Position numbers and translations under genes: made by a program
Shown: piece after piece, positions 1 through 64,000 of the stretch
Layout: the number at the start of each line of letters is the position of its first letter
Position numbering within the stretch: the stretch's first letter is position 1
The notes under the pieces: generated by a model
Database searches by the model: none
The model's input: the letters and a program-made list of their open reading frames with translations, nothing else
What the model was told of the DNA's origin: nothing
From: Syntrophotalea acetylenivorans
GTDB taxonomy: Bacteria > Desulfobacterota > Desulfuromonadia > Desulfuromonadales > Syntrophotaleaceae
Reading direction: 5' to 3'
Assembly: GCF_001887775.1 (NCBI RefSeq)
Contig: NZ_CP015519.1
Location: forward strand, 434,001-498,000
Length of the DNA stretch: 64,000 bases

Positions 1-540
1 TCCGAGCAGCAGCCAACCCAATCGCCAGCCGGCGGCACCCTGACTGGCGGTGAGCAAGGGAATCAAGGTTCCGCTGAGCATGATGGCAAAACCGTTACCG
101 GCCATCAGCAGGCCTCCGGCGCGTCCACGGCTGCTGGCTTTGAACCAGTGGGCGATCAAACCCATCACTGGAACGTTGGCAGTGCCGGTACCGAACCCCG
201 TTAGAATGTAGAGGGCGAGTACCGTAGGGTAGTAACTGGTTCTGCTGATCAGCATCATGCTGGTTGCGACTGTCATCAGGCCGCAGGCAATCATGGTGCG
301 GGCCCCAAGACGTCGTACCATCCAGCCGCAAAACAATACCGCCCCAAGATAGCCGGCAAAGTTACCGGCACTGATCAAACCCATCTGGCTATAGCTTAAG
401 CCGAGGTCCTCGCCCATGGAGGGCAGGAGCATGCCCAGGGCCAGGCGTCCGAGGCCGATACAGCCGAAGACGGCCAGCATGGACACGAACACGATGACCC
501 AGCCGTAGTGAAATTTGAAGAGCGGTGATTTATTCCTCAT
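1..540 (-). CDS. MFS transporter, N-terminal part (runs off the window)
   Basis: The reading frame starts at an ATG at 540 and runs leftward open to base 1, giving the first 180 residues; the C-terminal half lies outside the window. It opens with a short cytoplasmic tail and then a string of hydrophobic helices (first one starts GWVIVFVSMLAVFG), with small-residue-rich helices and the sequence HWFKASSRGRAGGLMAG between helices 4 and 5, typical of major facilitator superfamily carriers, perhaps of the YbfB/YjiJ type. The substrate cannot be told from sequence. It is transcribed away from yaeQ, which lies just upstream on the same strand. Confidence 0.8.
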   Translation of the reverse strand, partial: MRNKSPLFKFHYGWVIVFVSMLAVFGCIGLGRLALGMLLPSMGEDLGLSYSQMGLISAGNFAGYLGAVLFCGWMVRRLGARTMIACGLMTVATSMMLISRTSYYPTVLALYILTGFGTGTANVPVMGLIAHWFKASSRGRAGGLLMAGNGFAIMLSGTLIPLLTASQGAAGWRLGWLLLG

Positions 541-565
541 CCGTACAGAATTCTTTCTTTTCGCA

Positions 566-1099
566 CTAAGGCAGCAACCGGACCCATGAAACTTCACATT
601 CCCCCGCCTTGCTGGAAACATAGGCTGAATCACCGGTGATGGTGACCGAGATATCCATGGTGCGTTGAACCAGTGTTGCCAAGGTCTGTATGCTTTGCCA
701 CTGGAAGCGGAAAAAGGAGGCCGCCAGGTCTTTAAATTTTTCCTGGCCCATATCCCACCAGGATTCGGATTTTGCATTGAAACTATAGACCCGGACCGAT
801 TCCGAGATGCGTGTTGCCTTTTTTATTCGATCAAAAGAGGGCTCGCCGACATCAACCCACAGGGCAATCCTATCATCCAGAGTGCGAGCCCAGAGGTCGG
901 GCTCTTCCGCTACGCAAAGACCTTTGGTGAATTCGAGAGATTCCTGTGCGTTGATACAGAAAGCCAGCACCCGCGCCATCATCCGTTCAAGGGTTTCGGA
1001 GGGATGTTGTGCAACCGTCAAGTTGAGATCGTCGTAATAATTTCTATCGATATCAGCCAGGGTAATTCGCAGTTTATAGATCGTCGGTTTTAAGGCCAC
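566..1099 (-). CDS. yaeQ: YaeQ family protein
   Basis: The product aligns by eye along its whole length with Escherichia coli YaeQ: ALKPTIYK, DLNLTVAQHPSETLERMM, EFTKGLCVAEEPDLW, LWVDVGEPSFDRIKKA and ESWWDM all match family blocks. YaeQ adopts a PD-(D/E)XK nuclease-like fold, but its cellular activity is not firmly known. I place the start at the GTG at 1099 because homology begins there; a TTG at 1126 would add nine residues (SCYTNGPF-type tail) with no match. No strong ribosome binding site is visible for either start. It lies 25 bases upstream of the MFS gene and could share its transcript. Confidence 0.85.
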   Translation of the reverse strand: MALKPTIYKLRITLADIDRNYYDDLNLTVAQHPSETLERMMARVLAFCINAQESLEFTKGLCVAEEPDLWARTLDDRIALWVDVGEPSFDRIKKATRISESVRVYSFNAKSESWWDMGQEKFKDLAASFFRFQWQSIQTLATLVQRTMDISVTITGDSAYVSSKAGECEVSWVRLLP

Positions 1100-1126
1100 A
1101 AATGGTCCATTTGTATAGCAAGACAA

Positions 1127-1452
1127 AAGATATCGAGGTTTTCGTCATCTCAAAAAAAACCCCGAGGTTCCCTGAAGCTGTCTGTTTTACCATGGAATCT
1201 ATTTATAAATTGAGAAAAAAACAGATTGTTCCATAAGAATTGGACCGAGCACCATCTTCGGAGATTTGCCGTTATTTCCATTGCCTTGGTATCATGATTC
1301 GCCGGAAGAAGCTTAGGGAGATGGAAATTGTCGTGCAATCAAAGACTTATGGTTGACGCATCGCATATCTTCAAGCATAGTGAGCGCGACTCAGGTTTTG
1401 GATGATCCAGAGTTCCTTTACCTCTTAACCACTTTTAGATAAAAGGACCATT
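1127..1452. other. intergenic region between divergent yaeQ and a spermidine-synthase-like gene
   Basis: This 326-base stretch should hold the promoters of the two divergent genes. A short 62-codon open frame on the minus strand (1150-1338) has no recognisable protein features and I do not call it. On the minus strand there is a weak hairpin followed by eight T residues near 1152-1175, too short to call a terminator with confidence. Confidence 0.4.
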
Positions 1453-2154
1453 ATGCGCCCCGATATTTACGACGAAACGATGGATGCATGGGATCTGGTC
1501 GATACCGCGCAGATTCCCGGTGGTGGTCAGCTTGAGCTGTATAAATGCGAAGAGGAATACTCCATCAGCATTTCCAGTGGGGGCGGTCTGATGAGCACCA
1601 TGGCGCATCAGTCCGAAGATGCCCTGGCGGAACTGGTGTGTCCCAAGGTCGCTGGCCGCCCGCAGCCAAGAGTGTTGATTGGCGGACTGGGAATGGGGTT
1701 TACCCTGGCGGCAGCCTTACGCCATTTAGGGGATAATGCCGAGGTGGTGGTGGCCGAGCTGGTGCCCTCTGTGGTGGAGTGGAACCGAGGCCCTCTCGGG
1801 AAGTATGCAGGACATCCTTTAAATGATGAACGGACCACGGTTCGACAAGGCGATGTGGCAAAAATTTTACGGGCAGAGAGGAACGCCTACGATGCGATTT
1901 TGCTCGATGTGGATAATGGTCCCAAGGGCTTTACGCGCAAGAAAAACGATTGGCTTTATACCACTGACGGCTTGACCGAGGCTTATCGGGCTCTGCGCCC
2001 CGATGGCATACTCGCTGTATGGTCAGCCGGTCCCAGTCGCAACTTTATGGAGCGCTTGCGCAAGGTCGGTTTCAAGGTGAAACAGTCCAGAGTGCCTGAG
2101 CAGGACAATAAGGGCGATCTTCATGCGATCTGGCTTGCCGAACGGGGACCTTGA
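1453..2154 (+). CDS. Spermidine synthase-like SAM-dependent methyltransferase-fold protein (copy 1)
   Basis: A 233-residue protein with a Rossmann fold of the spermidine/spermine synthase group: glycine-rich VLIGGLGMGFTL near residue 75, the acidic end of strand 2 (VVVAELVPSVVEW), and YDAILLDVDNGP after strand 4. It lacks the N-terminal beta-hairpin domain of true polyamine synthases, and the loop after LLDVDNGP carries FTRKKNDWLYTTDG. Such proteins are often labelled spermidine synthase, but polyamine synthesis is not demonstrated. The ATG follows AAAAGGA at good spacing. A clear paralogue lies at 6834-7550 on the opposite strand. Confidence 0.75.
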   Translation: MRPDIYDETMDAWDLVDTAQIPGGGQLELYKCEEEYSISISSGGGLMSTMAHQSEDALAELVCPKVAGRPQPRVLIGGLGMGFTLAAALRHLGDNAEVVVAELVPSVVEWNRGPLGKYAGHPLNDERTTVRQGDVAKILRAERNAYDAILLDVDNGPKGFTRKKNDWLYTTDGLTEAYRALRPDGILAVWSAGPSRNFMERLRKVGFKVKQSRVPEQDNKGDLHAIWLAERGP

Positions 2155-2209
2155 GTCATTTCAGAATATTCCCAGCGGAAAGAGAATGACCCCAGAAACC
2201 TTGCCTTGT

Positions 2210-2275
2210 CCACGGAATACACTGAACACACAGAAAGAACCTTCGACTATTCGGTGCTTTCCGTGTGTTCCGTGG
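2210..2275. repeat. Imperfect inverted repeat, CCACGGAA...TTCCGTGG type
   Basis: The right arm (2257-2275) reads CTTTCCGTGTGTTCCGTGG; the left arm (2210-2237) is its reverse complement with a nine-base insertion. It can fold into a long stem. This type of CACGGAA/CACACGGAA palindrome recurs between genes in many bacterial chromosomes; no coding function is evident. Confidence 0.6.
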
Positions 2276-2323
2276 ACCGAGTCCACTTATTATTCTGCCG
2301 GTTGTCAGGGGGCAGGATGCAGA

Positions 2324-2358
2324 CTTTCTCCATGGCCTCTGTGAACTCCGCAGTGAAA
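2324..2358 (+). repeat. Interspersed repeat, CTTTCTC...GTGAAA type
   Basis: This segment resembles the reverse complement of 43548-43583: both read CTTT, CTC, then CCTCTG, an ACTC block, a GC pair and GTGAAA. It lies between the spermidine-synthase-like gene and the rhlE-type helicase, next to the inverted repeat at 2210-2275. Confidence 0.5.
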
Positions 2359-2428
2359 CAATGGGCCGTACAAATTATCAAATTGAGCAAAGTACATAAC
2401 CAGATGTGTTTATTAAGGATTACCTCTA

Positions 2429-3787
2429 ATGTCTTTTGAATCCCTCGGCCTGTGTGATGAACTGCTGAAAGCCATTTCCGATCAGGGTTATACCACCCCG
2501 ACCCCCATCCAGACCGAAGCCATTCCGGTGGTTTTCGAAGGGTGCGATCTTCTCGCAGGAGCTCAAACAGGTACCGGCAAAACTGCGGCCTTTACCCTGC
2601 CTATCGTGCAGAAACTGGGGGAAAAGGTTCCCCAGGATAAGCGCCGCCGGCCTCGGGTATTGGTTCTGGTGCCCACCCGCGAACTGGCCGCCCAGGTCAG
2701 TGACCAGATGCAATATTTCGGTCGCCGCTTGTCGCTGCGCTCCACCAAAATTTACGGTGGGGTCAATATCCGCACGCAGATGGAGCGACTGCACCGGGGT
2801 GTCGATATTGTGGTCGCGACACCGGGGCGCTTGCTCGATCACATGGAAAAGGGCACGATTAATCTGTCCCGGATTGAATTTCTGGTGCTGGACGAGGCCG
2901 ACCGCATGCTCGATCTAGGCTTTATCGACGATATCCTTCAGATTGCAGAATATCTTCCGGTAGAGCGTCAGACCCTGCTTTTTTCCGCAACCTATTCCCA
3001 GAGCATCAAGCAACTTGCCGATGAACTGCTCGATGAACCACGGCGGATTGAGGTGGCACGCAAGAATATCGCCGCCGATGCAGTATCTCAGGTGCTTTAT
3101 GCGGTGCAGCGCAAAAACAAAAAAGATATGCTTTCGGACCTGATTCGCACAGAAAAATGGACGCAGGTATTGGTTTTTGCCCGCACCCGCTATGGCGCGG
3201 ACAAGTTGACCGAAGAGTTGCTTGCTGATGGAATAAAGGCCGCTGCGATTCACAGTAATAAAAGCCAGTCCATTCGCACCCGTACCTTGGCTGAATTTAA
3301 ACAGGGAGAGTTGCGGGTGCTGGTGGCGACGGATGTGGCCGCTCGCGGGCTGGATATTCAAGGTTTGCCCCGGGTGGTGAATTACGATTTGCCTCAGGTC
3401 GCCGAAGACTATGTTCATCGGATTGGCCGCACCGGCCGGGCCGGGGAAAATGGAGAGGCGATATCCCTTGTCTGCCCTGAAGAGCAGCCGCTGTTGAAGG
3501 CGATCGAAGCGTTGTTGAAGCAGGTCATTCCCCAAAAAACTCTGTCTGGTTTTCCTAAGGTGGAACTCAAAGGGGGAGGGCGGGTCAAGGTCAGTCAGGC
3601 GACCAACAGGCCGGCCAGTTCACGGAAGGCTCCTGGCAAATCTAAGAAGGCGGCGACCAAGGCCGGCAAACCAAAATCCAAGCCTGGAAAACCCTTGGCC
3701 GCCAAAAAGAATACCTCGACTCGACGAAACAAAGTCTCCACCGGGCGTCCCGCTCCTAAAACCGGTCGCCGAGGGGGCCGCTCATAA
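2429..3787 (+). CDS. rhlE: DEAD-box ATP-dependent RNA helicase, RhlE type
   Basis: A 452-residue helicase that unwinds short RNA duplexes using ATP, in the cytoplasm, usually in ribosome assembly or RNA decay. All DEAD-box motifs are present in order: Q motif (residues about 3-27), AQTGTGKT (motif I), PTRELA, TPGRLLD, LDEADRMLDLGF (motif II), SAT (motif III), ATDVAARGLD (motif V) and HRIGRTGR (motif VI). The last 85 residues are rich in Lys, Arg, Pro and Ser and are probably a disordered RNA-binding tail, as in RhlE relatives. The gene stands alone downstream of a repeat-bearing intergenic region. Assignment to RhlE rather than another DEAD subgroup rests on general resemblance. Confidence 0.9.
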   Translation: MSFESLGLCDELLKAISDQGYTTPTPIQTEAIPVVFEGCDLLAGAQTGTGKTAAFTLPIVQKLGEKVPQDKRRRPRVLVLVPTRELAAQVSDQMQYFGRRLSLRSTKIYGGVNIRTQMERLHRGVDIVVATPGRLLDHMEKGTINLSRIEFLVLDEADRMLDLGFIDDILQIAEYLPVERQTLLFSATYSQSIKQLADELLDEPRRIEVARKNIAADAVSQVLYAVQRKNKKDMLSDLIRTEKWTQVLVFARTRYGADKLTEELLADGIKAAAIHSNKSQSIRTRTLAEFKQGELRVLVATDVAARGLDIQGLPRVVNYDLPQVAEDYVHRIGRTGRAGENGEAISLVCPEEQPLLKAIEALLKQVIPQKTLSGFPKVELKGGGRVKVSQATNRPASSRKAPGKSKKAATKAGKPKSKPGKPLAAKKNTSTRRNKVSTGRPAPKTGRRGGRS

Positions 3788-4137
3788 CGCGTCCTTTGAA
3801 TGGCTTTGCCGGGATTTACCTTGCTCATTACGGTAGTTACCATTATATTATGCGGCTGACCATCGTTGAGTGTGGGTAGAGGGTTTCTATTCAAAAGAAT
3901 GGTTGGTTCGTTTCCGCAGTGCAGATGTCTTTCGGTTTATCCGTTGCGCGAGCAGTCTGTTCGAAAAACCTGATTTTCCTGCCAGCTGCATTTTCTTTTT
4001 GTTAATTTTCAGTATGCTTCCTTTAGCCGTCTAAGGTTCTATCGGCCTGTGTGTCGTTTTGTGCCCGGTAGTCAGGTCGGCAGGCCCGGCCTGAGGTAGC
4101 GTTTCGTTCAGTCGCATTTTTAGAGGATTTCGTCGTT
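3788..4137. other. 350-base intergenic region
   Basis: No open frame with a plausible start, no tRNA and no strong hairpin terminator is visible between the helicase and the SulP gene. It presumably holds the SulP promoter. Nothing else is recognised. Confidence 0.4.
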
Positions 4138-5625
4138 ATGAATATTTCTTTTAGTTCAATTCATCAGGAGTGGTTTTCCAATGTCCGGGGAGACATTCTT
4201 TCCGGAATGGTGGTGGCTCTGGCTTTGATTCCCGAGGCAATTGCTTTTTCGATTATCGCCGGGGTGGATCCCAAGGTGGGGCTCTATGCCTCCTTTTGTA
4301 TCGCCGTGGTAACCGCCTTTGCCGGTGGTCGTCCGGGGATGATCTCTGCTGCTACCGGTGCCATGGCCCTGCTGATGGTGACCTTGGTCAAAACCCATGG
4401 CCTGGAATACCTGCTGGCAGCGACTCTGTTGACCGGTGTGTTGCAGATTCTGGCAGGCACCTTTCGCCTCGGTTCGCTGATGCGCTTCGTCTCGCGTTCG
4501 GTGGTGATCGGTTTCGTCAATGCCCTGGCGATATTGATCTTCCTGGCGCAGATGCCTGAACTTACTAATGTCGGCTGGCAGGTCTACGCCCTGGTGGCAG
4601 CCGGCCTTGGTTTCATTTATCTCTTTCCCTACATCACTAAGGTGATTCCGTCGCCGTTGGTGTGCATTGTGGTATTGACCGCTTTCACCCTCTTTTTCGG
4701 CGTCGATGTGCGCACTGTTGGAGATATGGGAGCTTTGCCCGATAGTTTGCCGATCTTTCTGCTACCCAATATCCCTCTAAACTTTCAAACTCTGGCGATT
4801 ATCTTTCCTTATGCCATCACCATGTGTGTGGTCGGATTGCTCGAATCGATGATGACTGCGACCATTGTTGACGATCTGACCGATACCACCAGTAACAAAA
4901 ATCGCGAATGTGTCGGCCAGGGTGTGGCCAATATTGCTGCAGGTTTCATGGGTGGCATGGCCGGTTGCGCCATGATCGGTCAGTCTGTGATCAACATCAA
5001 ATCCGGCGGGCGAGGACGGCTTTCTACGCTTCTAGCCGGCATCTTCCTGTTGATACTGGTGGTCTTTTTAGGTGAATGGGTGGCCCGCATTCCTATGGCC
5101 GCTCTGGTCGCGGTAATGATCATGGTATCTATCGGTACTTTCAGTTGGGACTCGATCCGTAACCTGCGTACAAACCCGAAGAGTTCCAGTCTGGTGATGG
5201 CTGCAACCGTGGTCGTGGTCGTTTCGACCCACAACCTGGCACTGGGTGTTTTGGTGGGGGTATTACTCAGTGCTTTGAACTTTGCTTACAAGATTGGCAG
5301 AATACTGTATGTTGGATCGACGCTGTCTGAGGATGGATCGACCCGACACTATAACGTGGTCGGTCAGGTCTTTTTTACTTCGGCGGATAGCTTCATCGGC
5401 TTTTTTGATCTGAAGGAAGCGGTGAGTAAGGTAATTGTCGATGTCAGTCGTGCCCATTTCTGGGATATTACGGCGATTGGAGCCCTGGATAAGGTGATTC
5501 TCAAATTCAGACGGGAAGGCACCGAAGTCGAGATTGTCGGTCTGAATAAAGCCAGCGAGACCATGGTGGATCGTTTTGCGGTCCATGACAAGCCCGAGGC
5601 TATCGAAAGTCTGATGGGACATTAA
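4138..5625 (+). CDS. SulP family inorganic anion transporter with STAS domain
   Basis: A 495-residue inner-membrane protein. The N-terminal region carries the SulP signature around [20 protein letters not shown] and [17 protein letters not shown], followed by about a dozen hydrophobic helices to residue 385. The C-terminal 95 residues form a cytoplasmic STAS-like domain ([17 protein letters not shown] ... [19 protein letters not shown]). SulP proteins carry sulfate, bicarbonate or other oxyanions, or dicarboxylates; the substrate is not readable here. The universal stress protein gene starts 12 bases downstream, so the two are very likely one operon, a pairing known from other SulP loci. Confidence 0.88.
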
Positions 5626-5637
5626 AGGAGCCATGCC

Positions 5638-6492
5638 ATGAAAACACTTGTACTTGCCTGCATTGATGGGTCCTCCTACACGCCCGCTGTGTGTGATGCT
5701 GCCGTTTGGGCTTCTCAAAGGCTCGATGCGCCGCTTAAATTTTTTCATGCTTTACAGCGTAAGCAAGAAACAGCTGTAACCGATCTCAGCGGCAGTATTG
5801 GTTTTGATGCCAGAGAGTCGCTGCTTGAGGAGTTGGTCTCCCTCGATGAAAAGCGGAATAAGCTTGCCATGGAGCGGGGCAGACAACTGCTTGCTATCGC
5901 TAAGGATCGTGCCCTGACTGCCGGTAGTCCTGAAGTCGATGGGTGTCAGCGCCATGGCGGTCTGGTGGAAACTCTCACCGAATTGCAAGAAGGAATTCGC
6001 CTGCTGGTTTTAGGTCAGCGGGGGGAGGCGGCTTCCATTGCTTCCGAGCATCTCGGTAGCCATCTCGAAAGAGTGGTGCGTACCATGCAGCGGCCGATTC
6101 TGGTAACCCCGGCAGAATTTAAAACGCCCAAAAAGGTGATGCTGGCTTTTGATGGCAGCGCTACGACTCGTAAAGGGGTCGATATGGTCGCTGGAAGCCC
6201 CCTCTTGCGTGGCTTGCCTTGCCATCTGGTGATGGCCGGATCCGACACGGCTGAAAAACGAGGCAAGTTGGAGCAGGCGCGTCAGACCCTTGAAAATGCA
6301 GGAATCGAGGCGCCAACTGCGATCCTTCCCGGCGAATCCGAGAGCGTACTGCGGCAGTATCAGCAAGAGAATGATATCGACATGATCATTATGGGGGCCT
6401 ACGGTCATTCCAGAATTCGCCAATTTCTTATCGGCAGTACGACGACCGCGATGTTACGTCAATCGGTGGTCCCGGTACTTTTGCTACGGTAA
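5638..6492 (+). CDS. Tandem universal stress protein (two UspA domains)
   Basis: A 284-residue protein with two UspA folds in tandem, roughly residues 1-150 and 158-284. The second domain ends with GAYGHSRIRQFLIGSTTTAM, matching the G-2x-G-9x-G-S/T ATP-binding signature. The first domain has a weaker version (VLGQRGEAASIASEHLGS). The ATG follows AAAGGAGCC. Its tight linkage to the SulP gene suggests that it senses or adjusts transporter activity under stress, but that is inference. It ends just before a strong bidirectional terminator. Confidence 0.85.
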   Translation: MKTLVLACIDGSSYTPAVCDAAVWASQRLDAPLKFFHALQRKQETAVTDLSGSIGFDARESLLEELVSLDEKRNKLAMERGRQLLAIAKDRALTAGSPEVDGCQRHGGLVETLTELQEGIRLLVLGQRGEAASIASEHLGSHLERVVRTMQRPILVTPAEFKTPKKVMLAFDGSATTRKGVDMVAGSPLLRGLPCHLVMAGSDTAEKRGKLEQARQTLENAGIEAPTAILPGESESVLRQYQQENDIDMIIMGAYGHSRIRQFLIGSTTTAMLRQSVVPVLLLR

Positions 6493-6534
6493 TAGCCCGG
6501 ACCCTGTGGCGGTACTCACAGGAACCGCCATTTC

Positions 6535-6578
6535 AGATATAAAAAAGGCAGCCACAGGGCTGCCTTTTTTATATCTGT
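6535..6578. terminator. Bidirectional rho-independent terminator
   Basis: A perfect long dyad: the stem GGCAGCC (6547-6553) and GGCTGCC (6558-6564) with loop ACAG is flanked by six A and six T residues, extending outward to CAGATAT/ATATCTG. It serves the convergent SulP-Usp transcript and the S4-protein transcript. Confidence 0.9.
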
Positions 6579-6602
6579 CGTTGGCTGTTTGTCTGGAATG
6601 TG

Positions 6603-6812
6603 TTAGATGATCGTGACTTTGCGGCCTTCATATTCGACAACCTGGCCTTGGCGAATCTTGCAGCGCTTACGAAGTTCCACCTGTCCGTCAACGATGACAA
6701 GTCCTTCGGCAATCATCAGTTTTGCGGTTCCACCGCTGGGGCACATCCCGGTGAGCTTCATCAGGTTGTTCAACTCGACAAATTCCCGTCCCTGCAGATC
6801 AAACTCTTCCAT
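6603..6812 (-). CDS. Small S4-domain RNA-binding protein, YbcJ family
   Basis: A 69-residue protein consisting of a single S4 domain: VELNNLMKLTGM, SGGTAKLMIAEGLVIVDGQ, ELRKRCKIRQGQVV. It closely resembles E. coli YbcJ in length and in these blocks. S4 domains bind structured RNA, often rRNA. The gene is 21 bases downstream of the spermidine-synthase-like gene on the same strand and probably co-transcribed with it. Confidence 0.85.
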   Translation of the reverse strand: MEEFDLQGREFVELNNLMKLTGMCPSGGTAKLMIAEGLVIVDGQVELRKRCKIRQGQVVEYEGRKVTII

Positions 6813-6833
6813 CTTGGATGCCTTTCTCAGTGT

Positions 6834-7550
6834 TTAATTCACTCTTTTGCGGGGTTGTTTTTGTTGAGGACCTGTCTTTGCCTTGCCTTTTTTTGCGACC
6901 CAGACCGCATGACGGTAGCCCCCTTTGCCGTGTCTTTCACAGCGCACGGCAAAGCCGGCAGAATTTAGACGTCCTTCGAATCCGGCATCGGGATTTTCTC
7001 CCCAAATGGCAAAGGTGCCCTCGGGTTTCAGGGCCGCCCGGGTGCGTTCGATGGCGCGGCTACCGTAAATGGGGTCGTTGCGCCTATCGGTTTTGGGGTG
7101 TGGCCCCCGGTAGAGGTCGAGGATTACGGCGTCGAAAGTTTCAACCGGCGTTCGTCGAATTAACTCGGCAACGTCAGCGATCTCAATCGTCACCCTGGGG
7201 TCGCTGGCCGCCCCGTCGGTTAATTCAGCCAGGGGGCCAAGGCACCACTCATGGATTTTCGGATTGAGCTCGGCCACCACGACTTGTGCATCTTCTGGTA
7301 GAACATCGAGTACCGCCCGCAGGGTGATGGCCATACCCAGCCCACCGACCAGCACTTTTGGATGCGGCCGGTTCAACAGGCCCTTGCAGCCGAGTTCGCC
7401 GAGGGCGATTTCTGAGCGTTGTGCTTTACTATTCATGAGCACCTGGGGACCGACCGTTATCAGATAATCCCCGACGCCCCGCTGGCGCAATTCAAGAATA
7501 CCTTCATCCTGGGTGTCAAAGCGATCGATTATTTTCCAGGGTAAAGCCAT
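6834..7550 (-). CDS. Spermidine synthase-like SAM-dependent methyltransferase-fold protein (copy 2)
   Basis: A 238-residue paralogue of the gene at 1453-2154. Shared blocks are VLVGGLGMAITLRA, VVVAELNPKIHEWCLGPL, DAVILDLYRGPHPKTDRRND, and a C-terminal HAVWVAKKG comparable to HAIWLAERG in copy 1. It also lacks the N-terminal polyamine synthase domain, and ends in a Lys/Arg/Gln-rich tail. The ATG at 7550 has AAGGAAA six bases upstream. It lies between the ABC-F gene and the S4 gene on the same strand, with 65 bases to the ABC-F stop, so a three-gene transcript is possible. Function is unproven. Confidence 0.75.
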   Translation of the reverse strand: MALPWKIIDRFDTQDEGILELRQRGVGDYLITVGPQVLMNSKAQRSEIALGELGCKGLLNRPHPKVLVGGLGMAITLRAVLDVLPEDAQVVVAELNPKIHEWCLGPLAELTDGAASDPRVTIEIADVAELIRRTPVETFDAVILDLYRGPHPKTDRRNDPIYGSRAIERTRAALKPEGTFAIWGENPDAGFEGRLNSAGFAVRCERHGKGGYRHAVWVAKKGKAKTGPQQKQPRKRVN

Positions 7551-7615
7551 AGCAGTTTCCTTACATGGGTAGAGCAGGCGTTATCAGTTTTGCGGAAGTC
7601 GATATTCATACCCTG

Positions 7616-9250
7616 TTACAGGGTCAGACTGGCTTCCCCTTGAAAGTGCTCTTCTCTGATTTTTGCAACTTCGGTGCTTTCAAGATATTCATCGAAAGTC
7701 ATGGAGCGTTCAATAAAGCCGACAGGGGTGAATTCGACGATGCGGTTGGCCACTGTCGATAGAAACTTATGATCGTGTGTGGCGAAGAGGATTACTTCCG
7801 AGTAGTCGATCAGACCTTCGTTGAGAGCGGTAATCGATTCAAGATCGAGATGGTTGGTCGGTTCATCGAATACCAGCACATTAGCTGCGGTGAGCATCAT
7901 TTTGGCGAGCATGCACCGCACCTTTTCACCACCGGAAAGGACGCTCGATTGTTTGGTCGCCTCGTCCCCGGAAAAGAGCATGCGGCCGAGAAAGCCCCGG
8001 GCAAAAATCTCTCCTTCAGTGGGGGCGAATTGACGCAGCCACTCGATGAGATTCAAGTCGTTTTCAAAGTAGCGGCGGTTCTCTTTGGGGAAATAGGCCG
8101 GGGTGATGGTGACCCCGAAGCGAAAGCTGCCGCTATCGGGTTCGATCTCTCCTTCAAGGATCTGAAACAGGGTGGTCTTGGTCAGACTGTCGCCGCCAAC
8201 AAAAGCGATCTTGTCCCCCTTGTTGACGGTCAGGCTGAAATTATTCAACACCTGGACTCCGTCGACGGTTTTGCACAGATCCTTGATTTCCAGAATGATG
8301 TCGCCGCAGGGGCGCTCCGGCTTGAAGACCACGAAGGGGTATTTACGGGAGGAAACAGGCATGTCCTCAAGGGTCAGTTTTTCCAATAGCTTCTTACGGG
8401 AAGTTGCCTGTTTAGCCTTGGAGGCGTTGGAACTGAAGCGCTGAATGAATTCCTTGAGGTCGTTGGCTTTATCAGTGATTTTTCGATTTTCTTCCTGCTT
8501 TTGTTTGAGCACCAGCTGACTTGCCTCGTACCAGAAGTCGTAATTGCCGACATAGACGGTGATTTTTCCGAAGTCGATATCCGCTACGTGGGTACAGACC
8601 TGGTTGAGAAAATGACGGTCGTGGGAGACCACGATGACCGTGTTCTGAAAACGAGAGAGAAATTCCTCCAGCCAATTGATCGATTTGAGATCGAGATGGT
8701 TGGTCGGCTCATCCAAGAGTAGAATGTCAGGATTGCCGAACAGGGCCTGGGCCAAGAGCACGCGGACCTTTTCACCCCCTTCGAGTTCTTTCATTTTCTT
8801 GTGTCGCAGTTCTTCAGGTATGCCGAGACCGTTAAGCAGTACAGCGGCTTCCGATTCGGCCTCGTAGCCGTTCATTTCGGCAAACTCTGCTTCCAGTTCC
8901 CCGGAGCGAATGCCGTCTTCTTCGGTGAACTCCCCTTTGGAGTAGATCGCCTCCCGTTCGGCCATCACCTTATAGAGGCGCTGATGCCCCATCATCACCG
9001 TGTTGAAGACGGTTTCATCGTCGAAGGCGAAGTGGTCCTGGCGAAGCATGGCAATCCGCTCGCCGGAACCGACTGCGATGTTGCCTTTATCCGATTCGAT
9101 TTCACCGGCGAGAATCTTAAGGAAGGTGGACTTCCCTGCGCCGTTGGCTCCGATGAGACCGTAACAGTTGCCGGGAACGAATTTAATATTGACGTCTTTA
9201 AAAATGACCCTCTTGCCGTAGGCGAGGGCCACATTGTTGGCGCTGATCAT
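7616..9250 (-). CDS. ABC-F family ATPase (YbiT-like, ribosome-associated)
   Basis: A 544-residue soluble protein with two ABC ATPase domains joined by a charged linker (about residues 240-320) and no membrane segments, which is the ABC-F layout; such proteins act on the ribosomal E site. Domain 1 is canonical: Walker A GANGAGKST, signature LEGGEK, Walker B LLLDEPTNHLD, switch SHDRHF. Domain 2 keeps LSGGEK, DEPTNHLD and THDHKF, but its Walker A reads GGDSLTKTT, missing the usual glycines. From memory, a subgroup of ABC-F proteins shares this altered loop, so it may be family-typical. A terminator lies in the upstream region (see 9443-9470), suggesting attenuation. Confidence 0.9.
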   Translation of the reverse strand: MISANNVALAYGKRVIFKDVNIKFVPGNCYGLIGANGAGKSTFLKILAGEIESDKGNIAVGSGERIAMLRQDHFAFDDETVFNTVMMGHQRLYKVMAEREAIYSKGEFTEEDGIRSGELEAEFAEMNGYEAESEAAVLLNGLGIPEELRHKKMKELEGGEKVRVLLAQALFGNPDILLLDEPTNHLDLKSINWLEEFLSRFQNTVIVVSHDRHFLNQVCTHVADIDFGKITVYVGNYDFWYEASQLVLKQKQEENRKITDKANDLKEFIQRFSSNASKAKQATSRKKLLEKLTLEDMPVSSRKYPFVVFKPERPCGDIILEIKDLCKTVDGVQVLNNFSLTVNKGDKIAFVGGDSLTKTTLFQILEGEIEPDSGSFRFGVTITPAYFPKENRRYFENDLNLIEWLRQFAPTEGEIFARGFLGRMLFSGDEATKQSSVLSGGEKVRCMLAKMMLTAANVLVFDEPTNHLDLESITALNEGLIDYSEVILFATHDHKFLSTVANRIVEFTPVGFIERSMTFDEYLESTEVAKIREEHFQGEASLTL

Positions 9251-9649
9251 GGATGTGATACTTTCTGTATAAGAGCTTGTAGGACTTTCCAGGAACCGAC
9301 TGCAAAATTGCCTGACCGGTCCATATTTCCGAGAATTTTCGCCAAATAGCCCTGCTATTCGCTCTCAAATTCTCAATAATCTGGCCTTGAACAGCCAGTT
9401 TTTCGTTTCGGCCCGTTAAGTCCGACAGGCTCATAGACAAATAAAAAACCGCAGGGGTGATCCCTGCGGTCCACGGAACTGCGAAACATATCATTTAAAT
9501 CCTTCTGCTTGCAATCAAATTCTGCTTTTAAATCGCGGTTCAAGGCAATTATTAGATTGATTTAGCTGTTCCCTTTAGCTATTTCCCAGTAACCTGATGG
9601 GCAGACTTTTATAAAACATTTCAACTCTATTTTTCAGCAGGGAAACACC
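9251..9649. other. Intergenic region with possible leader ORF and attenuator of the ABC-F gene
   Basis: Apart from the terminator at 9443-9470, the minus strand shows an ATG at 9494 preceded by AGAAGGA at five-base spacing. Its first codons (MICFAVPWTAGITPAVFYL) run straight through the terminator stem, and the frame stays open to 9198, overlapping the ABC-F start. A translated leader could therefore control whether the terminator folds. This is inference; the plus-strand promoter of the methyltransferase gene must also lie here. Confidence 0.4.
9443..9470 (-). terminator. Terminator in the leader of the ABC-F gene (minus strand)
   Basis: On the minus strand ACCGCAGGG, a five-base loop and CCCTGCGGT (9470-9448) are followed by a run of T residues, a textbook intrinsic terminator. 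No minus-strand gene ends here: the next gene upstream on this strand is far away and the neighbour at 9650 runs the other way. It sits about 190 bases before the ABC-F start codon, so it may be a transcription attenuator for that gene or the end of a small RNA. Confidence 0.65.
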
Positions 9650-10306
9650 ATGGACAGATCATCTCGCAATCGTCTTAATCATCGCCATAGTCATCTGTTT
9701 AGCGAAGAGACCCTGTTCCACCGTATTGCTCGCTCGGTGTGCCGCGCTGAATGTTTGCCCCGCAAAGAATTATTTGAGGCTTGGGAAATGGCCCGCCGGG
9801 TGCGACGCCGGTTTCGCGGTGGAAGAGTCATCGATCTGGCATGCGGTCATGGTCTTCTGGCGCATGTACTGCTGGTGCTGGACGACAGTTCGGCCGAGGC
9901 GCTGGCGGGGGATGTGCGTCTACCGGAGAGCGCCGGCAAGTTGGCAGCCGTTCTGCAGTCTGACTGGCCCCGCTTACAGGGGCGCATTCACTTGATGGAG
10001 CAACGCATCGATACCATAGAAATCGACAGGAATGATCTGGTGGTTTCGGCTCATGCCTGCGGCGGGTTGACGGATCAGGTGATCCAGGCGGCGATCAAGG
10101 GGAAGGCCAGGGTCGCGGTACTGCCCTGCTGCCACGACTTGCACAATGCGGATGACGGAGGTCTGCGGGGCTGGATGGATGGTCCGCTGGCCGTGGACGC
10201 CGCAAGGGTGGCACGGCTGCGAGGGGCCGGTTATCGAGTCTACACGCAGACGATTCCAGCGGCAATTACTCCGAAGAACCGCCTGCTAATGGCCGAGCCT
10301 GAATGA
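9650..10306 (+). CDS. SAM-dependent methyltransferase-like protein
   Basis: A 218-residue protein. Residues about 59-70 (RVIDLACGHGLLAHVL) form the glycine-rich SAM-binding loop, and the later block DLVVSAHACGGLTDQVIQAA followed by VAVLPCCHD resembles the Methyltransf_32/METTL25-like group, where an Asn/Asp-Pro-Pro-Tyr-like loop is replaced by PCCH. The substrate is unknown; relatives act on RNA or proteins. The N-terminus is Arg/His-rich. The ATG follows CAGGGAAACACC. It stands alone between the ABC-F leader and a small hypothetical gene. Confidence 0.65.
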   Translation: MDRSSRNRLNHRHSHLFSEETLFHRIARSVCRAECLPRKELFEAWEMARRVRRRFRGGRVIDLACGHGLLAHVLLVLDDSSAEALAGDVRLPESAGKLAAVLQSDWPRLQGRIHLMEQRIDTIEIDRNDLVVSAHACGGLTDQVIQAAIKGKARVAVLPCCHDLHNADDGGLRGWMDGPLAVDAARVARLRGAGYRVYTQTIPAAITPKNRLLMAEPE

Positions 10307-10427
10307 TTTTATAGTGGTTAGGCCAAGGCCTGTGGGCTGGGAGTAGCGGCGCTGGACAAACCTGTCTGCTTGCGCTTATTCTGGAGTAGTTAGTAAAGTC
10401 AATGCCCTGTTACCGAGAAGGCTGATT

Positions 10428-10805
10428 ATGCTCGATATCTCCTCCCGCCAGCAGTTGCAAGCCCTCCGGCTGAATCCTCTCAATCAGCTGGCCTCCCTCA
10501 AGCTGAAGCAGGCCGGTGTTGCTGAAGATCGGGCGGTCCTGCCGATTTTCTGCCTGATGGAATGGGGCTTGGCAGGAGGGCGGTTTTGTTCCACTCGGCG
10601 CCTGCCGCAGGAACTGTTGCGCCTGCGCCTGATGGCCGATCAGCAGGCGGCGGTTTCCTACCTGCTTGACAACTTACCCGGCGGCTTGCCTCAACTGCAT
10701 CGCCAGTTGCTTCGTATGTCTCCGAAGGGGGCGGCCGAGGCCTTACTCGAGGTACTTGACATGCGCCTGAGGGCCGACCCGCGTAATCCCTATCCGTTAT
10801 CGTGA
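10428..10805 (+). CDS. Hypothetical protein, Leu/Arg-rich
   Basis: A 125-residue soluble protein that I do not recognise. It is rich in Leu, Gln and Arg and looks mostly alpha-helical, with two amphipathic stretches (residues about 5-35 and 60-110). There is no signal peptide, membrane segment or cysteine motif. The ATG follows CGAGAAGGCTGATT. It ends 51 bases before the M24 peptidase start and may be co-transcribed with it. Codon use is like that of the neighbours, which supports a real gene. Confidence 0.6.
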   Translation: MLDISSRQQLQALRLNPLNQLASLKLKQAGVAEDRAVLPIFCLMEWGLAGGRFCSTRRLPQELLRLRLMADQQAAVSYLLDNLPGGLPQLHRQLLRMSPKGAAEALLEVLDMRLRADPRNPYPLS

Positions 10806-10856
10806 TGCCTTTACCATTATTTTATGGCTTTTTTGATATTTCCCGAGGAGAAAACC

Positions 10857-12044
10857 ATGCAGGTTCCATTAAGTGAATTACAAGAGCGAATGATCCGTTT
10901 CCGCGCTCAGATGGATCGAGTCGACCCCGAGTGGCAGTCTGCTGCGATCTTTGGGCGCGTCAACCAGTACTATTTAACCGGTACCATGCAGGATGGCCTG
11001 TTGTGGATTCCGCGAGACGGCGAGGCCGTGCTGTGGGTGCGCAAAAGTTTCGAACGGGCGATGGATGAGTCGCTGTTTGACCGCATCGAGACCATGAACA
11101 GCTTTCGCGACGTGGCTGCGGCGGTCGGTAATCTTCCGGATCGCTTGCATGTCGAATGCGAATTGTTGCCTTTAGCTCTGCTGCGTCGCTTGCAAAAACA
11201 CTTTCCCATCAACGATATCCGTCCGGCTGACGGTGCACTGGCCGCTGTGCGTGCCGTCAAGAGCCCTTACGAACTTGAACTGATGGAGCGCTGCGGTGAA
11301 GTACACAGGCGGATTCTCGAAGTACGGTTGCCGGAGATGCTGCAGGCAGGGATGAGCGAGGCAGACCTGGCGGCCCGTCTCTATGCCGTAATGGTCGAGG
11401 AGGGCCATCACGGAGTGGCCCGATTCGCCATGTTTCAGGCCGAAGTGGCTCTTGGCCACATCTGTTTCGGCGAAAGTTCCCTCTATCCCTGTAGTTTTGA
11501 CGGCCCGGGAGGCAACTACGGTCTGCACCCGGCTGTGCCTTTGCTCGGCAGTCGATTGCACCGTTTGGCCAAAGGTGATCTGGTCTTCGTCGATATCGGC
11601 TGTGGGGTAGAGGGGTATCATACCGACAAAACTTCCACCTATATGTTTGGCGAACCGATCGATGATGAAGCGATGGCTGCCCACCATCAATGTGTGGAGA
11701 TTCAGAATCGTATTGCAGAACAGTTGCGTCCCGGCGCCGTCCCTTCAGCAATCTATGAGCAGGTCATGGACAACCTGGAGGGAGAGTTTCTTGATAATTT
11801 CATGGGGTTCGGCTCCCGTCCGGCTCGGTTTTTCGGTCATGGCATCGGCTTGCAGATCGATGAGGCTCCTGTTATCGCCAAAGGCTTCGACGAGCCTCTG
11901 CAGGAAGGGATGGTACTGGCCCTGGAACCTAAAAAAGGCATCCCCGGGGTCGGAATGGTCGGTATCGAAAATACCTTCATCGTGACTGCCCAGGGGGGGC
12001 GTTGTATTACCGGGGATCATCCGGGGCTGATGCCTGTTTACTGA
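10857..12044 (+). CDS. M24 family metallopeptidase (Xaa-Pro aminopeptidase-like)
   Basis: A 395-residue cytoplasmic peptidase with a creatinase-like N-terminal domain (residues 1-140) and a pita-bread catalytic domain. The five metal ligands are visible in order: two Asp in VFVDIGCGVEGYHTDKTST, His in RFFGHGIGLQIDE, Glu in LALEPK and Glu in VGIENTF. It should remove N-terminal residues preceding proline or a similar bond; creatinase-like or dipeptidase activity is also possible. I choose the ATG at 10857 because GAGGAG lies six bases upstream; an ATG at 10824 lacks one. Two hairpin terminators follow. Confidence 0.85.
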   Translation: MQVPLSELQERMIRFRAQMDRVDPEWQSAAIFGRVNQYYLTGTMQDGLLWIPRDGEAVLWVRKSFERAMDESLFDRIETMNSFRDVAAAVGNLPDRLHVECELLPLALLRRLQKHFPINDIRPADGALAAVRAVKSPYELELMERCGEVHRRILEVRLPEMLQAGMSEADLAARLYAVMVEEGHHGVARFAMFQAEVALGHICFGESSLYPCSFDGPGGNYGLHPAVPLLGSRLHRLAKGDLVFVDIGCGVEGYHTDKTSTYMFGEPIDDEAMAAHHQCVEIQNRIAEQLRPGAVPSAIYEQVMDNLEGEFLDNFMGFGSRPARFFGHGIGLQIDEAPVIAKGFDEPLQEGMVLALEPKKGIPGVGMVGIENTFIVTAQGGRCITGDHPGLMPVY

Positions 12045-12096
12045 AAGGCTGAATTTGTTGAGTAATTTGAAAAGACTTTTTTATCGGTTTAAAACG

Positions 12097-12126
12097 CAAA
12101 ATCCTCACTTGAAAGTGAGGATTTTG
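12097..12126. terminator. Hairpin terminator after the M24 peptidase gene
   Basis: The stem CAAAATCCTCACTT with its complement AGTGAGGATTTTG around a GAA loop has A/T-rich flanks on both sides, so it could act in both directions. Confidence 0.75.
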
Positions 12127-12140
12127 TCAGTAACAGTTTG

Positions 12141-12171
12141 AAAGCCTGCAGTATTTTCCTGCAGGCTTTTT
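12141..12171. terminator. Second hairpin terminator, between convergent genes
   Basis: AAAGCCTGCAG and CTGCAGGCTTTTT flank a seven-base loop. The T run follows on the plus strand, so it mainly terminates the M24 transcript; the minus-strand lipoprotein gene ends 20 bases to the right. Confidence 0.8.
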
Positions 12172-12190
12172 GGGTCATAAAAGGCGGTGC

Positions 12191-12547
12191 TTATTGTTCC
12201 TCTGGCATTTCCATCGCCTTCTCGGCATCGTCCATCATCGATTCGGCGCCCTCGGCGGCCTCATCAACCATTTCCTGACCCTTTTCCATCATTTCTTCAC
12301 CGGCTTCTTCCACCATGGCCTGACCTTCTTCTACCATCTCCTTGCCAGCTTCCATGGCTTCTTCAGCGGTTTCTTCCACGGCGGCGGTAGCATCGTCCAT
12401 GACCTCTTGCGCTGCTTGCTCCACATCCGTTGCGGTAGCTTCGGCAACGGGGCTTTCCTCAACCGGAGCGACGGGTTCTTCCTTTTTGCAAGCGATAGCA
12501 AAAACTAAAAGAGACAGTACTCCAGCCAGAATCAGAAATTTTTTCAT
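12191..12547 (-). CDS. Small acidic lipoprotein with repetitive Glu/Met/Ala helix
   Basis: A 118-residue protein with a lipoprotein signal peptide: MKKFLILAGVLSLLVFAIAC, cleavage expected before Cys20, with KK after it. The mature chain is highly acidic and repetitive, with units such as MVEEGQAMVEEAGEEMMEKGQEMVDEA giving a long Glu/Ala/Met-rich helix. It is probably membrane-anchored and extends into the periplasm. The family is not recognised and its role is unknown. It resembles in style, not in sequence, the acidic lipoprotein at 61482-61991. A GGAGG sequence lies seven bases before the ATG. Confidence 0.75.
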   Translation of the reverse strand: MKKFLILAGVLSLLVFAIACKKEEPVAPVEESPVAEATATDVEQAAQEVMDDATAAVEETAEEAMEAGKEMVEEGQAMVEEAGEEMMEKGQEMVDEAAEGAESMMDDAEKAMEMPEEQ

Positions 12548-12740
12548 GCGTTTTTCCTCCTATTTAATTGGGGAGACAGAGATTGAAAAGCCTTTTCGGC
12601 CACGGTCATCGGGCAGAGATTGCCATGACCCTAAAGGTAAAAATAACCCAAATATCCTTGTATAGCAACTTCTAACGTAACAGCTTTGGCTGTGGAATCT
12701 AGCGAGATACATCTCAAACGGCCAGGGAAAACTTTTTTGC

Positions 12741-14023
12741 CTAACGATCGTTTCGAATTTTGAGTACCGCAATTTCTGCCTGTCGGGCAAAGTCGATAGA
12801 ATCGGCTAGAATGCGTGCCGACTCCTGGGGGCTGTGAAAACCGGTGCTGTTTTCGCTGGAGATGAAGTCCCAGCGCATCTGGCCACGGCGTTGCAGATGT
12901 AAGGCCTTCTTGAGTTGATCTTGGCTGGCTCCGGCCTGCCTGGCTGCAACAATGGAGTCCATAGCTGAGAGCAGGGCCTGCTGGCTCTGGGTAAGCAGTT
13001 CATCGGTTTTATGCTGAATAGCTAAAACTCGTTCTTTTAACTCTTCAGCCGGGCGGTTGTGGCAGGTCTGGCACGATTGGTTGAGATTGTGCAGAGGGCT
13101 GCGTACCCAGTGATCGGAGATCTTGACACTGCCTTGACGAACATAAGGCATGTGACAGTCGGCGCAGGATACCCCTGAGCGGGCGTGAATGCCTGTACCC
13201 CATAGTTCAAATTCAGGATGCTGCATCTTCAGCATTGGGGCGCCGGTCTCTTTATGTGTCCAATCTTTAAATGCGTAAGCGTCGTAATGCTCTTCGATAG
13301 CCTCGATGCTGCGTCCTTTACTCCAAGGGAAGGTCAGAACTTTGTTTTCCCCTTTGAAATAGTATTCAACATGACACTGAGCACAGACATAACTGCGCAT
13401 CTCTTGACGACTGGCTGTCTCAAGATCGACACCGGCTTCTTTCATGGCATTGATGAAGGCCGGCCGGGTGATGCGTAGGGCCATGGTCTGAGGATCGTGA
13501 CAGTCAGAGCAGGAAGTTCCGGTTTTCAGGTGTGGTTGCAGTTCGTTGTAAGGGGTGTGGTTAAATTCCTCCCAACCCATCTCTTCGATGAGACGAGGCG
13601 CTTCTGCCGCGTGGCAGTTGGCGCAGGCACCGGGTTGACTGACCACTTTAACCCGCTGGGTTTCGGCCTGATCGATGGCTGCGTAGTGGTGGCCGCGGTC
13701 CTCATTATGGTCAATACTGAAGGCGTAACCAGCCCAAAGCCTCTTCATAGCCGGGAAGCGTTCTATTTTGCTATAGGGCGTGGAGCCTCCATATTCGGTC
13801 TTGCCGTAGTCGATTTTAGTTTTAACGAAGCTGTCGTATTCGTAGGGAAAGTTCTTCCCCATACCGCGGGGTCGAGCTCCTGTGCATCGATCTCTATCAC
13901 CTTGTGTGGGTAAAGATTTGTTTGCTGCTTGCGGTCCTGTGTATTGAGCATCAGATAACCAACGGTTATTGCAAGGAGGGTTGAAACGACGAAAATTACT
14001 ATTTCGTACGGTTTTACGCTCAT
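12741..14023 (-). pseudogene. nrfA: Pentaheme cytochrome c nitrite reductase, frameshifted
   Basis: NrfA reduces nitrite to ammonium in the periplasm using five c-type hemes. The first frame (from ATG 14023, with GGAGG five bases upstream) gives a membrane/signal segment and VIEIDAQELDPAVWG; the second (to 12741) continues with the rest of the enzyme. They join only if one G is added to the GGGG run at 13857-13860. Five CxxCH motifs follow: CANCH, CSDCH, CAQCH, CADCH, CQTCH, with CHVEYYF and QHPEFELW as the active-site Tyr and His blocks. The first, active-site heme has His in place of the classical Lys, as in CxxCH-type NrfA. Corrected length is about 428 residues. The break may be real or a sequencing error. 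Confidence 0.8.
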
Positions 14024-14035
14024 GGTATCCTCCGC

Positions 14036-14155
14036 CTATTTACGGGTTGAATGACCGACGTTGCCGTGGCAGGTTAAGCAGCCTGAGCATTCCTGTTTTA
14101 CCCGGGTAAATGTAACCAGATACGATACAGAGATCAATGAATAAAAGGAAAAATC
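14036..14155 (-). pseudogene. NrfH-like cytochrome c, C-terminal stub only
   Basis: Ending 12 bases before the nrfA start codon, an open frame encodes a C-terminus reading VKQECSGCLTCHGNVGHSTRK, with a CLTCH heme motif. This is what the tail of an NrfH/NapC-type quinol dehydrogenase would look like, and nrfH normally precedes nrfA. Only about 40 codons remain; the rest, with the membrane anchor and other hemes, is gone, and the Crp/Fnr gene begins just beyond. No good start codon exists. I read it as a decapitated nrfH. Identification as nrfH rather than another small cytochrome is inference from position. Confidence 0.55.
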
Positions 14156-14216
14156 CTAATGATTGATTGGGTTTTTGATGTTGGCACTCCTTTGTTGTTT
14201 TGTTACAGTTCCAACC

Positions 14217-14891
14217 ATGAATAGTAAACTTGCAATACAAAAGTGTCCTCTCTTTACAGGTCTTACCGATGAAGATTTGGCTGCTTTGCTTAAGATTGCC
14301 AGCCGAAGTGAGATTCCTAAAGGGACTATACTTTTTACGGAAGGTGAAAATGCTCGGGGATTTTATGTCCCAGTAAAGGGGAAGGTGAAAATTTATAAAG
14401 TGACTCCAGAGGGACGGGAGAGGGTGCTGCGCATCGCAGAACCCGGCCGTACCTTTGCCGAAGCTGCCATCTTTGATCTTGGCACTTACCCTGCGAATGC
14501 AGCTACTCTTGAGCGGTCGGTCCTGCTTTTTTTCCCAAAGCACGAGGTGCTTCAGCTATTAAAGAATAATGTTCAATTGGCGATCAACATGATCGGCGGT
14601 ATCTCCCGCTTGTTAAGGGAATTCATGGATCAGATGGAAGATATTGCTTTTCGTGATGTTCCAGCCCGCCTTGCCCGCTACCTGCTTGATTTGGCCGAAG
14701 GAGAACAACAGCGCGTTGAATTGCCTTTGTCCAAGAGTCAGTTGGCGGTCAATCTTGGTACGGTCAGCGAAACTCTGTCCCGCACTTTTCGTAAAATGGT
14801 TGATGACGATCTGATTCGAGTTCAGTCTCGTTCTATCGATATACTCGATGTCGAGCGTTTGGCCGACTTGGCGGAGCGCTATAAAGAATAA
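14217..14891 (+). CDS. Crp/Fnr family transcriptional regulator
   Basis: A 224-residue regulator with an N-terminal cyclic-nucleotide-binding-type beta roll (residues about 10-120, with GTILFTEGENARGFYVPVKGKVKIYK) and a C-terminal winged helix. The recognition helix reads TVSETLSRTF; the E-x-x-S-R pattern is the one FNR uses for TTGAT half-sites. It has only one cysteine, so it is not an iron-sulfur FNR; it may sense heme-bound ligands, redox or another effector. Start chosen at ATG 14217, since the 18 codons upstream are hydrophobic and unlike the family. It is divergent from the nrf remnant and so was probably its regulator. Confidence 0.88.
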   Translation: MNSKLAIQKCPLFTGLTDEDLAALLKIASRSEIPKGTILFTEGENARGFYVPVKGKVKIYKVTPEGRERVLRIAEPGRTFAEAAIFDLGTYPANAATLERSVLLFFPKHEVLQLLKNNVQLAINMIGGISRLLREFMDQMEDIAFRDVPARLARYLLDLAEGEQQRVELPLSKSQLAVNLGTVSETLSRTFRKMVDDDLIRVQSRSIDILDVERLADLAERYKE

Positions 14892-14952
14892 CTTTACGAC
14901 CAGCGGTTGTGATAACGTTGAACTCATGGGCCATGGATTTTATGGAGATGCC

Positions 14953-15369
14953 ATGTCAGGCAGTCGTACTGAATTAACTGTCCGCTATGCAGAAACGGAT
15001 GCTCAGGGAATCGTTCACCATGCTAATTACCTGGTCTGGTTCGAGGAAGGTCGTTCAGACTATTTACGACAGCAGGGATTTTGCTATAGCGAATTGGAAA
15101 AGGCCGGATACTATGTCGTGGTGGCTGAGGCCGAAGTTCGTTACCGGGCACCGGCATTTTACGAGGATCGCCTGATTGTTGAAACCAACCTTTGTCGACT
15201 CCGGAGAAAGTTGCTTGAATTCCGGTACCGGATTTACGGACCGAAAGAAAGGTTGCTGGTCGAAGGGCGTACGCTGCATATGGTATTGGGGGCTGATCGA
15301 CGTCCAACAAGTCTGCCCCCGGAGTTTATGGAACGCTTGCAAGGCTCTGTCGCAGAAGGTCAAGCCTAA
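14953..15369 (+). CDS. Acyl-CoA thioesterase, YbgC/4-hydroxybenzoyl-CoA thioesterase family
   Basis: A 138-residue hot-dog-fold enzyme that hydrolyses acyl-CoA thioesters in the cytoplasm. RYAETDAQGIVHHANYLVWFEEGRSDYL contains the catalytic Asp and the HHANYL helix characteristic of YbgC-like thioesterases. I use the ATG at 14953, preceded by GGAG at five-base spacing and matching where the family begins; in-frame upstream starts would add an unrelated tail overlapping the regulator gene. It lies 61 bases after the Crp/Fnr gene and may share its transcript. Confidence 0.85.
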   Translation: MSGSRTELTVRYAETDAQGIVHHANYLVWFEEGRSDYLRQQGFCYSELEKAGYYVVVAEAEVRYRAPAFYEDRLIVETNLCRLRRKLLEFRYRIYGPKERLLVEGRTLHMVLGADRRPTSLPPEFMERLQGSVAEGQA

Positions 15370-15382
15370 GATAATTATCGGC

Positions 15383-15411
15383 TTGACTTAGCTAAATTCA
15401 ATTGTTATAAA
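15383..15411 (+). promoter_or_regulatory. Sigma-70-type promoter of tRNA-Val
   Basis: TTGACT (15383-15388), 17 bases, then TATAAA (15406-15411), placed 12 bases before the mature tRNA start. Confidence 0.7.
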
Positions 15412-15423
15412 TTCGCACGTACC

Positions 15424-15499
15424 GGGCGAATAGCTCAGTTGGGAGAGCATCGGCCTTACAAGCCGAGGGTCACAGGTTCGAGCCCTGTTTCGCCCACCA
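15424..15499 (+). tRNA. tRNA-Val (anticodon TAC)
   Basis: A complete 76-base cloverleaf: acceptor GGGCGAA pairs with TTCGCCC, D arm GCTC...GAGC, anticodon stem CGGCC/GGCCG-type with loop centred on TAC, T arm with GGTTCGAGCC, and an encoded CCA end. A strong terminator follows. Confidence 0.97.
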
Positions 15500-15511
15500 A
15501 AAAAACTAAAA

Positions 15512-15543
15512 GGCAGCGAGCGTAAGCTCGCTGCCTTTTTTTA
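15512..15543 (+). terminator. Terminator of tRNA-Val
   Basis: GGCAGCGAGC, loop GTAA, GCTCGCTGCC, then eight T residues. The flanking A run would also let it act for the minus-strand P460 gene from the right. Confidence 0.9.
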
Positions 15544-15635
15544 TGTTTGGCCAAGAAGGTCGCTGCGTTTTCTAATTGCAGAATGTGTCGTCTATTAACG
15601 ACAGCGGATTATTGAGAAAACACTGCAGCAGGTCT

Positions 15636-16175
15636 CTATGGAAGCTCTGCCGGCTTAACGGGCCCTGTAAATACCCACTCGTTGTTCTGAACGGCCCTAT
15701 GACAGTTGATGCAGCCATCAACCTTACCTTCCGCCAGAATGGTTTTGTCCGGCGCGTACTTGAGCCAATACCAGTCACCTCCCTCGGGGTTATAGCCGGT
15801 CCGTCGATACATGACCGTGACGGCAGCCAATTCTTTTTCCGGAGAATAGTTTTCTTTGACGATAATGGATCCATCGGGCAATTGACCTTTTTTGTTTTGC
15901 AGGGCCGCCAATACCGTAGGACTAACATAGGTGGTAAGGTAGGCTCCATGGGGATGCTGACCCTTGTAGAGAGCTTCTTTTCCTGGAAACAGAGGCCATT
16001 GCCGATAGTCCTGAGTTACGGTGATCAGCTCAATAAGCGTTCTACCATCCGTGTCGGGTAAGGCTGCAGCCTTTTGATCGGCAGACGGCGAAGTGCTTGA
16101 TTCTTCCTGTTTTTTGCAGCCGGCAGTCAACGTTAAACAGAGCAGCAAGCAAGCAACCATTAATAAGCGGATCAT
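15636..16175 (-). CDS. Cytochrome P460-like monoheme lipoprotein
   Basis: A 179-residue exported lipoprotein: signal peptide ending LTLTAGC, cleaved before Cys20, then a Ser/Ala linker and a cytochrome P460-type domain (residues about 40-179) with LFPGKEALYKGQHPHGAYLTTYV, GSIIVKENYSP, MYRRTGYNPEGGDWYWLKY, and a single CINCH heme-binding motif followed by H. It is a periplasmic electron carrier or small redox enzyme; P460 relatives act on hydroxylamine or nitric oxide, but the crosslinking lysine cannot be judged here. Its position near the nrf remnant suggests a link to nitrogen-oxide chemistry, which is inference. Confidence 0.8.
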   Translation of the reverse strand: MIRLLMVACLLLCLTLTAGCKKQEESSTSPSADQKAAALPDTDGRTLIELITVTQDYRQWPLFPGKEALYKGQHPHGAYLTTYVSPTVLAALQNKKGQLPDGSIIVKENYSPEKELAAVTVMYRRTGYNPEGGDWYWLKYAPDKTILAEGKVDGCINCHRAVQNNEWVFTGPVKPAELP

Positions 16176-16399
16176 AGTTTTTCTCCCTGGTGACTCGGTT
16201 GGGTATAATGATGCGAAACTTGGATGAATTCTAGCAAGGGGTTATACTTAGTCAAGTTGTCAAAGGAATACGACTGTTAGCCGGGCGAGTCCGCTTCATC
16301 AGCAACGGGATATTCATAGAGATTTGATTACCCGTTCCATGTTTTGGCGCAAATAATGCTAAACGTTCTCATGTTTCTTTTCCTTGGAGCTCGTATATT

Positions 16400-18586
16400 T
16401 TGAATAATCAAGATTCTAATATGAAGATGTTCCTGCCCATCAGGTTCATCCTTCGTTCATTTGTGGCTTTGTTTACCGGCTTTTTGTTGCTTGGGGTCGG
16501 TTCGAGCTCTGCGGGAATGCCCCGTGACCCTGAAAGTTTTGAGGTCAACCGTCAGCGACTTCTTTCCTATCTGCTTTCTCAGCAGTTAACCCAGAACCAC
16601 TATCGTGATCTGGCACTTGACGATCATTTTTCCACTGCGGCTTTTGATTTATATATTCAACAGCTGGACAGCCAGAAACGTTTTCTGTTGAAAAAAGACT
16701 TAGATGCCTTGCGGTTCTATGAACACCAGATCGACGATGAGGTACTTAGTGGATATCTGAAATTGCCCACGGTAAGTGCTGATTTGCATCGCCAGCGAAT
16801 CGACGAGGTAGAGTCTGTGATACGCCAAATCATGACCAAAGGGTTTGATTTGCGCCGCAAAGAATCTTTTGAAACCGATCCCGAAAAGCTGGATTACTGT
16901 CAAGACCGGAACGAACTTCGTGAGCGCTGGCGTAAAACGCTCAAATATCAGGTCTTGTCTCGCTATCTCGAGTTGTTGGACGAGCAGGGCGATGTGGTAT
17001 CCAAGACTCCTTCCATGCCGAAGGGGTACCGGGTCGATGAGGAGCTGCTGGCTACTGCTAAAGAGAAGGTTCTGAAATCAATTGAACAATTACTGATACG
17101 TTTGAGGCAGATTACACAGCGCGAATATGTCGATCGGTATTTCGATGCTGTGTGTCGCGCCTTTGATCCCCATACCAATTATCTTGCTCCTGCAGAAGAA
17201 GAGGAATTCGAAATCAGTATGAAAGGATCACTGGAGGGGATTGGTGCCACCCTGCAGCAAGACGATGGTTACATTAAGGTTGTCAGTATTGTCCCCGGTA
17301 GTCCAGCCTTTCGTCAGGGGCAACTTGAGGCCGAGGATATTATCCTCAAAGTCGCCGAGGGAGCCGACGAACCCATCGATATTGTAGATTCCCGGCTACG
17401 GGATGCCGTACGTCTCATTCGGGGCAAAAAAGGCACGGAGGTGCGCCTCACCGTGCGAAAGCCTACTGGTAGACAACAAGTGATACCGATCATTCGGGAT
17501 GTTGTGCAGATTCAGGAATCTTTTGTTCGCTCGACTGTGCTTTCTTCGCCTGCAGACCGCCAAGGACGCTTCGGTTATATTCGCATTCCGACTTTTTATC
17601 GTGATTTTTTTGATCACGATAAGGACAGTACCCCCCGTAACTGTACCGATGATGTCCAGGCTGCCCTGGAAAAACTTGGTGCCAGTGATATCGAGGGACT
17701 CGTTATCGATTTACGCAATAATGGCGGCGGTGCTTTGACGGATGCAGTGCAAATTGCAGGACTGTTCATCAGGCAGGGACCGATTGTGCAGGTTAGAGAC
17801 AGCAATGGCCGAATTTCTGTGCTTGAAGATAAAGATCCTGAGGTGGCCTTTGATGGACCTTTGATCGTATTGGTTAATCGCTTCAGCGCCTCAGCCTCTG
17901 AAATCCTTGCGGCAGCTCTGCAGGACTATCGCCGGGCCCTGGTCGTAGGTGACCATGCAACCCATGGTAAAGGAACCGTACAGACAGTTCTAAATCTTGA
18001 CAGGGCCTTGCCTCCGGAGAGTATGGATCAGTACCGTCCCCTTGGTGCCATGAAATTGACATTGCAGAAATTTTATCGGGTTAGCGGTGGATCTACTCAG
18101 GTACAGGGGGTTGAACCGGATCTTCTTCTTCCCGACCCGCTGCCCTATGTCCAGAGTGGAGAGCGGTATACGGATTATGCCCTGCCATGGGATACCATTG
18201 CACCGGTTTTATATACACCTTGGCGAACATCTTCTTTTGACATCGATTCATTACGCGCTGCGAGCCGAAAGAGGCTGGCCGCCTCTCCTCGATTTAAGAT
18301 ATTAACCGAGTTGCGAAAACGAAGTCAGGACCGGGGCGGAATTACAGAACGCTCGCTGGAATTGGGTGACGTGTGGCAAGAACTCAGTGAAATTAAAAAG
18401 GCGCAAAATGCCGATGCTGCTGTCAAGTCGACCCAAAAAGTTCTGGAAGACCCTACTGGTGATGATTGGTTGACCCGTTTAGAAAATGATTTGTTTGTCG
18501 GTGAAGCAATGCAGATTCTTGCAGACTTAAAGGGAAGTCAGCCCGTTGTCAACAAATTGACAAAAGCCACAGAGAAGGGCCTTTAA
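16400..18586 (+). CDS. prc: Tail-specific protease (C-terminal processing peptidase, S41A)
   Basis: A 728-residue periplasmic protease related to E. coli Prc/Tsp. After a signal peptide (about residues 10-38) come the N-terminal DUF3340-like region, a PDZ domain (residues about 270-360, MKGSLEGIGATLQQDDGYIKVVSIVPGSPA type), and the S41 catalytic core with VIDLRNNGGGAL, the nucleophile region RFSASASEI and the lysine in HGKGTVQ, forming a Ser-Lys dyad. It trims C-termini of envelope proteins and affects outer-membrane homeostasis. Start is uncertain: TTG at 16400 follows GGAG by 11 bases; ATG at 16421 lacks a clear binding site. The envelope operon beginning at 18858 is the next locus. Confidence 0.9.
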   Translation: MNNQDSNMKMFLPIRFILRSFVALFTGFLLLGVGSSSAGMPRDPESFEVNRQRLLSYLLSQQLTQNHYRDLALDDHFSTAAFDLYIQQLDSQKRFLLKKDLDALRFYEHQIDDEVLSGYLKLPTVSADLHRQRIDEVESVIRQIMTKGFDLRRKESFETDPEKLDYCQDRNELRERWRKTLKYQVLSRYLELLDEQGDVVSKTPSMPKGYRVDEELLATAKEKVLKSIEQLLIRLRQITQREYVDRYFDAVCRAFDPHTNYLAPAEEEEFEISMKGSLEGIGATLQQDDGYIKVVSIVPGSPAFRQGQLEAEDIILKVAEGADEPIDIVDSRLRDAVRLIRGKKGTEVRLTVRKPTGRQQVIPIIRDVVQIQESFVRSTVLSSPADRQGRFGYIRIPTFYRDFFDHDKDSTPRNCTDDVQAALEKLGASDIEGLVIDLRNNGGGALTDAVQIAGLFIRQGPIVQVRDSNGRISVLEDKDPEVAFDGPLIVLVNRFSASASEILAAALQDYRRALVVGDHATHGKGTVQTVLNLDRALPPESMDQYRPLGAMKLTLQKFYRVSGGSTQVQGVEPDLLLPDPLPYVQSGERYTDYALPWDTIAPVLYTPWRTSSFDIDSLRAASRKRLAASPRFKILTELRKRSQDRGGITERSLELGDVWQELSEIKKAQNADAAVKSTQKVLEDPTGDDWLTRLENDLFVGEAMQILADLKGSQPVVNKLTKATEKGL

Positions 18587-18857
18587 GGGTAACTTTCAGC
18601 TAAGAGTTCCTTGTCTATTGTTAAGAATGTTTATTGCGTAAGGTTTAATACTTGTTTTTCTATGGTAATATGTCACTGATGATATTGAAGAAAAGCGAAA
18701 TATAAAAGTTTTTTTGTGGGCGAGGCATGGAATTTGCTCTAAGTGAGGTGGCTTTTTCCTAGCTTTATGTGCCCGTTCCGGACGAGGCTCATTCAATTTT
18801 AAGAAGCCGGATATTCAAAGATATTGATTTGCTAAATGCCGATTAAGGAGCGTATTG

Positions 18858-19397
18858 ATGAAAAAGACCATTCTGCTGATAGTGGGCCTTAGCGTATTCT
18901 TGTTGTCCGGTTGCTACGTTTGCAACAAGGCGAATTGGCCGGAGCAGCCGGTGTTGGATCATATGAACACTATGCAAAAGACCCAATACCTTAACGATGT
19001 TAAACAGAACCTGATCAACTTTAGAACGACGGCAGTCGATTTGGAAAGTCATCGATTACCCCATCGCCCCGATGAAGATCCTGCAGATTGCCAGCGGACA
19101 GGGTTTCATTGCGAAGTTGCCAGGTACGTTGAAGTTTACGCCATGCCTGTCCTTAATGACGGCGAGGCGCTGCAAAACCTGGAAACCCGGCTTGAGGTTG
19201 CTAAAATAAATCTGCTGAGTGCTTACGCCTTATATGAAACGGGCAGTTTCGGTCAGGCACGCAGCCTGCTCAAGATGTATGACAAACGGTATCGCAAGGA
19301 TGTCGCCATCGAAACGGCTATGGTCGATAACCGTGATATGGAATTCGCCACGCTTGGCGAGGCCGCACAAAACCTGCGTTCCAAATTGACTAATTAA
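18858..19397 (+). CDS. Hypothetical lipoprotein, first gene of the envelope-energising operon
   Basis: A 179-residue lipoprotein. Signal peptide ends VFLLSGC, with Cys20 as the lipidation site, followed by YVCN, so a second Cys is close by. The mature part is helical (residues about 40-179), with a possible intrachain disulfide (C79, C87 region: ADCQRTGFHCEV). The start is the ATG at 18858, seven bases after AAGGAG. It precedes the TolQ-like gene by 45 bases. By analogy with Tol-Pal or Ton-linked loci it may be the outer-membrane-anchored partner, but no known domain is recognised. Confidence 0.7.
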   Translation: MKKTILLIVGLSVFLLSGCYVCNKANWPEQPVLDHMNTMQKTQYLNDVKQNLINFRTTAVDLESHRLPHRPDEDPADCQRTGFHCEVARYVEVYAMPVLNDGEALQNLETRLEVAKINLLSAYALYETGSFGQARSLLKMYDKRYRKDVAIETAMVDNRDMEFATLGEAAQNLRSKLTN

Positions 19398-19442
19398 TGC
19401 CTTTTTGAATTTCAACAGCATCAGTAAGGGGACTAACAAGAC

Positions 19443-20087
19443 ATGTTTAATGCCCTATCCGAGTCAATCATCAATACCTTGACCTACCTTATTAATACCT
19501 ATTCCGGTTTGTTGCAGGTAACCGTCTATTTCATCATGCTTTGCGTATTTGGGTTTGCGCTGATCAAGTCTTATCTTTCTTTTTGCGCACTGACATCTTT
19601 TGATTTCAAGACCCTTAAGAGCCGCAAGCAACTTCATAATTTGCCCGCCAATTTGCGGACTCCGGTGATGATTATCGCCGCGTCCTTTTTTGACAAGGCG
19701 AAACAACACTATCTTGAAGAGAAGATTAACAACCCGGCTTCCGAAAAGGTCATTCCGCCCGATGCGTTTATACGCGATGCTGCTTTTCAGTTCAGTGAAC
19801 GTTATTTCGAGGAGAAATTTCTTTCCCCTATCAGCATGATGGCCAACTTGATGCCCCCATTGGGCTTTATCGGTACCATCATCGGTATGGTAGTACACTT
19901 TCTGTCCAATAGCGGCACTTTGAAGAGCGATTTGGCCATCGCCGGTATTGCTACCGCATTGTATACAACCTTTATCGGTCTGGTTTGTTTCACCATTCTC
20001 GAGTTTCTCAAAAAAGTTTTTTATGGTTTGTTGCACAAGCGAATCGATCAGGGCCTGGCGGCCGTCGCTGATTTTGATCAGGACTAA
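19443..20087 (+). CDS. MotA/TolQ/ExbB family proton-channel protein
   Basis: A 214-residue inner-membrane protein with three predicted transmembrane helices: residues about 23-47, 128-150 and 160-186, and a cytoplasmic domain between the first two. The block MPPLGFIGTIIGMVVHFL and the last helix AIAGIATALYTTFIGLVCFTILEF match the conserved TM2/TM3 core of ExbB/TolQ, including the small-residue TxxxG positions that line the proton path. It should form a pentameric stator that uses the proton motive force with the downstream TolR-like protein. The next gene starts 18 bases downstream. Confidence 0.85.
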   Translation: MFNALSESIINTLTYLINTYSGLLQVTVYFIMLCVFGFALIKSYLSFCALTSFDFKTLKSRKQLHNLPANLRTPVMIIAASFFDKAKQHYLEEKINNPASEKVIPPDAFIRDAAFQFSERYFEEKFLSPISMMANLMPPLGFIGTIIGMVVHFLSNSGTLKSDLAIAGIATALYTTFIGLVCFTILEFLKKVFYGLLHKRIDQGLAAVADFDQD

Positions 20088-20105
20088 CCGGAGTATAGGT
20101 GCAGG

Positions 20106-20576
20106 ATGAAAAATAAAAACGGTCAAACCTGGCTCTTTTCTTTTACGGACTTGGCTTTTCTATTGTTGATCAGTTTGAGTACGATTCCGGTTGCCGACAG
20201 CGTCACTATCCGCTTTTCTGAAATGGATGTGCCCGTGGTTCCGGAAAGTCAACAACTTGGAGCCCTTGGTCAGTTAAGGGAAGTCTGGGAACTTCAGGTT
20301 CATCCAGTCTCCGCAGAATATCCGGTCCCTTATAAGATTGTCCGTTTCGGACTCACGAGTCAGGTGGATGGCGAGGGAGCCCAACTGCTTGCTCCCGCGC
20401 AACTGATGGATGCCCTGGAAAATTTGAAAGCGCGAAATATTCAGCCTGTCCTGTTGCCCGAGAAAACCTCTCTTACTCAAGATTTGCTTTATGCCGCTGG
20501 TGCAATGGCGAAGGTCTGGGGAATGGAGTATAGCGAGACTGTGGTGCAGCCGGAAATACTTGAGGAAGGCTCTTAG
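20106..20576 (+). CDS. TolR/ExbD-like single-pass protein
   Basis: A 156-residue protein with a short cytoplasmic N-terminus, one transmembrane helix with an embedded acidic residue (SFTDLAFLLLISLSTI, Asp15) and a periplasmic domain of about 120 residues. The buried Asp in an otherwise hydrophobic helix is the hallmark of ExbD, TolR and MotB proton-coupling subunits. The periplasmic part ends with LLPEKTSLTQDLLYAAGAM, roughly where ExbD/TolR have their last helix. Its position directly after the TolQ-like gene supports the call, although overall similarity to named families is weak. The next start codon lies two bases after the stop. Confidence 0.75.
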   Translation: MKNKNGQTWLFSFTDLAFLLLISLSTIPVADSVTIRFSEMDVPVVPESQQLGALGQLREVWELQVHPVSAEYPVPYKIVRFGLTSQVDGEGAQLLAPAQLMDALENLKARNIQPVLLPEKTSLTQDLLYAAGAMAKVWGMEYSETVVQPEILEEGS

Positions 20577-20578
20577 GT

Positions 20579-21889
20579 ATGGAGTTTGGCAAAGAGAGCC
20601 TTTACGGATGGGGGGTGTGCCAGGTGCCCATGCCCCGTGCCCGGAATGATATTTATGCCGATCGCCGTTGTGCACAGCAGTCGGTGGCTTTTCCTGACCG
20701 TCGAACCAATCGATTCTTTAGGCCATTTGCCGCTATTTTTACTGCTATTATACGGGAAGACTTTCCTGCTATGCATACGGTTATAGTGGTTCTGGTCGCT
20801 ATCCTGCTGTTGCTCATTTTTGGCCTGCACACCCGCCCCGATTCTCCTTTAGTTGAACCGCCTGTCGTTGAACCCATCGAAATTGTCACCAGACTGTTGA
20901 AAGAACCGCCGGCCGAGCCCCTTGTTGCTGTCGAACCAGTAATGGTTAAGCAGCAGCCGGAGCCCCTGCCGATTGAAGAGAAGACCCTTGAGCAGACTAA
21001 GCCGATTGAAAAAATAATACAGGTGAAACCGAAGAAGATTTTGGCATTGCCACCAGCCAGAATTCTTCCCAAGCCACGTAAAGTACAAGAAAAGGTTGCG
21101 TTGCCGGTCGAGAAATCGCTGCCGATGCCGAAAAAGACCGTTACTTTAGCGGTTCCCGTGCGACAGGCTCCGGTGCTGGACACCCCTGCTCCTTCACGAC
21201 AGGCCAGTAAATACACGCTAGCCTCCACACCACAGCCTCTTTTGGCGGCAGACAGCCCGGCCTTAGGAAGGCGTAACCAGGAGAGCCTTGTGGTTTCACC
21301 GAAGGCTTCTGCCGTGATTGATTACAGTTTGAAGCCAAGTTCTTTCGGTCAACAGGCTTTAGCCCCGGCCAAACAATTTGCTCCGACGGCACCGGGGACA
21401 ACCGTCGACTTGCCCAGTACCAGCCATTCTCGCAGTGATTTCTCTATGCCTAGCAGTCAAGGCGGGCATGCAGTCGCCCAGGCTGGCCGCTCCTTCGCTC
21501 CTCAGCCGGGTCAAAGCCCGGTCGACATTGCAGCGGTTGGCCAGGTAGGTGGGAGTTATGTCACCCCCAGTAATTCGACAGCTGCACCCTTGGCCACGGG
21601 CAGGGTGAGTGATTTTTCCGGCCCTGCAGCAACAGCTTCAGTTCAATTGCCGACAGCTTCCCGACGTGGTGCAGTCGCTGTTTCAGGCTCAGTGAACAGT
21701 GCCGCCGGCAACGGCCCCCCGATAGTTCCGTCAATTTTGTCGGTGAGGGTGAAGCAGGGGCCGACCCGAACCTTTTCATCAGCCTCAATCAGCTTGGCGC
21801 CTGTGTCGATCAGAGCGAAGAGGATCGCTTGCGTACCGAACTGGCTATTCGGCTCGATGAAGGGGGTGTTTTCCCCTGTGGCGAAATGA
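20579..21889 (+). CDS. TonB-like proline-rich inner-membrane protein (frame breaks near 21720)
   Basis: The frame encodes a short Arg-rich N-terminus, one membrane helix (HTVIVVLVAILLLLIFGL, about residues 66-83), then a Pro/Glu/Lys-rich spacer (residues 85-210) and a Ser/Ala/Pro-rich region with loose repeats. This is the layout of TonB and TolA, which reach across the periplasm. The listed frame ends at 21889, but a natural C-terminal domain continues in another frame from about 21721 to 22014; adding one C to the CCCCCC run at 21715-21720 joins them into about 478 residues. Start: ATG 20579 is coupled to the upstream stop; ATG 20771, right at the helix, is an alternative. Confidence 0.65.
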   Translation: MEFGKESLYGWGVCQVPMPRARNDIYADRRCAQQSVAFPDRRTNRFFRPFAAIFTAIIREDFPAMHTVIVVLVAILLLLIFGLHTRPDSPLVEPPVVEPIEIVTRLLKEPPAEPLVAVEPVMVKQQPEPLPIEEKTLEQTKPIEKIIQVKPKKILALPPARILPKPRKVQEKVALPVEKSLPMPKKTVTLAVPVRQAPVLDTPAPSRQASKYTLASTPQPLLAADSPALGRRNQESLVVSPKASAVIDYSLKPSSFGQQALAPAKQFAPTAPGTTVDLPSTSHSRSDFSMPSSQGGHAVAQAGRSFAPQPGQSPVDIAAVGQVGGSYVTPSNSTAAPLATGRVSDFSGPAATASVQLPTASRRGAVAVSGSVNSAAGNGPPIVPSILSVRVKQGPTRTFSSASISLAPVSIRAKRIACVPNWLFGSMKGVFSPVAK

Positions 21890-22014
21890 AATTTCACATC
21901 GATTATGTTGAGACCGGGCAGACAGTGCAGATGCGTATCTACAATCCGCGTAATTTTGCCGATAAGTGTGCAGCGTTACTTTCAGCTATCGAATGTATCA
22001 ATCATTCCAAATAG
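21721..22014 (+). other. Out-of-frame C-terminal domain of the TonB-like protein
   Basis: In the frame one base off from the preceding gene, these codons read from DSSVNFVGEGEAGADPN through LNQLGACVDQSEEDRLRTE, EGGVFPCGEMKFHIDYVETG and RIYNPRNFADKCAAL to a stop 11 bases before the next start codon. Composition is that of a folded mixed alpha/beta domain with four cysteines, in contrast to the low-complexity spacer before it, and resembles in size a TonB-type C-terminal domain. It is most simply the true C-terminus of the gene at 20579, displaced by a one-base loss in the poly-C run. Confidence 0.6.
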
Positions 22015-22025
22015 TGAGGAAGCCT

Positions 22026-24080
22026 ATGAAATTGTTCAGATTTGCATTAATCGTACTGTTTGTCTGTCTGGTCCCCACCATGGTCATGTCCCAAACGAGT
22101 ACCGGGCAATGGGATAACCTGCTTGATGTTACCTATCGCTTCAGCTGGTATCCTCAGGAGGATCTGCAGCAATTACTGGCTGAAAAGGGAGCTGAGTACG
22201 GACAGACACTGGAAGGGTATCGAGACCAGTTACGCCAGGACCTACAGATCGAGACTGGGGCGGAGGGTCGTATCGTCGGCCAGGTGACCGCAGAGGGCCA
22301 GCAATGGAAGAAATTTTATCATCTTTCCCTGGCAGAATTCTGTCTTTACCTGTCCAACGGGGAAGGGGTACAGCTGGAAAATGCACAGGCTGTGATGGGA
22401 GTCCTGTCAGGCAAGGCACAACAGTCCGATGTGGCCTTTTGGCTTTATCTTTATTCTGCTTACCAGCAGATGCTTGCTAAGGATGCCCGGGGCTTCAGTA
22501 ATGCTGTGTATGATCTGTGGCAGAATGTCGTGCTGAAGCTGGAGGTCGACAATCTGCGTATTCAACGTGAGATAGGTAAAGCCGGCTTTGTCAAAAGTCT
22601 ACCTTATCTCTATGAAAATGTGGCTCACCTCATCATTCGGCGGGCTATTGTAGAAGAGCAGATTCCGGGACTCTCTCCTCTGGGAGTTATTATCTTGTCC
22701 ATTGAAGACAAGCTCACCGTGGAAAATGGTTATCGGACTGTTGTCGAAGCGACTGTTGAGCGAATGCGCGGTCTGAACTCGGACAATTACAATCTTAACT
22801 TTGCCGTAGCATTTCTTGAGGCCATCGCCAGCCGTAATGCTTTTGAGGGAGAGCAGAACCCCGATCTGCTGGTCGCCAAGTATCAGAGAGCGGAGGCCTT
22901 TTATCGCCTGGCCTGGGAATGGGCAGACAGCCGCAAAGGCAAGGCAGCTGTGCTCAGCCAGCACATGAGTTTTTCTACTTATGTGACTCGCCGCCTTAGC
23001 GACTCTGCTGATTCTTTAGCTGCCGATCCATTTTTTAGCGACTTGCCGTCAGCCGCAGATCGACAATTGGACCAGGCCATCGATCTGTATAAAGAATTGG
23101 CCGATCCTCGGGTTCAAGAGGGAGAATTCATTTCGGCGGGCTTCTATGAGCGTACTAATTATCTTGCCGCTATGCATAAATTGTGGGATTCCACAGCCAA
23201 ACTCGGCATTATGCTGTCCGGGTATTATGAGAGTACCCGCCAGGCGGTATTGCATGGGCAGCTTTTCCCTGCGGAAAGCCCGCTTCTGAAATATCTTGCC
23301 CTGTTTGAAGAGCATGCCGTTAACGATTCCGATATCGTTCCGGATAACGCCTATTTTTTGGCCGCCTATGCGGCTGGCGAGTTGGCAGACCTCTATCGCA
23401 AACTTGGCGATTATTCAACGGGTTCCCAGGCCAGTGAACTCTTCTTTGCTTATCAACTTCAGGCGGTGGAACTCTTTCCCATCGATATCGTTGGGATCCT
23501 GCAACTTGCCTATCAGGCAAATCAAGATGGCAGGGTCGAAGACTACTTCCATTACAGCAATCAGATCGGCCAGCGGTTACAGGATTTAGCGGTTGGTCAT
23601 CAGGGCTCAGCTTCAGGTTCTGGTGATTACACAACTATTGTTGGCCATATGTATAATGATATTCCTCAGGTCATGGCCAATGCTTATTCTCTGGTAAATT
23701 TTATTCAAGAGGCCGGCGGTACTGAAGAGGGCATGTACCGCAAGGCCTTGGCTATGAATCGTGTATTGCAGACCGTAGAGAATAAAACCTCGGATGATTT
23801 TCTTGAGCGGCTGATGTTGGCTTTGGGACAAGCAGATTTTAGTGAAGGTGTAATCGCTCTTGACCCCAAAATGGGCGAAGATGTACCGCCGGCCGAGTTT
23901 GCAAAAATCCAAGGGATATTGAGTGAAGTTTCCGGGTATCGGTTTAACAGGATCAAAAATGAGCTGTATGCTTCTCTAAGCAGCCCGATGCACAAGGTGT
24001 TACGCAACCTTTTCCACGAAGTGCCTTACGAAGAGCATCAGTATCCAAAGCTGCTGAAGGCCGTTCATCCTGGATCTTGA
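22026..24080 (+). CDS. Large exported helical protein, last gene of the envelope operon
   Basis: A 684-residue protein with a clear signal peptide (MKLFRFALIVLFVCLVPTMVMSQ), cleaved near residue 22-23. The mature chain is almost entirely alpha-helical and Tyr/Leu/Ala-rich, with stretches such as AYFLAAYAAGELADLYRKLG and LLVAKYQRAEAFYRLAWEW that look like TPR or Sel1-type helical pairs, though no canonical repeat can be fixed. Start at ATG 22026, preceded by GAGGAA. It is probably periplasmic and the last member of the five-gene operon. I do not recognise the family. Confidence 0.7.
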   Translation: MKLFRFALIVLFVCLVPTMVMSQTSTGQWDNLLDVTYRFSWYPQEDLQQLLAEKGAEYGQTLEGYRDQLRQDLQIETGAEGRIVGQVTAEGQQWKKFYHLSLAEFCLYLSNGEGVQLENAQAVMGVLSGKAQQSDVAFWLYLYSAYQQMLAKDARGFSNAVYDLWQNVVLKLEVDNLRIQREIGKAGFVKSLPYLYENVAHLIIRRAIVEEQIPGLSPLGVIILSIEDKLTVENGYRTVVEATVERMRGLNSDNYNLNFAVAFLEAIASRNAFEGEQNPDLLVAKYQRAEAFYRLAWEWADSRKGKAAVLSQHMSFSTYVTRRLSDSADSLAADPFFSDLPSAADRQLDQAIDLYKELADPRVQEGEFISAGFYERTNYLAAMHKLWDSTAKLGIMLSGYYESTRQAVLHGQLFPAESPLLKYLALFEEHAVNDSDIVPDNAYFLAAYAAGELADLYRKLGDYSTGSQASELFFAYQLQAVELFPIDIVGILQLAYQANQDGRVEDYFHYSNQIGQRLQDLAVGHQGSASGSGDYTTIVGHMYNDIPQVMANAYSLVNFIQEAGGTEEGMYRKALAMNRVLQTVENKTSDDFLERLMLALGQADFSEGVIALDPKMGEDVPPAEFAKIQGILSEVSGYRFNRIKNELYASLSSPMHKVLRNLFHEVPYEEHQYPKLLKAVHPGS

Positions 24081-24116
24081 CCTGTCTTCTCAAAGGAAAA
24101 AGGGGAGTTTTTCTCC

Positions 24117-24145
24117 TTGACAGTGTGAAGGCGATTTGATATCAA
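24117..24145 (+). promoter_or_regulatory. Sigma-70-type promoter of tRNA-Cys
   Basis: TTGACA (24117-24122), 17 bases, then TATCAA (24140-24145), located 36 bases before the tRNA. Confidence 0.65.
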
Positions 24146-24181
24146 TACCGGGCTCTTGAGGAGCCGGAATGTTTCTCTAAG

Positions 24182-24255
<74 letters not shown>

Positions 24256-24260
24256 AATAA

Positions 24261-24299
24261 AACAGAAAAAGCCAGCTTTCGAGCTGGCTTTTTCTGTTT
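24261..24299 (+). terminator. Terminator of tRNA-Cys
   Basis: AAAAAGCCAGCT, loop TTCG, AGCTGGCTTTTT, extended outward by matching AACAG/CTGTT. Confidence 0.9.
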
Positions 24300-24441
24300 C
24301 TGGATCAATCGGCCTGTTGGTGACTAAGTACTATGGCTGCTGGAGTCTCAGGTTGGCCCTTTCACCGTGGAATGATAAAATACAATCATGGCGCAGGCAT
24401 TGTCTGTTTGGCTGATCCAGGGACGGTAAAGGGAGGAATCA

Positions 24442-25245
24442 ATGTATCGAGCAGCTGCTGTGGCAGGGCAGTTTTATCCAGGCCGGAAAGAGGCGTTGCT
24501 GGAGCAAGTCAGCAACTATGTGCAGCATGAGCTAGAGCCGCAGCCCGCTATCGGTATTATGGTGCCTCATGCCGGTTATGTTTATTCCGGTGCTATTGCC
24601 GGACAGACTTTCGGGCGGGTACAGGTTCCCGACCGGGTCGTACTTCTTGGCCCCAACCATACGGGTTACGGTGCCGTTCAAGCGGTTTTTCCTGCTGGTA
24701 GCTGGCAAACCCCCTTGGGGGATGTACCCATCGACAGCCAACTGGCCGAACAAATTATAGCCGCTTCTACTGAGGCCACTGCGGATGAATTAGCTCATCG
24801 CCACGAGCATTCCCTGGAAGTCCAGGTGCCATTTATCCAGGTGATGGCTCCGAATGCCCGACTGGTTCCCATATGTCTTGGCCATGCGTCACTGGAGAAG
24901 TTGCTCGATTTTGGGGTAAGTCTAGGTCGGTTGCTGGTATCTCAACCTGAACCGACACTGTTGGTCGCCAGCTCGGATATGACCCATTTCGAATCCGCTG
25001 AATCCGCTCGCCAGCGGGATATGAGAGCACTGGAAAAGGTTCTTGCCCTCGATGCAGAGGGACTTTATCGGCTGGTAGCGACTGAACACATCAGCATGTG
25101 CGGGGTGGTTCCTACTGTCGTCATGCTTGCGGCCGCAAAAGAACTCGGTGCCAGCAAGGGCACTTTGGTGCGCTATGGAAACTCCGGTGAAACGACTGGC
25201 GACATTTCCGAGGTGGTCGGGTATGCCGGCGTAATTATTACTTGA
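24442..25245 (+). CDS. amrB: AmmeMemoRadiSam system protein B (MEMO1 family)
   Basis: A 267-residue MEMO1-family protein. The family blocks are present: AAVAGQFYPG at the N-terminus, MVPHAGYVYSGAIAGQTF, LLGPNHTGYG, HRHEHSLEVQVPFIQ and ASSDMTHFE, with conserved His residues that would bind metal. In bacteria it usually accompanies an AMMECR1 protein and a radical SAM enzyme in an uncharacterised modification system; neither partner is adjacent here. GGAGG lies seven bases before the ATG. Confidence 0.88.
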   Translation: MYRAAAVAGQFYPGRKEALLEQVSNYVQHELEPQPAIGIMVPHAGYVYSGAIAGQTFGRVQVPDRVVLLGPNHTGYGAVQAVFPAGSWQTPLGDVPIDSQLAEQIIAASTEATADELAHRHEHSLEVQVPFIQVMAPNARLVPICLGHASLEKLLDFGVSLGRLLVSQPEPTLLVASSDMTHFESAESARQRDMRALEKVLALDAEGLYRLVATEHISMCGVVPTVVMLAAAKELGASKGTLVRYGNSGETTGDISEVVGYAGVIIT

Positions 25246-25462
25246 TGGCGCCGGAAAAAATCTTGTCTTACGGCGTTTTGCCAAGACCCCGACATACTGA
25301 ACGTGTGTCTTCGCCCGTGAAAAATCACCCGGCCTTGTAGAACACAATTTTTGTTTGGCCATCCTCCGAATTTTTCGAATTCATTATCACTTGAGGGCGG
25401 AAAAGGCACCAAATAGTAAGTCTTGGGCTCCGTTTTGGCGGGTTCCCTGGGCCCGAAAAACC
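25246..25462. other. Intergenic region between amrB and gltX
   Basis: With the promoter and leader to 25559 this makes a 314-base gap. I see no open frame with protein-like features, no tRNA and no strong terminator in it. Confidence 0.35.
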
Positions 25463-25491
25463 TTGTCAATAACTGCCCGTTCCAGTATATA
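25463..25491 (+). promoter_or_regulatory. Sigma-70-type promoter of gltX
   Basis: TTGTCA (25463-25468), 17 bases, TATATA (25486-25491). The leader after it contains the palindrome CGTCTTAAGACG followed by a pyrimidine run (25501-25520), a weak attenuator-like hairpin. Confidence 0.6.
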
Positions 25492-25559
25492 TCTGGGGTC
25501 GTCTTAAGACGGCCTCTTTTCTTATAAATCGTTTTATCTACGGTTCAGGAGTAATAATA

Positions 25560-26957
25560 ATGTCTCAACTGCGCGTTCGTTTCGCTCCCAGTCCGACGGG
25601 ATATTTACATATCGGCGGTGCTCGTACCGCCCTGTTCAACTATCTACTGGCCCAAAAAGAGCAGGGTTGCTTCGTGTTGCGTATCGAAGATACCGATGTT
25701 GCCCGTTCCACCCAGGAATCGGTCGATGCCATTCTACAGGCCATGAGCTGGCTTGGCTTGAGCTGCGACGAAGGGCCCTATTATCAGTCTGAGCGTTTCG
25801 ATCTCTATCGTTCCAAGGTCGATCAATTGCTTGCTTCCGGCAAAGCCTATCGCTGTTATTGCACCCCTGAAGAGTTGGAAGCAAAGCGCAAGCTGGCCGA
25901 GCAGGAGAAGCGCAAGCCCAAATACGACGGCACTTGTCGTGATCGCGAGGATGCACCGGTGGATCGTCCCTATGTCGTTCGCTTTTGCGCGCCGCAGGAG
26001 GGTGCGACGACCTTTAACGACCGCATCAAGGGCCCGATCACTTTTCAGCACGCCGAACTTGACGATCTGATCATTCAGCGCACCGACGGCACGCCGACCT
26101 ACAACTTTGTCGTCGTGATCGACGATGCCGAGATGGGAATCAATCTGGTTATTCGCGGCGACGATCATATCAACAATACTCCGCGTCAAATCCTGCTTTA
26201 TCAGGCCCTCGGCTATGAAGTGCCCGAGTTCGCTCATGTACCGATGATCCTCGGCTCCGACCAAAAGCGTCTTTCCAAGCGGCATGGCGCTACCTCGGTC
26301 ATGGCCTACCGGGATCTCGGCTATCTGCCGGAGGCGATGGTCAATTACCTGGTGCGGCTCGGCTGGTCTTTTGGCGACGAGGAGATCTTCTCGATGGAAG
26401 ATCTAGTGGAGAAATTCAGCCTGGATAATGTCGGTCGATCCGCTGGGGTCTTTAATCCGGAAAAGCTTTTGTGGCTTAATGCCCATTATATAAAAACCGG
26501 GGACCCTCAGCGTCTGGGAGAGCTCCTGAAAGAATACCTCGCTGCCCAAGGGATAAACTGTGATGGGGGGCCATCGATTGAAGAAGTGGTCAAATCTCTA
26601 CAGGAACGCTGCAAGACCATGGTCGAGATGGCCGAACAAGCCGCCTGGTACTATCACAGCGAGGTGGAATTCGATCCCAAGGCATCGGCTAAATTTCTTA
26701 CCGAAGCGCAACAGCCTGTCTTTGCCGCTACGTTGGAGCAACTGGCTGGCTTGGATGATTGGCAGGAAGGTTCTATCGAGGCAGCCCTCGGCAAGGTAAT
26801 GGAAAGCACCGGTCTCAAGTTCGGCAAGATCGCCCAGCCCCTGCGCGTGGCCCTTACCGGCGGCACGGTCAGCCCAAGCATTTGTCTCGTGATGGCAGTG
26901 ATGGGCAAGGAGATGGCCCTGGCTCGTATCGAGCGCGCGGCCGGCATGCTGACCTGA
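25560..26957 (+). CDS. gltX: Glutamate--tRNA ligase
   Basis: A 465-residue class I aminoacyl-tRNA synthetase that attaches glutamate to tRNA-Glu in the cytoplasm. [21 protein letters not shown] carries the HIGH-type motif (HIGG), and [11 protein letters not shown] the KMSKS-type motif. LRIEDTD, the Cys pair in [10 protein letters not shown] and the helical anticodon-binding C-terminus are all present, and the length is normal for the family. Whether it is discriminating (GlnRS absent) or not cannot be told here. AGGAG lies eight bases upstream of the ATG. Confidence 0.96.
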
Positions 26958-26975
26958 TTAGCGATTACTTTGAAT

Positions 26976-27014
26976 AACAACGCCCGGGTAGCAATGCTCC
27001 CGGGCGTTGTTGTT
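26976..27014 (+). terminator. Terminator of gltX
   Basis: AACAACGCCCGGG and CCCGGGCGTTGTT flank a ten-base loop, forming a 13-base-pair GC-rich stem followed by GTTTG. Confidence 0.85.
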
Positions 27015-27459
27015 TGACCTGACTTAAACTTCGCCGGACCCGGGTATCGTTCACCCACATAGGTAACACTTCGGTTATTGAAACGGCTCAAATTCTTGAA
27101 CAGCAGAGGGAAGCGCAGCGACGTTGCATATGCGTTATGGGTTTTAAAACCCAACAGCCCCTTCGACCACTGTTGACAATAGAAACGGACCGAACGCTTT
27201 AGTAATAACCTCTGGAAGAGGGACCGCTCAAGGAAATTGTTGCCGATGTAAAATGATTCAAAGGGTGTCAACCTTCTCCTTATCTGCGAGAACGCATGCT
27301 CCACGCAGTGGCAAGGCACTTTTTGCATACTTTTTGTTGCCGCATGGACAAAAAGTATGGCGGTTGGCGGGACGCAACCCGCCGGTTTTGAATCTAAGTT
27401 TTGTTGGCAAAAATCACAATCGCTGCTCGGCTGATAATTCAGAGGATGTGCTGTCTTTA
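27015..27459. other. Non-coding stretch before the cstA remnant
   Basis: No credible gene is seen. A minus-strand open frame crosses it (ending near 26654) but overlaps gltX antisense and has no recognisable features. The right part contains the inverted repeat at 27315-27391. Confidence 0.4.
27315..27391. repeat. Intergenic inverted repeat, CATACTTTTTGT...ACAAAAAGTATG type
   Basis: CATACTTTTTGT (27326-27337) and ACAAAAAGTATG (27348-27359) form a perfect 12-base inverted repeat with a ten-base loop, followed by GGCGGGACGCAACCCGCC, a second stem. From memory, similar GCACTTTTTGCNTACTTTTT elements with a second GC-rich stem are scattered between genes in many proteobacteria. Confidence 0.65.
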
Positions 27460-27855
27460 CTAGCATTCTCTGAAGGTACGGTTGTTTTTTTTGCGAAAAG
27501 CTTTACGCAGCGCCCCTGCTGCTCCGAACAGCAACCAGCCCGTCAACGCGAAGATGCCGACAGACAAAGCGACCAGCAAGGTGTCGCCCTTTGCCAGGAA
27601 CTTCAGAAGATTGGCGCCCATGGCCCAGATTGTCACGATCAGCATAAAGAGCATCGGTATGGCGGTGACCAGGTAATTCCTACAGCGCTTTGCCAGGTAG
27701 ACAGTGGCAACCGTCAGGCCCAGTGCGAGAGCAGTTCGTTGAGGGTGCCGAACAGGGGCCAGAGCATCAACGCACCCTTGGCGCCGGGTTTTATGAAGGT
27801 CAGCAGCGCTGCCAGGCCCAACATCATCAGGGTGGCTACGGTACGGTTCGAAACA
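27460..27855 (-). pseudogene. Carbon starvation protein CstA, C-terminal remnant
   Basis: The minus strand encodes the C-terminal helices of a CstA-type transporter in two frames. The first reads NRTVATLMMLGLAALLTF and GALMLWPLFGTLNELL; the second, one base off, reads ALGLTVATVYLAKRCRN then YLVTAIPMLFMLIVTIWAMG and ends in a basic tail. The shift falls near 27737-27750. The N-terminal three quarters are missing, and the remnant stops abruptly at the pepN leader. CstA proteins take up peptides or pyruvate. It is a dead fragment, interrupted on its 5' side by whatever rearrangement placed pepN here. Confidence 0.7.
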
Positions 27856-27882
27856 ACCTATGAATTCAGGAGAAAGCAAATA

Positions 27883-30522
27883 ATGGCCAAACGAGCGGAA
27901 ACCATCTATCTGAAAGATTATACGGCGCCGGCCTTTTGGGTCGACAGCGTCGATCTGCATTTCGAGCTCGGTGAAGAACAGACCAGAGTTGCCAGCCGCT
28001 TGGCCCTGCGTCGTCGTCCCGACTCGCCTAGCGGGGCACTGGTTCTCGATGGGGATAAACTTGAGCTCGAGCAGATATTACTTGATGGTCGGCCTCTGGC
28101 AGCGAACGAGTACCTGCTCGACGACGAAAGCCTCACCGTCCTGGCGGTGCCGGAAAGTTTTGTCCTCGAAACCACTGTTGTCATTCGGCCCCAGGACAAT
28201 ACCGCCCTGGAAGGCCTCTATCGATCCGGTAACATCTTTTGCACCCAATGCGAAGCCGAAGGTTTTCGCAAGATTACCTACTTCTTTGATCGGCCCGACG
28301 TTATGAGCCGCTTTACCACGACTATCGTTGCGGATAAGCAAAGCTATCCCGTGTTGTTGTCCAACGGGAATTGTATCGACCGGCAGGACTTGGGCGACGG
28401 TCGCCATTCTGCCACTTGGCAGGATCCTTTTGCCAAGCCTTGTTATCTCTTCGCATTGGTTAGCGGTGATCTCGGTTGCGTCGAGGATCGTTTTACCACC
28501 TGCTCCGGGAGGGAGGTGGCGCTAGAGATCTACGTAGAAAAACACAATTTGGATAAATGCGCCCATGCCATGCATGCACTCAAAAAGGCTATGCGCTGGG
28601 ATGAAGAGACTTACGGCCTGGAATACGATCTCGATATCTATATGATCGTTGCGGTGGATGATTTCAATATGGGGGCCATGGAGAACAAAGGGCTCAACAT
28701 CTTTAACTCCAAATATGTTCTGGCACGCCCCGAGACCGCCACCGATGCAGACTTTCAGGCCATTGAAGGCGTTATCGCCCACGAGTATTTTCATAACTGG
28801 ACCGGCAATAGAGTGACTTGCCGGGATTGGTTTCAACTAAGCCTCAAAGAGGGTTTGACCGTATTTCGTGATCAACATTTCTCCTCGGATCAAGTTTCTC
28901 GAGCCGTGAAGCGCATTGAGGATGTGTGTGTGCTGAGGACTCATCAGTTTGCCGAGGATACGGGGCCTTTGGCCCACGCCGTACGTCCGGAGCATTATCA
29001 GGAAATCAACAATTTCTATACTGTTACCGTTTATAACAAGGGGGCTGAACTGGTCCGTATGCTTCAGACCATACTCGGTCCCGATACTTTTATTCGAGGG
29101 GTGAGGCGTTATCTGCAGCACCACGATGGCCAGGCGGCTACCGTAGAGGATTTCCTGATGGCCCTGAGGGAAGCGGGCAACTTGGACCTGCAGCAGTTCC
29201 AACGCTGGTATTCTCAGGCCGGCACTCCTCAGGTTTCCATAACCAGTCAATATCTGGCTGCCGAGCAGGCCCTGGAGATTACCTTCGAACAATTTTGTCC
29301 GGCCACACCGGGCCAGGCCAATAAACAGCCGCTACATATTCCCTGTAAGATCGGCATGCTTGATACTGGGGGGCAACCCTTGACGCTTCAGTTGTCGGGT
29401 GATGAAGCGGGTACGGGAACGGAAGAGATGGTACTGCATTTGCGTCAGGACAAGGAAACCCTGCGCTTTATCAATCTACCCGAACCCCCGGTGCTGTCTC
29501 TGTTCCGTCAATTTTCCGCGCCGATTCGATTTGTTGGTGAAGAGTCGTCGCAAACATTAGCGTTTCTTCTCAAACACGACAGTGATTCATTTAATCGATG
29601 GGACGCGGGGCAGAGGCTGGCAGAGCGAATAATATTGAATGGAGCAAACCAGTCGAGTCGCGAGACTGCGGCAAATGATCTAGACCTGTTGGCCGCAAGT
29701 TTCGCTTCCATTCTGCAAGATGACAGCCTGGATAAGGGGTTAGCTGCCAAATTGCTCGAATTGCCCAATGAACTCTATTTAGCCCTGCAAATGCAGGAGG
29801 TCGATGTTGAGGGCATCCATACAGGCAGAGAACAAGTTCGCAAACATCTGGCAGTTAATTTACGGGAACTCTTCAGGGCAGTCTTTAATGCCAGTCAAAG
29901 TACAGGTGACTACAGTGTTGAGCCCGAAGCCGTAGGGCGGCGCAGCCTGAAAAACCGCTGTCTATGGTATCTTGATGCTTTAGATACGGAGGAGTCCTCT
30001 CAACTGGTGGCCGACAGCTATCGATCGGCAACCAACATGACAGATCGTATCGCCGCTTTGATGTTGAGTGTGGATAATTCCGGAGCATTGGGGCAGGAAC
30101 TGCTCGGGGACTTTTATAGAAGGGCCGAAAACGATCCGTTGGTTCTCGATAAATGGTTTGCAGTGCAGGCTCGTTCCAGTAAGCCCGAAACCTTGGCGTC
30201 TATCAAGAACCTGCTCAGCCATTCGTCTTATCAGCCGCAGAATCCTAACCGCGTGCGCGCCCTGATTGGTACCTTTAGCCGGGCCAATCCCCTGCGCTTT
30301 CATGTTTCGGATGGAAGCGGGTATGCGTTGTTGGCTGAGCAAATCATTGCCCTCGATCCCGTGAATCCTCAACTGGCCGGATATTTAGCTGGTGGTTTCA
30401 GTGCCTGGCGCCGTTATGATGAAGGACGCAGGAAGGCAATGCAGCAACAATTGCAAAGAATTGTTTCCCTGCCGAAGCTTTCCAGGGACCTGTCTGAGGT
30501 GGTGACCAAAATGCTGGAGTAG
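27883..30522 (+). CDS. pepN: Aminopeptidase N (M1 family)
   Basis: An 879-residue zinc aminopeptidase of the bacterial PepN type, which removes N-terminal residues from peptides in the cytoplasm. The exopeptidase motif GAMEN (about residue 265) and the zinc motif HEYFH (His300, Glu301, His304) with Glu323 are present, as are KGLNIFN and YNKGAELVRM blocks. I start it at ATG 27883, preceded by AGGAG; the frame is open 210 codons further upstream, but that part runs over the cstA remnant and is not protein-like. C-terminal domain IV is complete. Confidence 0.95.
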   Translation: MAKRAETIYLKDYTAPAFWVDSVDLHFELGEEQTRVASRLALRRRPDSPSGALVLDGDKLELEQILLDGRPLAANEYLLDDESLTVLAVPESFVLETTVVIRPQDNTALEGLYRSGNIFCTQCEAEGFRKITYFFDRPDVMSRFTTTIVADKQSYPVLLSNGNCIDRQDLGDGRHSATWQDPFAKPCYLFALVSGDLGCVEDRFTTCSGREVALEIYVEKHNLDKCAHAMHALKKAMRWDEETYGLEYDLDIYMIVAVDDFNMGAMENKGLNIFNSKYVLARPETATDADFQAIEGVIAHEYFHNWTGNRVTCRDWFQLSLKEGLTVFRDQHFSSDQVSRAVKRIEDVCVLRTHQFAEDTGPLAHAVRPEHYQEINNFYTVTVYNKGAELVRMLQTILGPDTFIRGVRRYLQHHDGQAATVEDFLMALREAGNLDLQQFQRWYSQAGTPQVSITSQYLAAEQALEITFEQFCPATPGQANKQPLHIPCKIGMLDTGGQPLTLQLSGDEAGTGTEEMVLHLRQDKETLRFINLPEPPVLSLFRQFSAPIRFVGEESSQTLAFLLKHDSDSFNRWDAGQRLAERIILNGANQSSRETAANDLDLLAASFASILQDDSLDKGLAAKLLELPNELYLALQMQEVDVEGIHTGREQVRKHLAVNLRELFRAVFNASQSTGDYSVEPEAVGRRSLKNRCLWYLDALDTEESSQLVADSYRSATNMTDRIAALMLSVDNSGALGQELLGDFYRRAENDPLVLDKWFAVQARSSKPETLASIKNLLSHSSYQPQNPNRVRALIGTFSRANPLRFHVSDGSGYALLAEQIIALDPVNPQLAGYLAGGFSAWRRYDEGRRKAMQQQLQRIVSLPKLSRDLSEVVTKMLE

Positions 30523-30570
30523 AGAAAAAATGTAGAGCATTTTTTAATATCAAAATATCGAATAAAATTG

Positions 30571-30599
30571 TTGACAAGTGTCTTCTGGATTGATAGAAG
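30571..30599 (+). promoter_or_regulatory. Promoter of tRNA-Gln
   Basis: TTGACA (30571-30576), 17 bases, TAGAAG (30594-30599), ending 14 bases before the tRNA. Confidence 0.55.
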
Positions 30600-30613
30600 A
30601 TTGATTCCTTTTT

Positions 30614-30688
30614 TGGGGCGTCGCCAAGCGGTAAGGCACCGGATTTTGATTCCGGCATTCCCAGGTTCGATCCCTGGCGCCCCAGCCA
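30614..30688 (+). tRNA. tRNA-Gln (anticodon TTG)
   Basis: A 75-base cloverleaf: acceptor TGGGGCG pairs with CGCCCCA, anticodon loop TTTTGAT gives TTG, T arm around GGTTCGATCC, discriminator G and an encoded CCA. Confidence 0.96.
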
Positions 30689-30780
30689 CTATCAATGTAG
30701 TTCATACTACATTTATCATATTAAACATGACAGCCATGAGTGGCTGGCAAGAGTTTAAGTTGTCCCGAGGGGCGACACGA

Positions 30781-30808
30781 AGTGGAGCGCAAGCTCCACT
30801 TTTTTTTT
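30781..30808 (+). terminator. Terminator after tRNA-Gln
   Basis: AGTGGAGC, GCAA, GCTCCACT followed by a run of nine T residues, about 95 bases after the tRNA. Confidence 0.85.
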
Positions 30809-30921
30809 GCCGCGCGCAGCGGTTGCTTTTTATTCTGTCGCCGTGTACAAACAAAGGCAGGTCGATGGGGCCTATTGCTTGCCATCGCTGTTGGTTTTTA
30901 ATTGTGAGGACAAGGTGTCAT

Positions 30922-31020
30922 ATGAGTGAGTTTACGGCAGGGGATCTTCTTTTTGCACTGCTTGTTGCCAGCGTGATTGTGGGTATACTTTTTCTGGTAA
31001 AACGGGGCGCCTCAAAATGA
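30922..31020 (+). CDS. Small single-pass membrane protein (32 residues)
   Basis: A short gene with ATG at 30922 preceded by AAGGTG at six-base spacing. The product starts MSEFTAGDLLFALLVASVIV, continues GILFLVKRGASK and is one hydrophobic helix with an acidic N-terminal face and a KR-x-x-x-K basic end, consistent with a single inner-membrane span. It lies between tRNA-Gln and the aminotransferase, outside any operon. I do not recognise a family. The well-placed start, stop and helix support a real small protein, but only composition and signals can be offered. Confidence 0.5.
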   Translation: MSEFTAGDLLFALLVASVIVGILFLVKRGASK

Positions 31021-31135
31021 GTTTGACTGCGGCATTGTTTTCCGTTGACAAGCCTTCCAAATTGTTGCTTTAATGCGCCCAAAATTGCCCGTAAATTCGG
31101 GGTAGGCGACTATTTTCAATCCGGGAGAATTCGTT

Positions 31136-32440
31136 TTGAATCCATTGGCCAGTGCGTTAAACGACGATATTGCGCAACATAATCCAGCTGTACTGCAGAT
31201 GTTGTCCGACTTGGGAAAAGAAATTTTCTTTCCCAAGGGCATTCTCAGCCAGTCTGCGGAGGCGAAGGCCAAAGCCAACCGGTTCAATGCCACCATCGGC
31301 ATTGCCACCGAGAATGGCGCTCCCATGCATCTTGATTGTATGCACGAAAAGCTAAAGGCCTACGATCCTGCCGATATTTATCCTTATGCACCACCTGCCG
31401 GCAAGCCGGAACTTCGCGCGTTATGGCGTGAAAAAATGTTGCGCGAGAATCCATCCCTGCAGGGAAAAGTCTTCAGCGAACCTATTGTCACCAGCGCTCT
31501 GACTCATGGTCTATCTATTGTTGCCGACCTTTTTACCGAGGTTGGCGACACAATTCTGCTGCCCGACAAGCTCTGGGGTAATTATAAATTAACTTTCGGC
31601 ACTCGCCGAGGTTGTCATATCAAAACTTATTCGACCTTCAACGCCGATGGTGGTTTTAATGTAGCTGCCTTTAAAGAGGCATTGCAGCAGGTTGCCGATG
31701 AGAAGGGCAAAGCTGTGGTGCTGCTCAACTTCCCTAATAACCCCAGTGGTTATACGCCTACCGAGGCCGAAGCAGATGCACTGGTTCAGGCTATGGTCGA
31801 ACAGGCCGCCAGTGGTTGCTCGATTGTCGCTGTATCTGATGATGCCTATTTTGGATTGTTTTACGAGGATTCAATCAAAGAATCCTTGTTTGGCCGGATG
31901 GCCAATCGGCATCCGAACCTGCTTGCGATCAAACTGGATGGCGCTACCAAGGAAGAATTTGCCTGGGGGTTCCGGACCGGTTTCATTACCTTTGCCGATG
32001 GTTCCGCCGACGGTGGATCCGCGGTCCTCGAAGCCCTTAGCAAAAAGACTCTTGGCATCATTCGCGGCACAATTTCCAATTGTCCCCATCCGTCTCAGAC
32101 CTTCGTTATCGAAGCCCTTCGGTCGCCCCTGTTTCTGCAACAGAAACAGGAGAAATTTGAGATTCTCAAGGCGCGTGCCGTACGCACCAAAGAGGTTCTT
32201 GACAGCGGTGAATACGACCATGTTTGGGACTATTATCCATTCAATTCCGGTTACTTCATGTGTCTGCGCCTCAAAGAGGTAGACGCCGAGCAACTGCGGT
32301 TGCATTTGCTCGATAACTATGGAGTCGGCACCATCGCAATCAATAGCACCGATCTTCGGATTGCCTTTTCCTGCATTGCTGAAAATGATATTGGCGAACT
32401 GTTCGATTTGATTTATCAGGCTGTTTGTGACCTGTCCTGA
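31136..32440 (+). CDS. PLP-dependent class I/II aminotransferase
   Basis: A 434-residue fold-type I aminotransferase. Visible blocks: YPYAPPAGKPELRALWREKM, the cofactor region TSALTHGLSIVADLF, NFPNNPSGYTPTEAEADAL, the Asp/Tyr pair in VSDDAYFGLFYED, and the Schiff-base lysine region DGATKEEFAWGFRTG, where Lys of ATKEE should hold PLP and the Arg of GFRTG the phosphate. The C-terminal Arg for the substrate carboxylate is in TDLRIAFSC. Amino acid specificity is not evident. The start is a TTG at 31136, eight bases after GGGAG; no ATG fits. A terminator lies at 32500. Confidence 0.85.
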   Translation: MNPLASALNDDIAQHNPAVLQMLSDLGKEIFFPKGILSQSAEAKAKANRFNATIGIATENGAPMHLDCMHEKLKAYDPADIYPYAPPAGKPELRALWREKMLRENPSLQGKVFSEPIVTSALTHGLSIVADLFTEVGDTILLPDKLWGNYKLTFGTRRGCHIKTYSTFNADGGFNVAAFKEALQQVADEKGKAVVLLNFPNNPSGYTPTEAEADALVQAMVEQAASGCSIVAVSDDAYFGLFYEDSIKESLFGRMANRHPNLLAIKLDGATKEEFAWGFRTGFITFADGSADGGSAVLEALSKKTLGIIRGTISNCPHPSQTFVIEALRSPLFLQQKQEKFEILKARAVRTKEVLDSGEYDHVWDYYPFNSGYFMCLRLKEVDAEQLRLHLLDNYGVGTIAINSTDLRIAFSCIAENDIGELFDLIYQAVCDLS

Positions 32441-32499
32441 GAGTAGGGCAGCAGTCGTTTACGGTAATATATCTATAAGTCTTGCTTTCATGTCTTAAT

Positions 32500-32537
32500 G
32501 GCAACGATTTGAGCAGTTTTAGCTCATATCGTTGCCC
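32500..32537 (+). terminator. Terminator of the aminotransferase gene
   Basis: GGCAACGATTTGAGC and GCTCATATCGTTGCC form a 15-base stem with one mismatch around a seven-base loop, followed by CCCTTTC. Confidence 0.7.
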
Positions 32538-32629
32538 CTTTCTACCTATTGGCTGCAGAGAACTCGCTAAGGTCGCTTATTTTCGGGTTTTGGAGTTTGG
32601 CTTCAAACGCCTACCCAGTGAAGGCCGCC

Positions 32630-33973
32630 ATGGGAATAAATCAACTTGAACAAAACCTGATTCGTAAGGGAATTTTACCCGCTCTATGCGGATTGTTAGA
32701 CCCCGGCAGTGCGTTTTATCTCGTAGGTGGTGCGGTTCGGGATGCCCTGTTAAATCGCAATAGCACCGACTTTGATTTTGCTACACCTTCTGATCCTACG
32801 AATCTCGCCAAATCATTTGCGGCCGAAATTGGTGGTAGTTGGTTTATGCTTGACCCGCAGCGTCGCCAGAGCAGGGTGGTGGCGGGGCAGGGGATGGATC
32901 GATTCTCCTGTGATTTTGCACCCTTTCGCGCCGATACCCTTGATGGCGATCTGCTGCGGCGGGATTTCACCATCAATGCGATGGCAATCGCGCTGAAACC
33001 AGGTGTCGGTTTCGGTCCTCTCCTCGATCCCCTCGATGGTCAACAGGATTTGCAGCGTCGCAGATTGCGTTGTTGTTCCTCCGAAGTCTTGTTTAAAGAT
33101 CCTTTACGGGTCCTGAAAGGGGTTCGTCATACAATTTGCCTCCAACTGACTATTGAGCCGAGTACTCTTGCTTCCATGCGGCATGCCGCTCCTAGCCTGG
33201 ACCGGGTAGCTTCTGAGCGCATCCGCAGTGAATTTGCTGCCATGCTGGCTGTTTCGCCAGCACGACGCTGTTTGGTATGGTTGCAGGAACTCGACCTTCT
33301 CCCGTTGATATTCGGATCTGCCGCAAAAGGGGGGATCTCAGGTGCTGGCTTGGCGCGGCTTGACCGTGCCGAAGAGTGGCTAAGTTTCCTGGTCCAGACA
33401 GACAAGAGCGGCTCCCTTGCCGAATTTTTTTCTCAGGAATTAGAGCAGGGGATTACGCGTGCGATTGCCTTTAAATTGGCTGCCTGGTTTTCGGGGCAGA
33501 AATTCAATGGCGTTCGCCTCATATTACAAAATTTGCATTGCAGCCGCGCCGTACAACAGGCAGTCGATTGCATGCTGGACCTGGAACAGCGACAGGCTGA
33601 TGAGCTTTTGCAACTTTCCGCCACAGGTCGCAGTAGAGCTTTATGGGCGGATAATCTCGGAAGTCATCCCCGACTGGCTGTCTGCTTTCTCGGGTTGCTG
33701 TTGCCTCTTTCTTTTACCGAGAGCGCTCGCTTGTTATTGCCCGTGCTGAGCGACCTGGATCACTTTCGAACCAACGGAAAAGTTCCTGACCTTTTGACCG
33801 GCGGGTGGTTGCAACAGAACTTGTCTCTGAAAGGACCTGACATTGGCCTTTGTCTTAAAGCGCTGAGGCAGGAAGAGATTGCCGGACGCGTTGTAAACCA
33901 GCAACAGGCCGAACATTTTGTATTGAATCATTGGCAGATGACCAGGCAAAAAACGATTGACAAAGAAACCTAG
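32630..33973 (+). CDS. tRNA nucleotidyltransferase / poly(A) polymerase family protein
   Basis: A 447-residue class II nucleotidyltransferase. YLVGGAVRDALL and the metal-binding DFDFAT (two Asp) form the head, and LLRRDFTINAMAI the conserved neck block; DPLRVLKGVR follows. This family adds CCA, CC or A to tRNA 3' ends, or poly(A). There is no recognisable HD domain. In some Deltaproteobacteria the CC- and A-adding activities are on separate enzymes, so I do not assign cca. All four tRNA genes here already encode CCA, so its role would be repair. Start at ATG 32630 with AAGG upstream; the tRNA-Gly promoter overlaps its 3' end. Confidence 0.85.
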   Translation: MGINQLEQNLIRKGILPALCGLLDPGSAFYLVGGAVRDALLNRNSTDFDFATPSDPTNLAKSFAAEIGGSWFMLDPQRRQSRVVAGQGMDRFSCDFAPFRADTLDGDLLRRDFTINAMAIALKPGVGFGPLLDPLDGQQDLQRRRLRCCSSEVLFKDPLRVLKGVRHTICLQLTIEPSTLASMRHAAPSLDRVASERIRSEFAAMLAVSPARRCLVWLQELDLLPLIFGSAAKGGISGAGLARLDRAEEWLSFLVQTDKSGSLAEFFSQELEQGITRAIAFKLAAWFSGQKFNGVRLILQNLHCSRAVQQAVDCMLDLEQRQADELLQLSATGRSRALWADNLGSHPRLAVCFLGLLLPLSFTESARLLLPVLSDLDHFRTNGKVPDLLTGGWLQQNLSLKGPDIGLCLKALRQEEIAGRVVNQQQAEHFVLNHWQMTRQKTIDKET

Positions 33974-33986
33974 CGGTCTCTATAAT
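33957..33986 (+). promoter_or_regulatory. Promoter of tRNA-Gly
   Basis: TTGACA (33957-33962), 18 bases, TATAAT (33981-33986); the -35 box lies inside the last codons of the preceding gene. Confidence 0.8.
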
Positions 33987-34001
33987 TGTCCCTCTTTACC
34001 G

Positions 34002-34076
<75 letters not shown>

Positions 34077-34081
34077 ATAAA

Positions 34082-34115
34082 AACAGGGGTCAGGCATTAA
34101 TGCCAGACCCCTGTT
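34082..34115. terminator. Long palindromic terminator after tRNA-Gly
   Basis: AACAGGGGTC, A, GGCATTAATGCC, A, GACCCCTGTT is an almost perfect 34-base palindrome followed by CTCGTTTG. GGGGTCAGGCATT-type palindromes also occur as dispersed elements in related genomes, so it may be a repeat that serves as a terminator. Confidence 0.65.
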
Positions 34116-34342
34116 CTCGTTTGTCCTCCTAAATCAGCTGTCTGAACGGCTTTGTCGAATTTTCCTGAGTCTTGAATCGCAGATCCCCCTAATTCAGATT
34201 GGTCCAGCGTTTTCGCTCTATAACTTCTGTCGGATGCCGAAATCGGATCTGCTTGGCTTTACACTAACAGTGGAGAAGGCTAGACTGAAATTTAGAGGCC
34301 GCGGAGTACCTGCCTCGGCTTATCAGACATGGGGAGGATTCT

Positions 34343-35038
34343 ATGCTGCAGACAAAAGTCTGGTTGTTTCTACTGGTCCTGTTGGCGATGTTCGGTTGTG
34401 TCCAGGGTAAGCGTCATCTGACCGTGCAATTTAACGCCACTGAGGGGTTGAGGGTCGATGACCCTGTTGTCTTTCAGCAAAACCGAATCGGCACGGTGCA
34501 CCATATCCGTTATACGGATCAGGGCAATTATCTGGTGGATATCCTTGTCGAAGCGGATTTTAAAAATGCTCTGACCGTCGACTCGCAGTTCTATATTGAT
34601 CGCGATCCGGCCAAGCCGGATGGCAAAGCCCTGATCGTTGAACAGTCGCGCCCTGGTGGTATCTTGCTTGCCGACAAGGCGCTGGTTGTCGGGGCGGAAA
34701 AGCCTTCTCCCTGGCGGCAGATGTTGGAAACCCTGCAGGAGAAGACCGGTGATTGGGAAGAACAGCTGGAGCGTAAACTCAATGAGCTGCGGCGGGACTA
34801 TGAGGATAAATCTACGGAGATCAATCGCGACGTCGATGCGGCTATCGCCGAACTGAACCGCCGTTTGGTCGAGCTGCAGGAGGCGATGCGGCAGGCCTCA
34901 AGCAGTGAAGAGATGCAGGCCTTACGGCGTTCGGCGGAAGAGGTGTTGGCCGAGTTGCAACAGCTCTTAACCGAGTTGGGAGTTCAACAGCGGTCGCCAG
35001 CTCCGAAAGCGGCACCCGAAGGCGCACCTGCTTCTTAG
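34343..35038 (+). CDS. MCE/MlaD-domain lipoprotein
   Basis: A 231-residue lipoprotein. The signal peptide ends LLAMFGC (Cys19). Residues about 25-115 form one MCE domain (LTVQFNATEGLRVDDPVVFQ, IGTVHHIRY, VDILVEADFKN), the MlaD-type unit of lipid-transfer systems. Then comes a long charged helix (residues 125-210), probably a coiled coil that oligomerises or spans the periplasm, and a Pro/Ala tail. No permease or ATPase of an Mla system is adjacent. GGGGAGG lies five bases before the ATG. Confidence 0.8.
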   Translation: MLQTKVWLFLLVLLAMFGCVQGKRHLTVQFNATEGLRVDDPVVFQQNRIGTVHHIRYTDQGNYLVDILVEADFKNALTVDSQFYIDRDPAKPDGKALIVEQSRPGGILLADKALVVGAEKPSPWRQMLETLQEKTGDWEEQLERKLNELRRDYEDKSTEINRDVDAAIAELNRRLVELQEAMRQASSSEEMQALRRSAEEVLAELQQLLTELGVQQRSPAPKAAPEGAPAS

Positions 35039-35074
35039 CATCACTGAGGATTCCGGTTCACGGTGCCTGTAAAA

Positions 35075-35113
35075 AAAGCCCGACCGTCTCCACCTGGGAG
35101 ACGGTCGGGCTTT
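35075..35113. terminator. Bidirectional terminator
   Basis: AAAGCCCGACCGTCTCC and GGAGACGGTCGGGCTTT enclose a five-base loop, with seven A residues on the left. It separates the MCE gene from the convergent small zinc-ribbon gene. Confidence 0.92.
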
Positions 35114-35146
35114 GCTGATTCGGTCTGCCACGGAGCGCCCGGGTAG

Positions 35147-35296
35147 CTACTTCTTCTTGTCTTTGGCCTTATCCTTATCCTTGATCTTTTTTGCCTTGCA
35201 TACGTCGCCCTTCTTTTTAACAACGGCACCGCATTTTGGACATTCGTACGCTCCCGGCTTCGATTTGGTCTTCGATTTTCCCTTCAGGCAGCCCAT
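35147..35296 (-). CDS. Small lysine-rich zinc-ribbon protein (49 residues)
   Basis: A short gene with ATG at 35296, eight bases after AAGGAG. Cys3 lies in MGCLKGKS, and AYECPKCGAVVKKKGDVCKA contains a CPKC pair (Cys19, Cys22) with a further Cys33, a rubredoxin-like or zinc-ribbon knuckle. The rest is dominated by Lys, ending KDKDKAKDKKK. The strong charge suggests nucleic acid or ribosome binding, which is inference. It is convergent with the MCE gene and is the first gene upstream of sixA's 3' end on the same strand. I know no named family. Confidence 0.7.
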   Translation of the reverse strand: MGCLKGKSKTKSKPGAYECPKCGAVVKKKGDVCKAKKIKDKDKAKDKKK

Positions 35297-35322
35297 AGTA
35301 TAGTCTCCTTTGCCATTAATAG

Positions 35323-35826
35323 TCAGGGTTCGATGTGTTTTTTCGGGTAGTCGTAAAAAAGCAGGTTGCCGGCAGTTCCTTCGAGGTCCCGCCAGCTGGT
35401 AATCGGAAGCGAGACGCTGAATACACCGCAGGTCGGAACATTTTCGATGCAGGCACCGACCAGGTAATTGGCCAGGTCCGTGATGCCGGGATTGTGTCCT
35501 ATTAGTAGCACATCCTGTAATTGTTCATCAATGCAACGCAGCAGGTTTATCAGTTCATGGGCACCGGCCAGATAAATACCATGGTCAAAGGATAGCTTGC
35601 CTATGTCGACCTCGAGTTGTTCTGCAATGATCTCGGCGGTCAAACGGGTGCGAAGCGCTGGGCTGACCAGAAACAGGTCGGGTGCGAAGCCCCTTTTTGC
35701 AAGACGCCGGCCCATCATCGGCGCATCTCGCTGACCTCGCTTGTTGAGAGGGCGGTCAAAGTCGGTAAGGTCGGGATCGCGCCAGCTTGATTTGGCGTGA
35801 CGAAGCAGGGTTAGTCGCTTTGTCAT
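35323..35826 (-). CDS. sixA: Phosphohistidine phosphatase SixA family
   Basis: A 167-residue histidine phosphatase: LTLLRHAKSSW supplies the RHG-type motif (catalytic His in LRHAKS), DFDRPLNKRGQRDAPMMGRRL and SPALRTRLTAEII follow, and LLIGHNPGITDLANYL carries the second His. SixA dephosphorylates phosphohistidine, for example in phosphorelay or PTS proteins. The start at 35826 matches family length; an ATG at 35850 would add eight residues, with AAGGA abutting it too closely to be useful. It sits at the edge of the polyphosphate gene cluster. Confidence 0.85.
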   Translation of the reverse strand: MTKRLTLLRHAKSSWRDPDLTDFDRPLNKRGQRDAPMMGRRLAKRGFAPDLFLVSPALRTRLTAEIIAEQLEVDIGKLSFDHGIYLAGAHELINLLRCIDEQLQDVLLIGHNPGITDLANYLVGACIENVPTCGVFSVSLPITSWRDLEGTAGNLLFYDYPKKHIEP

Positions 35827-35876
35827 GACGGTTTCTGTGAGGTTGGGCATTCCTTGCGCGTGTGCCTGGCGCCCAG

Positions 35877-36350
35877 TTATTCTTTGTCCCAGGATTGATA
35901 GGGGAATTTGGACAAAGAAGCGTTATAGTAGCGGGGATCGCTGGTGACTTCTTTACCAGCCCATGGGGGCAGTTCAACCTGGTCGTCGCTGGATTCCAAT
36001 TCTACTTCTGCCAGAACCAAGCCTTCATTGACCCCTGCGAATACGTCGATTTCCCAGAGGTGTTGCGAATAATTTACTTTGTATCGAACCTTCTCAATCA
36101 AGGGCCTTAAACAGAGAGTATCGAGCAGTTGGGTTGCTTCGGCAAGGGGGATGGAATACTCGAATTCGCTGCGGGAAATGCCCTCAGTTTTGCCCTTTAT
36201 GGTCAAAAATCCCTTGTCTCCGGCTATGCGCACTCTCACGGTGCGTTCGGGATCGACAGTTAGATATCCCTGACGGTAAGCTGTTCCGACAGCCTCTTTT
36301 CTCCACTTGTCGCTACGGACCAAATATTTTCGTTCAATCTCTATCGCCAT
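35877..36350 (-). CDS. CYTH domain protein (triphosphate tunnel metalloenzyme)
   Basis: A 157-residue single CYTH domain. The EXEXK signature is IEIERKY at residues 3-9, and paired Arg/Lys and Glu strands follow (VRVRIAGDKGFLTIKGK, EFEYSIPL, IEKVRYKV, WEIDVF, LAEVELES), which line the tunnel that binds triphosphate and metal. Such enzymes hydrolyse tripolyphosphate, ThTP or NTPs, or bind polyphosphate; which applies here is unknown. Its neighbours, a CHAD protein and Ppk1, point to inorganic polyphosphate. Confidence 0.9.
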   Translation of the reverse strand: MAIEIERKYLVRSDKWRKEAVGTAYRQGYLTVDPERTVRVRIAGDKGFLTIKGKTEGISRSEFEYSIPLAEATQLLDTLCLRPLIEKVRYKVNYSQHLWEIDVFAGVNEGLVLAEVELESSDDQVELPPWAGKEVTSDPRYYNASLSKFPYQSWDKE

Positions 36351-36457
36351 TCTTTGTATATCCTTTCAACTTCACATATCCATGGGGCAGTGAAGGTTTG
36401 CTGGTAAGTGTAGCCATATTCGAACAAAGCTAAGCGTTGGGTGGATAATCTTTATTG

Positions 36458-38014
36458 TTACTTTGTTGAGGAAAAAAGTTTTTGAAACAGCCGGTGGTTA
36501 TCCGGCTGGGAAAAAGTTTGAAACTGGTGATCAAAGTCGTCCCTGGTCTGCTGTTGTTGGTTAAACAGGCTGGAGGCTAAAATTCCCATGGCCAGAAGGG
36601 TGGCCGGAGGCACCCGGTTTTGAGCGGCCATTTCTATCCCGAAAGAGTATATAGCCTCGCCTTGCACCTGGTAGTCCTGAAAGTCACCCAGGTTATCTTG
36701 CAATACTTTGAGGGATTTTATCAATGTTTTGATGGCAATCGGGGGATAAAGGGATTGGAAAAACTCCAGAAGATAGCGAAGCTTTTTACAGGTTTTACGT
36801 AATTCGTGGAGAGCCTCTGCGGGACTCTCTGTGGCAATGGAATGACCTTCTTTCAGGCATCGCTTATAAAGTTTCCAGATTCGGCGATCGGCAACCTCCT
36901 TCACCGGCAATTCGGCATCGGGCAGGGTCGGGTCCGCTTCTCGTTCCTGGTCCAGAAACTCCTGCCAAAGGGCGAGTATGTTGGAGCTCTTGGCTCCTTC
37001 CAGAAGAGCGGCCAGCTTTTCTTGTTCTTCTGCTTGGCGTTGTTTCAGGAAATTGTGAAAAGGGACCAGATCCTGACGGTGGCTTTCAGGCAGGAGTTGG
37101 ACGTAATCGGAGTATTTCAGCAAGTAGACATCAAGGTCGCGGGTCAGTCCGGTGATATTGCCAAGCCAGGCGAAACCCTCGCGAAAGGGTGCCAACTCCA
37201 CCGTCGGAAGCAGTCCTTTAAGCTGGTTTAAAGCAGAGCGGGTACGGCGCACCGAAACCCGCAGATCGTGCAGAAATTCCGAGTCGAGATCGTTGCAGGT
37301 GCCTTCGATGTTGGTTCGAAGAGTCGAGAGCAGGTGATTCAGGATGGTTCGCAAGGCCTGCTGAGCGGTCAGCGTCGGTTGCAGGGAGAGGTTGAGCTTG
37401 GAACTGTAATCGGCCGGACTACGGCCGAGGGTGGCCAATGCATCGGCCAGAGGATCAAATTGGGTCGTTTGTAGAAAAAGGTCATCGCCCAGCAGGTTGT
37501 TGACTTGGTTTAAGGCCGATCGATATCCTTGCACCGGCAGGACCTGCAGGTAGGACCGCAAGGAGTGTCGGTTGCCTTGGGAATCAATGGCCTGCCGGAG
37601 AAAAAAAACCACCATTCGCAGTACGGTTTTACGGTCTCGATTGAGCATAGCCAAGCTTTGTTTTCGGCTGCAAACCGCTACCTGAGGCAGCAGACGGCGC
37701 ATTTTGATCAGGGGTTCCAACTGTTGGCGCAACTGGCCTATGGGCAGGTCCCAGGCGAAACCGGGTTCTTCAGAATGATCGGAACTGGCCAGTAGATCAC
37801 CCTTGTGAGAACGATAGATCAGTTCCCGCCTTCCCTCGGAACTTTCCAGTTCCAGAGTGGCTCCTTTGCGATACAGCCGCCAGTCAAAGGTGTCATAATA
37901 AGCGGTCAGGTTCTCCTGCAAGGAAACTGCTTGCCAGAGATCGTCCTTCGCCAGTTGTTGCAGCCAGCTCTCTACATCGCATTGATCATTAAAAAGATAG
38001 CAGTGGGTTTGCAT
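36458..38014 (-). CDS. CHAD domain protein with degenerate CYTH-like N-terminus
   Basis: A 518-residue protein. The C-terminal 290 residues form a CHAD domain: two helical repeats with conserved His and basic residues (FLHDLRVSVRRTRSALNQLK and ALHELRKTCKKLRYLLEFF), which bind polyphosphate. The N-terminal 200 residues look like a CYTH fold (YYDTFDWRLYRKGATLELE) but the EXEXK signature is absent, so it is likely catalytically inactive. CHAD proteins localise to polyphosphate granules in studied bacteria. It lies 46 bases downstream of ppk1 on the same strand, almost certainly co-transcribed. Confidence 0.85.
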   Translation of the reverse strand: MQTHCYLFNDQCDVESWLQQLAKDDLWQAVSLQENLTAYYDTFDWRLYRKGATLELESSEGRRELIYRSHKGDLLASSDHSEEPGFAWDLPIGQLRQQLEPLIKMRRLLPQVAVCSRKQSLAMLNRDRKTVLRMVVFFLRQAIDSQGNRHSLRSYLQVLPVQGYRSALNQVNNLLGDDLFLQTTQFDPLADALATLGRSPADYSSKLNLSLQPTLTAQQALRTILNHLLSTLRTNIEGTCNDLDSEFLHDLRVSVRRTRSALNQLKGLLPTVELAPFREGFAWLGNITGLTRDLDVYLLKYSDYVQLLPESHRQDLVPFHNFLKQRQAEEQEKLAALLEGAKSSNILALWQEFLDQEREADPTLPDAELPVKEVADRRIWKLYKRCLKEGHSIATESPAEALHELRKTCKKLRYLLEFFQSLYPPIAIKTLIKSLKVLQDNLGDFQDYQVQGEAIYSFGIEMAAQNRVPPATLLAMGILASSLFNQQQQTRDDFDHQFQTFSQPDNHRLFQKLFSSTK

Positions 38015-38060
38015 CGAATAACTCCTGGGGTGCCAGGGCGAGAAGCAAGCATCGAAAGCA

Positions 38061-40247
38061 TCAGCGTAAATTTCGTTGGCGGCCTTTTTTTCCTTTACGT
38101 TCTTTTTGGCGCATAACGTCGTTTTTGCGCTTTTTTGCAGCCTGAATTGTCAGCTCCTGACTGCCGGGATGATCTTCGTCCGGTTTCGGCTGGCGTTGTA
38201 TGTACGAGCCGTCTTCCTGCATATCCCAGGCGCAGCGTTGATCATGCCATTGGGTTTCAAGCATTTTCCAGAGTTCTTGCTGCAGTTTTGGTTCGGTAAC
38301 GGGTACTAGAACTTCGACGCGGTGTTCCAGGTTGCGTTTCATGGCATCGGCTGAGCCGATAAAATACTCTTCCTGCCCGGCGTTGCGAAAGTAGTAAAGG
38401 CGTGTGTGTTCCAGAAAACGACCGACGATGGATACAACCCGGACCGTTTCCGTCAACCCGGGCAAGTTGGGTCTAACCCGGCAGCTATCGCGAATCAATA
38501 GCTCAACCCGCACCCCGGCCTGAGCCGCCCGATAGAGGGCTTTTGCAATATCGCCATCTTCCAGAGCATTCATTTTGAAACGTAAATGACCTTCCCGTTC
38601 CTGTTGCTGATGCTCAATTTCACGTTCGATTTTTGCCAGTAAAGCTTTTTTAAGGGACTTGGGTGCCACCAGTAATTGCTGGTAGCGGCGAGCCGGGGTG
38701 TACCCGGTGGTCAGATAGTTGAAAAGTTCGGTAGCGTCCTGACCAATCTGCTTGTCATAAATGAGCATCCCCAGATCACTATATAGACGGGAGGTCTCCG
38801 GATGATAGTTCCCCGTGCCAATATGCACATAGCGACGTAAGCCTTTATAATCTCGGCGAACCACCAGAATTACCTTGGCGTGAGTTTTGAGGCCGACGAC
38901 TCCATAAGTGACATGAATGCCGGCTTCCTCCAGGCGGGTCGCCAGGCGGATATTGGCGGCTTCGTCAAAGCGTGCCTGTAATTCCACCACAACCGCAACC
39001 TGCTTGCCGTTCTGGGCGGCTTGAATCAATTGATCAAGGATCGGACTGTCACTGGAGGTGCGATACAGGGTCATCTTAATCGCCTGTACCTTGGGATCTG
39101 TTGCCGCTTCCTTTAAAAATCGCCCTACGGACGAAGCAAAGGATTCGTAGGGATGTTGCAGCAGAATGAACCGGGCCTCGCGAATATCATAGAAGATATT
39201 GCGTCCTTTGGTGAGTTGCGGGTGATCGATGGGCAGGTGGGGTATGTCTTTCAACTGTGGCAGGGGAAGAGCGGTGAGTTGCATAAAATCCCGTGCACCT
39301 ATAATACCGTTAACCTCAAACACATCGGCTTCTTGGTCCAGGCCCAGTTCTGCGGCAAGAAGGCCCCTGTGAGATTCATTCATGTCGGGCAGGATTTCGA
39401 GTCGCACAATGGGCGCAAATTTCCGTTCGCGCAAGGCCGATTCGATTAATGCCAGCAGGTCGTCGGCATGTTCCTCAGATTTATCGGTATTGGCATTGCG
39501 AGTAACTCGAAAAAGATCGCAACTGACGACCTCCATGGCCGGGAAAAGCATATCGAGGTTGTTGGCCATGACATCCTCGAGCAGAACAAAACGGTTCTGG
39601 TCGTCAATCGGCAAGAAGCGAGGGGCGCCGCGCCCGACCGGTACCTTGACCCGGGCCAGGGAGAGTTCACCACTGCCTGGATAACGCAGGTTTACCAGCA
39701 GGTTGAGAGAGAGATTAGAGACGAAGGGAAAGGGGTGGGCCGGATCGATGGCCTGCGGGGTTACCATCGGATAGATGTTGTCGTAAAAGTTGCTGCGAAG
39801 AGCGTTTTTTTCAGTCTCAGTTAAATCCGTGTAGGTGCAAATAAAAATGTTTTCTTGGGCCAATTCTCTGGTTAAATCGATCAATATTTTCTGTTTGTGC
39901 TTTTGGTGATCTTTGATGACTTCATAGCATTCGGCAATCTGTTCATCGGGAGAGCGACCGTCAATGGTACGTTTTTGCACACCGGCCAGAGATTGTTGTT
40001 TGAGTCCGCCAATCCTCTTCATGAAGAATTCGTCAAGGTTGGAGCCGGCAATAGCGAGGAACTTAACTCGTTCAAGAAGAGGAACACGCAGGTCAGCCGC
40101 CTGAAGCAACACACGATGGTTGAATTGCAGCCAGCCAAGTTCGCGGTTTAGATAATGTTGTGAATTGTTGAAAGGGCAAGGATCGGGTAAAGAATCGGAT
40201 ATCTTTGGGATGGATTCAGTACGGCTCTTATTCTGTTGCTCTTGCAA
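38061..40247 (-). CDS. ppk1: Polyphosphate kinase 1
   Basis: A 728-residue enzyme that polymerises the gamma phosphate of ATP into polyphosphate. NRELGWLQFNHRVLLQA is the typical N-terminus, followed by SNLDEFFMKRIGGL. HPYESFASSVGRFL, ALYRTSSDSPI and GLKTHAKVILVVRRD include the autophosphorylated His region (KTHAK), and LEHTRLYYF and YFIGSADAMKRNLEHRVEVL the C-terminal domain. The start is probably the TTG at 40247 with GAGG eleven bases upstream; no better in-frame ATG exists nearby. It is divergent from ppx and leads the ppk1-CHAD transcript. Confidence 0.95.
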   Translation of the reverse strand: MQEQQNKSRTESIPKISDSLPDPCPFNNSQHYLNRELGWLQFNHRVLLQAADLRVPLLERVKFLAIAGSNLDEFFMKRIGGLKQQSLAGVQKRTIDGRSPDEQIAECYEVIKDHQKHKQKILIDLTRELAQENIFICTYTDLTETEKNALRSNFYDNIYPMVTPQAIDPAHPFPFVSNLSLNLLVNLRYPGSGELSLARVKVPVGRGAPRFLPIDDQNRFVLLEDVMANNLDMLFPAMEVVSCDLFRVTRNANTDKSEEHADDLLALIESALRERKFAPIVRLEILPDMNESHRGLLAAELGLDQEADVFEVNGIIGARDFMQLTALPLPQLKDIPHLPIDHPQLTKGRNIFYDIREARFILLQHPYESFASSVGRFLKEAATDPKVQAIKMTLYRTSSDSPILDQLIQAAQNGKQVAVVVELQARFDEAANIRLATRLEEAGIHVTYGVVGLKTHAKVILVVRRDYKGLRRYVHIGTGNYHPETSRLYSDLGMLIYDKQIGQDATELFNYLTTGYTPARRYQQLLVAPKSLKKALLAKIEREIEHQQQEREGHLRFKMNALEDGDIAKALYRAAQAGVRVELLIRDSCRVRPNLPGLTETVRVVSIVGRFLEHTRLYYFRNAGQEEYFIGSADAMKRNLEHRVEVLVPVTEPKLQQELWKMLETQWHDQRCAWDMQEDGSYIQRQPKPDEDHPGSQELTIQAAKKRKNDVMRQKERKGKKGRQRNLR

Positions 40248-40471
40248 TGGTCATAATCCTCGTTGAAGGAATGATTGGTGAGCAAAGTTACCGTTTTGTA
40301 TAACCCTCTTTGACTTATAGCATGCTTTTAAGTTGGATGCATCCCTGATGGAAGTGAGTTCATGCGACAGCATTAAAGGTCGTTGCAATCAAAAAAAGGT
40401 GGGTTTTGAAGGTTATGCCGGGCTAAAATGCAGTAACCAAAGGTTCAGTTTTTATAACCCAGGAGAAGAAC

Positions 40472-42007
40472 TTGCCTCAAAAACGTCTGGCCGCAATCGA
40501 TATCGGTACCAATTCAATCCGTTGTATTATCGTAGAAGCCTGCGGGGAAAGCGGTTATCGAATTTTGGATGACGAAAAGGCGACTGTTCGTCTTGGTGCC
40601 GGGCTTCACCGCAGTGGCAATATTAGTTCGCAAAGTTGGCAAGCTGCCGGAGAAGCGCTGTCACGAATGCGCAGAATTGCTGAGGGCTTCGGAGTGCGGG
40701 CGATTGAGGCTGTAGCGACCAGTGCCGTGCGTAAGGCCTGTAACGGACAGCAGTTTTTGGAAGATATGCTGGAGCGGGGCGGTTTTCCTATCCGTGTCAT
40801 TAGTGGCGAGGAAGAAGCGGAACTTGCCACTCTCAGCGCCTGGCGCCACTTTGATATGAAACACTCTCGTCATGCGCTTATTGATATCGGTGGCGGGAGT
40901 GCAGAAATTGTTTTGGCTACTGGAGACCATATAGAGGAGGTGCTTTCCTTAGAGGCCGGGGCGATATTCATGACAGACAGGTTTCTGTCCAGCGAACCGA
41001 TCCTCCATGGCGATTTGAAAGGGGTGCAAAAGTATCTGCGCAAGCAGACCCGTAACCTGTTTGAAAAACATGAGTTTAACCTTCAACAACTGATCGGCTC
41101 GGGTGGTACCATCACTAACATCGGCAGGGCGGTGATGGCTCAGCGTAAGGAATCCTTTAATTCGGTACATGGATATGAAGTGCTCCATTCCGATCTTGTA
41201 CATCTGTTGACAATGTTAGCTCGTTTGACACCCAAAGAAAGGGCGACGGTACCTGGAATCAGTCCTGAACGGGCCGATATTATCGTCGCGGGTGTTGCCG
41301 TGGTCGAGGGGCTTATGAGAAACCTCGGTGCGAATATTTTAAAAATCAACGAAAGAGGTATTCGAGAAGGCCTCATTATTCGCAGCCTGCAGAAGCATGA
41401 CCTGGTTTCAGGAGACGTTTCTGTCTTAAACTGGCGTACCTCCGTGGAGGAGCTGGCGCGCTCCTGTCAAGCAAACCTGGGCCATGCGAGACAGGTTGCC
41501 CGTCTGGCCCTGAAGTTGTTCGATGCTCTGCGGGAACAGGTTTTCTTTTCAGAGGACGATCTTTTGTTATTAGAAGCCGCGGCTTTGTTGCACGACATCG
41601 GATATTTTATCAGCTACAAAAGCCATCATAAGCATTCTTATCATCTGATTCGCCATGCTCGACTGGATGGGTTCTCTCCACGACAAAAGGAGTTAGTCGC
41701 CAATATTGCGCGCTACCATCGGGCTGGTCTGCCCAAGAAAAAACACCCCAATTTTAGTCACCTGTCTGCTGAGGATCAGCAACTTGTACAGCAACTCGGA
41801 GGAATTCTGCGGTTGGCAGACGGATTAGACCGGTGTCGCGATCAGCGGGTTAAGGAGTTGTCCTGTCGTATTGAAGGGGGTCGGTTGTATCTCAAGCTGC
41901 ACGCTGATTGCGAGGACCTATCCGTGGAGGTCTACGGTGTCAATCGTAAGGGAGACCTGTTTGAAAGGGCTTTTGGGTACAAGGTTCTGGTCGAGAGGTT
42001 TTCGTGA
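40472..42007 (+). CDS. ppx: Exopolyphosphatase / GppA phosphatase with HD domain
   Basis: A 511-residue protein with an ASKHA ATPase-fold N-terminal half (AAIDIGTNSIRCIIVE, VISGEEEAELA, ALIDIGGGSAEIV, IGSGGTITNIG) and a C-terminal HD domain with AALLHDIGYFISY and HHKHSYHLI. It should cleave terminal phosphate from polyphosphate and/or pppGpp. The start is a TTG at 40472, six bases after AGGAG. It is transcribed divergently from ppk1 with 224 bases between, giving make and break functions side by side. Confidence 0.92.
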   Translation: MPQKRLAAIDIGTNSIRCIIVEACGESGYRILDDEKATVRLGAGLHRSGNISSQSWQAAGEALSRMRRIAEGFGVRAIEAVATSAVRKACNGQQFLEDMLERGGFPIRVISGEEEAELATLSAWRHFDMKHSRHALIDIGGGSAEIVLATGDHIEEVLSLEAGAIFMTDRFLSSEPILHGDLKGVQKYLRKQTRNLFEKHEFNLQQLIGSGGTITNIGRAVMAQRKESFNSVHGYEVLHSDLVHLLTMLARLTPKERATVPGISPERADIIVAGVAVVEGLMRNLGANILKINERGIREGLIIRSLQKHDLVSGDVSVLNWRTSVEELARSCQANLGHARQVARLALKLFDALREQVFFSEDDLLLLEAAALLHDIGYFISYKSHHKHSYHLIRHARLDGFSPRQKELVANIARYHRAGLPKKKHPNFSHLSAEDQQLVQQLGGILRLADGLDRCRDQRVKELSCRIEGGRLYLKLHADCEDLSVEVYGVNRKGDLFERAFGYKVLVERFS

Positions 42008-42139
42008 AACAAGCCTTATTGCAGCATGTGCGTTGACCGGAGGTGAGGGTTGAAGTATTCTGCGCCGGTTCAATTGTCTCCAGCTGTCGAGGTGTGTTAA
42101 CCTTGAGCTGTTAATTTCCTTTGAATCAGGGTTTTTCTA

Positions 42140-42352
42140 ATGACTTCTCCCTCTGAGCAGCCAAAGAATATTTGCACCATTATCAAATGCCCAACCTGCC
42201 AGCAGACGACCCGCTGGCAGAATAACCCTTATCGACCTTTTTGCAGCAACCGTTGTCGATTGCTTGATCTTGGCTGCTGGGCCGAGGAAGAATATAGGGT
42301 TTCCGGTGAGGACCGGATCAATATTTCGGACACAGAAGAAAACTTCGAATAA
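42140..42352 (+). CDS. yacG: DNA gyrase inhibitor YacG family zinc protein
   Basis: A 70-residue protein with the YacG zinc motif: IKCPTCQ at residues about 16-22 and PFCSNRCRLLDLGCWAEEEYRV with the second Cys pair. YacG binds GyrB and inhibits gyrase in E. coli. It precedes queD by 24 bases, and is probably co-transcribed with it. Confidence 0.9.
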   Translation: MTSPSEQPKNICTIIKCPTCQQTTRWQNNPYRPFCSNRCRLLDLGCWAEEEYRVSGEDRINISDTEENFE

Positions 42353-42376
42353 ACAATAATTTAGAAGGAACAGTTA

Positions 42377-42748
42377 ATGTATTATCTTACAATTCATACC
42401 CAGTTTGCAGCAGCCCATAACCTGATTCACTATCAGGGAGATTGCGAAAATCTTCATGGTCATAACTGGAAGGTAGAGGTTACCGTGACGGCCAAGGAGT
42501 TGGACAAAGCCGGTCTCGGGATTGATTTCAAAGTGCTCAAGCGTGAAACCAACAAGCAGCTGGACCTGCTTGATCACAAATATCTTAATGACCTTCCTGC
42601 TTTTCGCGAAAGCAGCCCTTCTTCAGAGAATATTGCCCGTTTTCTTTACGAACAGTTGCAAGGGGTCTTGAACGACGGAAATGTCGCTGTCGATAAGGTG
42701 ACGGTCTGGGAGTCGGATTATGCCTGTGCCAGCTATGTCGCAGACTGA
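42377..42748 (+). CDS. queD: 6-carboxy-5,6,7,8-tetrahydropterin synthase
   Basis: A 123-residue enzyme of queuosine (7-deazaguanine) synthesis that converts dihydroneopterin triphosphate to 6-carboxytetrahydropterin. Zinc ligands are His in FAAAHNL and the pair in ENLHGHNWKVEV; the catalytic LLDHKYLND and ESSPSSENIARFL blocks are present. GAAGGAACAGTT precedes the ATG. Its 3' end overlaps queE by 29 bases. Confidence 0.93.
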   Translation: MYYLTIHTQFAAAHNLIHYQGDCENLHGHNWKVEVTVTAKELDKAGLGIDFKVLKRETNKQLDLLDHKYLNDLPAFRESSPSSENIARFLYEQLQGVLNDGNVAVDKVTVWESDYACASYVAD

Positions 42749-43481
42749 TGGCCAGCTGATCGAGCTTTTCTCTTCAATCCAGGGAGAAGGGCTGCTGATC
42801 GGTTTTCGGCAGATATTCATTCGATTGGCATTATGCAACCTTTCCTGCCGCTACTGTGACACACCCTTCGATGTTGCCGATTCCTGTCGTGTAGAAACCG
42901 CCCCCGGTGCCGGAAGCTTTTTCGCTCTGCCCAATCCCGTTTCTCTGGACGTACTGTCTAACCTTATTGCTGACTGGCTTGATCGCCTGCCCGGCGGGCA
43001 TCACTCCATCAGTATTACCGGCGGTGAACCTTTAATGCAGGACAAGGTTCTGCAGGGATGGCTACCGGTCTTGGGGCAGCTGCTGCCCATACATCTCGAA
43101 ACAAACGGCACCTTGCCTGATGCCTTTGAACCCCTTGTCCCCTTTGTTGACTGGGTATCAATGGATATCAAGCTGGCGTCTCTGACCGGCGAACCGACCC
43201 CATGGCTCGCTCATGAGGACTTCCTGTCGCTGGCATCGGATCGGGGGTGTTGCGTTAAGGTGGTGGTCGGGACGGAAACGACCGTAGAAGAAGTGCAGCA
43301 GGCCGCCGATTTGGTGCATCGTAAGGCTCCGTCGGCGCCGCTGATTCTGCAACCGATAACCATGGCAGGACAGGTCGGAACGGCCGCAGCCCATTTGTTT
43401 CGTTTGCAGGAACAAGCGGCGCGTATTCACGGGCTGGTGCGGGTTATCCCTCAAACCCATGCTTTTCTCGGTTTGCTGTAA
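42720..43481 (+). CDS. queE: 7-carboxy-7-deazaguanine synthase (radical SAM)
   Basis: A 253-residue radical SAM enzyme that makes the 7-deazaguanine ring from the QueD product. The cluster motif is CNLSCRYCDTPF (C-x3-C-x2-C, about residues 39-46), preceded by SSIQGEGLLIG, and followed by SITGGEPLMQ and HLETNGT. The ATG at 42720 has GGGAG seven bases upstream and overlaps queD; an ATG at 42735 lacks one. Together with queD it covers two steps of preQ0 synthesis; queC and queF are not in the window. Confidence 0.93.
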   Translation: MPVPAMSQTDGQLIELFSSIQGEGLLIGFRQIFIRLALCNLSCRYCDTPFDVADSCRVETAPGAGSFFALPNPVSLDVLSNLIADWLDRLPGGHHSISITGGEPLMQDKVLQGWLPVLGQLLPIHLETNGTLPDAFEPLVPFVDWVSMDIKLASLTGEPTPWLAHEDFLSLASDRGCCVKVVVGTETTVEEVQQAADLVHRKAPSAPLILQPITMAGQVGTAAAHLFRLQEQAARIHGLVRVIPQTHAFLGLL

Positions 43482-43544
43482 CGCACGGGCCCGTCGTCCT
43501 GTTTGCTGTCCGTTTTTTTCAAGGGTGGTGTCACTCACGCGAAA

Positions 43545-43658
43545 AGCTTTCACCGCAGAGTGCGCAGAGGGCGCTGAGAAAAGCTAAACCCGTTTTCCTG
43601 GTTTTCTTTGTGATCTCTGCGTTCTCTAGAGAGCAAAGCGAACGGGCGGTGAAAATCT
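43545..43658. repeat. Long inverted repeat, TTTCACCGCAGAG...CTCTGCG...GCGGTGAAA type
   Basis: The left arm TTTCACCGCAGAG...CAGAG...GAGAAAAG (43548-43583) is mirrored on the right by TTTTCTTTGTGATCTCTGCG, an 18-base extra piece, then GCGGTGAAAA (to 43656). A related single arm lies at 2324-2358. CACCGCAGAG/CTCTGCGGTG elements are widespread intergenic repeats in bacteria; no transposase is seen with them. Confidence 0.65.
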
Positions 43659-43743
43659 TTTTTGCACATTTTATTACATGTAATCCAAGTTATTTACTTG
43701 AACCAGGCAGGTGGTCGGCCGTTGCATTGTTTGGGAGGGAATT

Positions 43744-44463
43744 GTGATTATTGAAGAGATGACGATGCCGGAGTTTGTCCGCGGCCTGGAAAAGACCCGA
43801 ACTGTACTGGTACCCTTTGGTGCCACCGAGGAACATGGCCCGCACCTGCCTTTAAATACCGATACCCTGCATGCCGTCGAGGTTGGTCGCAAGTTGGCCG
43901 AGAAGAGGGCCATATTTATCGCGCCGCCCGTACCTTACGGCGTGTGTCGCTCGACCAGTCAGCACCCCGGCACTCTCTCGATCTCTACCCAAACCCTGCG
44001 AGCTTTAACCCTTGATATTGTAAGCGCCCTCTATCGCCAAGGTCTGCGAAATGTCATTCTGCTTACTGGGCACGCCGGTGGCACCCATACTTCGACTCTG
44101 ATTGATGCCGGGGAGGCCTTGCTGGAGCGTTTCTGCGATTTGAAAATCGCCGTATTGACCGAGTTTATGCTGGCAGCCAAGGAAGGACGCGGGCTTATCG
44201 AAACAGTAGACGACTCCCATGCAGGCGAAATCGAAACATCCCGTATTCTTAATTCTCATCCGCAATTGGTTAAGGGAGAAGCCGAACGGGAATACCCGTC
44301 TTTTCCCGTGGGGATTTTGGTCCGTGATAAACGCCGGTTTTGGCCCGGTGGGGTGTGGGGAGACCCGACTCTGGCATCGGCAGAAAAGGGCCGCCTGCTT
44401 GAGGATTTGGTAGTCCAGTGCCTTGACCGGTTTGTGACCAGACTGGAGGAGTGGCAGGAATAG
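43744..44463 (+). CDS. Creatininase family amidohydrolase
   Basis: A 239-residue protein of the creatininase/MftE-like fold. VPFGATEEHGPHLPLNTDT carries the metal-binding Glu, His and Asp; TGHAGGTHTSTLI and DDSHAGEIETSRIL carry further ligands. Relatives hydrolyse cyclic amides (creatinine, formamidopyrimidines) or clip peptides in redox-cofactor synthesis. The substrate is unknown. I start it at the GTG at 43744, with GGGAGGG six bases upstream; the family begins about there. It is convergent with coaD. Confidence 0.85.
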   Translation: MIIEEMTMPEFVRGLEKTRTVLVPFGATEEHGPHLPLNTDTLHAVEVGRKLAEKRAIFIAPPVPYGVCRSTSQHPGTLSISTQTLRALTLDIVSALYRQGLRNVILLTGHAGGTHTSTLIDAGEALLERFCDLKIAVLTEFMLAAKEGRGLIETVDDSHAGEIETSRILNSHPQLVKGEAEREYPSFPVGILVRDKRRFWPGGVWGDPTLASAEKGRLLEDLVVQCLDRFVTRLEEWQE

Positions 44464-44475
44464 ACGCTCCGGGAG

Positions 44476-44964
44476 CTAAAGGGGAGGGTGTTTCAGTTGC
44501 AGAGCCTTTTGAACGCAGGGTGGAACAAAGTCGTCAATTTTGCCGCGCATGGAGGAGACCTCTTTGACGATGGAGGAACTGAGATAGCCGTAGCGAACCG
44601 ATGTCATCATAAACAGGGTTTCCATCTGGTTGTTCAGGGAATGGTTCATCTGGGCCAACTGGAATTCGTTCTCGAAGTCTGAGACGGCACGCAGGCCCCG
44701 CAATAAAACCCGAGCCCCTTTTTCCTCCATGTAGTTAACCAGCAGTCCGTCAAAGGTGTCGACTTCGATCTGAGGATAATCCTGCAATGTTTCTTGAATT
44801 AGCGCCAGTCGTTCATCGATATCGAACAGGGCTTTTTTATTAACGTTTTGCGCCACGGCAACGATGAGTTTGTCGAAAATCTGCAGTCCCCGCAAGATGA
44901 TATCGAGATGCCCGTTGGTAATAGGATCGAACGATCCTGGATATACGGCTATTTTTTCACTCAT
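44476..44964 (-). CDS. coaD: Phosphopantetheine adenylyltransferase
   Basis: A 162-residue enzyme catalysing the fourth step of coenzyme A synthesis. YPGSFDPITNGHLDII contains the T/HxGH nucleotide motif, followed by LLRGLRAVSDFENEFQLAQMN and YLSSSIVKEV, both diagnostic of CoaD. Start at ATG 44964, eight bases after GAGGAG; it overlaps the rsmD stop by four bases. rsmD-coaD is a common bacterial pair. Confidence 0.95.
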   Translation of the reverse strand: MSEKIAVYPGSFDPITNGHLDIILRGLQIFDKLIVAVAQNVNKKALFDIDERLALIQETLQDYPQIEVDTFDGLLVNYMEEKGARVLLRGLRAVSDFENEFQLAQMNHSLNNQMETLFMMTSVRYGYLSSSIVKEVSSMRGKIDDFVPPCVQKALQLKHPPL

Positions 44965-45539
44965 GTATGCGGCTCCTCGCATTGGCAGCGGGTCAACAGG
45001 AAGACCTGAGTAGCGCCGTAGCGACGCTGGACATCGGTTTGTAATTGGCCGATTCGTTCAGGAATACTTTCCTTGGTAGAGGCCTCCACGCACACTATAC
45101 CATCTTCATCGAGCAGGCATAGGTCGGAAATCATTTCCAGGGTTGGCGTGAGCAGGCCCTTGTCGTATGGTGGGTCGAGAAAGATCAAGTCAAAGGGGGC
45201 GCTGCTTTGCGTTAGGGCTAATTTGTCAAGGACCTGGCCGTTAATCAGCCTGATCTTGTCCTTAAGGCGGCAGGCCCCGGCATTCTTTTCAATAAGGGCG
45301 GCGGACTGGCTCCCCTGGTCGATCAAGGTTGAATGGGTGGCGCCGCGGCTGAGAGCCTCCAATGAGAGGGCTCCAGAGCCGGCATAGAGGTCTAGAACGC
45401 GCCGGTTGCTAAAGGTGCCCAGGCGGCTTAACAGCATGCTGAAAAGGGCCTCGCGGACACGGTCGCTGGTCGGGCGAATTTGATTGCCGTCAAAGCTTGC
45501 CAGCCGGGTACCCCTGGCGCTGCCGCTGATGATACGCAT
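44961..45539 (-). CDS. rsmD: 16S rRNA (guanine(966)-N(2))-methyltransferase
   Basis: A 192-residue SAM-dependent enzyme that methylates G966 of 16S rRNA. RIISGSARGTRL at the N-terminus, IRPTSDRVREALFSML, the SAM loop LDLYAGSGALSLEALSRGA and the catalytic FLDPPYDKG are all present. It is co-transcribed with coaD and divergent from dgt, sharing a 92-base intergenic region. Confidence 0.95.
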   Translation of the reverse strand: MRIISGSARGTRLASFDGNQIRPTSDRVREALFSMLLSRLGTFSNRRVLDLYAGSGALSLEALSRGATHSTLIDQGSQSAALIEKNAGACRLKDKIRLINGQVLDKLALTQSSAPFDLIFLDPPYDKGLLTPTLEMISDLCLLDEDGIVCVEASTKESIPERIGQLQTDVQRRYGATQVFLLTRCQCEEPHT

Positions 45540-45631
45540 GATCGTCTACCTCGAAAAAACTGCACCATTACCATGCCGGCGAGATTGCGTCAAGAGGCCG
45601 GTAATACTATGATATCTCCTCAGGAGGAGTT

Positions 45632-46765
45632 ATGGAAAGACCCGATCTGGCAAAATATGCAACCCGTAGCAAGGAAAGCCGTGGCCGCAGACATGCGGAA
45701 GACTTCAAGGATATTCGATCGGCCTTTGCTCGAGACCGGGATCGTATTATCCACTGTGCCGCTTTTCGCCGCCTGGAATACAAAACACAGGTTTTTGTCA
45801 ATCATGAGGGTGATTATTATCGTACCCGGTTAACCCATTCGCTGGAAGTGGCTCAGATTGCCCGCGGTATTGCCCGCCAGTTGCTGCTGAACGAAGACCT
45901 GGTTGAGGCTCTGGCTCTGGCTCATGACTTGGGACATACGCCTTTTGGTCATACGGGAGAGGAAGTGCTCAATCAGTTGATGACCGAGCATGGTGGCTTT
46001 GAGCATAATCGGCAGTCTTTACGTATTGTCGAGACTCTTGAAGAACGCTACCCGGAATTCAATGGCCTTAATCTCAGTTGGGAGACCCGTGAAGGCATCA
46101 TTAAACATTCTTCGGATTATGACCAGGCCGCATCGAGCGATTTAATCGAATACTGTCCCGGAGAACGTCCTTCTCTTGAAGCTCAACTTATCGATCTCGC
46201 AGATGAAATTGCCTACAACAATCACGATATCGATGACGGGCTGAAAGCCGGTCATATTAAATTGTGCGAATTGGCCGAAGTGGACCTCTGGCAGGAGACC
46301 TTTGTTCACGTCGGTCAGAAATATCCCGCTTTGGATGAAGAACGCCATATTTACCAAACGATCAGTCATCTCATCGGGCGTTTAATTCATGACGTAGTTA
46401 ACAAGACGCTGGCCAATATACAAGCTCACGACATCGACGGTGTGGCCAGGGTGCGTCAACACCAGACCCGCTTGGTCGCTTTCAGTGAAGACATCGACCA
46501 GAAGAATCGGCAATTAAAAGGGTTTTTATTTAAAAATCTTTATCGACACCATCGTGTCGAACGTATGCGGGTTAAAGCGGAACGCTTTCTTGCGATGATT
46601 TTTGAAAGTTATTGCACTAATCCCACTCTTTTGCCTCGCAGTTATCAGGAGCGCTTTGAATTGTATGGAAAAGAACGGGTCATATGTGACTTCTTAGCCG
46701 GCATGACCGATCGCTACGCCTTGGAAGAATATAAAAAATTATTTGAACCGTATGGGCGGGTTTAG
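45632..46765 (+). CDS. Deoxyguanosinetriphosphate triphosphohydrolase-like protein
   Basis: A 377-residue HD-domain enzyme of the dGTPase family, which cleaves dNTP to nucleoside and triphosphate. The family start YATRSKESRGR and FRRLEYKTQVF, RTRLTHSLEVAQIARG (His), LAHDLGHTPFGHTGEE (HD pair) and LADEIAYNNHDIDDG (Asp) are present; the length matches the type with shorter C-terminus often annotated dgt-like. CAGGAGGAG precedes the ATG. Confidence 0.93.
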   Translation: MERPDLAKYATRSKESRGRRHAEDFKDIRSAFARDRDRIIHCAAFRRLEYKTQVFVNHEGDYYRTRLTHSLEVAQIARGIARQLLLNEDLVEALALAHDLGHTPFGHTGEEVLNQLMTEHGGFEHNRQSLRIVETLEERYPEFNGLNLSWETREGIIKHSSDYDQAASSDLIEYCPGERPSLEAQLIDLADEIAYNNHDIDDGLKAGHIKLCELAEVDLWQETFVHVGQKYPALDEERHIYQTISHLIGRLIHDVVNKTLANIQAHDIDGVARVRQHQTRLVAFSEDIDQKNRQLKGFLFKNLYRHHRVERMRVKAERFLAMIFESYCTNPTLLPRSYQERFELYGKERVICDFLAGMTDRYALEEYKKLFEPYGRV

Positions 46766-46909
46766 GCCTTTGTTTATCTGGAGTAGGTTGCCAGGTTTGG
46801 TTCTTCCAATGCAAATTCCCTTGAAGGGGAATAAGCGGTGCTGTATAAGGGCAGTTGAAAATAGTTAGTTACGCAATTGTTGTTTTTGGGTAGGGCAGGG
46901 GGCAGTCGC

Positions 46910-49003
46910 ATGCGAGGTTTCCGGGAGAGCATTCGTTTTCCAGGGCTACCGTCAAGCCATCGAGAGTCGCGGGGGGAGTATCTGCGGCTGGCTCTGGGCC
47001 TGTTGATACTCGTCTCACTGCCGTTTTTCCTGGCCAATTATTTAAACGATATTCCCAACCGTTTATTGGTCGTCAGTTTTTCCCTTCTGTTAGTCAATTT
47101 TCTTCTGATTTTCCTTTACAGTATCCATATCCGACAAAAATTGTACCGGGAACAGCGTCACTTCTATGACATGATTCGTCGTGTCTCCGAACATGGAAGC
47201 GAAACATTTTTCCCGGCTCTGGTTACTCAGTTGAGAGAGTTTCTCGGTGCCGATTATGTTCATATCGGCCGGTTCGATAAGGCCCAGGGCAGTGTTCTTA
47301 ATACCTTGGCGATTTGCCACCATGGGCAGATCACAGAAAATACAGAGCTGGATTTGACCGGGGCCCCTTGTACTGAAGCCTTTGAAGGGGATGCATGGTT
47401 TGCCCATAAGAACTTGCAACATAAATTTCCTGACTCGACGCTGGTCTCGGAACTGCAGGCCGATAGCTACCTGGGACATCCTCTCAGAGATGGAGCCGGC
47501 AAGGTGGTCGGTGTCATTTCCGCTTTTGGTCGTAAACCATTGAGGCGAGGCCAAAGGGCTTTGGTACCTTTGGCCCTTCTTGCACAACATGCATCGTCCG
47601 AGCTGGAAAGGCGCAGGGTCCAGCAGGCCATGGAGCGCTTGGCCTACCATGATCCCTTGACCGAAATGTCTAACTGGCGTTTTTTTAAAGAGCGCCTTGT
47701 GACGACGCTTGGGTGGGCTCATCAGAGTGGCGAATCATTTGGTCTGATTTTCCTGGATGTTGATCGTTTTAAAAATGTTAATCAGACATTGGGTCATGAG
47801 ACGGGGGATCACCTGTTACGGCTTTTTGCCGAGCGAATGGCGAGTACCCTGGATAGCCAGGCGATCCTCTCTCGTAAAGGGGGAGACCGCTTTTTCGTTC
47901 TGCTTCCCCACCTGTTGTGCGCCGCTGATGTCTGTCGGGCTGCCGAAGGCTTGTTAGAGATGCTGCGGGAGCCCTTTGAGGTTCAGGGACGAGAGGTTTA
48001 CTTATCCATCAGCATCGGTGTTGTTACTTGCCCTGAGAATGGAGAGACCATTGCTACCCTGCTGGCAAATGCCGATGCCGCTATGCACCGGGCCAAAGAA
48101 AAGGGCGGGGGGCGTATTGAAAGGTATGCACCGGCTATGGGGAGGGCCAGTCGCGTTCGGCTCGGTCTCGAGGGGGCCCTGCGTAATGCGCTGAAGAACG
48201 AAGAGTTTGTGCTGCATTTTCAGCCGCAGTATCAACTTAGTACCGAACGTGTTGTGGGCGATGAAGGGTTGTTGCATGATCGCGTTTCGAGTCGCTTGGT
48301 AGGAGCTGAAAGCCTTGTCCGCTGGCAGCGTCCTGGGTGTGAGCTGGTTCCGCCAATGGAATTTATTCCACTGGCGGAAGAGACCGGTTTAATCGATGAG
48401 ATCGGTACTTGGGTTCTCGAGTCGGCCTGCAGTCAACTGCGACAATGGCAACAATGGTTTGGTTCAGAATTTAAGATGTCGGTTAACCTATCCGCTCGCC
48501 AACTATGCGACCCTGCATTAGGGGCTCGCATCGCATCCATCCTCTCGGCGAATAATCTGCGTCCTGAAGTCCTTTGTCTGGAACTGACCGAAAGCTGTCT
48601 GATGGGTAGCGTTCAGGAGAACCAGCAACGGTTGCAACGACTGCGAAGTCTCGGAGTAGGTATTTCCATCGATGACTTTGGGACCGGCTACTCTTCTCTC
48701 AGTTATTTAAGACGTTTCCCGGTCACCGCTTTAAAGGTCGACCGGTCTTTCATTCAGGATCTTGGTGAACATGCCGATAATCAGGCCATAGTTAAGAATA
48801 TCGTTGACATGGCCAAGGTTCTCAAGCTCGAGGTGGTAGCCGAGGGAGTCGAGACCGAACGGCAGCTTTCGTGCCTGCGCGCTATCGGTTGTCATACCGT
48901 CCAGGGTTACCTCTTTGGGCGTCCCGTTGCCGCAAGTGATTTTGCCACGTCCATTAATTGTTCGACTGACGATCAGACAGACAGGATGGGGCAGATTGGA
49001 TGA
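46910..49003 (+). CDS. Membrane-anchored GAF-GGDEF-EAL protein (c-di-GMP phosphodiesterase, likely)
   Basis: A 697-residue protein: two membrane helices (about residues 28-75), a GAF-like sensor (about 95-240), a GGDEF domain and an EAL domain. The GGDEF signature is degenerate (RKGGDRFFVLL), losing the catalytic Glu, so cyclase activity is unlikely. The EAL domain keeps its metal and catalytic positions: AESLVRW (ESL variant with Glu retained), NLSARQ, ELTES, DDFGTGYSS, KVDRSF, EGVET. It should hydrolyse c-di-GMP, with the GGDEF possibly binding GTP. I start it at ATG 46910; a TTG at 46877 is in frame. yhbY converges on it. Confidence 0.88.
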   Translation: MRGFRESIRFPGLPSSHRESRGEYLRLALGLLILVSLPFFLANYLNDIPNRLLVVSFSLLLVNFLLIFLYSIHIRQKLYREQRHFYDMIRRVSEHGSETFFPALVTQLREFLGADYVHIGRFDKAQGSVLNTLAICHHGQITENTELDLTGAPCTEAFEGDAWFAHKNLQHKFPDSTLVSELQADSYLGHPLRDGAGKVVGVISAFGRKPLRRGQRALVPLALLAQHASSELERRRVQQAMERLAYHDPLTEMSNWRFFKERLVTTLGWAHQSGESFGLIFLDVDRFKNVNQTLGHETGDHLLRLFAERMASTLDSQAILSRKGGDRFFVLLPHLLCAADVCRAAEGLLEMLREPFEVQGREVYLSISIGVVTCPENGETIATLLANADAAMHRAKEKGGGRIERYAPAMGRASRVRLGLEGALRNALKNEEFVLHFQPQYQLSTERVVGDEGLLHDRVSSRLVGAESLVRWQRPGCELVPPMEFIPLAEETGLIDEIGTWVLESACSQLRQWQQWFGSEFKMSVNLSARQLCDPALGARIASILSANNLRPEVLCLELTESCLMGSVQENQQRLQRLRSLGVGISIDDFGTGYSSLSYLRRFPVTALKVDRSFIQDLGEHADNQAIVKNIVDMAKVLKLEVVAEGVETERQLSCLRAIGCHTVQGYLFGRPVAASDFATSINCSTDDQTDRMGQIG

Positions 49004-49006
49004 TCG

Positions 49007-49300
49007 CTAGGGAAGGGTGATGAGCTGAGCCGGGCTCGGCAGGTAGAGCAGTATGGTCCGTCCCAGAACCTGGGCTACGCTGGCTCCTGTATGCTGCGCT
49101 AACTCGCTAGCCACTTCTTTGCGATCTTGCGGGCAGCTCTCCAGGATCTTGACTTTGATCAGTTCGTGAACGTCCAATTGTTCTTTGCATGAAGCAACCA
49201 GTCTCTCGGTAACAGCCTCTTTACCAACCAAAACGATCGGTTTGAGTTTGTGCCCAAGAGCACGAAGATGGCGTACCTGTTTTCCGGTTAATTTTGGCAT
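49007..49300 (-). CDS. yhbY: CRM-domain RNA-binding protein YhbY
   Basis: A 97-residue protein made of one CRM domain: KLTGKQVRHLRALGHKLKPIVLVG (with the conserved GxxG-type loop) and KVKILE...VASELAQHTGASVAQVLGRTILLY. YhbY associates with pre-50S ribosomal subunits. Start at ATG 49300, six bases after GGAG; an ATG four codons upstream is less likely. Confidence 0.93.
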   Translation of the reverse strand: MPKLTGKQVRHLRALGHKLKPIVLVGKEAVTERLVASCKEQLDVHELIKVKILESCPQDRKEVASELAQHTGASVAQVLGRTILLYLPSPAQLITLP

Positions 49301-49734
49301 TGTCAGCTCCATTTCTTGGATAGTGTGAAAGACCGGAACTCTAACAAAAACCGATAATAAATGATAGCTTTTTTGTACAGCATAACCTGCTCAGAGGAGG
49401 GGCCTGCTTGCCCGGTTTTTTACTTTCCTGTAAGCCTGATTCCCTATGATGTAGATCACTGTTTAGAAATGAAACGGCTTATCAATTTCACAATGCTCCG
49501 AGGCAAGAAATTGGAGCTGTTTTATTTGGTTTGGAAAAACCTGAAAAACCGCAACAAGTTGAAACGATTTGTCAATTTCAAAATATCTAGGGGGTTGAAA
49601 AATAAGAACTCTGATTGGACGAGGGGAGTGTTCCATTGTTGTGCGGAATGGTCCAAAAGTTAGGGTTTGCGGGAAGTCGAAGAGAGAGTTTGCCGACTTG
49701 CTAAAAAAATGTTTTAAATAGTTGCTCTCGGGCA
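49301..49734. other. Long intergenic region upstream of the hydrogenase operon
   Basis: Together with the promoter and leader this makes a gap of about 590 bases between yhbY and hydC. It is AT-rich and holds no convincing gene. Two similar dyads lie 90 bases apart at 49470-49502 and 49559-49592 (listed separately). Open frames on both strands crossing this stretch are short and translate those repeats, so I do not call them. Confidence 0.45.
49470..49592. promoter_or_regulatory. Two operator-like dyads upstream of hydC
   Basis: Copy 1 (near 49471-49491) reads TGAAACGGCTTATCAATTTCA and copy 2 (near 49560-49580) reads TGAAACGATTTGTCAATTTCA; each is an inverted repeat TGAAA...TTTCA with an 11-base centre, and the following bases are also similar. 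Eighteen of 21 positions agree. Repeated spaced palindromes upstream of a regulated operon suggest binding sites for one dimeric regulator; no match to a known consensus is claimed. Confidence 0.4.
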
Positions 49735-49763
49735 TTGACAGATCAAATTGATTTGTGTAGAAA
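49735..49763 (+). promoter_or_regulatory. Predicted sigma-70 promoter of the hydrogenase operon
   Basis: TTGACA (49735-49740), 17 bases, TAGAAA (49758-49763) preceded by TGTG, an extended -10-like context. The start codon of hydC lies 129 bases downstream. Confidence 0.5.
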
Positions 49764-49891
49764 TTGGTGGGCTGTGGAAAACGGGGGTTTTGCGCAGAGA
49801 GTTTGGCTGGGTCTAAGTTACAGTGTCGGATACCGGTCGAGGCCCATTTCTGATTAATTTCTTATGGAACGCAGATTGGTAGGAGGCGCTG

Positions 49892-50488
49892 ATGTTGAAG
49901 AAGATTCTTAGCTTTTTTTGTAAACCCAAGCCAGATTCCGATTTGGCGAACAAAAAGGAGAGGAATAACAGTATGCAAACGTCCACTTGTAAGAAAGAAT
50001 GTAGAATTCCTGAGCGCGCTACGTTGCCTAAGGACCTCTATCAGAAGCTTGCAGATTTTGTCTCTGAGCTTCCCCAGAAAGAAGGTCACCTGGTAACCGC
50101 ACTGCACCACGCTCAGCACCTGTTCGGTTACCTGCCTCGCGAAGTGCAGGAATTTGTTGCCGACCAGATGGAAGTTTCCCTCGCCAAAGTATATGGCGTG
50201 GTAACCTTCTACACCTTCTTCACCCAGATTCCCAAGGGTAAGTATCCCATCTCTATCTGCATGGGTACTGCCTGCTTCGTTGTTGGTGCCGACAAAGTCG
50301 TTGAGGCTTTCCAGCAGCAACTCGGTGGTGTTGAGGTCAGCGAAGTTACTGCCGACGGCAAATTCTCTATCGATTGCCTGCGCTGCGTTGGTACTTGCGC
50401 ACTGGCTCCGGTTGTTATGATCGGTGAAAAGGTCTACGGTGGAGTGACTCCTGATCAGGTTAAAGACATCATTGCTGACTTTTCATAA
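49892..50488 (+). CDS. hydC: [FeFe] hydrogenase subunit HydC (NuoE-like [2Fe-2S] protein)
   Basis: A 198-residue NuoE-type subunit with a thioredoxin-like fold and one [2Fe-2S] cluster. The four ligands are Cys123 and Cys128 (CMGTAC) and Cys165 and Cys169 (CVGTC), with the family's 5-37-4 spacing. It passes electrons within the soluble NAD(H)-linked hydrogenase complex. Two starts are possible: ATG 49892 has a strong AGGAGG at five bases, while ATG 49973 (preceded by GGAGAGG) begins where the family usually starts and gives 171 residues. The extra 27 residues are basic and unlike the family, so they could also be a short leader. First gene of hydC-[2Fe-2S]-hydB-hydA. Confidence 0.88.
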   Translation: MLKKILSFFCKPKPDSDLANKKERNNSMQTSTCKKECRIPERATLPKDLYQKLADFVSELPQKEGHLVTALHHAQHLFGYLPREVQEFVADQMEVSLAKVYGVVTFYTFFTQIPKGKYPISICMGTACFVVGADKVVEAFQQQLGGVEVSEVTADGKFSIDCLRCVGTCALAPVVMIGEKVYGGVTPDQVKDIIADFS

Positions 50489-50506
50489 GGACGGGGGAAT
50501 CTGAAA

Positions 50507-50884
50507 ATGGCAAAAATTAATACAATTGCTGAACTGAAGAAATTGCGTGAAGACCTGCAAGGTGCTGCCCAGGCTAATGCCGGCAAGCCTCTGGTCAATG
50601 TATCCCTGGCTACCTGCAGTGTTGCTTCCGGCGGCCGCGACGTTATGGCTGCCATGAAAGAAGAAACTGCCGCTTTGGGCCTGGATGTTGAGTTCGTGCA
50701 GTCCGGTTGCATGACTTTCTGCTTTGCTGAGCCGACCGTTGTAGTGACCCTGCCCGGCAAAGACCCGGTGACCTTTGGGTACCTAGATGCCGAAAAAGCC
50801 AAGACCCTGGTGCAGAAATACATCAAGGATGGCGAGTTGGTCGATGGTGTCATTCCCGTAGGCTACGAGCGGATTGTTCTTTAA
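50507..50884 (+). CDS. Free-standing thioredoxin-like [2Fe-2S] ferredoxin domain protein
   Basis: A 125-residue protein matching the thioredoxin-like [2Fe-2S] domain that in Thermotoga-type HydB is fused to the N-terminus of the NuoF-like subunit. Here it is a separate gene just before a HydB that lacks that domain. Cysteines are Cys37 (LATCSVASGG), Cys68 and Cys72 (SGCMTFC); the usual fourth ligand is not obvious, as in many relatives. It probably carries electrons between HydB and HydA. Spacing to the genes on either side (18 and 25 bases) makes it part of the operon. Confidence 0.8.
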   Translation: MAKINTIAELKKLREDLQGAAQANAGKPLVNVSLATCSVASGGRDVMAAMKEETAALGLDVEFVQSGCMTFCFAEPTVVVTLPGKDPVTFGYLDAEKAKTLVQKYIKDGELVDGVIPVGYERIVL

Positions 50885-50909
50885 TATAAAGGATTAGGAG
50901 AGACTAGCT

Positions 50910-52376
50910 ATGGCAGAGAAAAAGCAACTTAGAATAGCCACCAGGAACTCCGGATTTATCGATCCGGAAAACATTGATTCCTATATTGCCGCTGGCGGAT
51001 ACCTTGGCCTGGCCAAGTGCCTCGGCGAGATGACCCCTGATCAGGTTATCGAAACCATGAAGGCTTCCGGCATCCGCGGCCGTGGTGGTGCAGGTTTCCC
51101 CACCGGCGTTAAGTGGGGCTTCGCTTCCAAGTACGCCAGCGACGACAAATACGTGGTCTGCAACGCGGATGAAGGCGATCCCGGTGCATTTATGGACCGC
51201 GCTATTCTCGAAGGCGACCCGCACAGCGTGCTTGAGGCTATGGCCATTGGCGCTTACGCCATCGGCGGCAACAAGGGCACCATCTACATCCGTGCTGAGT
51301 ACCCTATGGCCATTGAGCGTCTGAAGATCGCCATCAAGCAGGCTGAAGAAAAAGGCGTGATCGGCAAGAACATTATGGGCACCGACTTCTCTTTCGACCT
51401 CGACATCAAATACGGCGCAGGCGCCTTTGTTTGTGGCGAAGAGACCGCCCTGATCAACTCCATGGAAGGTAACCGCGGCGAGCCTTACACCAAGCCTCCT
51501 TTCCCCGCCGAAGCCGGTTACTGGGACAAGCCGACCATCGTTAACAACGTTGAAACCCTGGCCAGCATCCCGGCCATCATCGTCAAGGGCGCCGAGTGGT
51601 TCAACGGCATCGGCACCGAGACCTCCAAGGGTACCAAGGTTTTCGCACTGGCCGGTAAGATCAACAACGTTGGTCTGATCGAAGTTCCCATGGGCATCAC
51701 CCTGCAAGAAGTTATCATGGAAGTTGGCGGCGGCGTGCGTGACGGCAAGGAGTTTAAAGCCGTTCAGACCGGTGGTCCTTCCGGTGGCGCACTGACCTAC
51801 AAAGACCTCGACGTCAAGATCGACTACGAGAGCCTGGTTGCTTGCCAGTCGATGATGGGTTCCGGCGGCATGATCGTTATGGACCAAGACGATTGCATGG
51901 TTTCCATCGCCAAGTTCTTCGTTGAATTTACCATGGAAGAGACCTGCGGCAAATGTACGCCTTGCCGGATCGGCTCCAAGCGTATCTACGAAGCCCTCGA
52001 CAAGATCACCATGGGTCAGGGTTCCCTTGAAGATATCGAGAAGCTGAAGCAAATGTCCAATGCTATCAAGGACACTGCTCTTTGCGGCTTGGGCCAGACC
52101 ATGCCTAACCCGGTTCTGTCTACCATGCGCGTCTTTGAAGATGAGTACACCGCGCACGTTGTAGACAAGAAGTGCCCGGCTGGCGTTTGCTCCGACTTGC
52201 TCGAGTTCGTCGTGGTTGATGACAAGTGCGTGGGTTGTACTCTGTGTAAGAGAGTCTGCCCGGTTGACTGCATCAGCGGCAATGCCAAGGAAATTCACGT
52301 CATCGATCAGGCCGCTTGCATCAAGTGTGGTGCCTGTCTCGACAAGTGTAAGTTCGACGCCATCATCAAACAGTAA
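50910..52376 (+). CDS. hydB: [FeFe] hydrogenase subunit HydB (NuoF-like flavoprotein)
   Basis: A 488-residue NuoF-type subunit that binds FMN and NAD(H). [13 protein letters not shown]-type loop appears as [17 protein letters not shown], with [14 protein letters not shown] and [15 protein letters not shown] for flavin and nucleotide. [13 protein letters not shown] plus a later Cys holds the N3-type [4Fe-4S] cluster, and the C-terminus adds a two-cluster ferredoxin domain (CVGCTLCKRVCPVDC and CIKCGACLDKCKF). It is the site of NAD+ reduction or NADH oxidation in the HydABC complex, which in related anaerobes couples H2 with ferredoxin and NAD by electron bifurcation. A near copy lies at 62275. 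Confidence 0.93.
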   Translation: MAEKKQLRIATRNSGFIDPENIDSYIAAGGYLGLAKCLGEMTPDQVIETMKASGIRGRGGAGFPTGVKWGFASKYASDDKYVVCNADEGDPGAFMDRAILEGDPHSVLEAMAIGAYAIGGNKGTIYIRAEYPMAIERLKIAIKQAEEKGVIGKNIMGTDFSFDLDIKYGAGAFVCGEETALINSMEGNRGEPYTKPPFPAEAGYWDKPTIVNNVETLASIPAIIVKGAEWFNGIGTETSKGTKVFALAGKINNVGLIEVPMGITLQEVIMEVGGGVRDGKEFKAVQTGGPSGGALTYKDLDVKIDYESLVACQSMMGSGGMIVMDQDDCMVSIAKFFVEFTMEETCGKCTPCRIGSKRIYEALDKITMGQGSLEDIEKLKQMSNAIKDTALCGLGQTMPNPVLSTMRVFEDEYTAHVVDKKCPAGVCSDLLEFVVVDDKCVGCTLCKRVCPVDCISGNAKEIHVIDQAACIKCGACLDKCKFDAIIKQ

Positions 52377-52394
52377 GGAAAGGAGACATATCGC

Positions 52395-54152
52395 ATGTCT
52401 ATGATGAATATAACCATCGACGGGAAAGCCACCCAGGTACCGGCTGGCAGCAAGATTCTTGATGCCGCTCAGAAGTTGGACATCAACGTTCCGACTCTGT
52501 GCTACCTGAACCTGGACGTCATGAAATACAACAATATGGCCGCTTCCTGCCGCGTTTGCGTGGTTGAAGTTGAAGGTCGCCGCAACCTGGCACCTGCCTG
52601 CGCCACTCCGGTCATGGACGGTATGGTCGTTAAGACCAACACCCTCCGCGTACTGCTGGCTCGTAAGACCGTTCTCGAGCTGCTGCTTTCTGACCACCCC
52701 AAGGACTGCCTGGTTTGCGCCAAGTCCGGTGATTGTGAACTCCAGGATCTCGCCGAAGCTTTCGGTATCCGTGAGATCAGCGTTCCGGGCGCCATGTCCA
52801 CCTATCGCCAGGATGTATCCGCTTCCATCATCCGCGACATGGACAAATGCGTAATGTGCCGTCGTTGCGAAACCATGTGCAACGACATTCAGTCCTGCGG
52901 CGTACTGTCCGGTGTTAACCGCGGTTTCGACGCCGTTGTTGCTCCGGCCTTCGAAATGAACCTCGAAGACTCCGTCTGCACCAACTGTGGTCAGTGTACT
53001 CAGGTTTGCCCTGTAGGCGCCCTGGTTGAGCATGACCACACCTGGAAAGTCATCGACGCTCTGGCTGATCCCGAAAAGGTCACCGTTGTTCAGGTAGCCC
53101 CTGCTGTTCGCGCCGCTCTCGGCGAAGCTTGCGGCATGGAGCCTGGCCAGTCCTTCACCGGTAAGATGGCAGCTTCCTTGCGTATGCTCGGCTTCGATCA
53201 TGTTTTCGATACCGACTTCGCTGCTGACCTGACCATCATGGAAGAGGGTTCCGAATTCCTCGACCGTCTGCAGAAGTTCCTGGATGGCGACAAGAACGTT
53301 AAAATGCCCATCATGACCTCTTGCTGCCCCGGCTGGGTTAAGTTCTTCGAGCATCAGTTCCCTGACATGCTTGACGTTCCTTCTACCGCCAAGTCTCCTC
53401 AGCAGATGTTCGGTGCCATCGCTAAGAGCTACTACGCTGAAGTTCTCGGCATCCCCCGCGAGAAGATGGTTGTAGTTTCGGTTATGCCTTGCCTCGCTAA
53501 GAAATACGAAGCCGCCCGTCCCGAGTTTGCCGTTGATGGCAATCCCGACGTCGACATCGTCATTTCTTCCCGTGAGCTCGGTCGCCTGATCAAGACCATG
53601 AACATCGACTTCGCTCAGCTCCCCGAAGAAGATTTCGACAATCCTCTCGGCTACTCCACCGGTGCTGCTCCGATCTTCGGTAACTCCGGCGGCGTTATGG
53701 AAGCTGCTCTGCGTACCGCTTACGAACTGGCCACCGGCGAAACTTTGCCGGCTGTTGAGTTCGAAGCCGTTCGTACCCTGACCGGTGTTAAGACTGCTGA
53801 CATTCAGGTAGGTCCTCACACCCTTAAGGTCGGTGTTGCTTCCGGTCTCGGCAACGCTCGTGAGTTGCTGGAAATGGTTCAAAAAGGCGAAGAGCAATTC
53901 CACGTCATCGAAATCATGGCCTGCCCCGGCGGCTGTATCGGCGGCGGCGGTCAGCCCTACCACCACGGCGACATGGAAATCCTCAAGAAGCGTAACGCAG
54001 TTCTCTACGCTGAAGATGCGGGCAAGCCCGAGCGCAAGTCCCACGAAAACCCCTACATCGTTGAGTTGTACGAGAAGTTCCTCGGCAAGCCTCTCAGCGA
54101 GAAGGCGCATCACCTGCTGCACACCCACTACTTCAAGCGTCAGCAGCTGTAG
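52395..54152 (+). CDS. hydA: [FeFe] hydrogenase catalytic subunit HydA
   Basis: A 585-residue iron-only hydrogenase that interconverts protons and H2. N-terminal [2Fe-2S] domain (CYLNLDVMKYNNMAASCRVC), His-ligated [4Fe-4S] (HPKDCLVCAKSGDCELQ), two [4Fe-4S] (CVMCRRCETMC and CTNCGQCTQVC), then the H-cluster domain with all three signatures: TSCCPGW (Cys310, Cys311), MPCLAKKYE (Cys366) and MACPGGCIGGGGQP (Cys510, Cys514). No twin-Arg or Sec signal is present, so it is cytoplasmic. Last gene of the operon, followed by a terminator. Codon use is strongly biased, which suggests high expression. Confidence 0.96.
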   Translation: MSMMNITIDGKATQVPAGSKILDAAQKLDINVPTLCYLNLDVMKYNNMAASCRVCVVEVEGRRNLAPACATPVMDGMVVKTNTLRVLLARKTVLELLLSDHPKDCLVCAKSGDCELQDLAEAFGIREISVPGAMSTYRQDVSASIIRDMDKCVMCRRCETMCNDIQSCGVLSGVNRGFDAVVAPAFEMNLEDSVCTNCGQCTQVCPVGALVEHDHTWKVIDALADPEKVTVVQVAPAVRAALGEACGMEPGQSFTGKMAASLRMLGFDHVFDTDFAADLTIMEEGSEFLDRLQKFLDGDKNVKMPIMTSCCPGWVKFFEHQFPDMLDVPSTAKSPQQMFGAIAKSYYAEVLGIPREKMVVVSVMPCLAKKYEAARPEFAVDGNPDVDIVISSRELGRLIKTMNIDFAQLPEEDFDNPLGYSTGAAPIFGNSGGVMEAALRTAYELATGETLPAVEFEAVRTLTGVKTADIQVGPHTLKVGVASGLGNARELLEMVQKGEEQFHVIEIMACPGGCIGGGGQPYHHGDMEILKKRNAVLYAEDAGKPERKSHENPYIVELYEKFLGKPLSEKAHHLLHTHYFKRQQL

Positions 54153-54192
54153 GATTCTTTAGAATCTAACTGTAGTACAGTGCAGTGATTTT

Positions 54193-54224
54193 AGGCCGGA
54201 TGAGCAATCATCCGGCCTTTTTTT
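54193..54224 (+). terminator. Terminator of the hydrogenase operon
   Basis: AGGCCGGATGA, GCAA, TCATCCGGCCT then seven T residues. Confidence 0.93.
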
Positions 54225-54273
54225 ATCTGGATTTGGGGAATGCATTCAGAATGAAGTGATTAATGGTACGAAT

Positions 54274-54314
54274 TTGACCTGAATCAAAGATTAGTCAGTC
54301 GAATTAGCCATAAT
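54274..54314 (+). promoter_or_regulatory. Predicted FNR-type box and -10 element for the hydEG-aspA-hydF operon
   Basis: TTGACCTGAATCAA (54274-54287) matches the FNR consensus TTGAT-N4-ATCAA at nine of ten fixed positions. CATAAT (54309-54314) would be the -10 element, giving a start site near 54321-54322 and placing the box centre at about -41, the class II activator position. A Crp/Fnr protein with the matching E-x-x-S-R recognition helix is encoded at 14217-14891, but other family members elsewhere could be the true regulator. Confidence 0.55.
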
Positions 54315-54409
54315 AGGGACAACATAAGAATCTTCAGTTTCTTCATGGTCGATTTCGTTCCTCTCCCTTGCGGAATCGACCACATTTTTAAAAATTTCAG
54401 GAATCCCTT

Positions 54410-55480
54410 ATGACTTTTATTCATACCCCCCCAGATAAACAGTCCATTTTACGTTGGTTGCTTAGCGAAGATCCTGCAGAAATTGCTGAGCTTTGGGCCT
54501 TGGCCGATGCGACCCGTAAAAAATATGTCGGAGACCAGGTTCATTTGCGCGGCCTGGTAGAGGTTTCCAATCGCTGCGAAAGAAATTGTCTTTATTGTGG
54601 TATCCGTGCAGACAATCGTGAGTTACAGCGTTACTTGATGCTTTCCGACGAAATCCTCGCTTGCGCTCATAAGGCTGTGGAAGTCGGTTTTGGGACCCTG
54701 GTTTTGCAGGCCGGCGAAGACTCCTCTATCGAGGCCCAGTGGTTAGCTGACATTATTCGCCAGGTTAAAGAGGAGACCGATCTGGCTATCACCCTCAGCC
54801 TCGGGGAGCGCTCGGATGAAGATTATCAGCTCTGGCATGCTGCCGGTGCTGATCGCTGTTTGCTTCGTTTTGAGACGGGTAATCGTGAATTGTTCGATCG
54901 TATTCATCCGCCCTTGGCCGGACAATCCAGTGATCGATTGGCTATCCTCGCAAGACTTCGTGAAATTGGTTATGAGATTGGCAGTGGTGTAATGATAGGT
55001 ATCCCCGGCCAGAGTTATGAGTCTCTAGCGGATGACATTGATCGGTTCCGGTCACTGGACCTCGATATGATTGGGGTCGGACCATACATTCCTCATCCTG
55101 ATACGCCCCTTGCCGGTATCGGAAATCGCTGGGACTTGCCCAAAGGCGAGCAGGTGATTAATTCTGTGGAGTTAGGTTACAGGGTCATTGCCCTTGCACG
55201 GTTGGTCTGTCCTCAGGCTAATATCCCCAGCACAACAGCGCTTGCCACTTTAGATGGCCCTGTTGGGCGGGAACTTGGATTGCAAAGGGGAGCCAATATC
55301 GTGATGCCTAATCTTACGCCCCTGAAATATCGTCAAATGTATGAAATATATCCTGCTAAAGCGGCTAGTACCGAAGACGCCGAGCAGAGTTGCGCCGCTG
55401 CTCTACGTCAAATACGTGCCCTTGGGCGTACGGTAGGTACTGGCCGGGGCGACTCGCCCAACCTGCATAAATCTATTTAA
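54410..55480 (+). CDS. hydE: [FeFe] hydrogenase maturase HydE (radical SAM)
   Basis: A 356-residue radical SAM enzyme that works on the organometallic precursor of the H-cluster. The cluster motif is CERNCLYCG (Cys56, Cys60, Cys63), preceded by VHLRGLVEVSN, with FGTLVLQAGED and ETGNRELFDRIHP following. The C-terminal NIVMPNLTPLKYRQMYEIYP and GRGDSP match HydE rather than the related BioB or ThiH. It is the first gene of the maturation operon; hydG starts 26 bases after its stop. Confidence 0.94.
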   Translation: MTFIHTPPDKQSILRWLLSEDPAEIAELWALADATRKKYVGDQVHLRGLVEVSNRCERNCLYCGIRADNRELQRYLMLSDEILACAHKAVEVGFGTLVLQAGEDSSIEAQWLADIIRQVKEETDLAITLSLGERSDEDYQLWHAAGADRCLLRFETGNRELFDRIHPPLAGQSSDRLAILARLREIGYEIGSGVMIGIPGQSYESLADDIDRFRSLDLDMIGVGPYIPHPDTPLAGIGNRWDLPKGEQVINSVELGYRVIALARLVCPQANIPSTTALATLDGPVGRELGLQRGANIVMPNLTPLKYRQMYEIYPAKAASTEDAEQSCAAALRQIRALGRTVGTGRGDSPNLHKSI

Positions 55481-55506
55481 CCTTCCTACAGAAAGAGGGT
55501 CTCGTT

Positions 55507-56928
55507 ATGTCTTTGCCATCTATGGATTTGAGTAAGAAAGCTGTCGATTTTATCGATGAGGATTTTCTTCACGGCCTGATCAATAAGGAACAGCCTACCA
55601 AAGCGCGCATTCGCGAAATTGTCGCCAAGAGCTTGAACAAAATCGCTTTGAGTGTTGAGGAGACTGCGGACCTGGTCCGTACCACTGACCCCGAGTTGCA
55701 TGAAGAGATTTTTGCAGCTGCCCGTCAACTTAAAGAAAATGTTTATGGGAACCGGATCGTTCTTTTTGCCCCTTTGTACATTGGCAATGATTGCATCAAT
55801 GATTGCACCTATTGTGCCTTCAAACGTTCCAACTTTCAGGCCGTGCGACGGACCCTGACCCCTGATGAGATTAAACAGCAGGTTACTGCCCTCGAGGATC
55901 ATGGTCATAAACGACTGATTCTTGTTTTTGGCGAGCACTCCCGGTATGACGCCGATTTTATCTCGGATACCGTTCGCAATGTGTACTCGGTTCGCTCCGG
56001 TCATGGGGAAATTCGCAGAGTCAATATTAATGCTGCCCCTTTGGATGTTGAAGGATACAAAAAGGTGAAAGAGTCTGGCATCGGTACTTACCAGATTTTT
56101 ATGGAAACCTACCATCACGACACTTACACCAAGATGCATCCCGGCAATACTCGCAAGGGTAACTATCTCTATCGTCTCGATGGTTTGAACCGCGCTTTTG
56201 AAGCAGGCATCGACGATGTAGGCCTGGGGGTTCTGTTCGGACTCTACGATTGGCGTTTCGAGGTGCTGGCCATGGTGCGCCATGCGCTTTATCTGCAGGA
56301 AACCTACAATGTCGGTCCCCATACCCTGAGCTTCCCGCGATTGAGACCGGCCCAGGGTGTTGAATTCGATGAGCAATATTTTACCACAGATGACGAATTC
56401 AAACGGATTATCGCCATCCTTCGTCTTGCTGTCCCTTATACCGGACTGATTCTAACCGCGAGGGAAAATCCGGAACTGCGCCGTGAGTTGATGTCTTTCG
56501 GTGTGTCGCAAATCGATGCCGGCAGTCGTATCGAACTGGGCGGCTATACCGAGGCAGGCGATGCTCAGGTCATGGAACGGGAGCAGTTCTCCCTGGCCGA
56601 TATCCGATCCCTTGACGAGGTCATGTGCCAGTTGATGAGCGACGGTTATGTGCCGAGTTTCTGTACCTCTTGCTATCGTAGCGGCCGAACCGGAGAGCAT
56701 TTCATGGAGTTCAGCATTCCCGGATTCATCAAGCGTTATTGCACACCTAACGCCCTTTTGACCCTTGAAGAATACCTGGTCGATTACAGTTCCCCAGAAA
56801 CACGTAAGGTCGGTGAAAAGCTCATTGAGGAGGAACTGGCCAAAATGGAGGATGGGGATATGAAACAACGGACCATCAAGCAGTTGGAAGAAATCAAACA
56901 ACGCAATGTGCGGGATATTTATTTCTGA
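55507..56928 (+). CDS. hydG: [FeFe] hydrogenase maturase HydG (tyrosine-cleaving radical SAM enzyme)
   Basis: A 473-residue radical SAM enzyme that splits tyrosine to supply CO and cyanide as an Fe(CO)2(CN) synthon. The SAM-cluster motif is CINDCTYC (Cys96, Cys100, Cys103) and the C-terminal auxiliary-cluster domain carries the CTSC pair (Cys386, Cys389) followed by SGRTGEHFM, which distinguishes HydG from ThiH. Length is normal. The stop is followed after one base by the start of the aspartase gene. Confidence 0.95.
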   Translation: MSLPSMDLSKKAVDFIDEDFLHGLINKEQPTKARIREIVAKSLNKIALSVEETADLVRTTDPELHEEIFAAARQLKENVYGNRIVLFAPLYIGNDCINDCTYCAFKRSNFQAVRRTLTPDEIKQQVTALEDHGHKRLILVFGEHSRYDADFISDTVRNVYSVRSGHGEIRRVNINAAPLDVEGYKKVKESGIGTYQIFMETYHHDTYTKMHPGNTRKGNYLYRLDGLNRAFEAGIDDVGLGVLFGLYDWRFEVLAMVRHALYLQETYNVGPHTLSFPRLRPAQGVEFDEQYFTTDDEFKRIIAILRLAVPYTGLILTARENPELRRELMSFGVSQIDAGSRIELGGYTEAGDAQVMEREQFSLADIRSLDEVMCQLMSDGYVPSFCTSCYRSGRTGEHFMEFSIPGFIKRYCTPNALLTLEEYLVDYSSPETRKVGEKLIEEELAKMEDGDMKQRTIKQLEEIKQRNVRDIYF

Positions 56929-56929
56929 T

Positions 56930-58338
56930 ATGACTGACTTTCGTAGCGAAAAGGATTTACTGGGTGAAGGGGAAGTTCCTGCACAGGCCTTATACGGTAT
57001 CCATACGGTGCGTGCCCTGGAAAACTTCGCTCTTTCGAAAAGACAGGTCAATAAAGCCCTGGTTCATGCCTTTGGCGCGGTTAAGCTTGCCTGCTGTCGT
57101 ACCAATCAGGGCTTAGGTCTTTGGTCTGAGGAAAAAGGCCAGGCCATTGACCGGGCGTGCAGCGAAATGATGGAAGGGCATCTTGATGAGCATGTCGTGG
57201 TCGATGCTCTGCAGGGGGGGCCGGAACTTCTACCAATATGAACGTCAATGAGGTCCTGGCCAATCGGGCGTTGCAGCTCCTCGATAAGCCTCTCGGCAGT
57301 TATCACGAAATAAGCCCACTGGACGATATCAATCGACATCAGTCGACCAATGATACCTATCCCACCGCTCTAAAGGTTGCAGCGATCGGCTTGTTGCGAG
57401 ATCTGGAGCGGGAGGTGGTGGCGGTGTGCGAAGCATTTCAGGCCCAGGAAAAAGCCACCGCACATGTTGTCAAGATCGGCCGCACCCAGATGCAGGATGC
57501 GGCGCTGACCACCCTCGGCCGGGAAATGTCCGCTTATGCCGATGCCTTTGCCCGGGATCGCTGGCGTATCTATAAATGCGAGGAACGCCTACGGGTGGTT
57601 AATCTTGGCGGTACTGCCATAGGAACGGGTTTGTCAGCACCTCGCCAGTATATTTTTCGGGTGGTAGAACAGTTGCGGGCCATTACCGGACTTGGTTTGG
57701 CCAGGGCGGAAAATCTTATCGAAGCGACCCAGAACAACGACGTCTTTGTCGAGGTGAGCGGCATTCTTAAGGCTCTTGCCACTAATCTGCTTAAGATCGC
57801 TTCCGATTTACGTTTTCTTTCCTCTGGTCCGGATGCCGGAGTTGGTGAATTACGCCTTCCGGCTCGTCAGGCCGGTTCTTCCATCATGCCCGGGAAGGTT
57901 AATCCGGTAATTCCTGAGGCAGTTTCACAAGCGGCCATGCAGGTTATGGCTAACGATCAGGTCATTGCTCAAGCTTGCGCTATGGGGCATCTGGAGCTTA
58001 ATCCCTTTTTGCCATTGGTCGCCGATGCTTTACTCGGTAGCCTGGACCTGCTCACTAACGCCTGCAGCATTTTTCGTCGTCATTGTGTAGAACTGCTGGA
58101 ACCTGATGAGGCTCGCTGCCGCCGTCATGTAGAAAACTCCACTGCCAGCATTACTGCTCTGGTATCATTGATCGGCTATGAGCAGGCGACCGCTTTGGCT
58201 CAGGCGCTGAGAACCAACGAACTGAGTTTGCGCGAGCTTGTCGTTGAACGAAAATTGGCCACGGCCGAAGAGTTCGATCAGATGGTTTCACCGGAAAGTG
58301 TCACCCGTTTGGGAACCCCCCTTAAAAAGGAACAATAA
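56930..58338 (+). pseudogene. aspA: Aspartate ammonia-lyase, frameshifted
   Basis: Aspartase splits aspartate to fumarate and ammonia. The first frame (ATG 56930 to 57241) reads GEGEVPAQALYGIHTVRALENF...DALQGG and then loses homology; the second (to 58338) resumes with NMNVNEVLANRAL and HQSTNDTYPTALKVA and includes the superfamily signature GSSIMPGKVNPVIPEA. One base missing from the seven-G run at 57214-57220 explains the break; restored, the protein is about 469 residues, normal for the family. This gene commonly sits between hydG and hydF in anaerobes. The frameshift may be a sequencing error. Confidence 0.85.
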
Positions 58339-59585
58339 TGAAATCGACTCCCAAAGGATTACGTCTGCATATCGGTCTGTTTGGTCGCCGTAACGTTGGT
58401 AAGTCGTCGTTACTCAATGCTTTGACCCGGCAGGACGTTTCGATCGTTTCTAACGTGGCTGGAACTACCACCGACGCGGTGGAAAAACCGATGGAAATGC
58501 TGCCCATCGGGCCGGTGCTGTTCATCGATACCGCCGGCATCGATGATGTCGGTGCCCTGGGTGAAATGCGGGTGCAGAAAACCCAGCAGGTTTTTGATCG
58601 GGCCGATATCGGCATCATTGTTACCGAAGTCGGTGTCTGGGGAGATTTTGAGGAAGCAATCTTCGCTCAATTGCAGGAACGCAAGACTCCGTTCATCGTA
58701 GTATTCAATAAAACCGATCTGGGTGCTCCCGATGCCACTCATATCGCTCGTCTTGATCAACTTGATGTGCCCTGGGTAGCCGCTGCGGCTGAAAAAGGTG
58801 AGGGTGTCCTCGATTTGCGTGAGGCCCTGATTCGCACTGTTCCCGATGAATTCATCAATCCGCCCAGTATTCTTGGTGACTTGGTGCCTTCCGGCGAGAT
58901 GGCTGTCCTAGTGGTACCCATCGATATGGAGGCCCCCAAGGGCCGATTGATTTTGCCTCAGGTGCAGTCAATTCGCGATATTCTCGACAACGATGCTTAT
59001 TGTATGGTGGTCAAAGAGCGGGAGCTGCGAGATGCCTTGGACCGTCTCAAACGCCCGCCTGCACTGGTTGTCACCGATTCCCAGGCTTTTCTTAAAGTCG
59101 GCGGCGATACTCCCAATGACATCAACATGACCTCCTTCTCCATTCTGTTCGCCCGTTTTAAGGGGGATCTGGTGGAGTATGTGCGCGGAACCATGGCGAT
59201 AGAAAACTTACAGCCGGGAGATAGAGTTCTAATCGCTGAATCCTGTGCTCATCATCCTATTGGTGAAGATATCGGCCGCGTTAAACTGCCCCGTTGGCTG
59301 CAACAGTACGTCGGAGGCAAGCTCGAGTTTGTTCATGTTCAGGGACATGACTTCCCTGACGATCTTAGTTCCTTTAGTCTGGCCATCAATTGTGGATCCT
59401 GCATGTGGAATCGTCGCGAGGTGTTATCACGTATCGTGAAGTGTCAACAGGCTGGTGTGCCGACCAGTAACTACGGTTTGACTATTGCTTATTCACTAGG
59501 GATCTTCGAACGGGCGCTTAAGCCTTTTCCCGCGGCGATGGATGCTTATCGGGAACTTGGCGGCAGCGGGCCGATTATTGGTTGA
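58338..59585 (+). CDS. hydF: [FeFe] hydrogenase maturation GTPase HydF
   Basis: A 415-residue scaffold that receives the 2Fe subcluster and delivers it to HydA. GTPase domain: G1 GRRNVGKSSLLNAL, G2 Thr in AGTTTDAV, G3 DTAG, G4 NKTD. A dimerisation domain follows, then the C-terminal cluster domain with Cys303 (ESCAHHP), and Cys352 and Cys355 (NCGSCMW), the three [4Fe-4S] ligands. The start ATG overlaps the last base of the aspA stop. It completes the hydE-hydG-aspA-hydF set; the operon has no clear terminator immediately after it. Confidence 0.94.
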   Translation: MKSTPKGLRLHIGLFGRRNVGKSSLLNALTRQDVSIVSNVAGTTTDAVEKPMEMLPIGPVLFIDTAGIDDVGALGEMRVQKTQQVFDRADIGIIVTEVGVWGDFEEAIFAQLQERKTPFIVVFNKTDLGAPDATHIARLDQLDVPWVAAAAEKGEGVLDLREALIRTVPDEFINPPSILGDLVPSGEMAVLVVPIDMEAPKGRLILPQVQSIRDILDNDAYCMVVKERELRDALDRLKRPPALVVTDSQAFLKVGGDTPNDINMTSFSILFARFKGDLVEYVRGTMAIENLQPGDRVLIAESCAHHPIGEDIGRVKLPRWLQQYVGGKLEFVHVQGHDFPDDLSSFSLAINCGSCMWNRREVLSRIVKCQQAGVPTSNYGLTIAYSLGIFERALKPFPAAMDAYRELGGSGPIIG

Positions 59586-59985
59586 CATTAGCGCGGCTAA
59601 TCATTGCGCATTTGCTTTGCAGTTTATAGAGAAATCACTTTGTCGTATCCATTGATGAAGTATGACCCTTATTTTCTCACCGTGGGAAAGAATCAGGCGC
59701 AGCGCTGCAAATCAGCTGCGCCATTTCTTTAGAGCTCAATGTTCTCCTGCAAAAAAAATCTCTAAAGAGTAAGTCTCAAATAGATCGTTCCCATTGCCCC
59801 TGTGTGCCAATCCTTCAGGGATGGTGATTAGTTACCCCAATCGAGGAATAGTCCTTTTGTTTAATCCCTTTGTGCCTTCGGCTATTGTCAGTTGGCAGAA
59901 AGTTGGCAAAAGGGGTATAATCAACCGCATAGCAGCTCTGTTTCCTGTTTGAACCGAGCCTTGAAATTTCGTCCAAAGGATCGAT
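59586..59985. other. 400-base intergenic region after hydF
   Basis: I see no convincing gene, tRNA, terminator or repeat. A 66-codon open frame (59892-60092) overlaps the next gene in another frame and is not protein-like. The promoter of the exported-protein gene presumably lies near the right end. Confidence 0.35.
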
Positions 59986-60483
59986 ATGACCAATTATTTA
60001 AAAAGTTCATCAGCTTTTGTGCGGATCCTCCCTCCGATCCTGCTGCTGGCTTTTTTACTGGTGCCGTCGAGTGGGTGGTCGGCCAAGAGTAGTGAAGAGT
60101 TCAATGTTGAAGGAGGTTCGATTAAGAAAGAGAATCTCTTCAATCTTTTTTTTGGCGGAGCACCCCTGATGCCAACCCAGCACGGCACGGTCATTGTCGA
60201 AGCTTACCATGATAAGAACGACAATAAGTTGCGCGATGCTGGTGAAGAGTCTCTCGATCAGGCGATAATTTGCATTGTTGAAGAAATTGTTTACCAGATA
60301 CCAGCGTTTATTCCCGGGCTAGACAATGGAATGAACTATACTTTTTTGTTTGAAGGAGAGGGCTTTCAGCCGTCAATCAAGCAAAAGAATGTTTTTATCA
60401 AAAAGCGGGGTCAGATCATTCGTATCGATGTCCCCTGCCGACCTGACCTTCGTCAGGAAGTGCATGCTCAACTAGGCAACTGA
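59986..60483 (+). CDS. Exported hypothetical protein with Asp/Asn-rich loop
   Basis: A 165-residue protein with a Sec signal peptide (RILPPILLLAFLLVPSSGWS, cleavage near residue 32-33). The mature part is predicted beta-rich and contains YHDKNDNKLRDAGEESL, a DxNDN-type loop like those that bind calcium in SdrD/B-type beta domains; the block VFIKKRGQIIRIDVPC closes the fold. I do not recognise a named family. It is followed closely by the MBL-fold gene (about 33 bases), so they are probably co-transcribed. Confidence 0.65.
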   Translation: MTNYLKSSSAFVRILPPILLLAFLLVPSSGWSAKSSEEFNVEGGSIKKENLFNLFFGGAPLMPTQHGTVIVEAYHDKNDNKLRDAGEESLDQAIICIVEEIVYQIPAFIPGLDNGMNYTFLFEGEGFQPSIKQKNVFIKKRGQIIRIDVPCRPDLRQEVHAQLGN

Positions 60484-60516
60484 GGCTTATTGGCATTTGC
60501 CGGGACATTCAAAACA

Positions 60517-61350
60517 ATGCATATCCGAATAACTATCCTTTGTGAGAATTCCTGCGGTCCTCCTCGTGGCACAGTTGGTGAGCATGGTTTTGCCTGTTTC
60601 ATTGAAACCGAGGCGGGTAATTATCTCTTCGATACCGGGCAAGGTATAGGCCTGGTTCACAATGCCGGTTTGTTGGGCAAAGATCTCACGTCTGTCAAGG
60701 CCGTGCTGCTCAGTCACGGTCATTATGACCATACCCAGGGTCTGCCAGACCTATTGCGGCGTACTGGTCCCGTCGATGTTTTTGCCCACCCCGATATCTT
60801 TACCGAACGCTATGCTCTCGATCGCCATGGGCGGCATTTTGTCGGAATCCCATGGCGCCGGGCCTACCTTGAATCTTTGGGGGCTCGTTTTCGTTTTGAG
60901 CGTGATTATTCTCAGATAGCGCCGGGACTTTATCTGACCGGTGAAGTGCCCCGTACAAATGATCTGGAAAAAGGTGATCAGCGGCTGGTGGTACCGACGG
61001 GAGAAGATCTCTTTGAAGCGGACCCCATGTTGGATGATATGTCTTTGGTCATCAACTCCAGCAAAGGCCTGGTTCTGGTTCTGGGTTGTGCCCATGCCGG
61101 GGTGGTTAACATTATGGAGCATGTCTGTAACAAGACGGGGCAGGAAAAGATCTATGCGGTGGTTGGCGGTACACATCTGGGTTTTGTCGGCCCTGAAGAA
61201 TTTCAGGAAACGGTTAAGGCGTTTCGGGAGTTCAGCGTCGAGCAGATCGGGGTCTCTCACTGCACCGGGTTACCGCGGGCCGCTCAACTTTACCACCATC
61301 TGACGGAACGTTTTTTCTTTGGTACCGTCGGAACCGTGCTGGAAGTCTAA
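60517..61350 (+). CDS. MBL-fold metallohydrolase (pterin-linked, Flp-like group)
   Basis: A 277-residue metallo-beta-lactamase-fold enzyme. The metal motif is LLSHGHYDHTQGL (HxHxDH), with further ligands in LVLGCAHAGVVN and GGTHLGF, and a late SHCTG. The beginning HIRITILCENSCG and the overall plan match proteins annotated as 7,8-dihydropterin-6-methyl-4-(beta-D-ribofuranosyl)-aminobenzene-5'-phosphate synthase-like, a label carried over from methanogens; the real substrate is unknown. Start at ATG 60517 follows the family; a TTG at 60490 with GAGG upstream is possible. Confidence 0.8.
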   Translation: MHIRITILCENSCGPPRGTVGEHGFACFIETEAGNYLFDTGQGIGLVHNAGLLGKDLTSVKAVLLSHGHYDHTQGLPDLLRRTGPVDVFAHPDIFTERYALDRHGRHFVGIPWRRAYLESLGARFRFERDYSQIAPGLYLTGEVPRTNDLEKGDQRLVVPTGEDLFEADPMLDDMSLVINSSKGLVLVLGCAHAGVVNIMEHVCNKTGQEKIYAVVGGTHLGFVGPEEFQETVKAFREFSVEQIGVSHCTGLPRAAQLYHHLTERFFFGTVGTVLEV

Positions 61351-61430
61351 ATCCTTTGTAACCAGGGATATAGCTCCTATTAGCTAATGTAGTTAATCAA
61401 GAATCCGCTAGCCGCTCAGGCATCAATTAA

Positions 61431-61463
61431 GACAAAAGGCCTCCCATTGGGAGGCCTTTTGTC
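61431..61463. terminator. Bidirectional terminator between MBL gene and lipoprotein
   Basis: GACAAAAGGCCTCCC, ATT, GGGAGGCCTTTTGTC, a perfect 15-base-pair stem with A and T runs inside both arms. Confidence 0.93.
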
Positions 61464-61481
61464 TTTGGCATAATTTCAGGA

Positions 61482-61991
61482 TTACTCGACGATCGCTTCT
61501 TTCTCTGGGCTATCTTCAAGTGTGTCTTCCGCTGTGGGTTGACCTGCTTTGCAGGCCAGTTGATTGGTTGACTGCAGCAGAGCCTCTCGAGCTTTTCCGA
61601 TCTGATTCAAGGCTGATTCGGCCTGAGTCAACACAGTCTTTATTTCTGCAGCTACCTGGTCGAGGCGTTGGTTAAGATCTTCCACCTGTTGCGTCACTCG
61701 GGTTACTTCTTTGGTCACAGATTCAGCTTCTTCCGCAAGAATAACCGCTTGCTCTCCCAGGACCTCCAAGCGGGCCTTGGCTTCATCGGAGGCTTCGGCG
61801 GCTTGATCGACGTTTTCTTGAGCCTGTTCAACGGTTGGCATTGCCTCGTCTGTTACTGGGGGTGCAGGCTGACTGATTTCAGCTTTCGGTACGCTTGGTT
61901 TTTCCGCTTCTTTTTGGTCCTTTTTGTCGGTACAGCCAAGAGCGAGAATTAAACTCAAAATCGATACCATTAAAAAACGCAACATTTTCAC
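61482..61991 (-). CDS. Coiled-coil lipoprotein
   Basis: A 169-residue lipoprotein: signal peptide ending LILALGC (lipidation at Cys20), followed by TDKKDQK and a Pro/Glu/Ala linker. Residues about 55-135 form a heptad-rich coiled coil (EVTRVTQQVEDLNQRLDQVAAEIK), after which there is one Cys and an acidic tail. The layout recalls murein-lipoprotein-style spacers but the family is not recognised. GGAGG precedes the ATG by seven bases. It shares only general style with the acidic lipoprotein at 12191-12547. Confidence 0.75.
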   Translation of the reverse strand: MKMLRFLMVSILSLILALGCTDKKDQKEAEKPSVPKAEISQPAPPVTDEAMPTVEQAQENVDQAAEASDEAKARLEVLGEQAVILAEEAESVTKEVTRVTQQVEDLNQRLDQVAAEIKTVLTQAESALNQIGKAREALLQSTNQLACKAGQPTAEDTLEDSPEKEAIVE

Positions 61992-62176
61992 CTCCAGAGA
62001 GTTGGTGTTTGTCCAAGAATCTCTTAACGATATTATTTTATACGAACGCTCATCAGTAATCCAGTCGTTTAGTATGCAGAGTATTTAGTTCCGGGGGCTT
62101 GAGTGGAAATATTCTTCGATGTGGTGCGTTTTCCGTAAAGATAATTATTGTCCCAATATATAATTGTGCTAGCAGA

Positions 62177-62204
62177 TTGAAAAAGTCTGAGAAGCATATA
62201 GAAT
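62177..62204 (+). promoter_or_regulatory. Possible promoter of the second hydB gene
   Basis: TTGAAA (62177-62182), 16 bases, TAGAAT (62199-62204), about 70 bases before the start codon. Confidence 0.4.
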
Positions 62205-62274
62205 ATTTAAGCATTTTCGTTAGTTGTGTTTCTGTGAGAGCGTATCACAAGTTTTTATAACGGAGGGTATGTCG

Positions 62275-63740
62275 ATGACGGAAAAGAAACAGTTGAGGAT
62301 TGCTACCCGGAACAGCGGGTTCATCGATCCGGAAAACATTGACTCGTACATTGCAGCAGGCGGCTACCAGGCTCTAGGAAAATGTCTCGCCGAGATGACA
62401 CCGGAGGAGCTGATCGAAGAGATCAAAAAGAGTGGTCTTCGCGGGAGGGGCGGCGCTGGTTTTCCAACGGGCGTCAAATGGAGTTTCGCTGCCGGTTATC
62501 CTTCTGATGTCAAATACGTTATCTGCAACGCTGACGAGGGAGACCCCGGCGCTTATATGGATCGTGCGGTATTAGAAGGGGATCCGCACAGTGTTCTTGA
62601 AGCTATGGCTATTGCCGGTTACGCCATCGGTGCCAGTAAGGGAACTATCTATATACGCGCTGAATATCCTCTGGCTATTAAGCGCTTACGTATCGCAATC
62701 TCCCAGGCTCTCGACTATGGACTGCAAGGCACCGATATTCTCGGCACCGGTTTCGATTTCGAGATTGAAATCAAATATGGTGCCGGTGCCTTTGTCTGCG
62801 GCGAAGAAACGGCTCTGATTCGTTCTATTGAAGGCAACCGGGGGAGCCTTATACCAAACCTCCTTTTCCTGCCGAGGCCGGTTATTGGGGGAAGCCAACG
62901 GTTCTCAACAATGTGGAGACTTTGGCCAATATTCCTGCCATTATTTTAAAGGGGGCTGACTGGTACAGCAGCATCGGGACTGAAACCGCCAAGGGGACCA
63001 AGGTCTTTTCCTTGGTGGGTAAAATTCAAAATGTGGGCCTGATCGAGGTCCCAATGGGTATCACCCTGCGGGAAATTGTATTCGATATCGGTGGAGGGTG
63101 CCGCGATGGGAAAAAGTTCAAGGCGGTTCAGACCGGTGGGCCGTCCGGTGGCGTGCTGACTTATAAGGATCTCGATGTTCCTATCGACTATGAGCATCTG
63201 GCGGCCTGCGAGTCGATAATGGGATCCGGCGGCATGATCGTTATGGACGAGGATGCCTGCATGGTCGATGTGTCCAAGTTTTTTCTTAACTTCACCATGG
63301 ATGAAAGTTGCGGCAAGTGTGCGCCGTGCCGTATCGGCTCCAAGCGGCTGTTTGAATCGCTGGAGGCCATTACCCTCGGCCATTCCAGCCTTGCGGACCT
63401 GGAGCGTCTTGAAACCCTGGCCCGGCAGATTAAGGACACCGCCCTGTGCGGTCTCGGTCAGACCATGCCTAACCCCATATTGTCGACCCTGCGGGTTTTC
63501 AAAGATGAATACATAGCTCATGTGGTGGACAAGAAGTGCCCGGCCGGTGTTTGCAAGAATCTCCTCGAGTTTTTTATTTTGCCGGAGAAGTGTACTGGCT
63601 GTACCCTGTGTGCCAAGGTCTGCCCTGTTGAATGTATCAGCGGCCATGTGAAGCAGTGCCATGTAATTGATCAGGACCTTTGCATCAAGTGTGGAGTTTG
63701 TCTGGCAAAATGTAAGTTCGATGCTATCGTCAAACGCTGA
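62275..63740 (+). pseudogene. Second HydB-like NuoF subunit, orphan and frameshifted
   Basis: A second NuoF-type protein very close to HydB: the N-terminus [20 protein letters not shown] is identical over 20 residues and the C-terminal double ferredoxin domain ([28 protein letters not shown]) is retained. Two frames (62275 onward and up to 63740) join after EGNRG if one G is added to the five-G run at 62840-62844; restored length is 488 residues, exactly as in HydB. Start at ATG 62275, eight bases after GGAGG. Unlike hydB it has ordinary codon use, no hydA or hydC beside it, and its own terminator. It could serve another NAD-linked complex, or be a decaying duplicate. Confidence 0.8.
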
Positions 63741-63753
63741 TTACCCATCTGTT

Positions 63754-63795
63754 ACAACGACAACGGCCCGCTTTGGAGCGGGCCGTTGTCGTTGT
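63754..63795. terminator. Long bidirectional terminator after the second hydB
   Basis: ACAACGACAACGGCCCGCT and its exact complement enclose a TTGG loop, a 19-base-pair stem. It lies between convergent genes; neither side has a long T run, but stem strength supports termination. Confidence 0.75.
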
Positions 63796-63797
63796 AT

Positions 63798-64000
63798 TCA
63801 GTCTTGCAGAAAACCCAACCATTTCACATTGAGCGAAATTACGCCGAATTCTTCCTCGACCAGTCCCTTGACCAGATAGGGGCGGGGCTGAGCCAGTAAC
63901 CGACAAAAGCGGTCGTAGATTGCGGGAAACAGGGTGGCGTCGAACAGGGCGCTGTGGTCCTCAAAGGTGGCGAATTCCATGGGGCGTCCTTCGTGAGTGC
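63798..64000 (-). CDS. DNA polymerase III alpha subunit (DnaE type), C-terminal end
   Basis: The last 66 codons of a gene entering from the right edge. In frame from the window end it reads THEGRPMEFATFEDHSALFD then ATLFPAIYDRFCRLL, the OB-fold domain found near the end of DnaE-type polymerases (compare GEPMEFLTLEDETG in related enzymes), and closes with GVISLNVKWLGFLQD. Whether it is the replicative DnaE or the error-prone DnaE2/ImuC type cannot be settled from this piece; the lack of anything after the OB fold would fit the latter. Confidence 0.7.
   Translation of the reverse strand, partial: THEGRPMEFATFEDHSALFDATLFPAIYDRFCRLLAQPRPYLVKGLVEEEFGVISLNVKWLGFLQD

Follow-up and report, generated by a model that had tools for sequence, protein, structure and literature searches.

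The window, i.e. the whole stretch of 64,000 nucleotides that was analysed, carries a cassette of five genes (A to E), all found in the ORF list on the + strand in the order A-B-C-D-E. The gaps between them are short (A-B 45, B-C 18, C-D 2 and D-E 11 bases), as in the earlier note, which had described five elements in a row separated by 45 bases or less. The features are the following:

18858..19397, + strand: gene A, exported lipoprotein of 179 aa with a helical structure that includes a TPR-like hairpin; its first place in the cassette is conserved
19443..20087, + strand: gene B, ExbB/TolQ-type proton channel subunit of 214 aa; PF01618
20106..20576, + strand: gene C, single-pass ExbD/TolR-like protein of 156 aa; Asp15 in the membrane helix
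20579..21889, + strand: gene D, first frame, cytoplasmic N-terminus with a YGWG motif, one membrane helix and a Pro-rich linker
21715..21720, + strand: C-run in gene D; the frame of D changes here in the window's genome and is intact in relatives
21742..22014, + strand: gene D, second frame, encoding the Cys-rich domain at the C-terminus of the transducer (alignment of 19)
22026..24080, + strand: gene E, exported alpha-solenoid of 684 aa; signature protein of the system

Linkage of these genes, whose absence in relatives had been set beforehand as the finding that would count against the earlier note, holds in all 37 loci that contain the complete cassette, that of the window among them. Order and strand are the same in 37/37 for A, B, D and E and in 35 for C; in the two others, the B-C slot is occupied by another motor of the ExbB/ExbD type. 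Given these counts, the five-gene arrangement is far beyond chance. As the order A-B-(motor)-D-E is kept on one strand in every complete locus despite flanking genes that differ between lineages, it appears to be one functional unit. Profile searches, which covered the phylum of the window, detect the cassette in 38 of the 277 genomes of the class, so that it is not a housekeeping system. The carriers belong to Desulfuromonadales and to a sister group within the class, taken to be Geobacter-like; two marginal matches to E outside the class (G304, with internal stops, and G177, of 66 residues) were left out. E of the window has no match in 72,556 plasmid records, and promoter and terminator scans gave results at chance level only. 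For A, C, D and E, Pfam and NCBIfam scans gave nothing above cut-off, and no description of the system turned up among the papers listed by searches of the open-licence PMC literature. Elsewhere, the window's genome encodes Tol-Pal (TolQ and TolR recognized by profile, TolA, TolB, Pal and CpoB by eye), two ExbBD pairs and MotAB.

The B protein belongs to PF01618 (MotA_ExbB; E 3.7e-10, 40.1 bits for a cut-off of 22.9); B of the distant locus L055 scores 21.7 bits, slightly below this cut-off. Its residues T145 and T175/T176, invariant in 12/12 aligned sequences, are what we take to be the pore threonines of the second and third membrane helices, from the corresponding positions of TolQ/ExbB. 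The sole PDB relative of B is a TolQ (9avi, E 0.005). In a tree, the cassette B proteins form their own clade (support 100/99), outside the branch of the TolQ encoded by the window's genome, this TolQ branch being long and its placement therefore unsure. C has one hydrophobic N-terminal helix that contains the buried Asp pointed out previously: this residue, Asp15, is invariant in 15/15 aligned sequences. C has no family match at E<=1, PF02472 (ExbD/TolR) included; hhalign aligns its helix to that of ExbD without significance (Prob 2.2 against seven ExbD-type proteins), and its periplasmic part shares no significant likeness with ExbD. PDB sequence searches with C, the C-terminal domain of D and E gave no significant match (best E 0.056). 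The locus L058 keeps A, D and E and encodes PF01618 twice (one copy being fused to PF02472) together with a separate PF02472 protein; the motor slot of L057 is laid out likewise, as judged by eye and from matches to the B profile. The channels of both loci cluster in the tree with Glt-type channels and not with cassette B. At the sequence level, the homology of the motor is shown, as are the distinctness and conservation of the cassette.

The view of D as a single spanning protein holds for the relatives, including L027 and L028 from the same genus, in which D is one intact frame; in the window, D is found as two frames. The frame that begins at 20579 meets a stop at 21889 and departs at the C-run from the conserved C-terminal domain (QLGACVDQSEED...IECINHSK), which lies in another frame ending at 22014. 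Since the same-genus relatives carry an intact D, the split would reflect either a sequencing slip in the C-run or a real frameshift in one genome. The linker contains about 15% Pro, and two Cys of the C-terminal domain are invariant in the alignment of 19. The AF2 model of this domain (pLDDT 79) has an alpha-beta-beta-beta-alpha arrangement with a short first strand; comparison with the PDB gave nothing significant (Foldseek E 0.5 at best; VIA Z no higher than 2.6). The domain has no Pfam match and hhalign with TolA of the same genome gives Prob 0.2; a TolA-like identity, guessed from the Cys spacing, was dropped because neither the fold search nor hhalign found a significant match. The TonB/TolA-type S..H (SHLS) helix motif, scored with an approximate home-made pattern, is missing from 18 of the 19 D proteins examined, that of the window included, and was found in L064. 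This implies that the docking of D on the motor must, judging from these sequences, differ from that of TonB/TolA.

The earlier note had recognized no family for A and E and neither TolB nor Pal in the set. Both statements stand: family scans do not identify A or E as an accessory protein of Tol-Pal or Ton, and the genome has its Tol-Pal locus at another place. The lipobox Cys19 of A is invariant in 12/12 aligned orthologues; this Cys is absent from A of the distant locus L057, which is therefore not a lipoprotein there. A family scan of A gave TPR matches below cut-off only. The N-terminus of E looks like a signal peptide by eye, its structure model is all-helical, and fold searches gave a best Foldseek E of 0.016 and VIA Z values of about 10 against many helical repeats. 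As the model resembles many such repeats about equally, E can only be assigned as a predicted 'TPR-like solenoid', and nothing finer.

Of the 12 genera of the class that could be evaluated, 8 have a gene for an outer-membrane beta-barrel next to the cassette; three arrangements occur, and the barrel gene lies at 1 kb or less from the cassette in 22/41 loci. The seven neighbours scanned all match PF13505 above cut-off, combined with AMIN in five cases, with OmpA in one and with TSP3 in one; the TSP3-type barrel, which belongs to g4, carries no known wall-binding domain. The window's own genus has no barrel next to the cassette, and the same is true of three other evaluable genera, of L033 and L066 in g4 and of L128 in g298. 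Barrels of the same type occur in 234/277 genomes of the class (E<=1e-10, with a profile built from nine of the cassette neighbours, whose scores are therefore not independent), with up to 8 per genome. As such barrels are common, any one of them, or no barrel at all, may be the partner of the cassette. We infer a barrel-cassette partnership, and the neighbouring barrel gives the strongest hint yet about the load of the machine. The output, which the earlier note had left open, is narrowed by this neighbour, recurrent in relatives but not seen in the window's own genus.

In g298, 11 of the 12 genomes that carry the cassette encode LapG at up to about 9 kb from it on one contig, with a retention-module adhesin after E; LapG was found in none of the seven listed g298 genomes that lack the cassette. 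The stretch L119 of this genus also encodes LapD, TolC, a barrel-OmpA protein and VCBS/RTX repeats. Over the class, LapG is present in 13/38 cassette-bearing and 46/239 other genomes. A general link between the cassette and Lap was rejected, as 11 of these 13 carriers belong to g298, the remainder being G119 and G120 (LapG on another contig). The window's genome has no match to PF06035 (LapG). Since OmpA-like proteins are already part of Lap-type loci, as exemplified by SO4321 of Shewanella (PMC4523816), the g298 association may be one island derived from one insertion event.

We propose, with a probability of about 0.55, that the cassette encodes a distinct and self-contained proton-driven trans-envelope machine whose load is most likely an outer-membrane barrel. 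Its operation could be pictured as follows: B and C, by analogy a pentamer and a dimer respectively, would form an ExbB/ExbD-type motor, in which proton flow past Asp15 of C and the pore threonines of B would cause movement. D would sit in the inner membrane beside this motor, its Pro-rich linker spanning the periplasm and presenting the Cys-rich C-terminal domain, which is probably disulfide-bonded. The pull would be taken up at the outer membrane by E, as a periplasmic alpha-solenoid, and by A, as an outer-membrane lipoprotein in most species. The load would most likely be a small beta-barrel, with an AMIN or OmpA wall anchor in most lineages, so that the machine would mobilise or tension a tether between the outer membrane and the wall, much as TolQRA does with Pal, but through output proteins that are unrelated. 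In g298, this tether would be linked to a LapA-type adhesin system. Stoichiometry, force direction and the contacts between A, E and the barrel are what we infer. Against this explanation stand the periplasmic part of C and the C-terminal domain of D, for which no significant similarity to ExbD or TolA was seen, the S..H motif missing from 18/19 D, the split D of the window, the A of L057 that is not a lipoprotein, the commonness of such barrels, the genera and loci with none next to the cassette, and the TSP3-type barrel with no known wall-binding domain. A bolder version, which we regard as improbable, is a new class of ExbB/ExbD-type machine: a proton-driven winch, under the control of c-di-GMP/Lap, that would move or tension wall-anchored barrels and, through them, giant adhesins, and so couple inner-membrane energy to adhesion. 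The output module of this winch (A, the C-terminal domain of D, and E) would be inherited as a block and joined to a different motor at least once.

The cassette might instead serve surface motion or the handling of adhesins, like gliding or Lap systems. As in Agl-Glt/Nfs, the motor would then act through D-E-A to move, load or tension polymers or adhesins at the cell surface, and the barrel would be its partner in the outer membrane. Its make-up parallels the Agl-Glt core (PMC3169522), and in 11/12 g298 cassette genomes the cassette shares one stretch with LapG and with a giant adhesin that bears the LapA retention module. However, LapG is missing from 25/38 cassette-bearing genomes, the g298 case may be a single insertion given the OmpA-like proteins known in Lap-type loci (PMC4523816), and A and E have no profile match at E<=0.01 with Glt-locus TPR proteins; we hold this reading to be unlikely.

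Two other readings appear more doubtful still. One is a Ton-type energiser of uptake or export, in which D would open an outer-membrane channel for a substrate. An ExbB/ExbD-type motor, a Pro-rich spanning protein and the TonB-like motif of a single D (L064) would fit, but inspection of the ORF lists by eye showed no TonB-dependent receptor gene next to the cassette, the recurrent barrel is of the small OMP_b-brl type, and no likeness of the C-terminal domain of D to TonB emerged from Pfam, from a profile comparison with its own genome's TolA or from fold searches. The other is a lineage-specific duplicate of Tol-Pal that would stabilise the outer membrane during division. The TolQRA-like logic, the lipoprotein and, in relatives, the barrel with AMIN or OmpA are consistent with it; against it, the same genome already has a Tol-Pal locus, B falls outside the branch of its own TolQ (a long branch of unsure placement), and a minority of the class (38/277) carries the cassette.

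Presented initially as a third version of the known motors, the cassette does appear to be a self-contained distinct system, but the count was too low, other systems using the same motor class, among which GldLM, MotAB and Zorya. Agl-Glt and the vWA transducer systems also use it (PMC3169522, PMC12204202), and, according to Williams-Jones et al. 2025 (PMC12204202), further systems of this kind are still to be found. Few outputs of this motor class are known. The cassette is a well-delimited case among the systems still to be discovered, and its combination of conserved genes, replaceable motor and recurrent barrel offers a concrete route to finding a new kind of mechanical work at the bacterial surface.

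Like Tol-Pal, the cassette combines a proton-channel pair, a spanning transducer, a periplasmic protein and a lipoprotein and, in relatives of the window, has a wall-binding outer-membrane neighbour. Unlike in Tol-Pal, B lies outside the TolQ branch, C lacks PF02472, no likeness was seen between D and TolA C-terminal domains, and A and E have no family; it was rejected as a duplicate because the five genes include neither TolB nor Pal and a Tol-Pal locus lies elsewhere. It shares its motor class and Pro-rich linker with ExbB-ExbD-TonB but was rejected as a Ton accessory operon, the S..H motif being absent from 18/19 D; the C-terminal domain of D gave no TonB match, and no TonB-dependent receptor was noticed nearby by eye. 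In one genus, the Lap/Bpf loci (LapD-LapG-TolC-LapA and the OmpA-like SO4321; PMC4523816) and the cassette are physically linked, whereas the parts of that paper drawn on here include no motor of this kind in them and most cassettes have no Lap genes. The newly recognised vWA force transducers (Williams-Jones 2025, PMC12204202) likewise have tolQ/tolR-like genes and a TPR gene as neighbours, with an unknown output; their C-terminal domain is a vWA, often with the SHLS motif in the protein, whereas that of D is a 90-aa Cys-rich domain, and the motif is mostly missing from D.

The Agl-Glt/Nfs core resembles the cassette by its channel, ExbD-type proteins, Pro-rich transducer, helical periplasmic proteins and lipoprotein (PMC3169522, PMC3858216, in the parts cited). 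In contrast to it, D lacks the AgmX/PglI domain (NF033768), which gives no match at E<=0.1 with D of L027, L055, L058 and L060 or at E<=0.001 in the window's genome; an hhalign comparison gives Prob 0.4. E gives an hhalign Prob of 0.5 with the Glt-locus TPR protein, and only the signal peptide of A aligns with the Glt-locus TPR lipoprotein. In HMM scans of five Glt-type loci, L088 among them, A and E have no match at E<=0.01 (best 0.012), the Glt identity of these loci being defined by NF033768 and gene order and not by M. xanthus sequences. The cassette was rejected as an Agl-Glt core complex for want of this domain and of a TPR-protein match; in the genomes that hold both (G001, G102 and G198), the Glt-type locus sits apart from the cassette. 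What the two have in common, as far as the cited parts of these papers go, is the modular combining of motor and output.

Five genes lie head to tail at 18858-24080 of the window, in the order that the earlier note had described and all on one strand:

A, first gene, + strand: lipoprotein
B, second gene, + strand: ExbB/TolQ-type channel (PF01618 MotA_ExbB, E 3.7e-10)
C, third gene, + strand: single-pass ExbD/TolR-like protein
D, fourth gene, + strand: Pro-rich spanning protein, here in two frames
E, fifth gene, + strand: exported protein

A PDB search found TolQ as the sole relative of B (E 0.005). Pfam and NCBIfam scans place A, C, D and E in no family above cut-off, which bears out the view that the lipoprotein and the large exported protein lack a known family. 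The model of E is an alpha-solenoid (pLDDT 77) with only loose likeness to TPR-type repeats. All five elements are real, but D is not one open frame in this genome. Its Pro-rich part runs out of frame to a stop at 21889, the conserved Cys-rich C-terminal domain (D-CT) is read in another frame to 22014, and the frame changes at a C-run (21715-21720). As D is one uninterrupted frame in two relatives of the same genus (L027, L028), either the record contains a sequencing slip or D is broken in this strain. A protease-like gene (16400-18586, Prc/Tsp type by eye) lies upstream and remains the cassette's neighbour at loci from the same family as the window.

Whole-genome searches found E in 18 of 136 genomes of the order (single E protein), in 38 of 277 of the class (21-row profile) and in 7 of 395 of an evenly drawn phylum sample, one of the seven (G177, 66 residues) being marginal; a smaller profile again gave 7/395, with G304 as the marginal one. 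A search of named genome contigs with B yielded 12 loci, all from metagenome bins, titled Desulfuromonadales, Desulfuromonadaceae, Desulfuromonas or Pelobacter (ten), Desulfobacteraceae (one) and Deltaproteobacteria (one). Surroundings were read for 41 E-holding loci (the window, 11 from named contigs and 29 from other genomes), leaving out L062 and L063, which repeat L034 and L037, and L026, which ends before E. By contig-coordinate matching, they take in 36 of the class's 38 E-holding genomes; the remaining ones, G119 and G121, have short loci only, with D adjoining E. Four loci (L061, L064, L067, L125) are incomplete, their contigs starting inside or just before D or holding part of E alone. 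The order A-B-D-E on a single strand is kept in all 37 others (the contig end truncates A in L059 and E in L030), with a cassette-family C between B and D in 35, so the five-gene order also holds among relatives. Named loci contributed to the profiles, but had first been recognised by tblastn with the window proteins; L055-L061 and L064-L067 were detected by profiles not containing them, L119-L136 by profiles containing only their kin, and A of L035-L037 was recognised through clustering only. Flanking genes vary from lineage to lineage while the cassette order holds; the five genes therefore behave as one unit. A second, related E gene, longer than the first (roughly 860-890 aa), directly follows it in L055, L056, L122, L124 and L126. 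In genus g4, E is in two frames in one genome (G113, L066 9545-11589) and spread over two contigs (C55, C70) in another (G118).

Identity with Tol, Ton or the Agl-Glt-like (Glt-type) systems was rejected, as Tol-Pal and ExbBD lie elsewhere in the genome, D is unlike TonB/TolA and the Glt parts other than the channel are unmatched. The window genome holds four further PF01618 and three PF02472 genes, whose neighbourhoods correspond to a Tol-Pal locus, two ExbB-ExbD pairs and flagellar MotAB (TolA, TolB, Pal, CpoB and MotB identified by eye). Unlike TonB and TolA, D mostly lacks the S..H helix motif (missing from 18/19 proteins examined), carries a cytoplasmic YGWG motif (window and 12 named relatives) and ends in a D-CT with two invariant Cys (19/19), whose modelled fold has no significant match in a PDB fold comparison. 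The one D with a TonB-like S..H motif (L064, 53-1420) still has a cassette-type D-CT; the motor genes of that locus lie past the contig end. Glt-type core operons (L086-L090), composed of TPR lipoproteins, ExbB, ExbD and an NF033768 transducer, occur in the class. Matches to NF033768 exceed the cut-off in 28 of the 146 class genomes searched; the domain was not found in the window genome. Three genomes (G001, G102, G198) hold both systems, with the Glt-type locus either some 350 kb distant or on a separate contig. Across five Glt-type loci, the channels match B (down to 1.3e-6), whereas A, E and D are unmatched by the TPR proteins and transducer of these loci (best E 0.012).

Homology shows that the cassette encodes a proton motor of the ExbB/ExbD class, which B and C are predicted to form. 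The pore threonines of B (12/12) and the membrane Asp of C (15/15) are invariant. In a tree of 29 channels, in which the program flags long branches including TolQ and MotA, 18 cassette B proteins group in a single clade (100/99) that excludes TolQ, ExbB and MotA from the window genome. Two genomes of another class (L057 and L058) encode clear homologues of A (1.6e-16 and 1e-12), D-CT (5e-11 both) and E (1.4e-163 and 1.6e-156), detected with profiles built without them. According to Pfam, the B-C slot of L058 is filled by one PF01618 protein, a second one with an ExbD domain fused to it, and an additional PF02472 protein; L057 has the same layout, by eye and from weak B-profile matches. The channels of both loci group with Glt-type channels (81/98). 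The output block (A, D, E) has thus been joined to two kinds of proton motor. The filling of this slot by ExbB/ExbD-type proteins also supports C as the ExbD equivalent; the sequence of C does not show this by itself, having no Pfam match and an hhalign Prob of 2.2.

An outer-membrane beta-barrel gene recurs in the flanks of distant cassettes. All seven neighbour barrels scanned (L031, L056, L119, L122, L123, L124, L126) contain PF13505, with AMIN in five, OmpA in one and TSP3 repeats in one, all above cut-off. By eye, AMIN-like ends were also seen in L055, L125 and, within genus g298, L133 (Pfam lists none for L119), and TSP3-like tails in L061 and L065. Cell-wall binding is a property of AMIN and OmpA domains; TSP3 is not known to share it. 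A profile of nine barrels, derived from cassette neighbours themselves, detects a barrel no more than 1 kb from the cassette at 22 of the 41 loci. These include a truncated remnant (L032, 2413-2748), an apparent partner loss within g4. A barrel adjoins the cassette in 8 of 16 class genera (g4, g9, g55, g57, g298, g299, g303, g313); six of these belong to two families (f22, f23) and the genera are therefore not independent. It is absent from visible flanks in four genera (g1, that of the window, g3, g5, g15), and contigs end too early for evaluation in four (g40, g41, g49, g297). It is also missing from 2/5 loci in g4 (L033, L066), 1/12 in g298 (L128) and, outside the class, from the visible sequence of all five loci (L035, L036, L057, L058, and L059, which has no flanks). 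The window genome has two such barrels, neither inside the window. Genomes carry up to eight, so that chance proximity within 1 kb would occur in roughly 1% of genomes or fewer (barrels x 3 kb / genome length). Barrel genes on the cassette strand occur either upstream or downstream of it, and others are downstream and convergent; the linkage was therefore made or kept in three arrangements.

One genus, g298, associates the cassette with Lap genes, as in the L119 stretch:

barrel with OmpA domain, and A-B-C-D-E
giant protein: VCBS repeats, RTX repeats and LapA retention module (NF033682, 55.2 bits vs 50)
TolC: TIGR01844 above cut-off
LapD: PF16448, 154 bits; NF045673 E 2.5e-104, below cut-off, the protein being cut by the stretch end
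LapG: passes the PF06035 cut-off, falls short of that for NF045674 (E 3.3e-79)

LapG (PF06035) and the cassette share a contig, no more than about 9 kb apart, in 11 of 12 g298 cassette genomes (L119-L121, L129-L136), where the start of a retention-module adhesin follows E. LapG, adhesin and barrel were all not found in the twelfth (G598, L128), and LapG matches are absent from seven cassette-less g298 genomes (G547, G556, G562, G565, G570, G596, G597). As LapG is in 11/12 genomes with the cassette and 0/7 without, the cassette and the Lap genes are present or absent as a pair within this genus. Since Lap-type loci are known to include OmpA-like proteins, such as SO4321 of Shewanella (PMC4523816), the whole may be one island. 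A general cassette-Lap link was rejected, LapG occurring in 13/38 class genomes with the cassette and 46/239 without. The g298 neighbourhood agrees with an alternative in which the cassette would drive surface motion or handle adhesins after the fashion of Agl-Glt/Nfs; PMC3858216 presents these machineries as modular and other motor associations as conceivable.

Taken together, an envelope machine acting on the barrel can be pictured as follows. The work of the B/C motor would be transmitted through the wall by D to a receiving complex of E and A at the outer membrane, and the load would be the barrel, with its wall-binding domain in most lineages. No account of this five-gene system was found among the papers listed in open-access literature searches. 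The cassette couples a known motor class to a conserved, undescribed output block. TolQRA, which pulls wall-bound Pal, is the closest analogy of action, but the output proteins of the cassette are unrelated to those of Tol-Pal.
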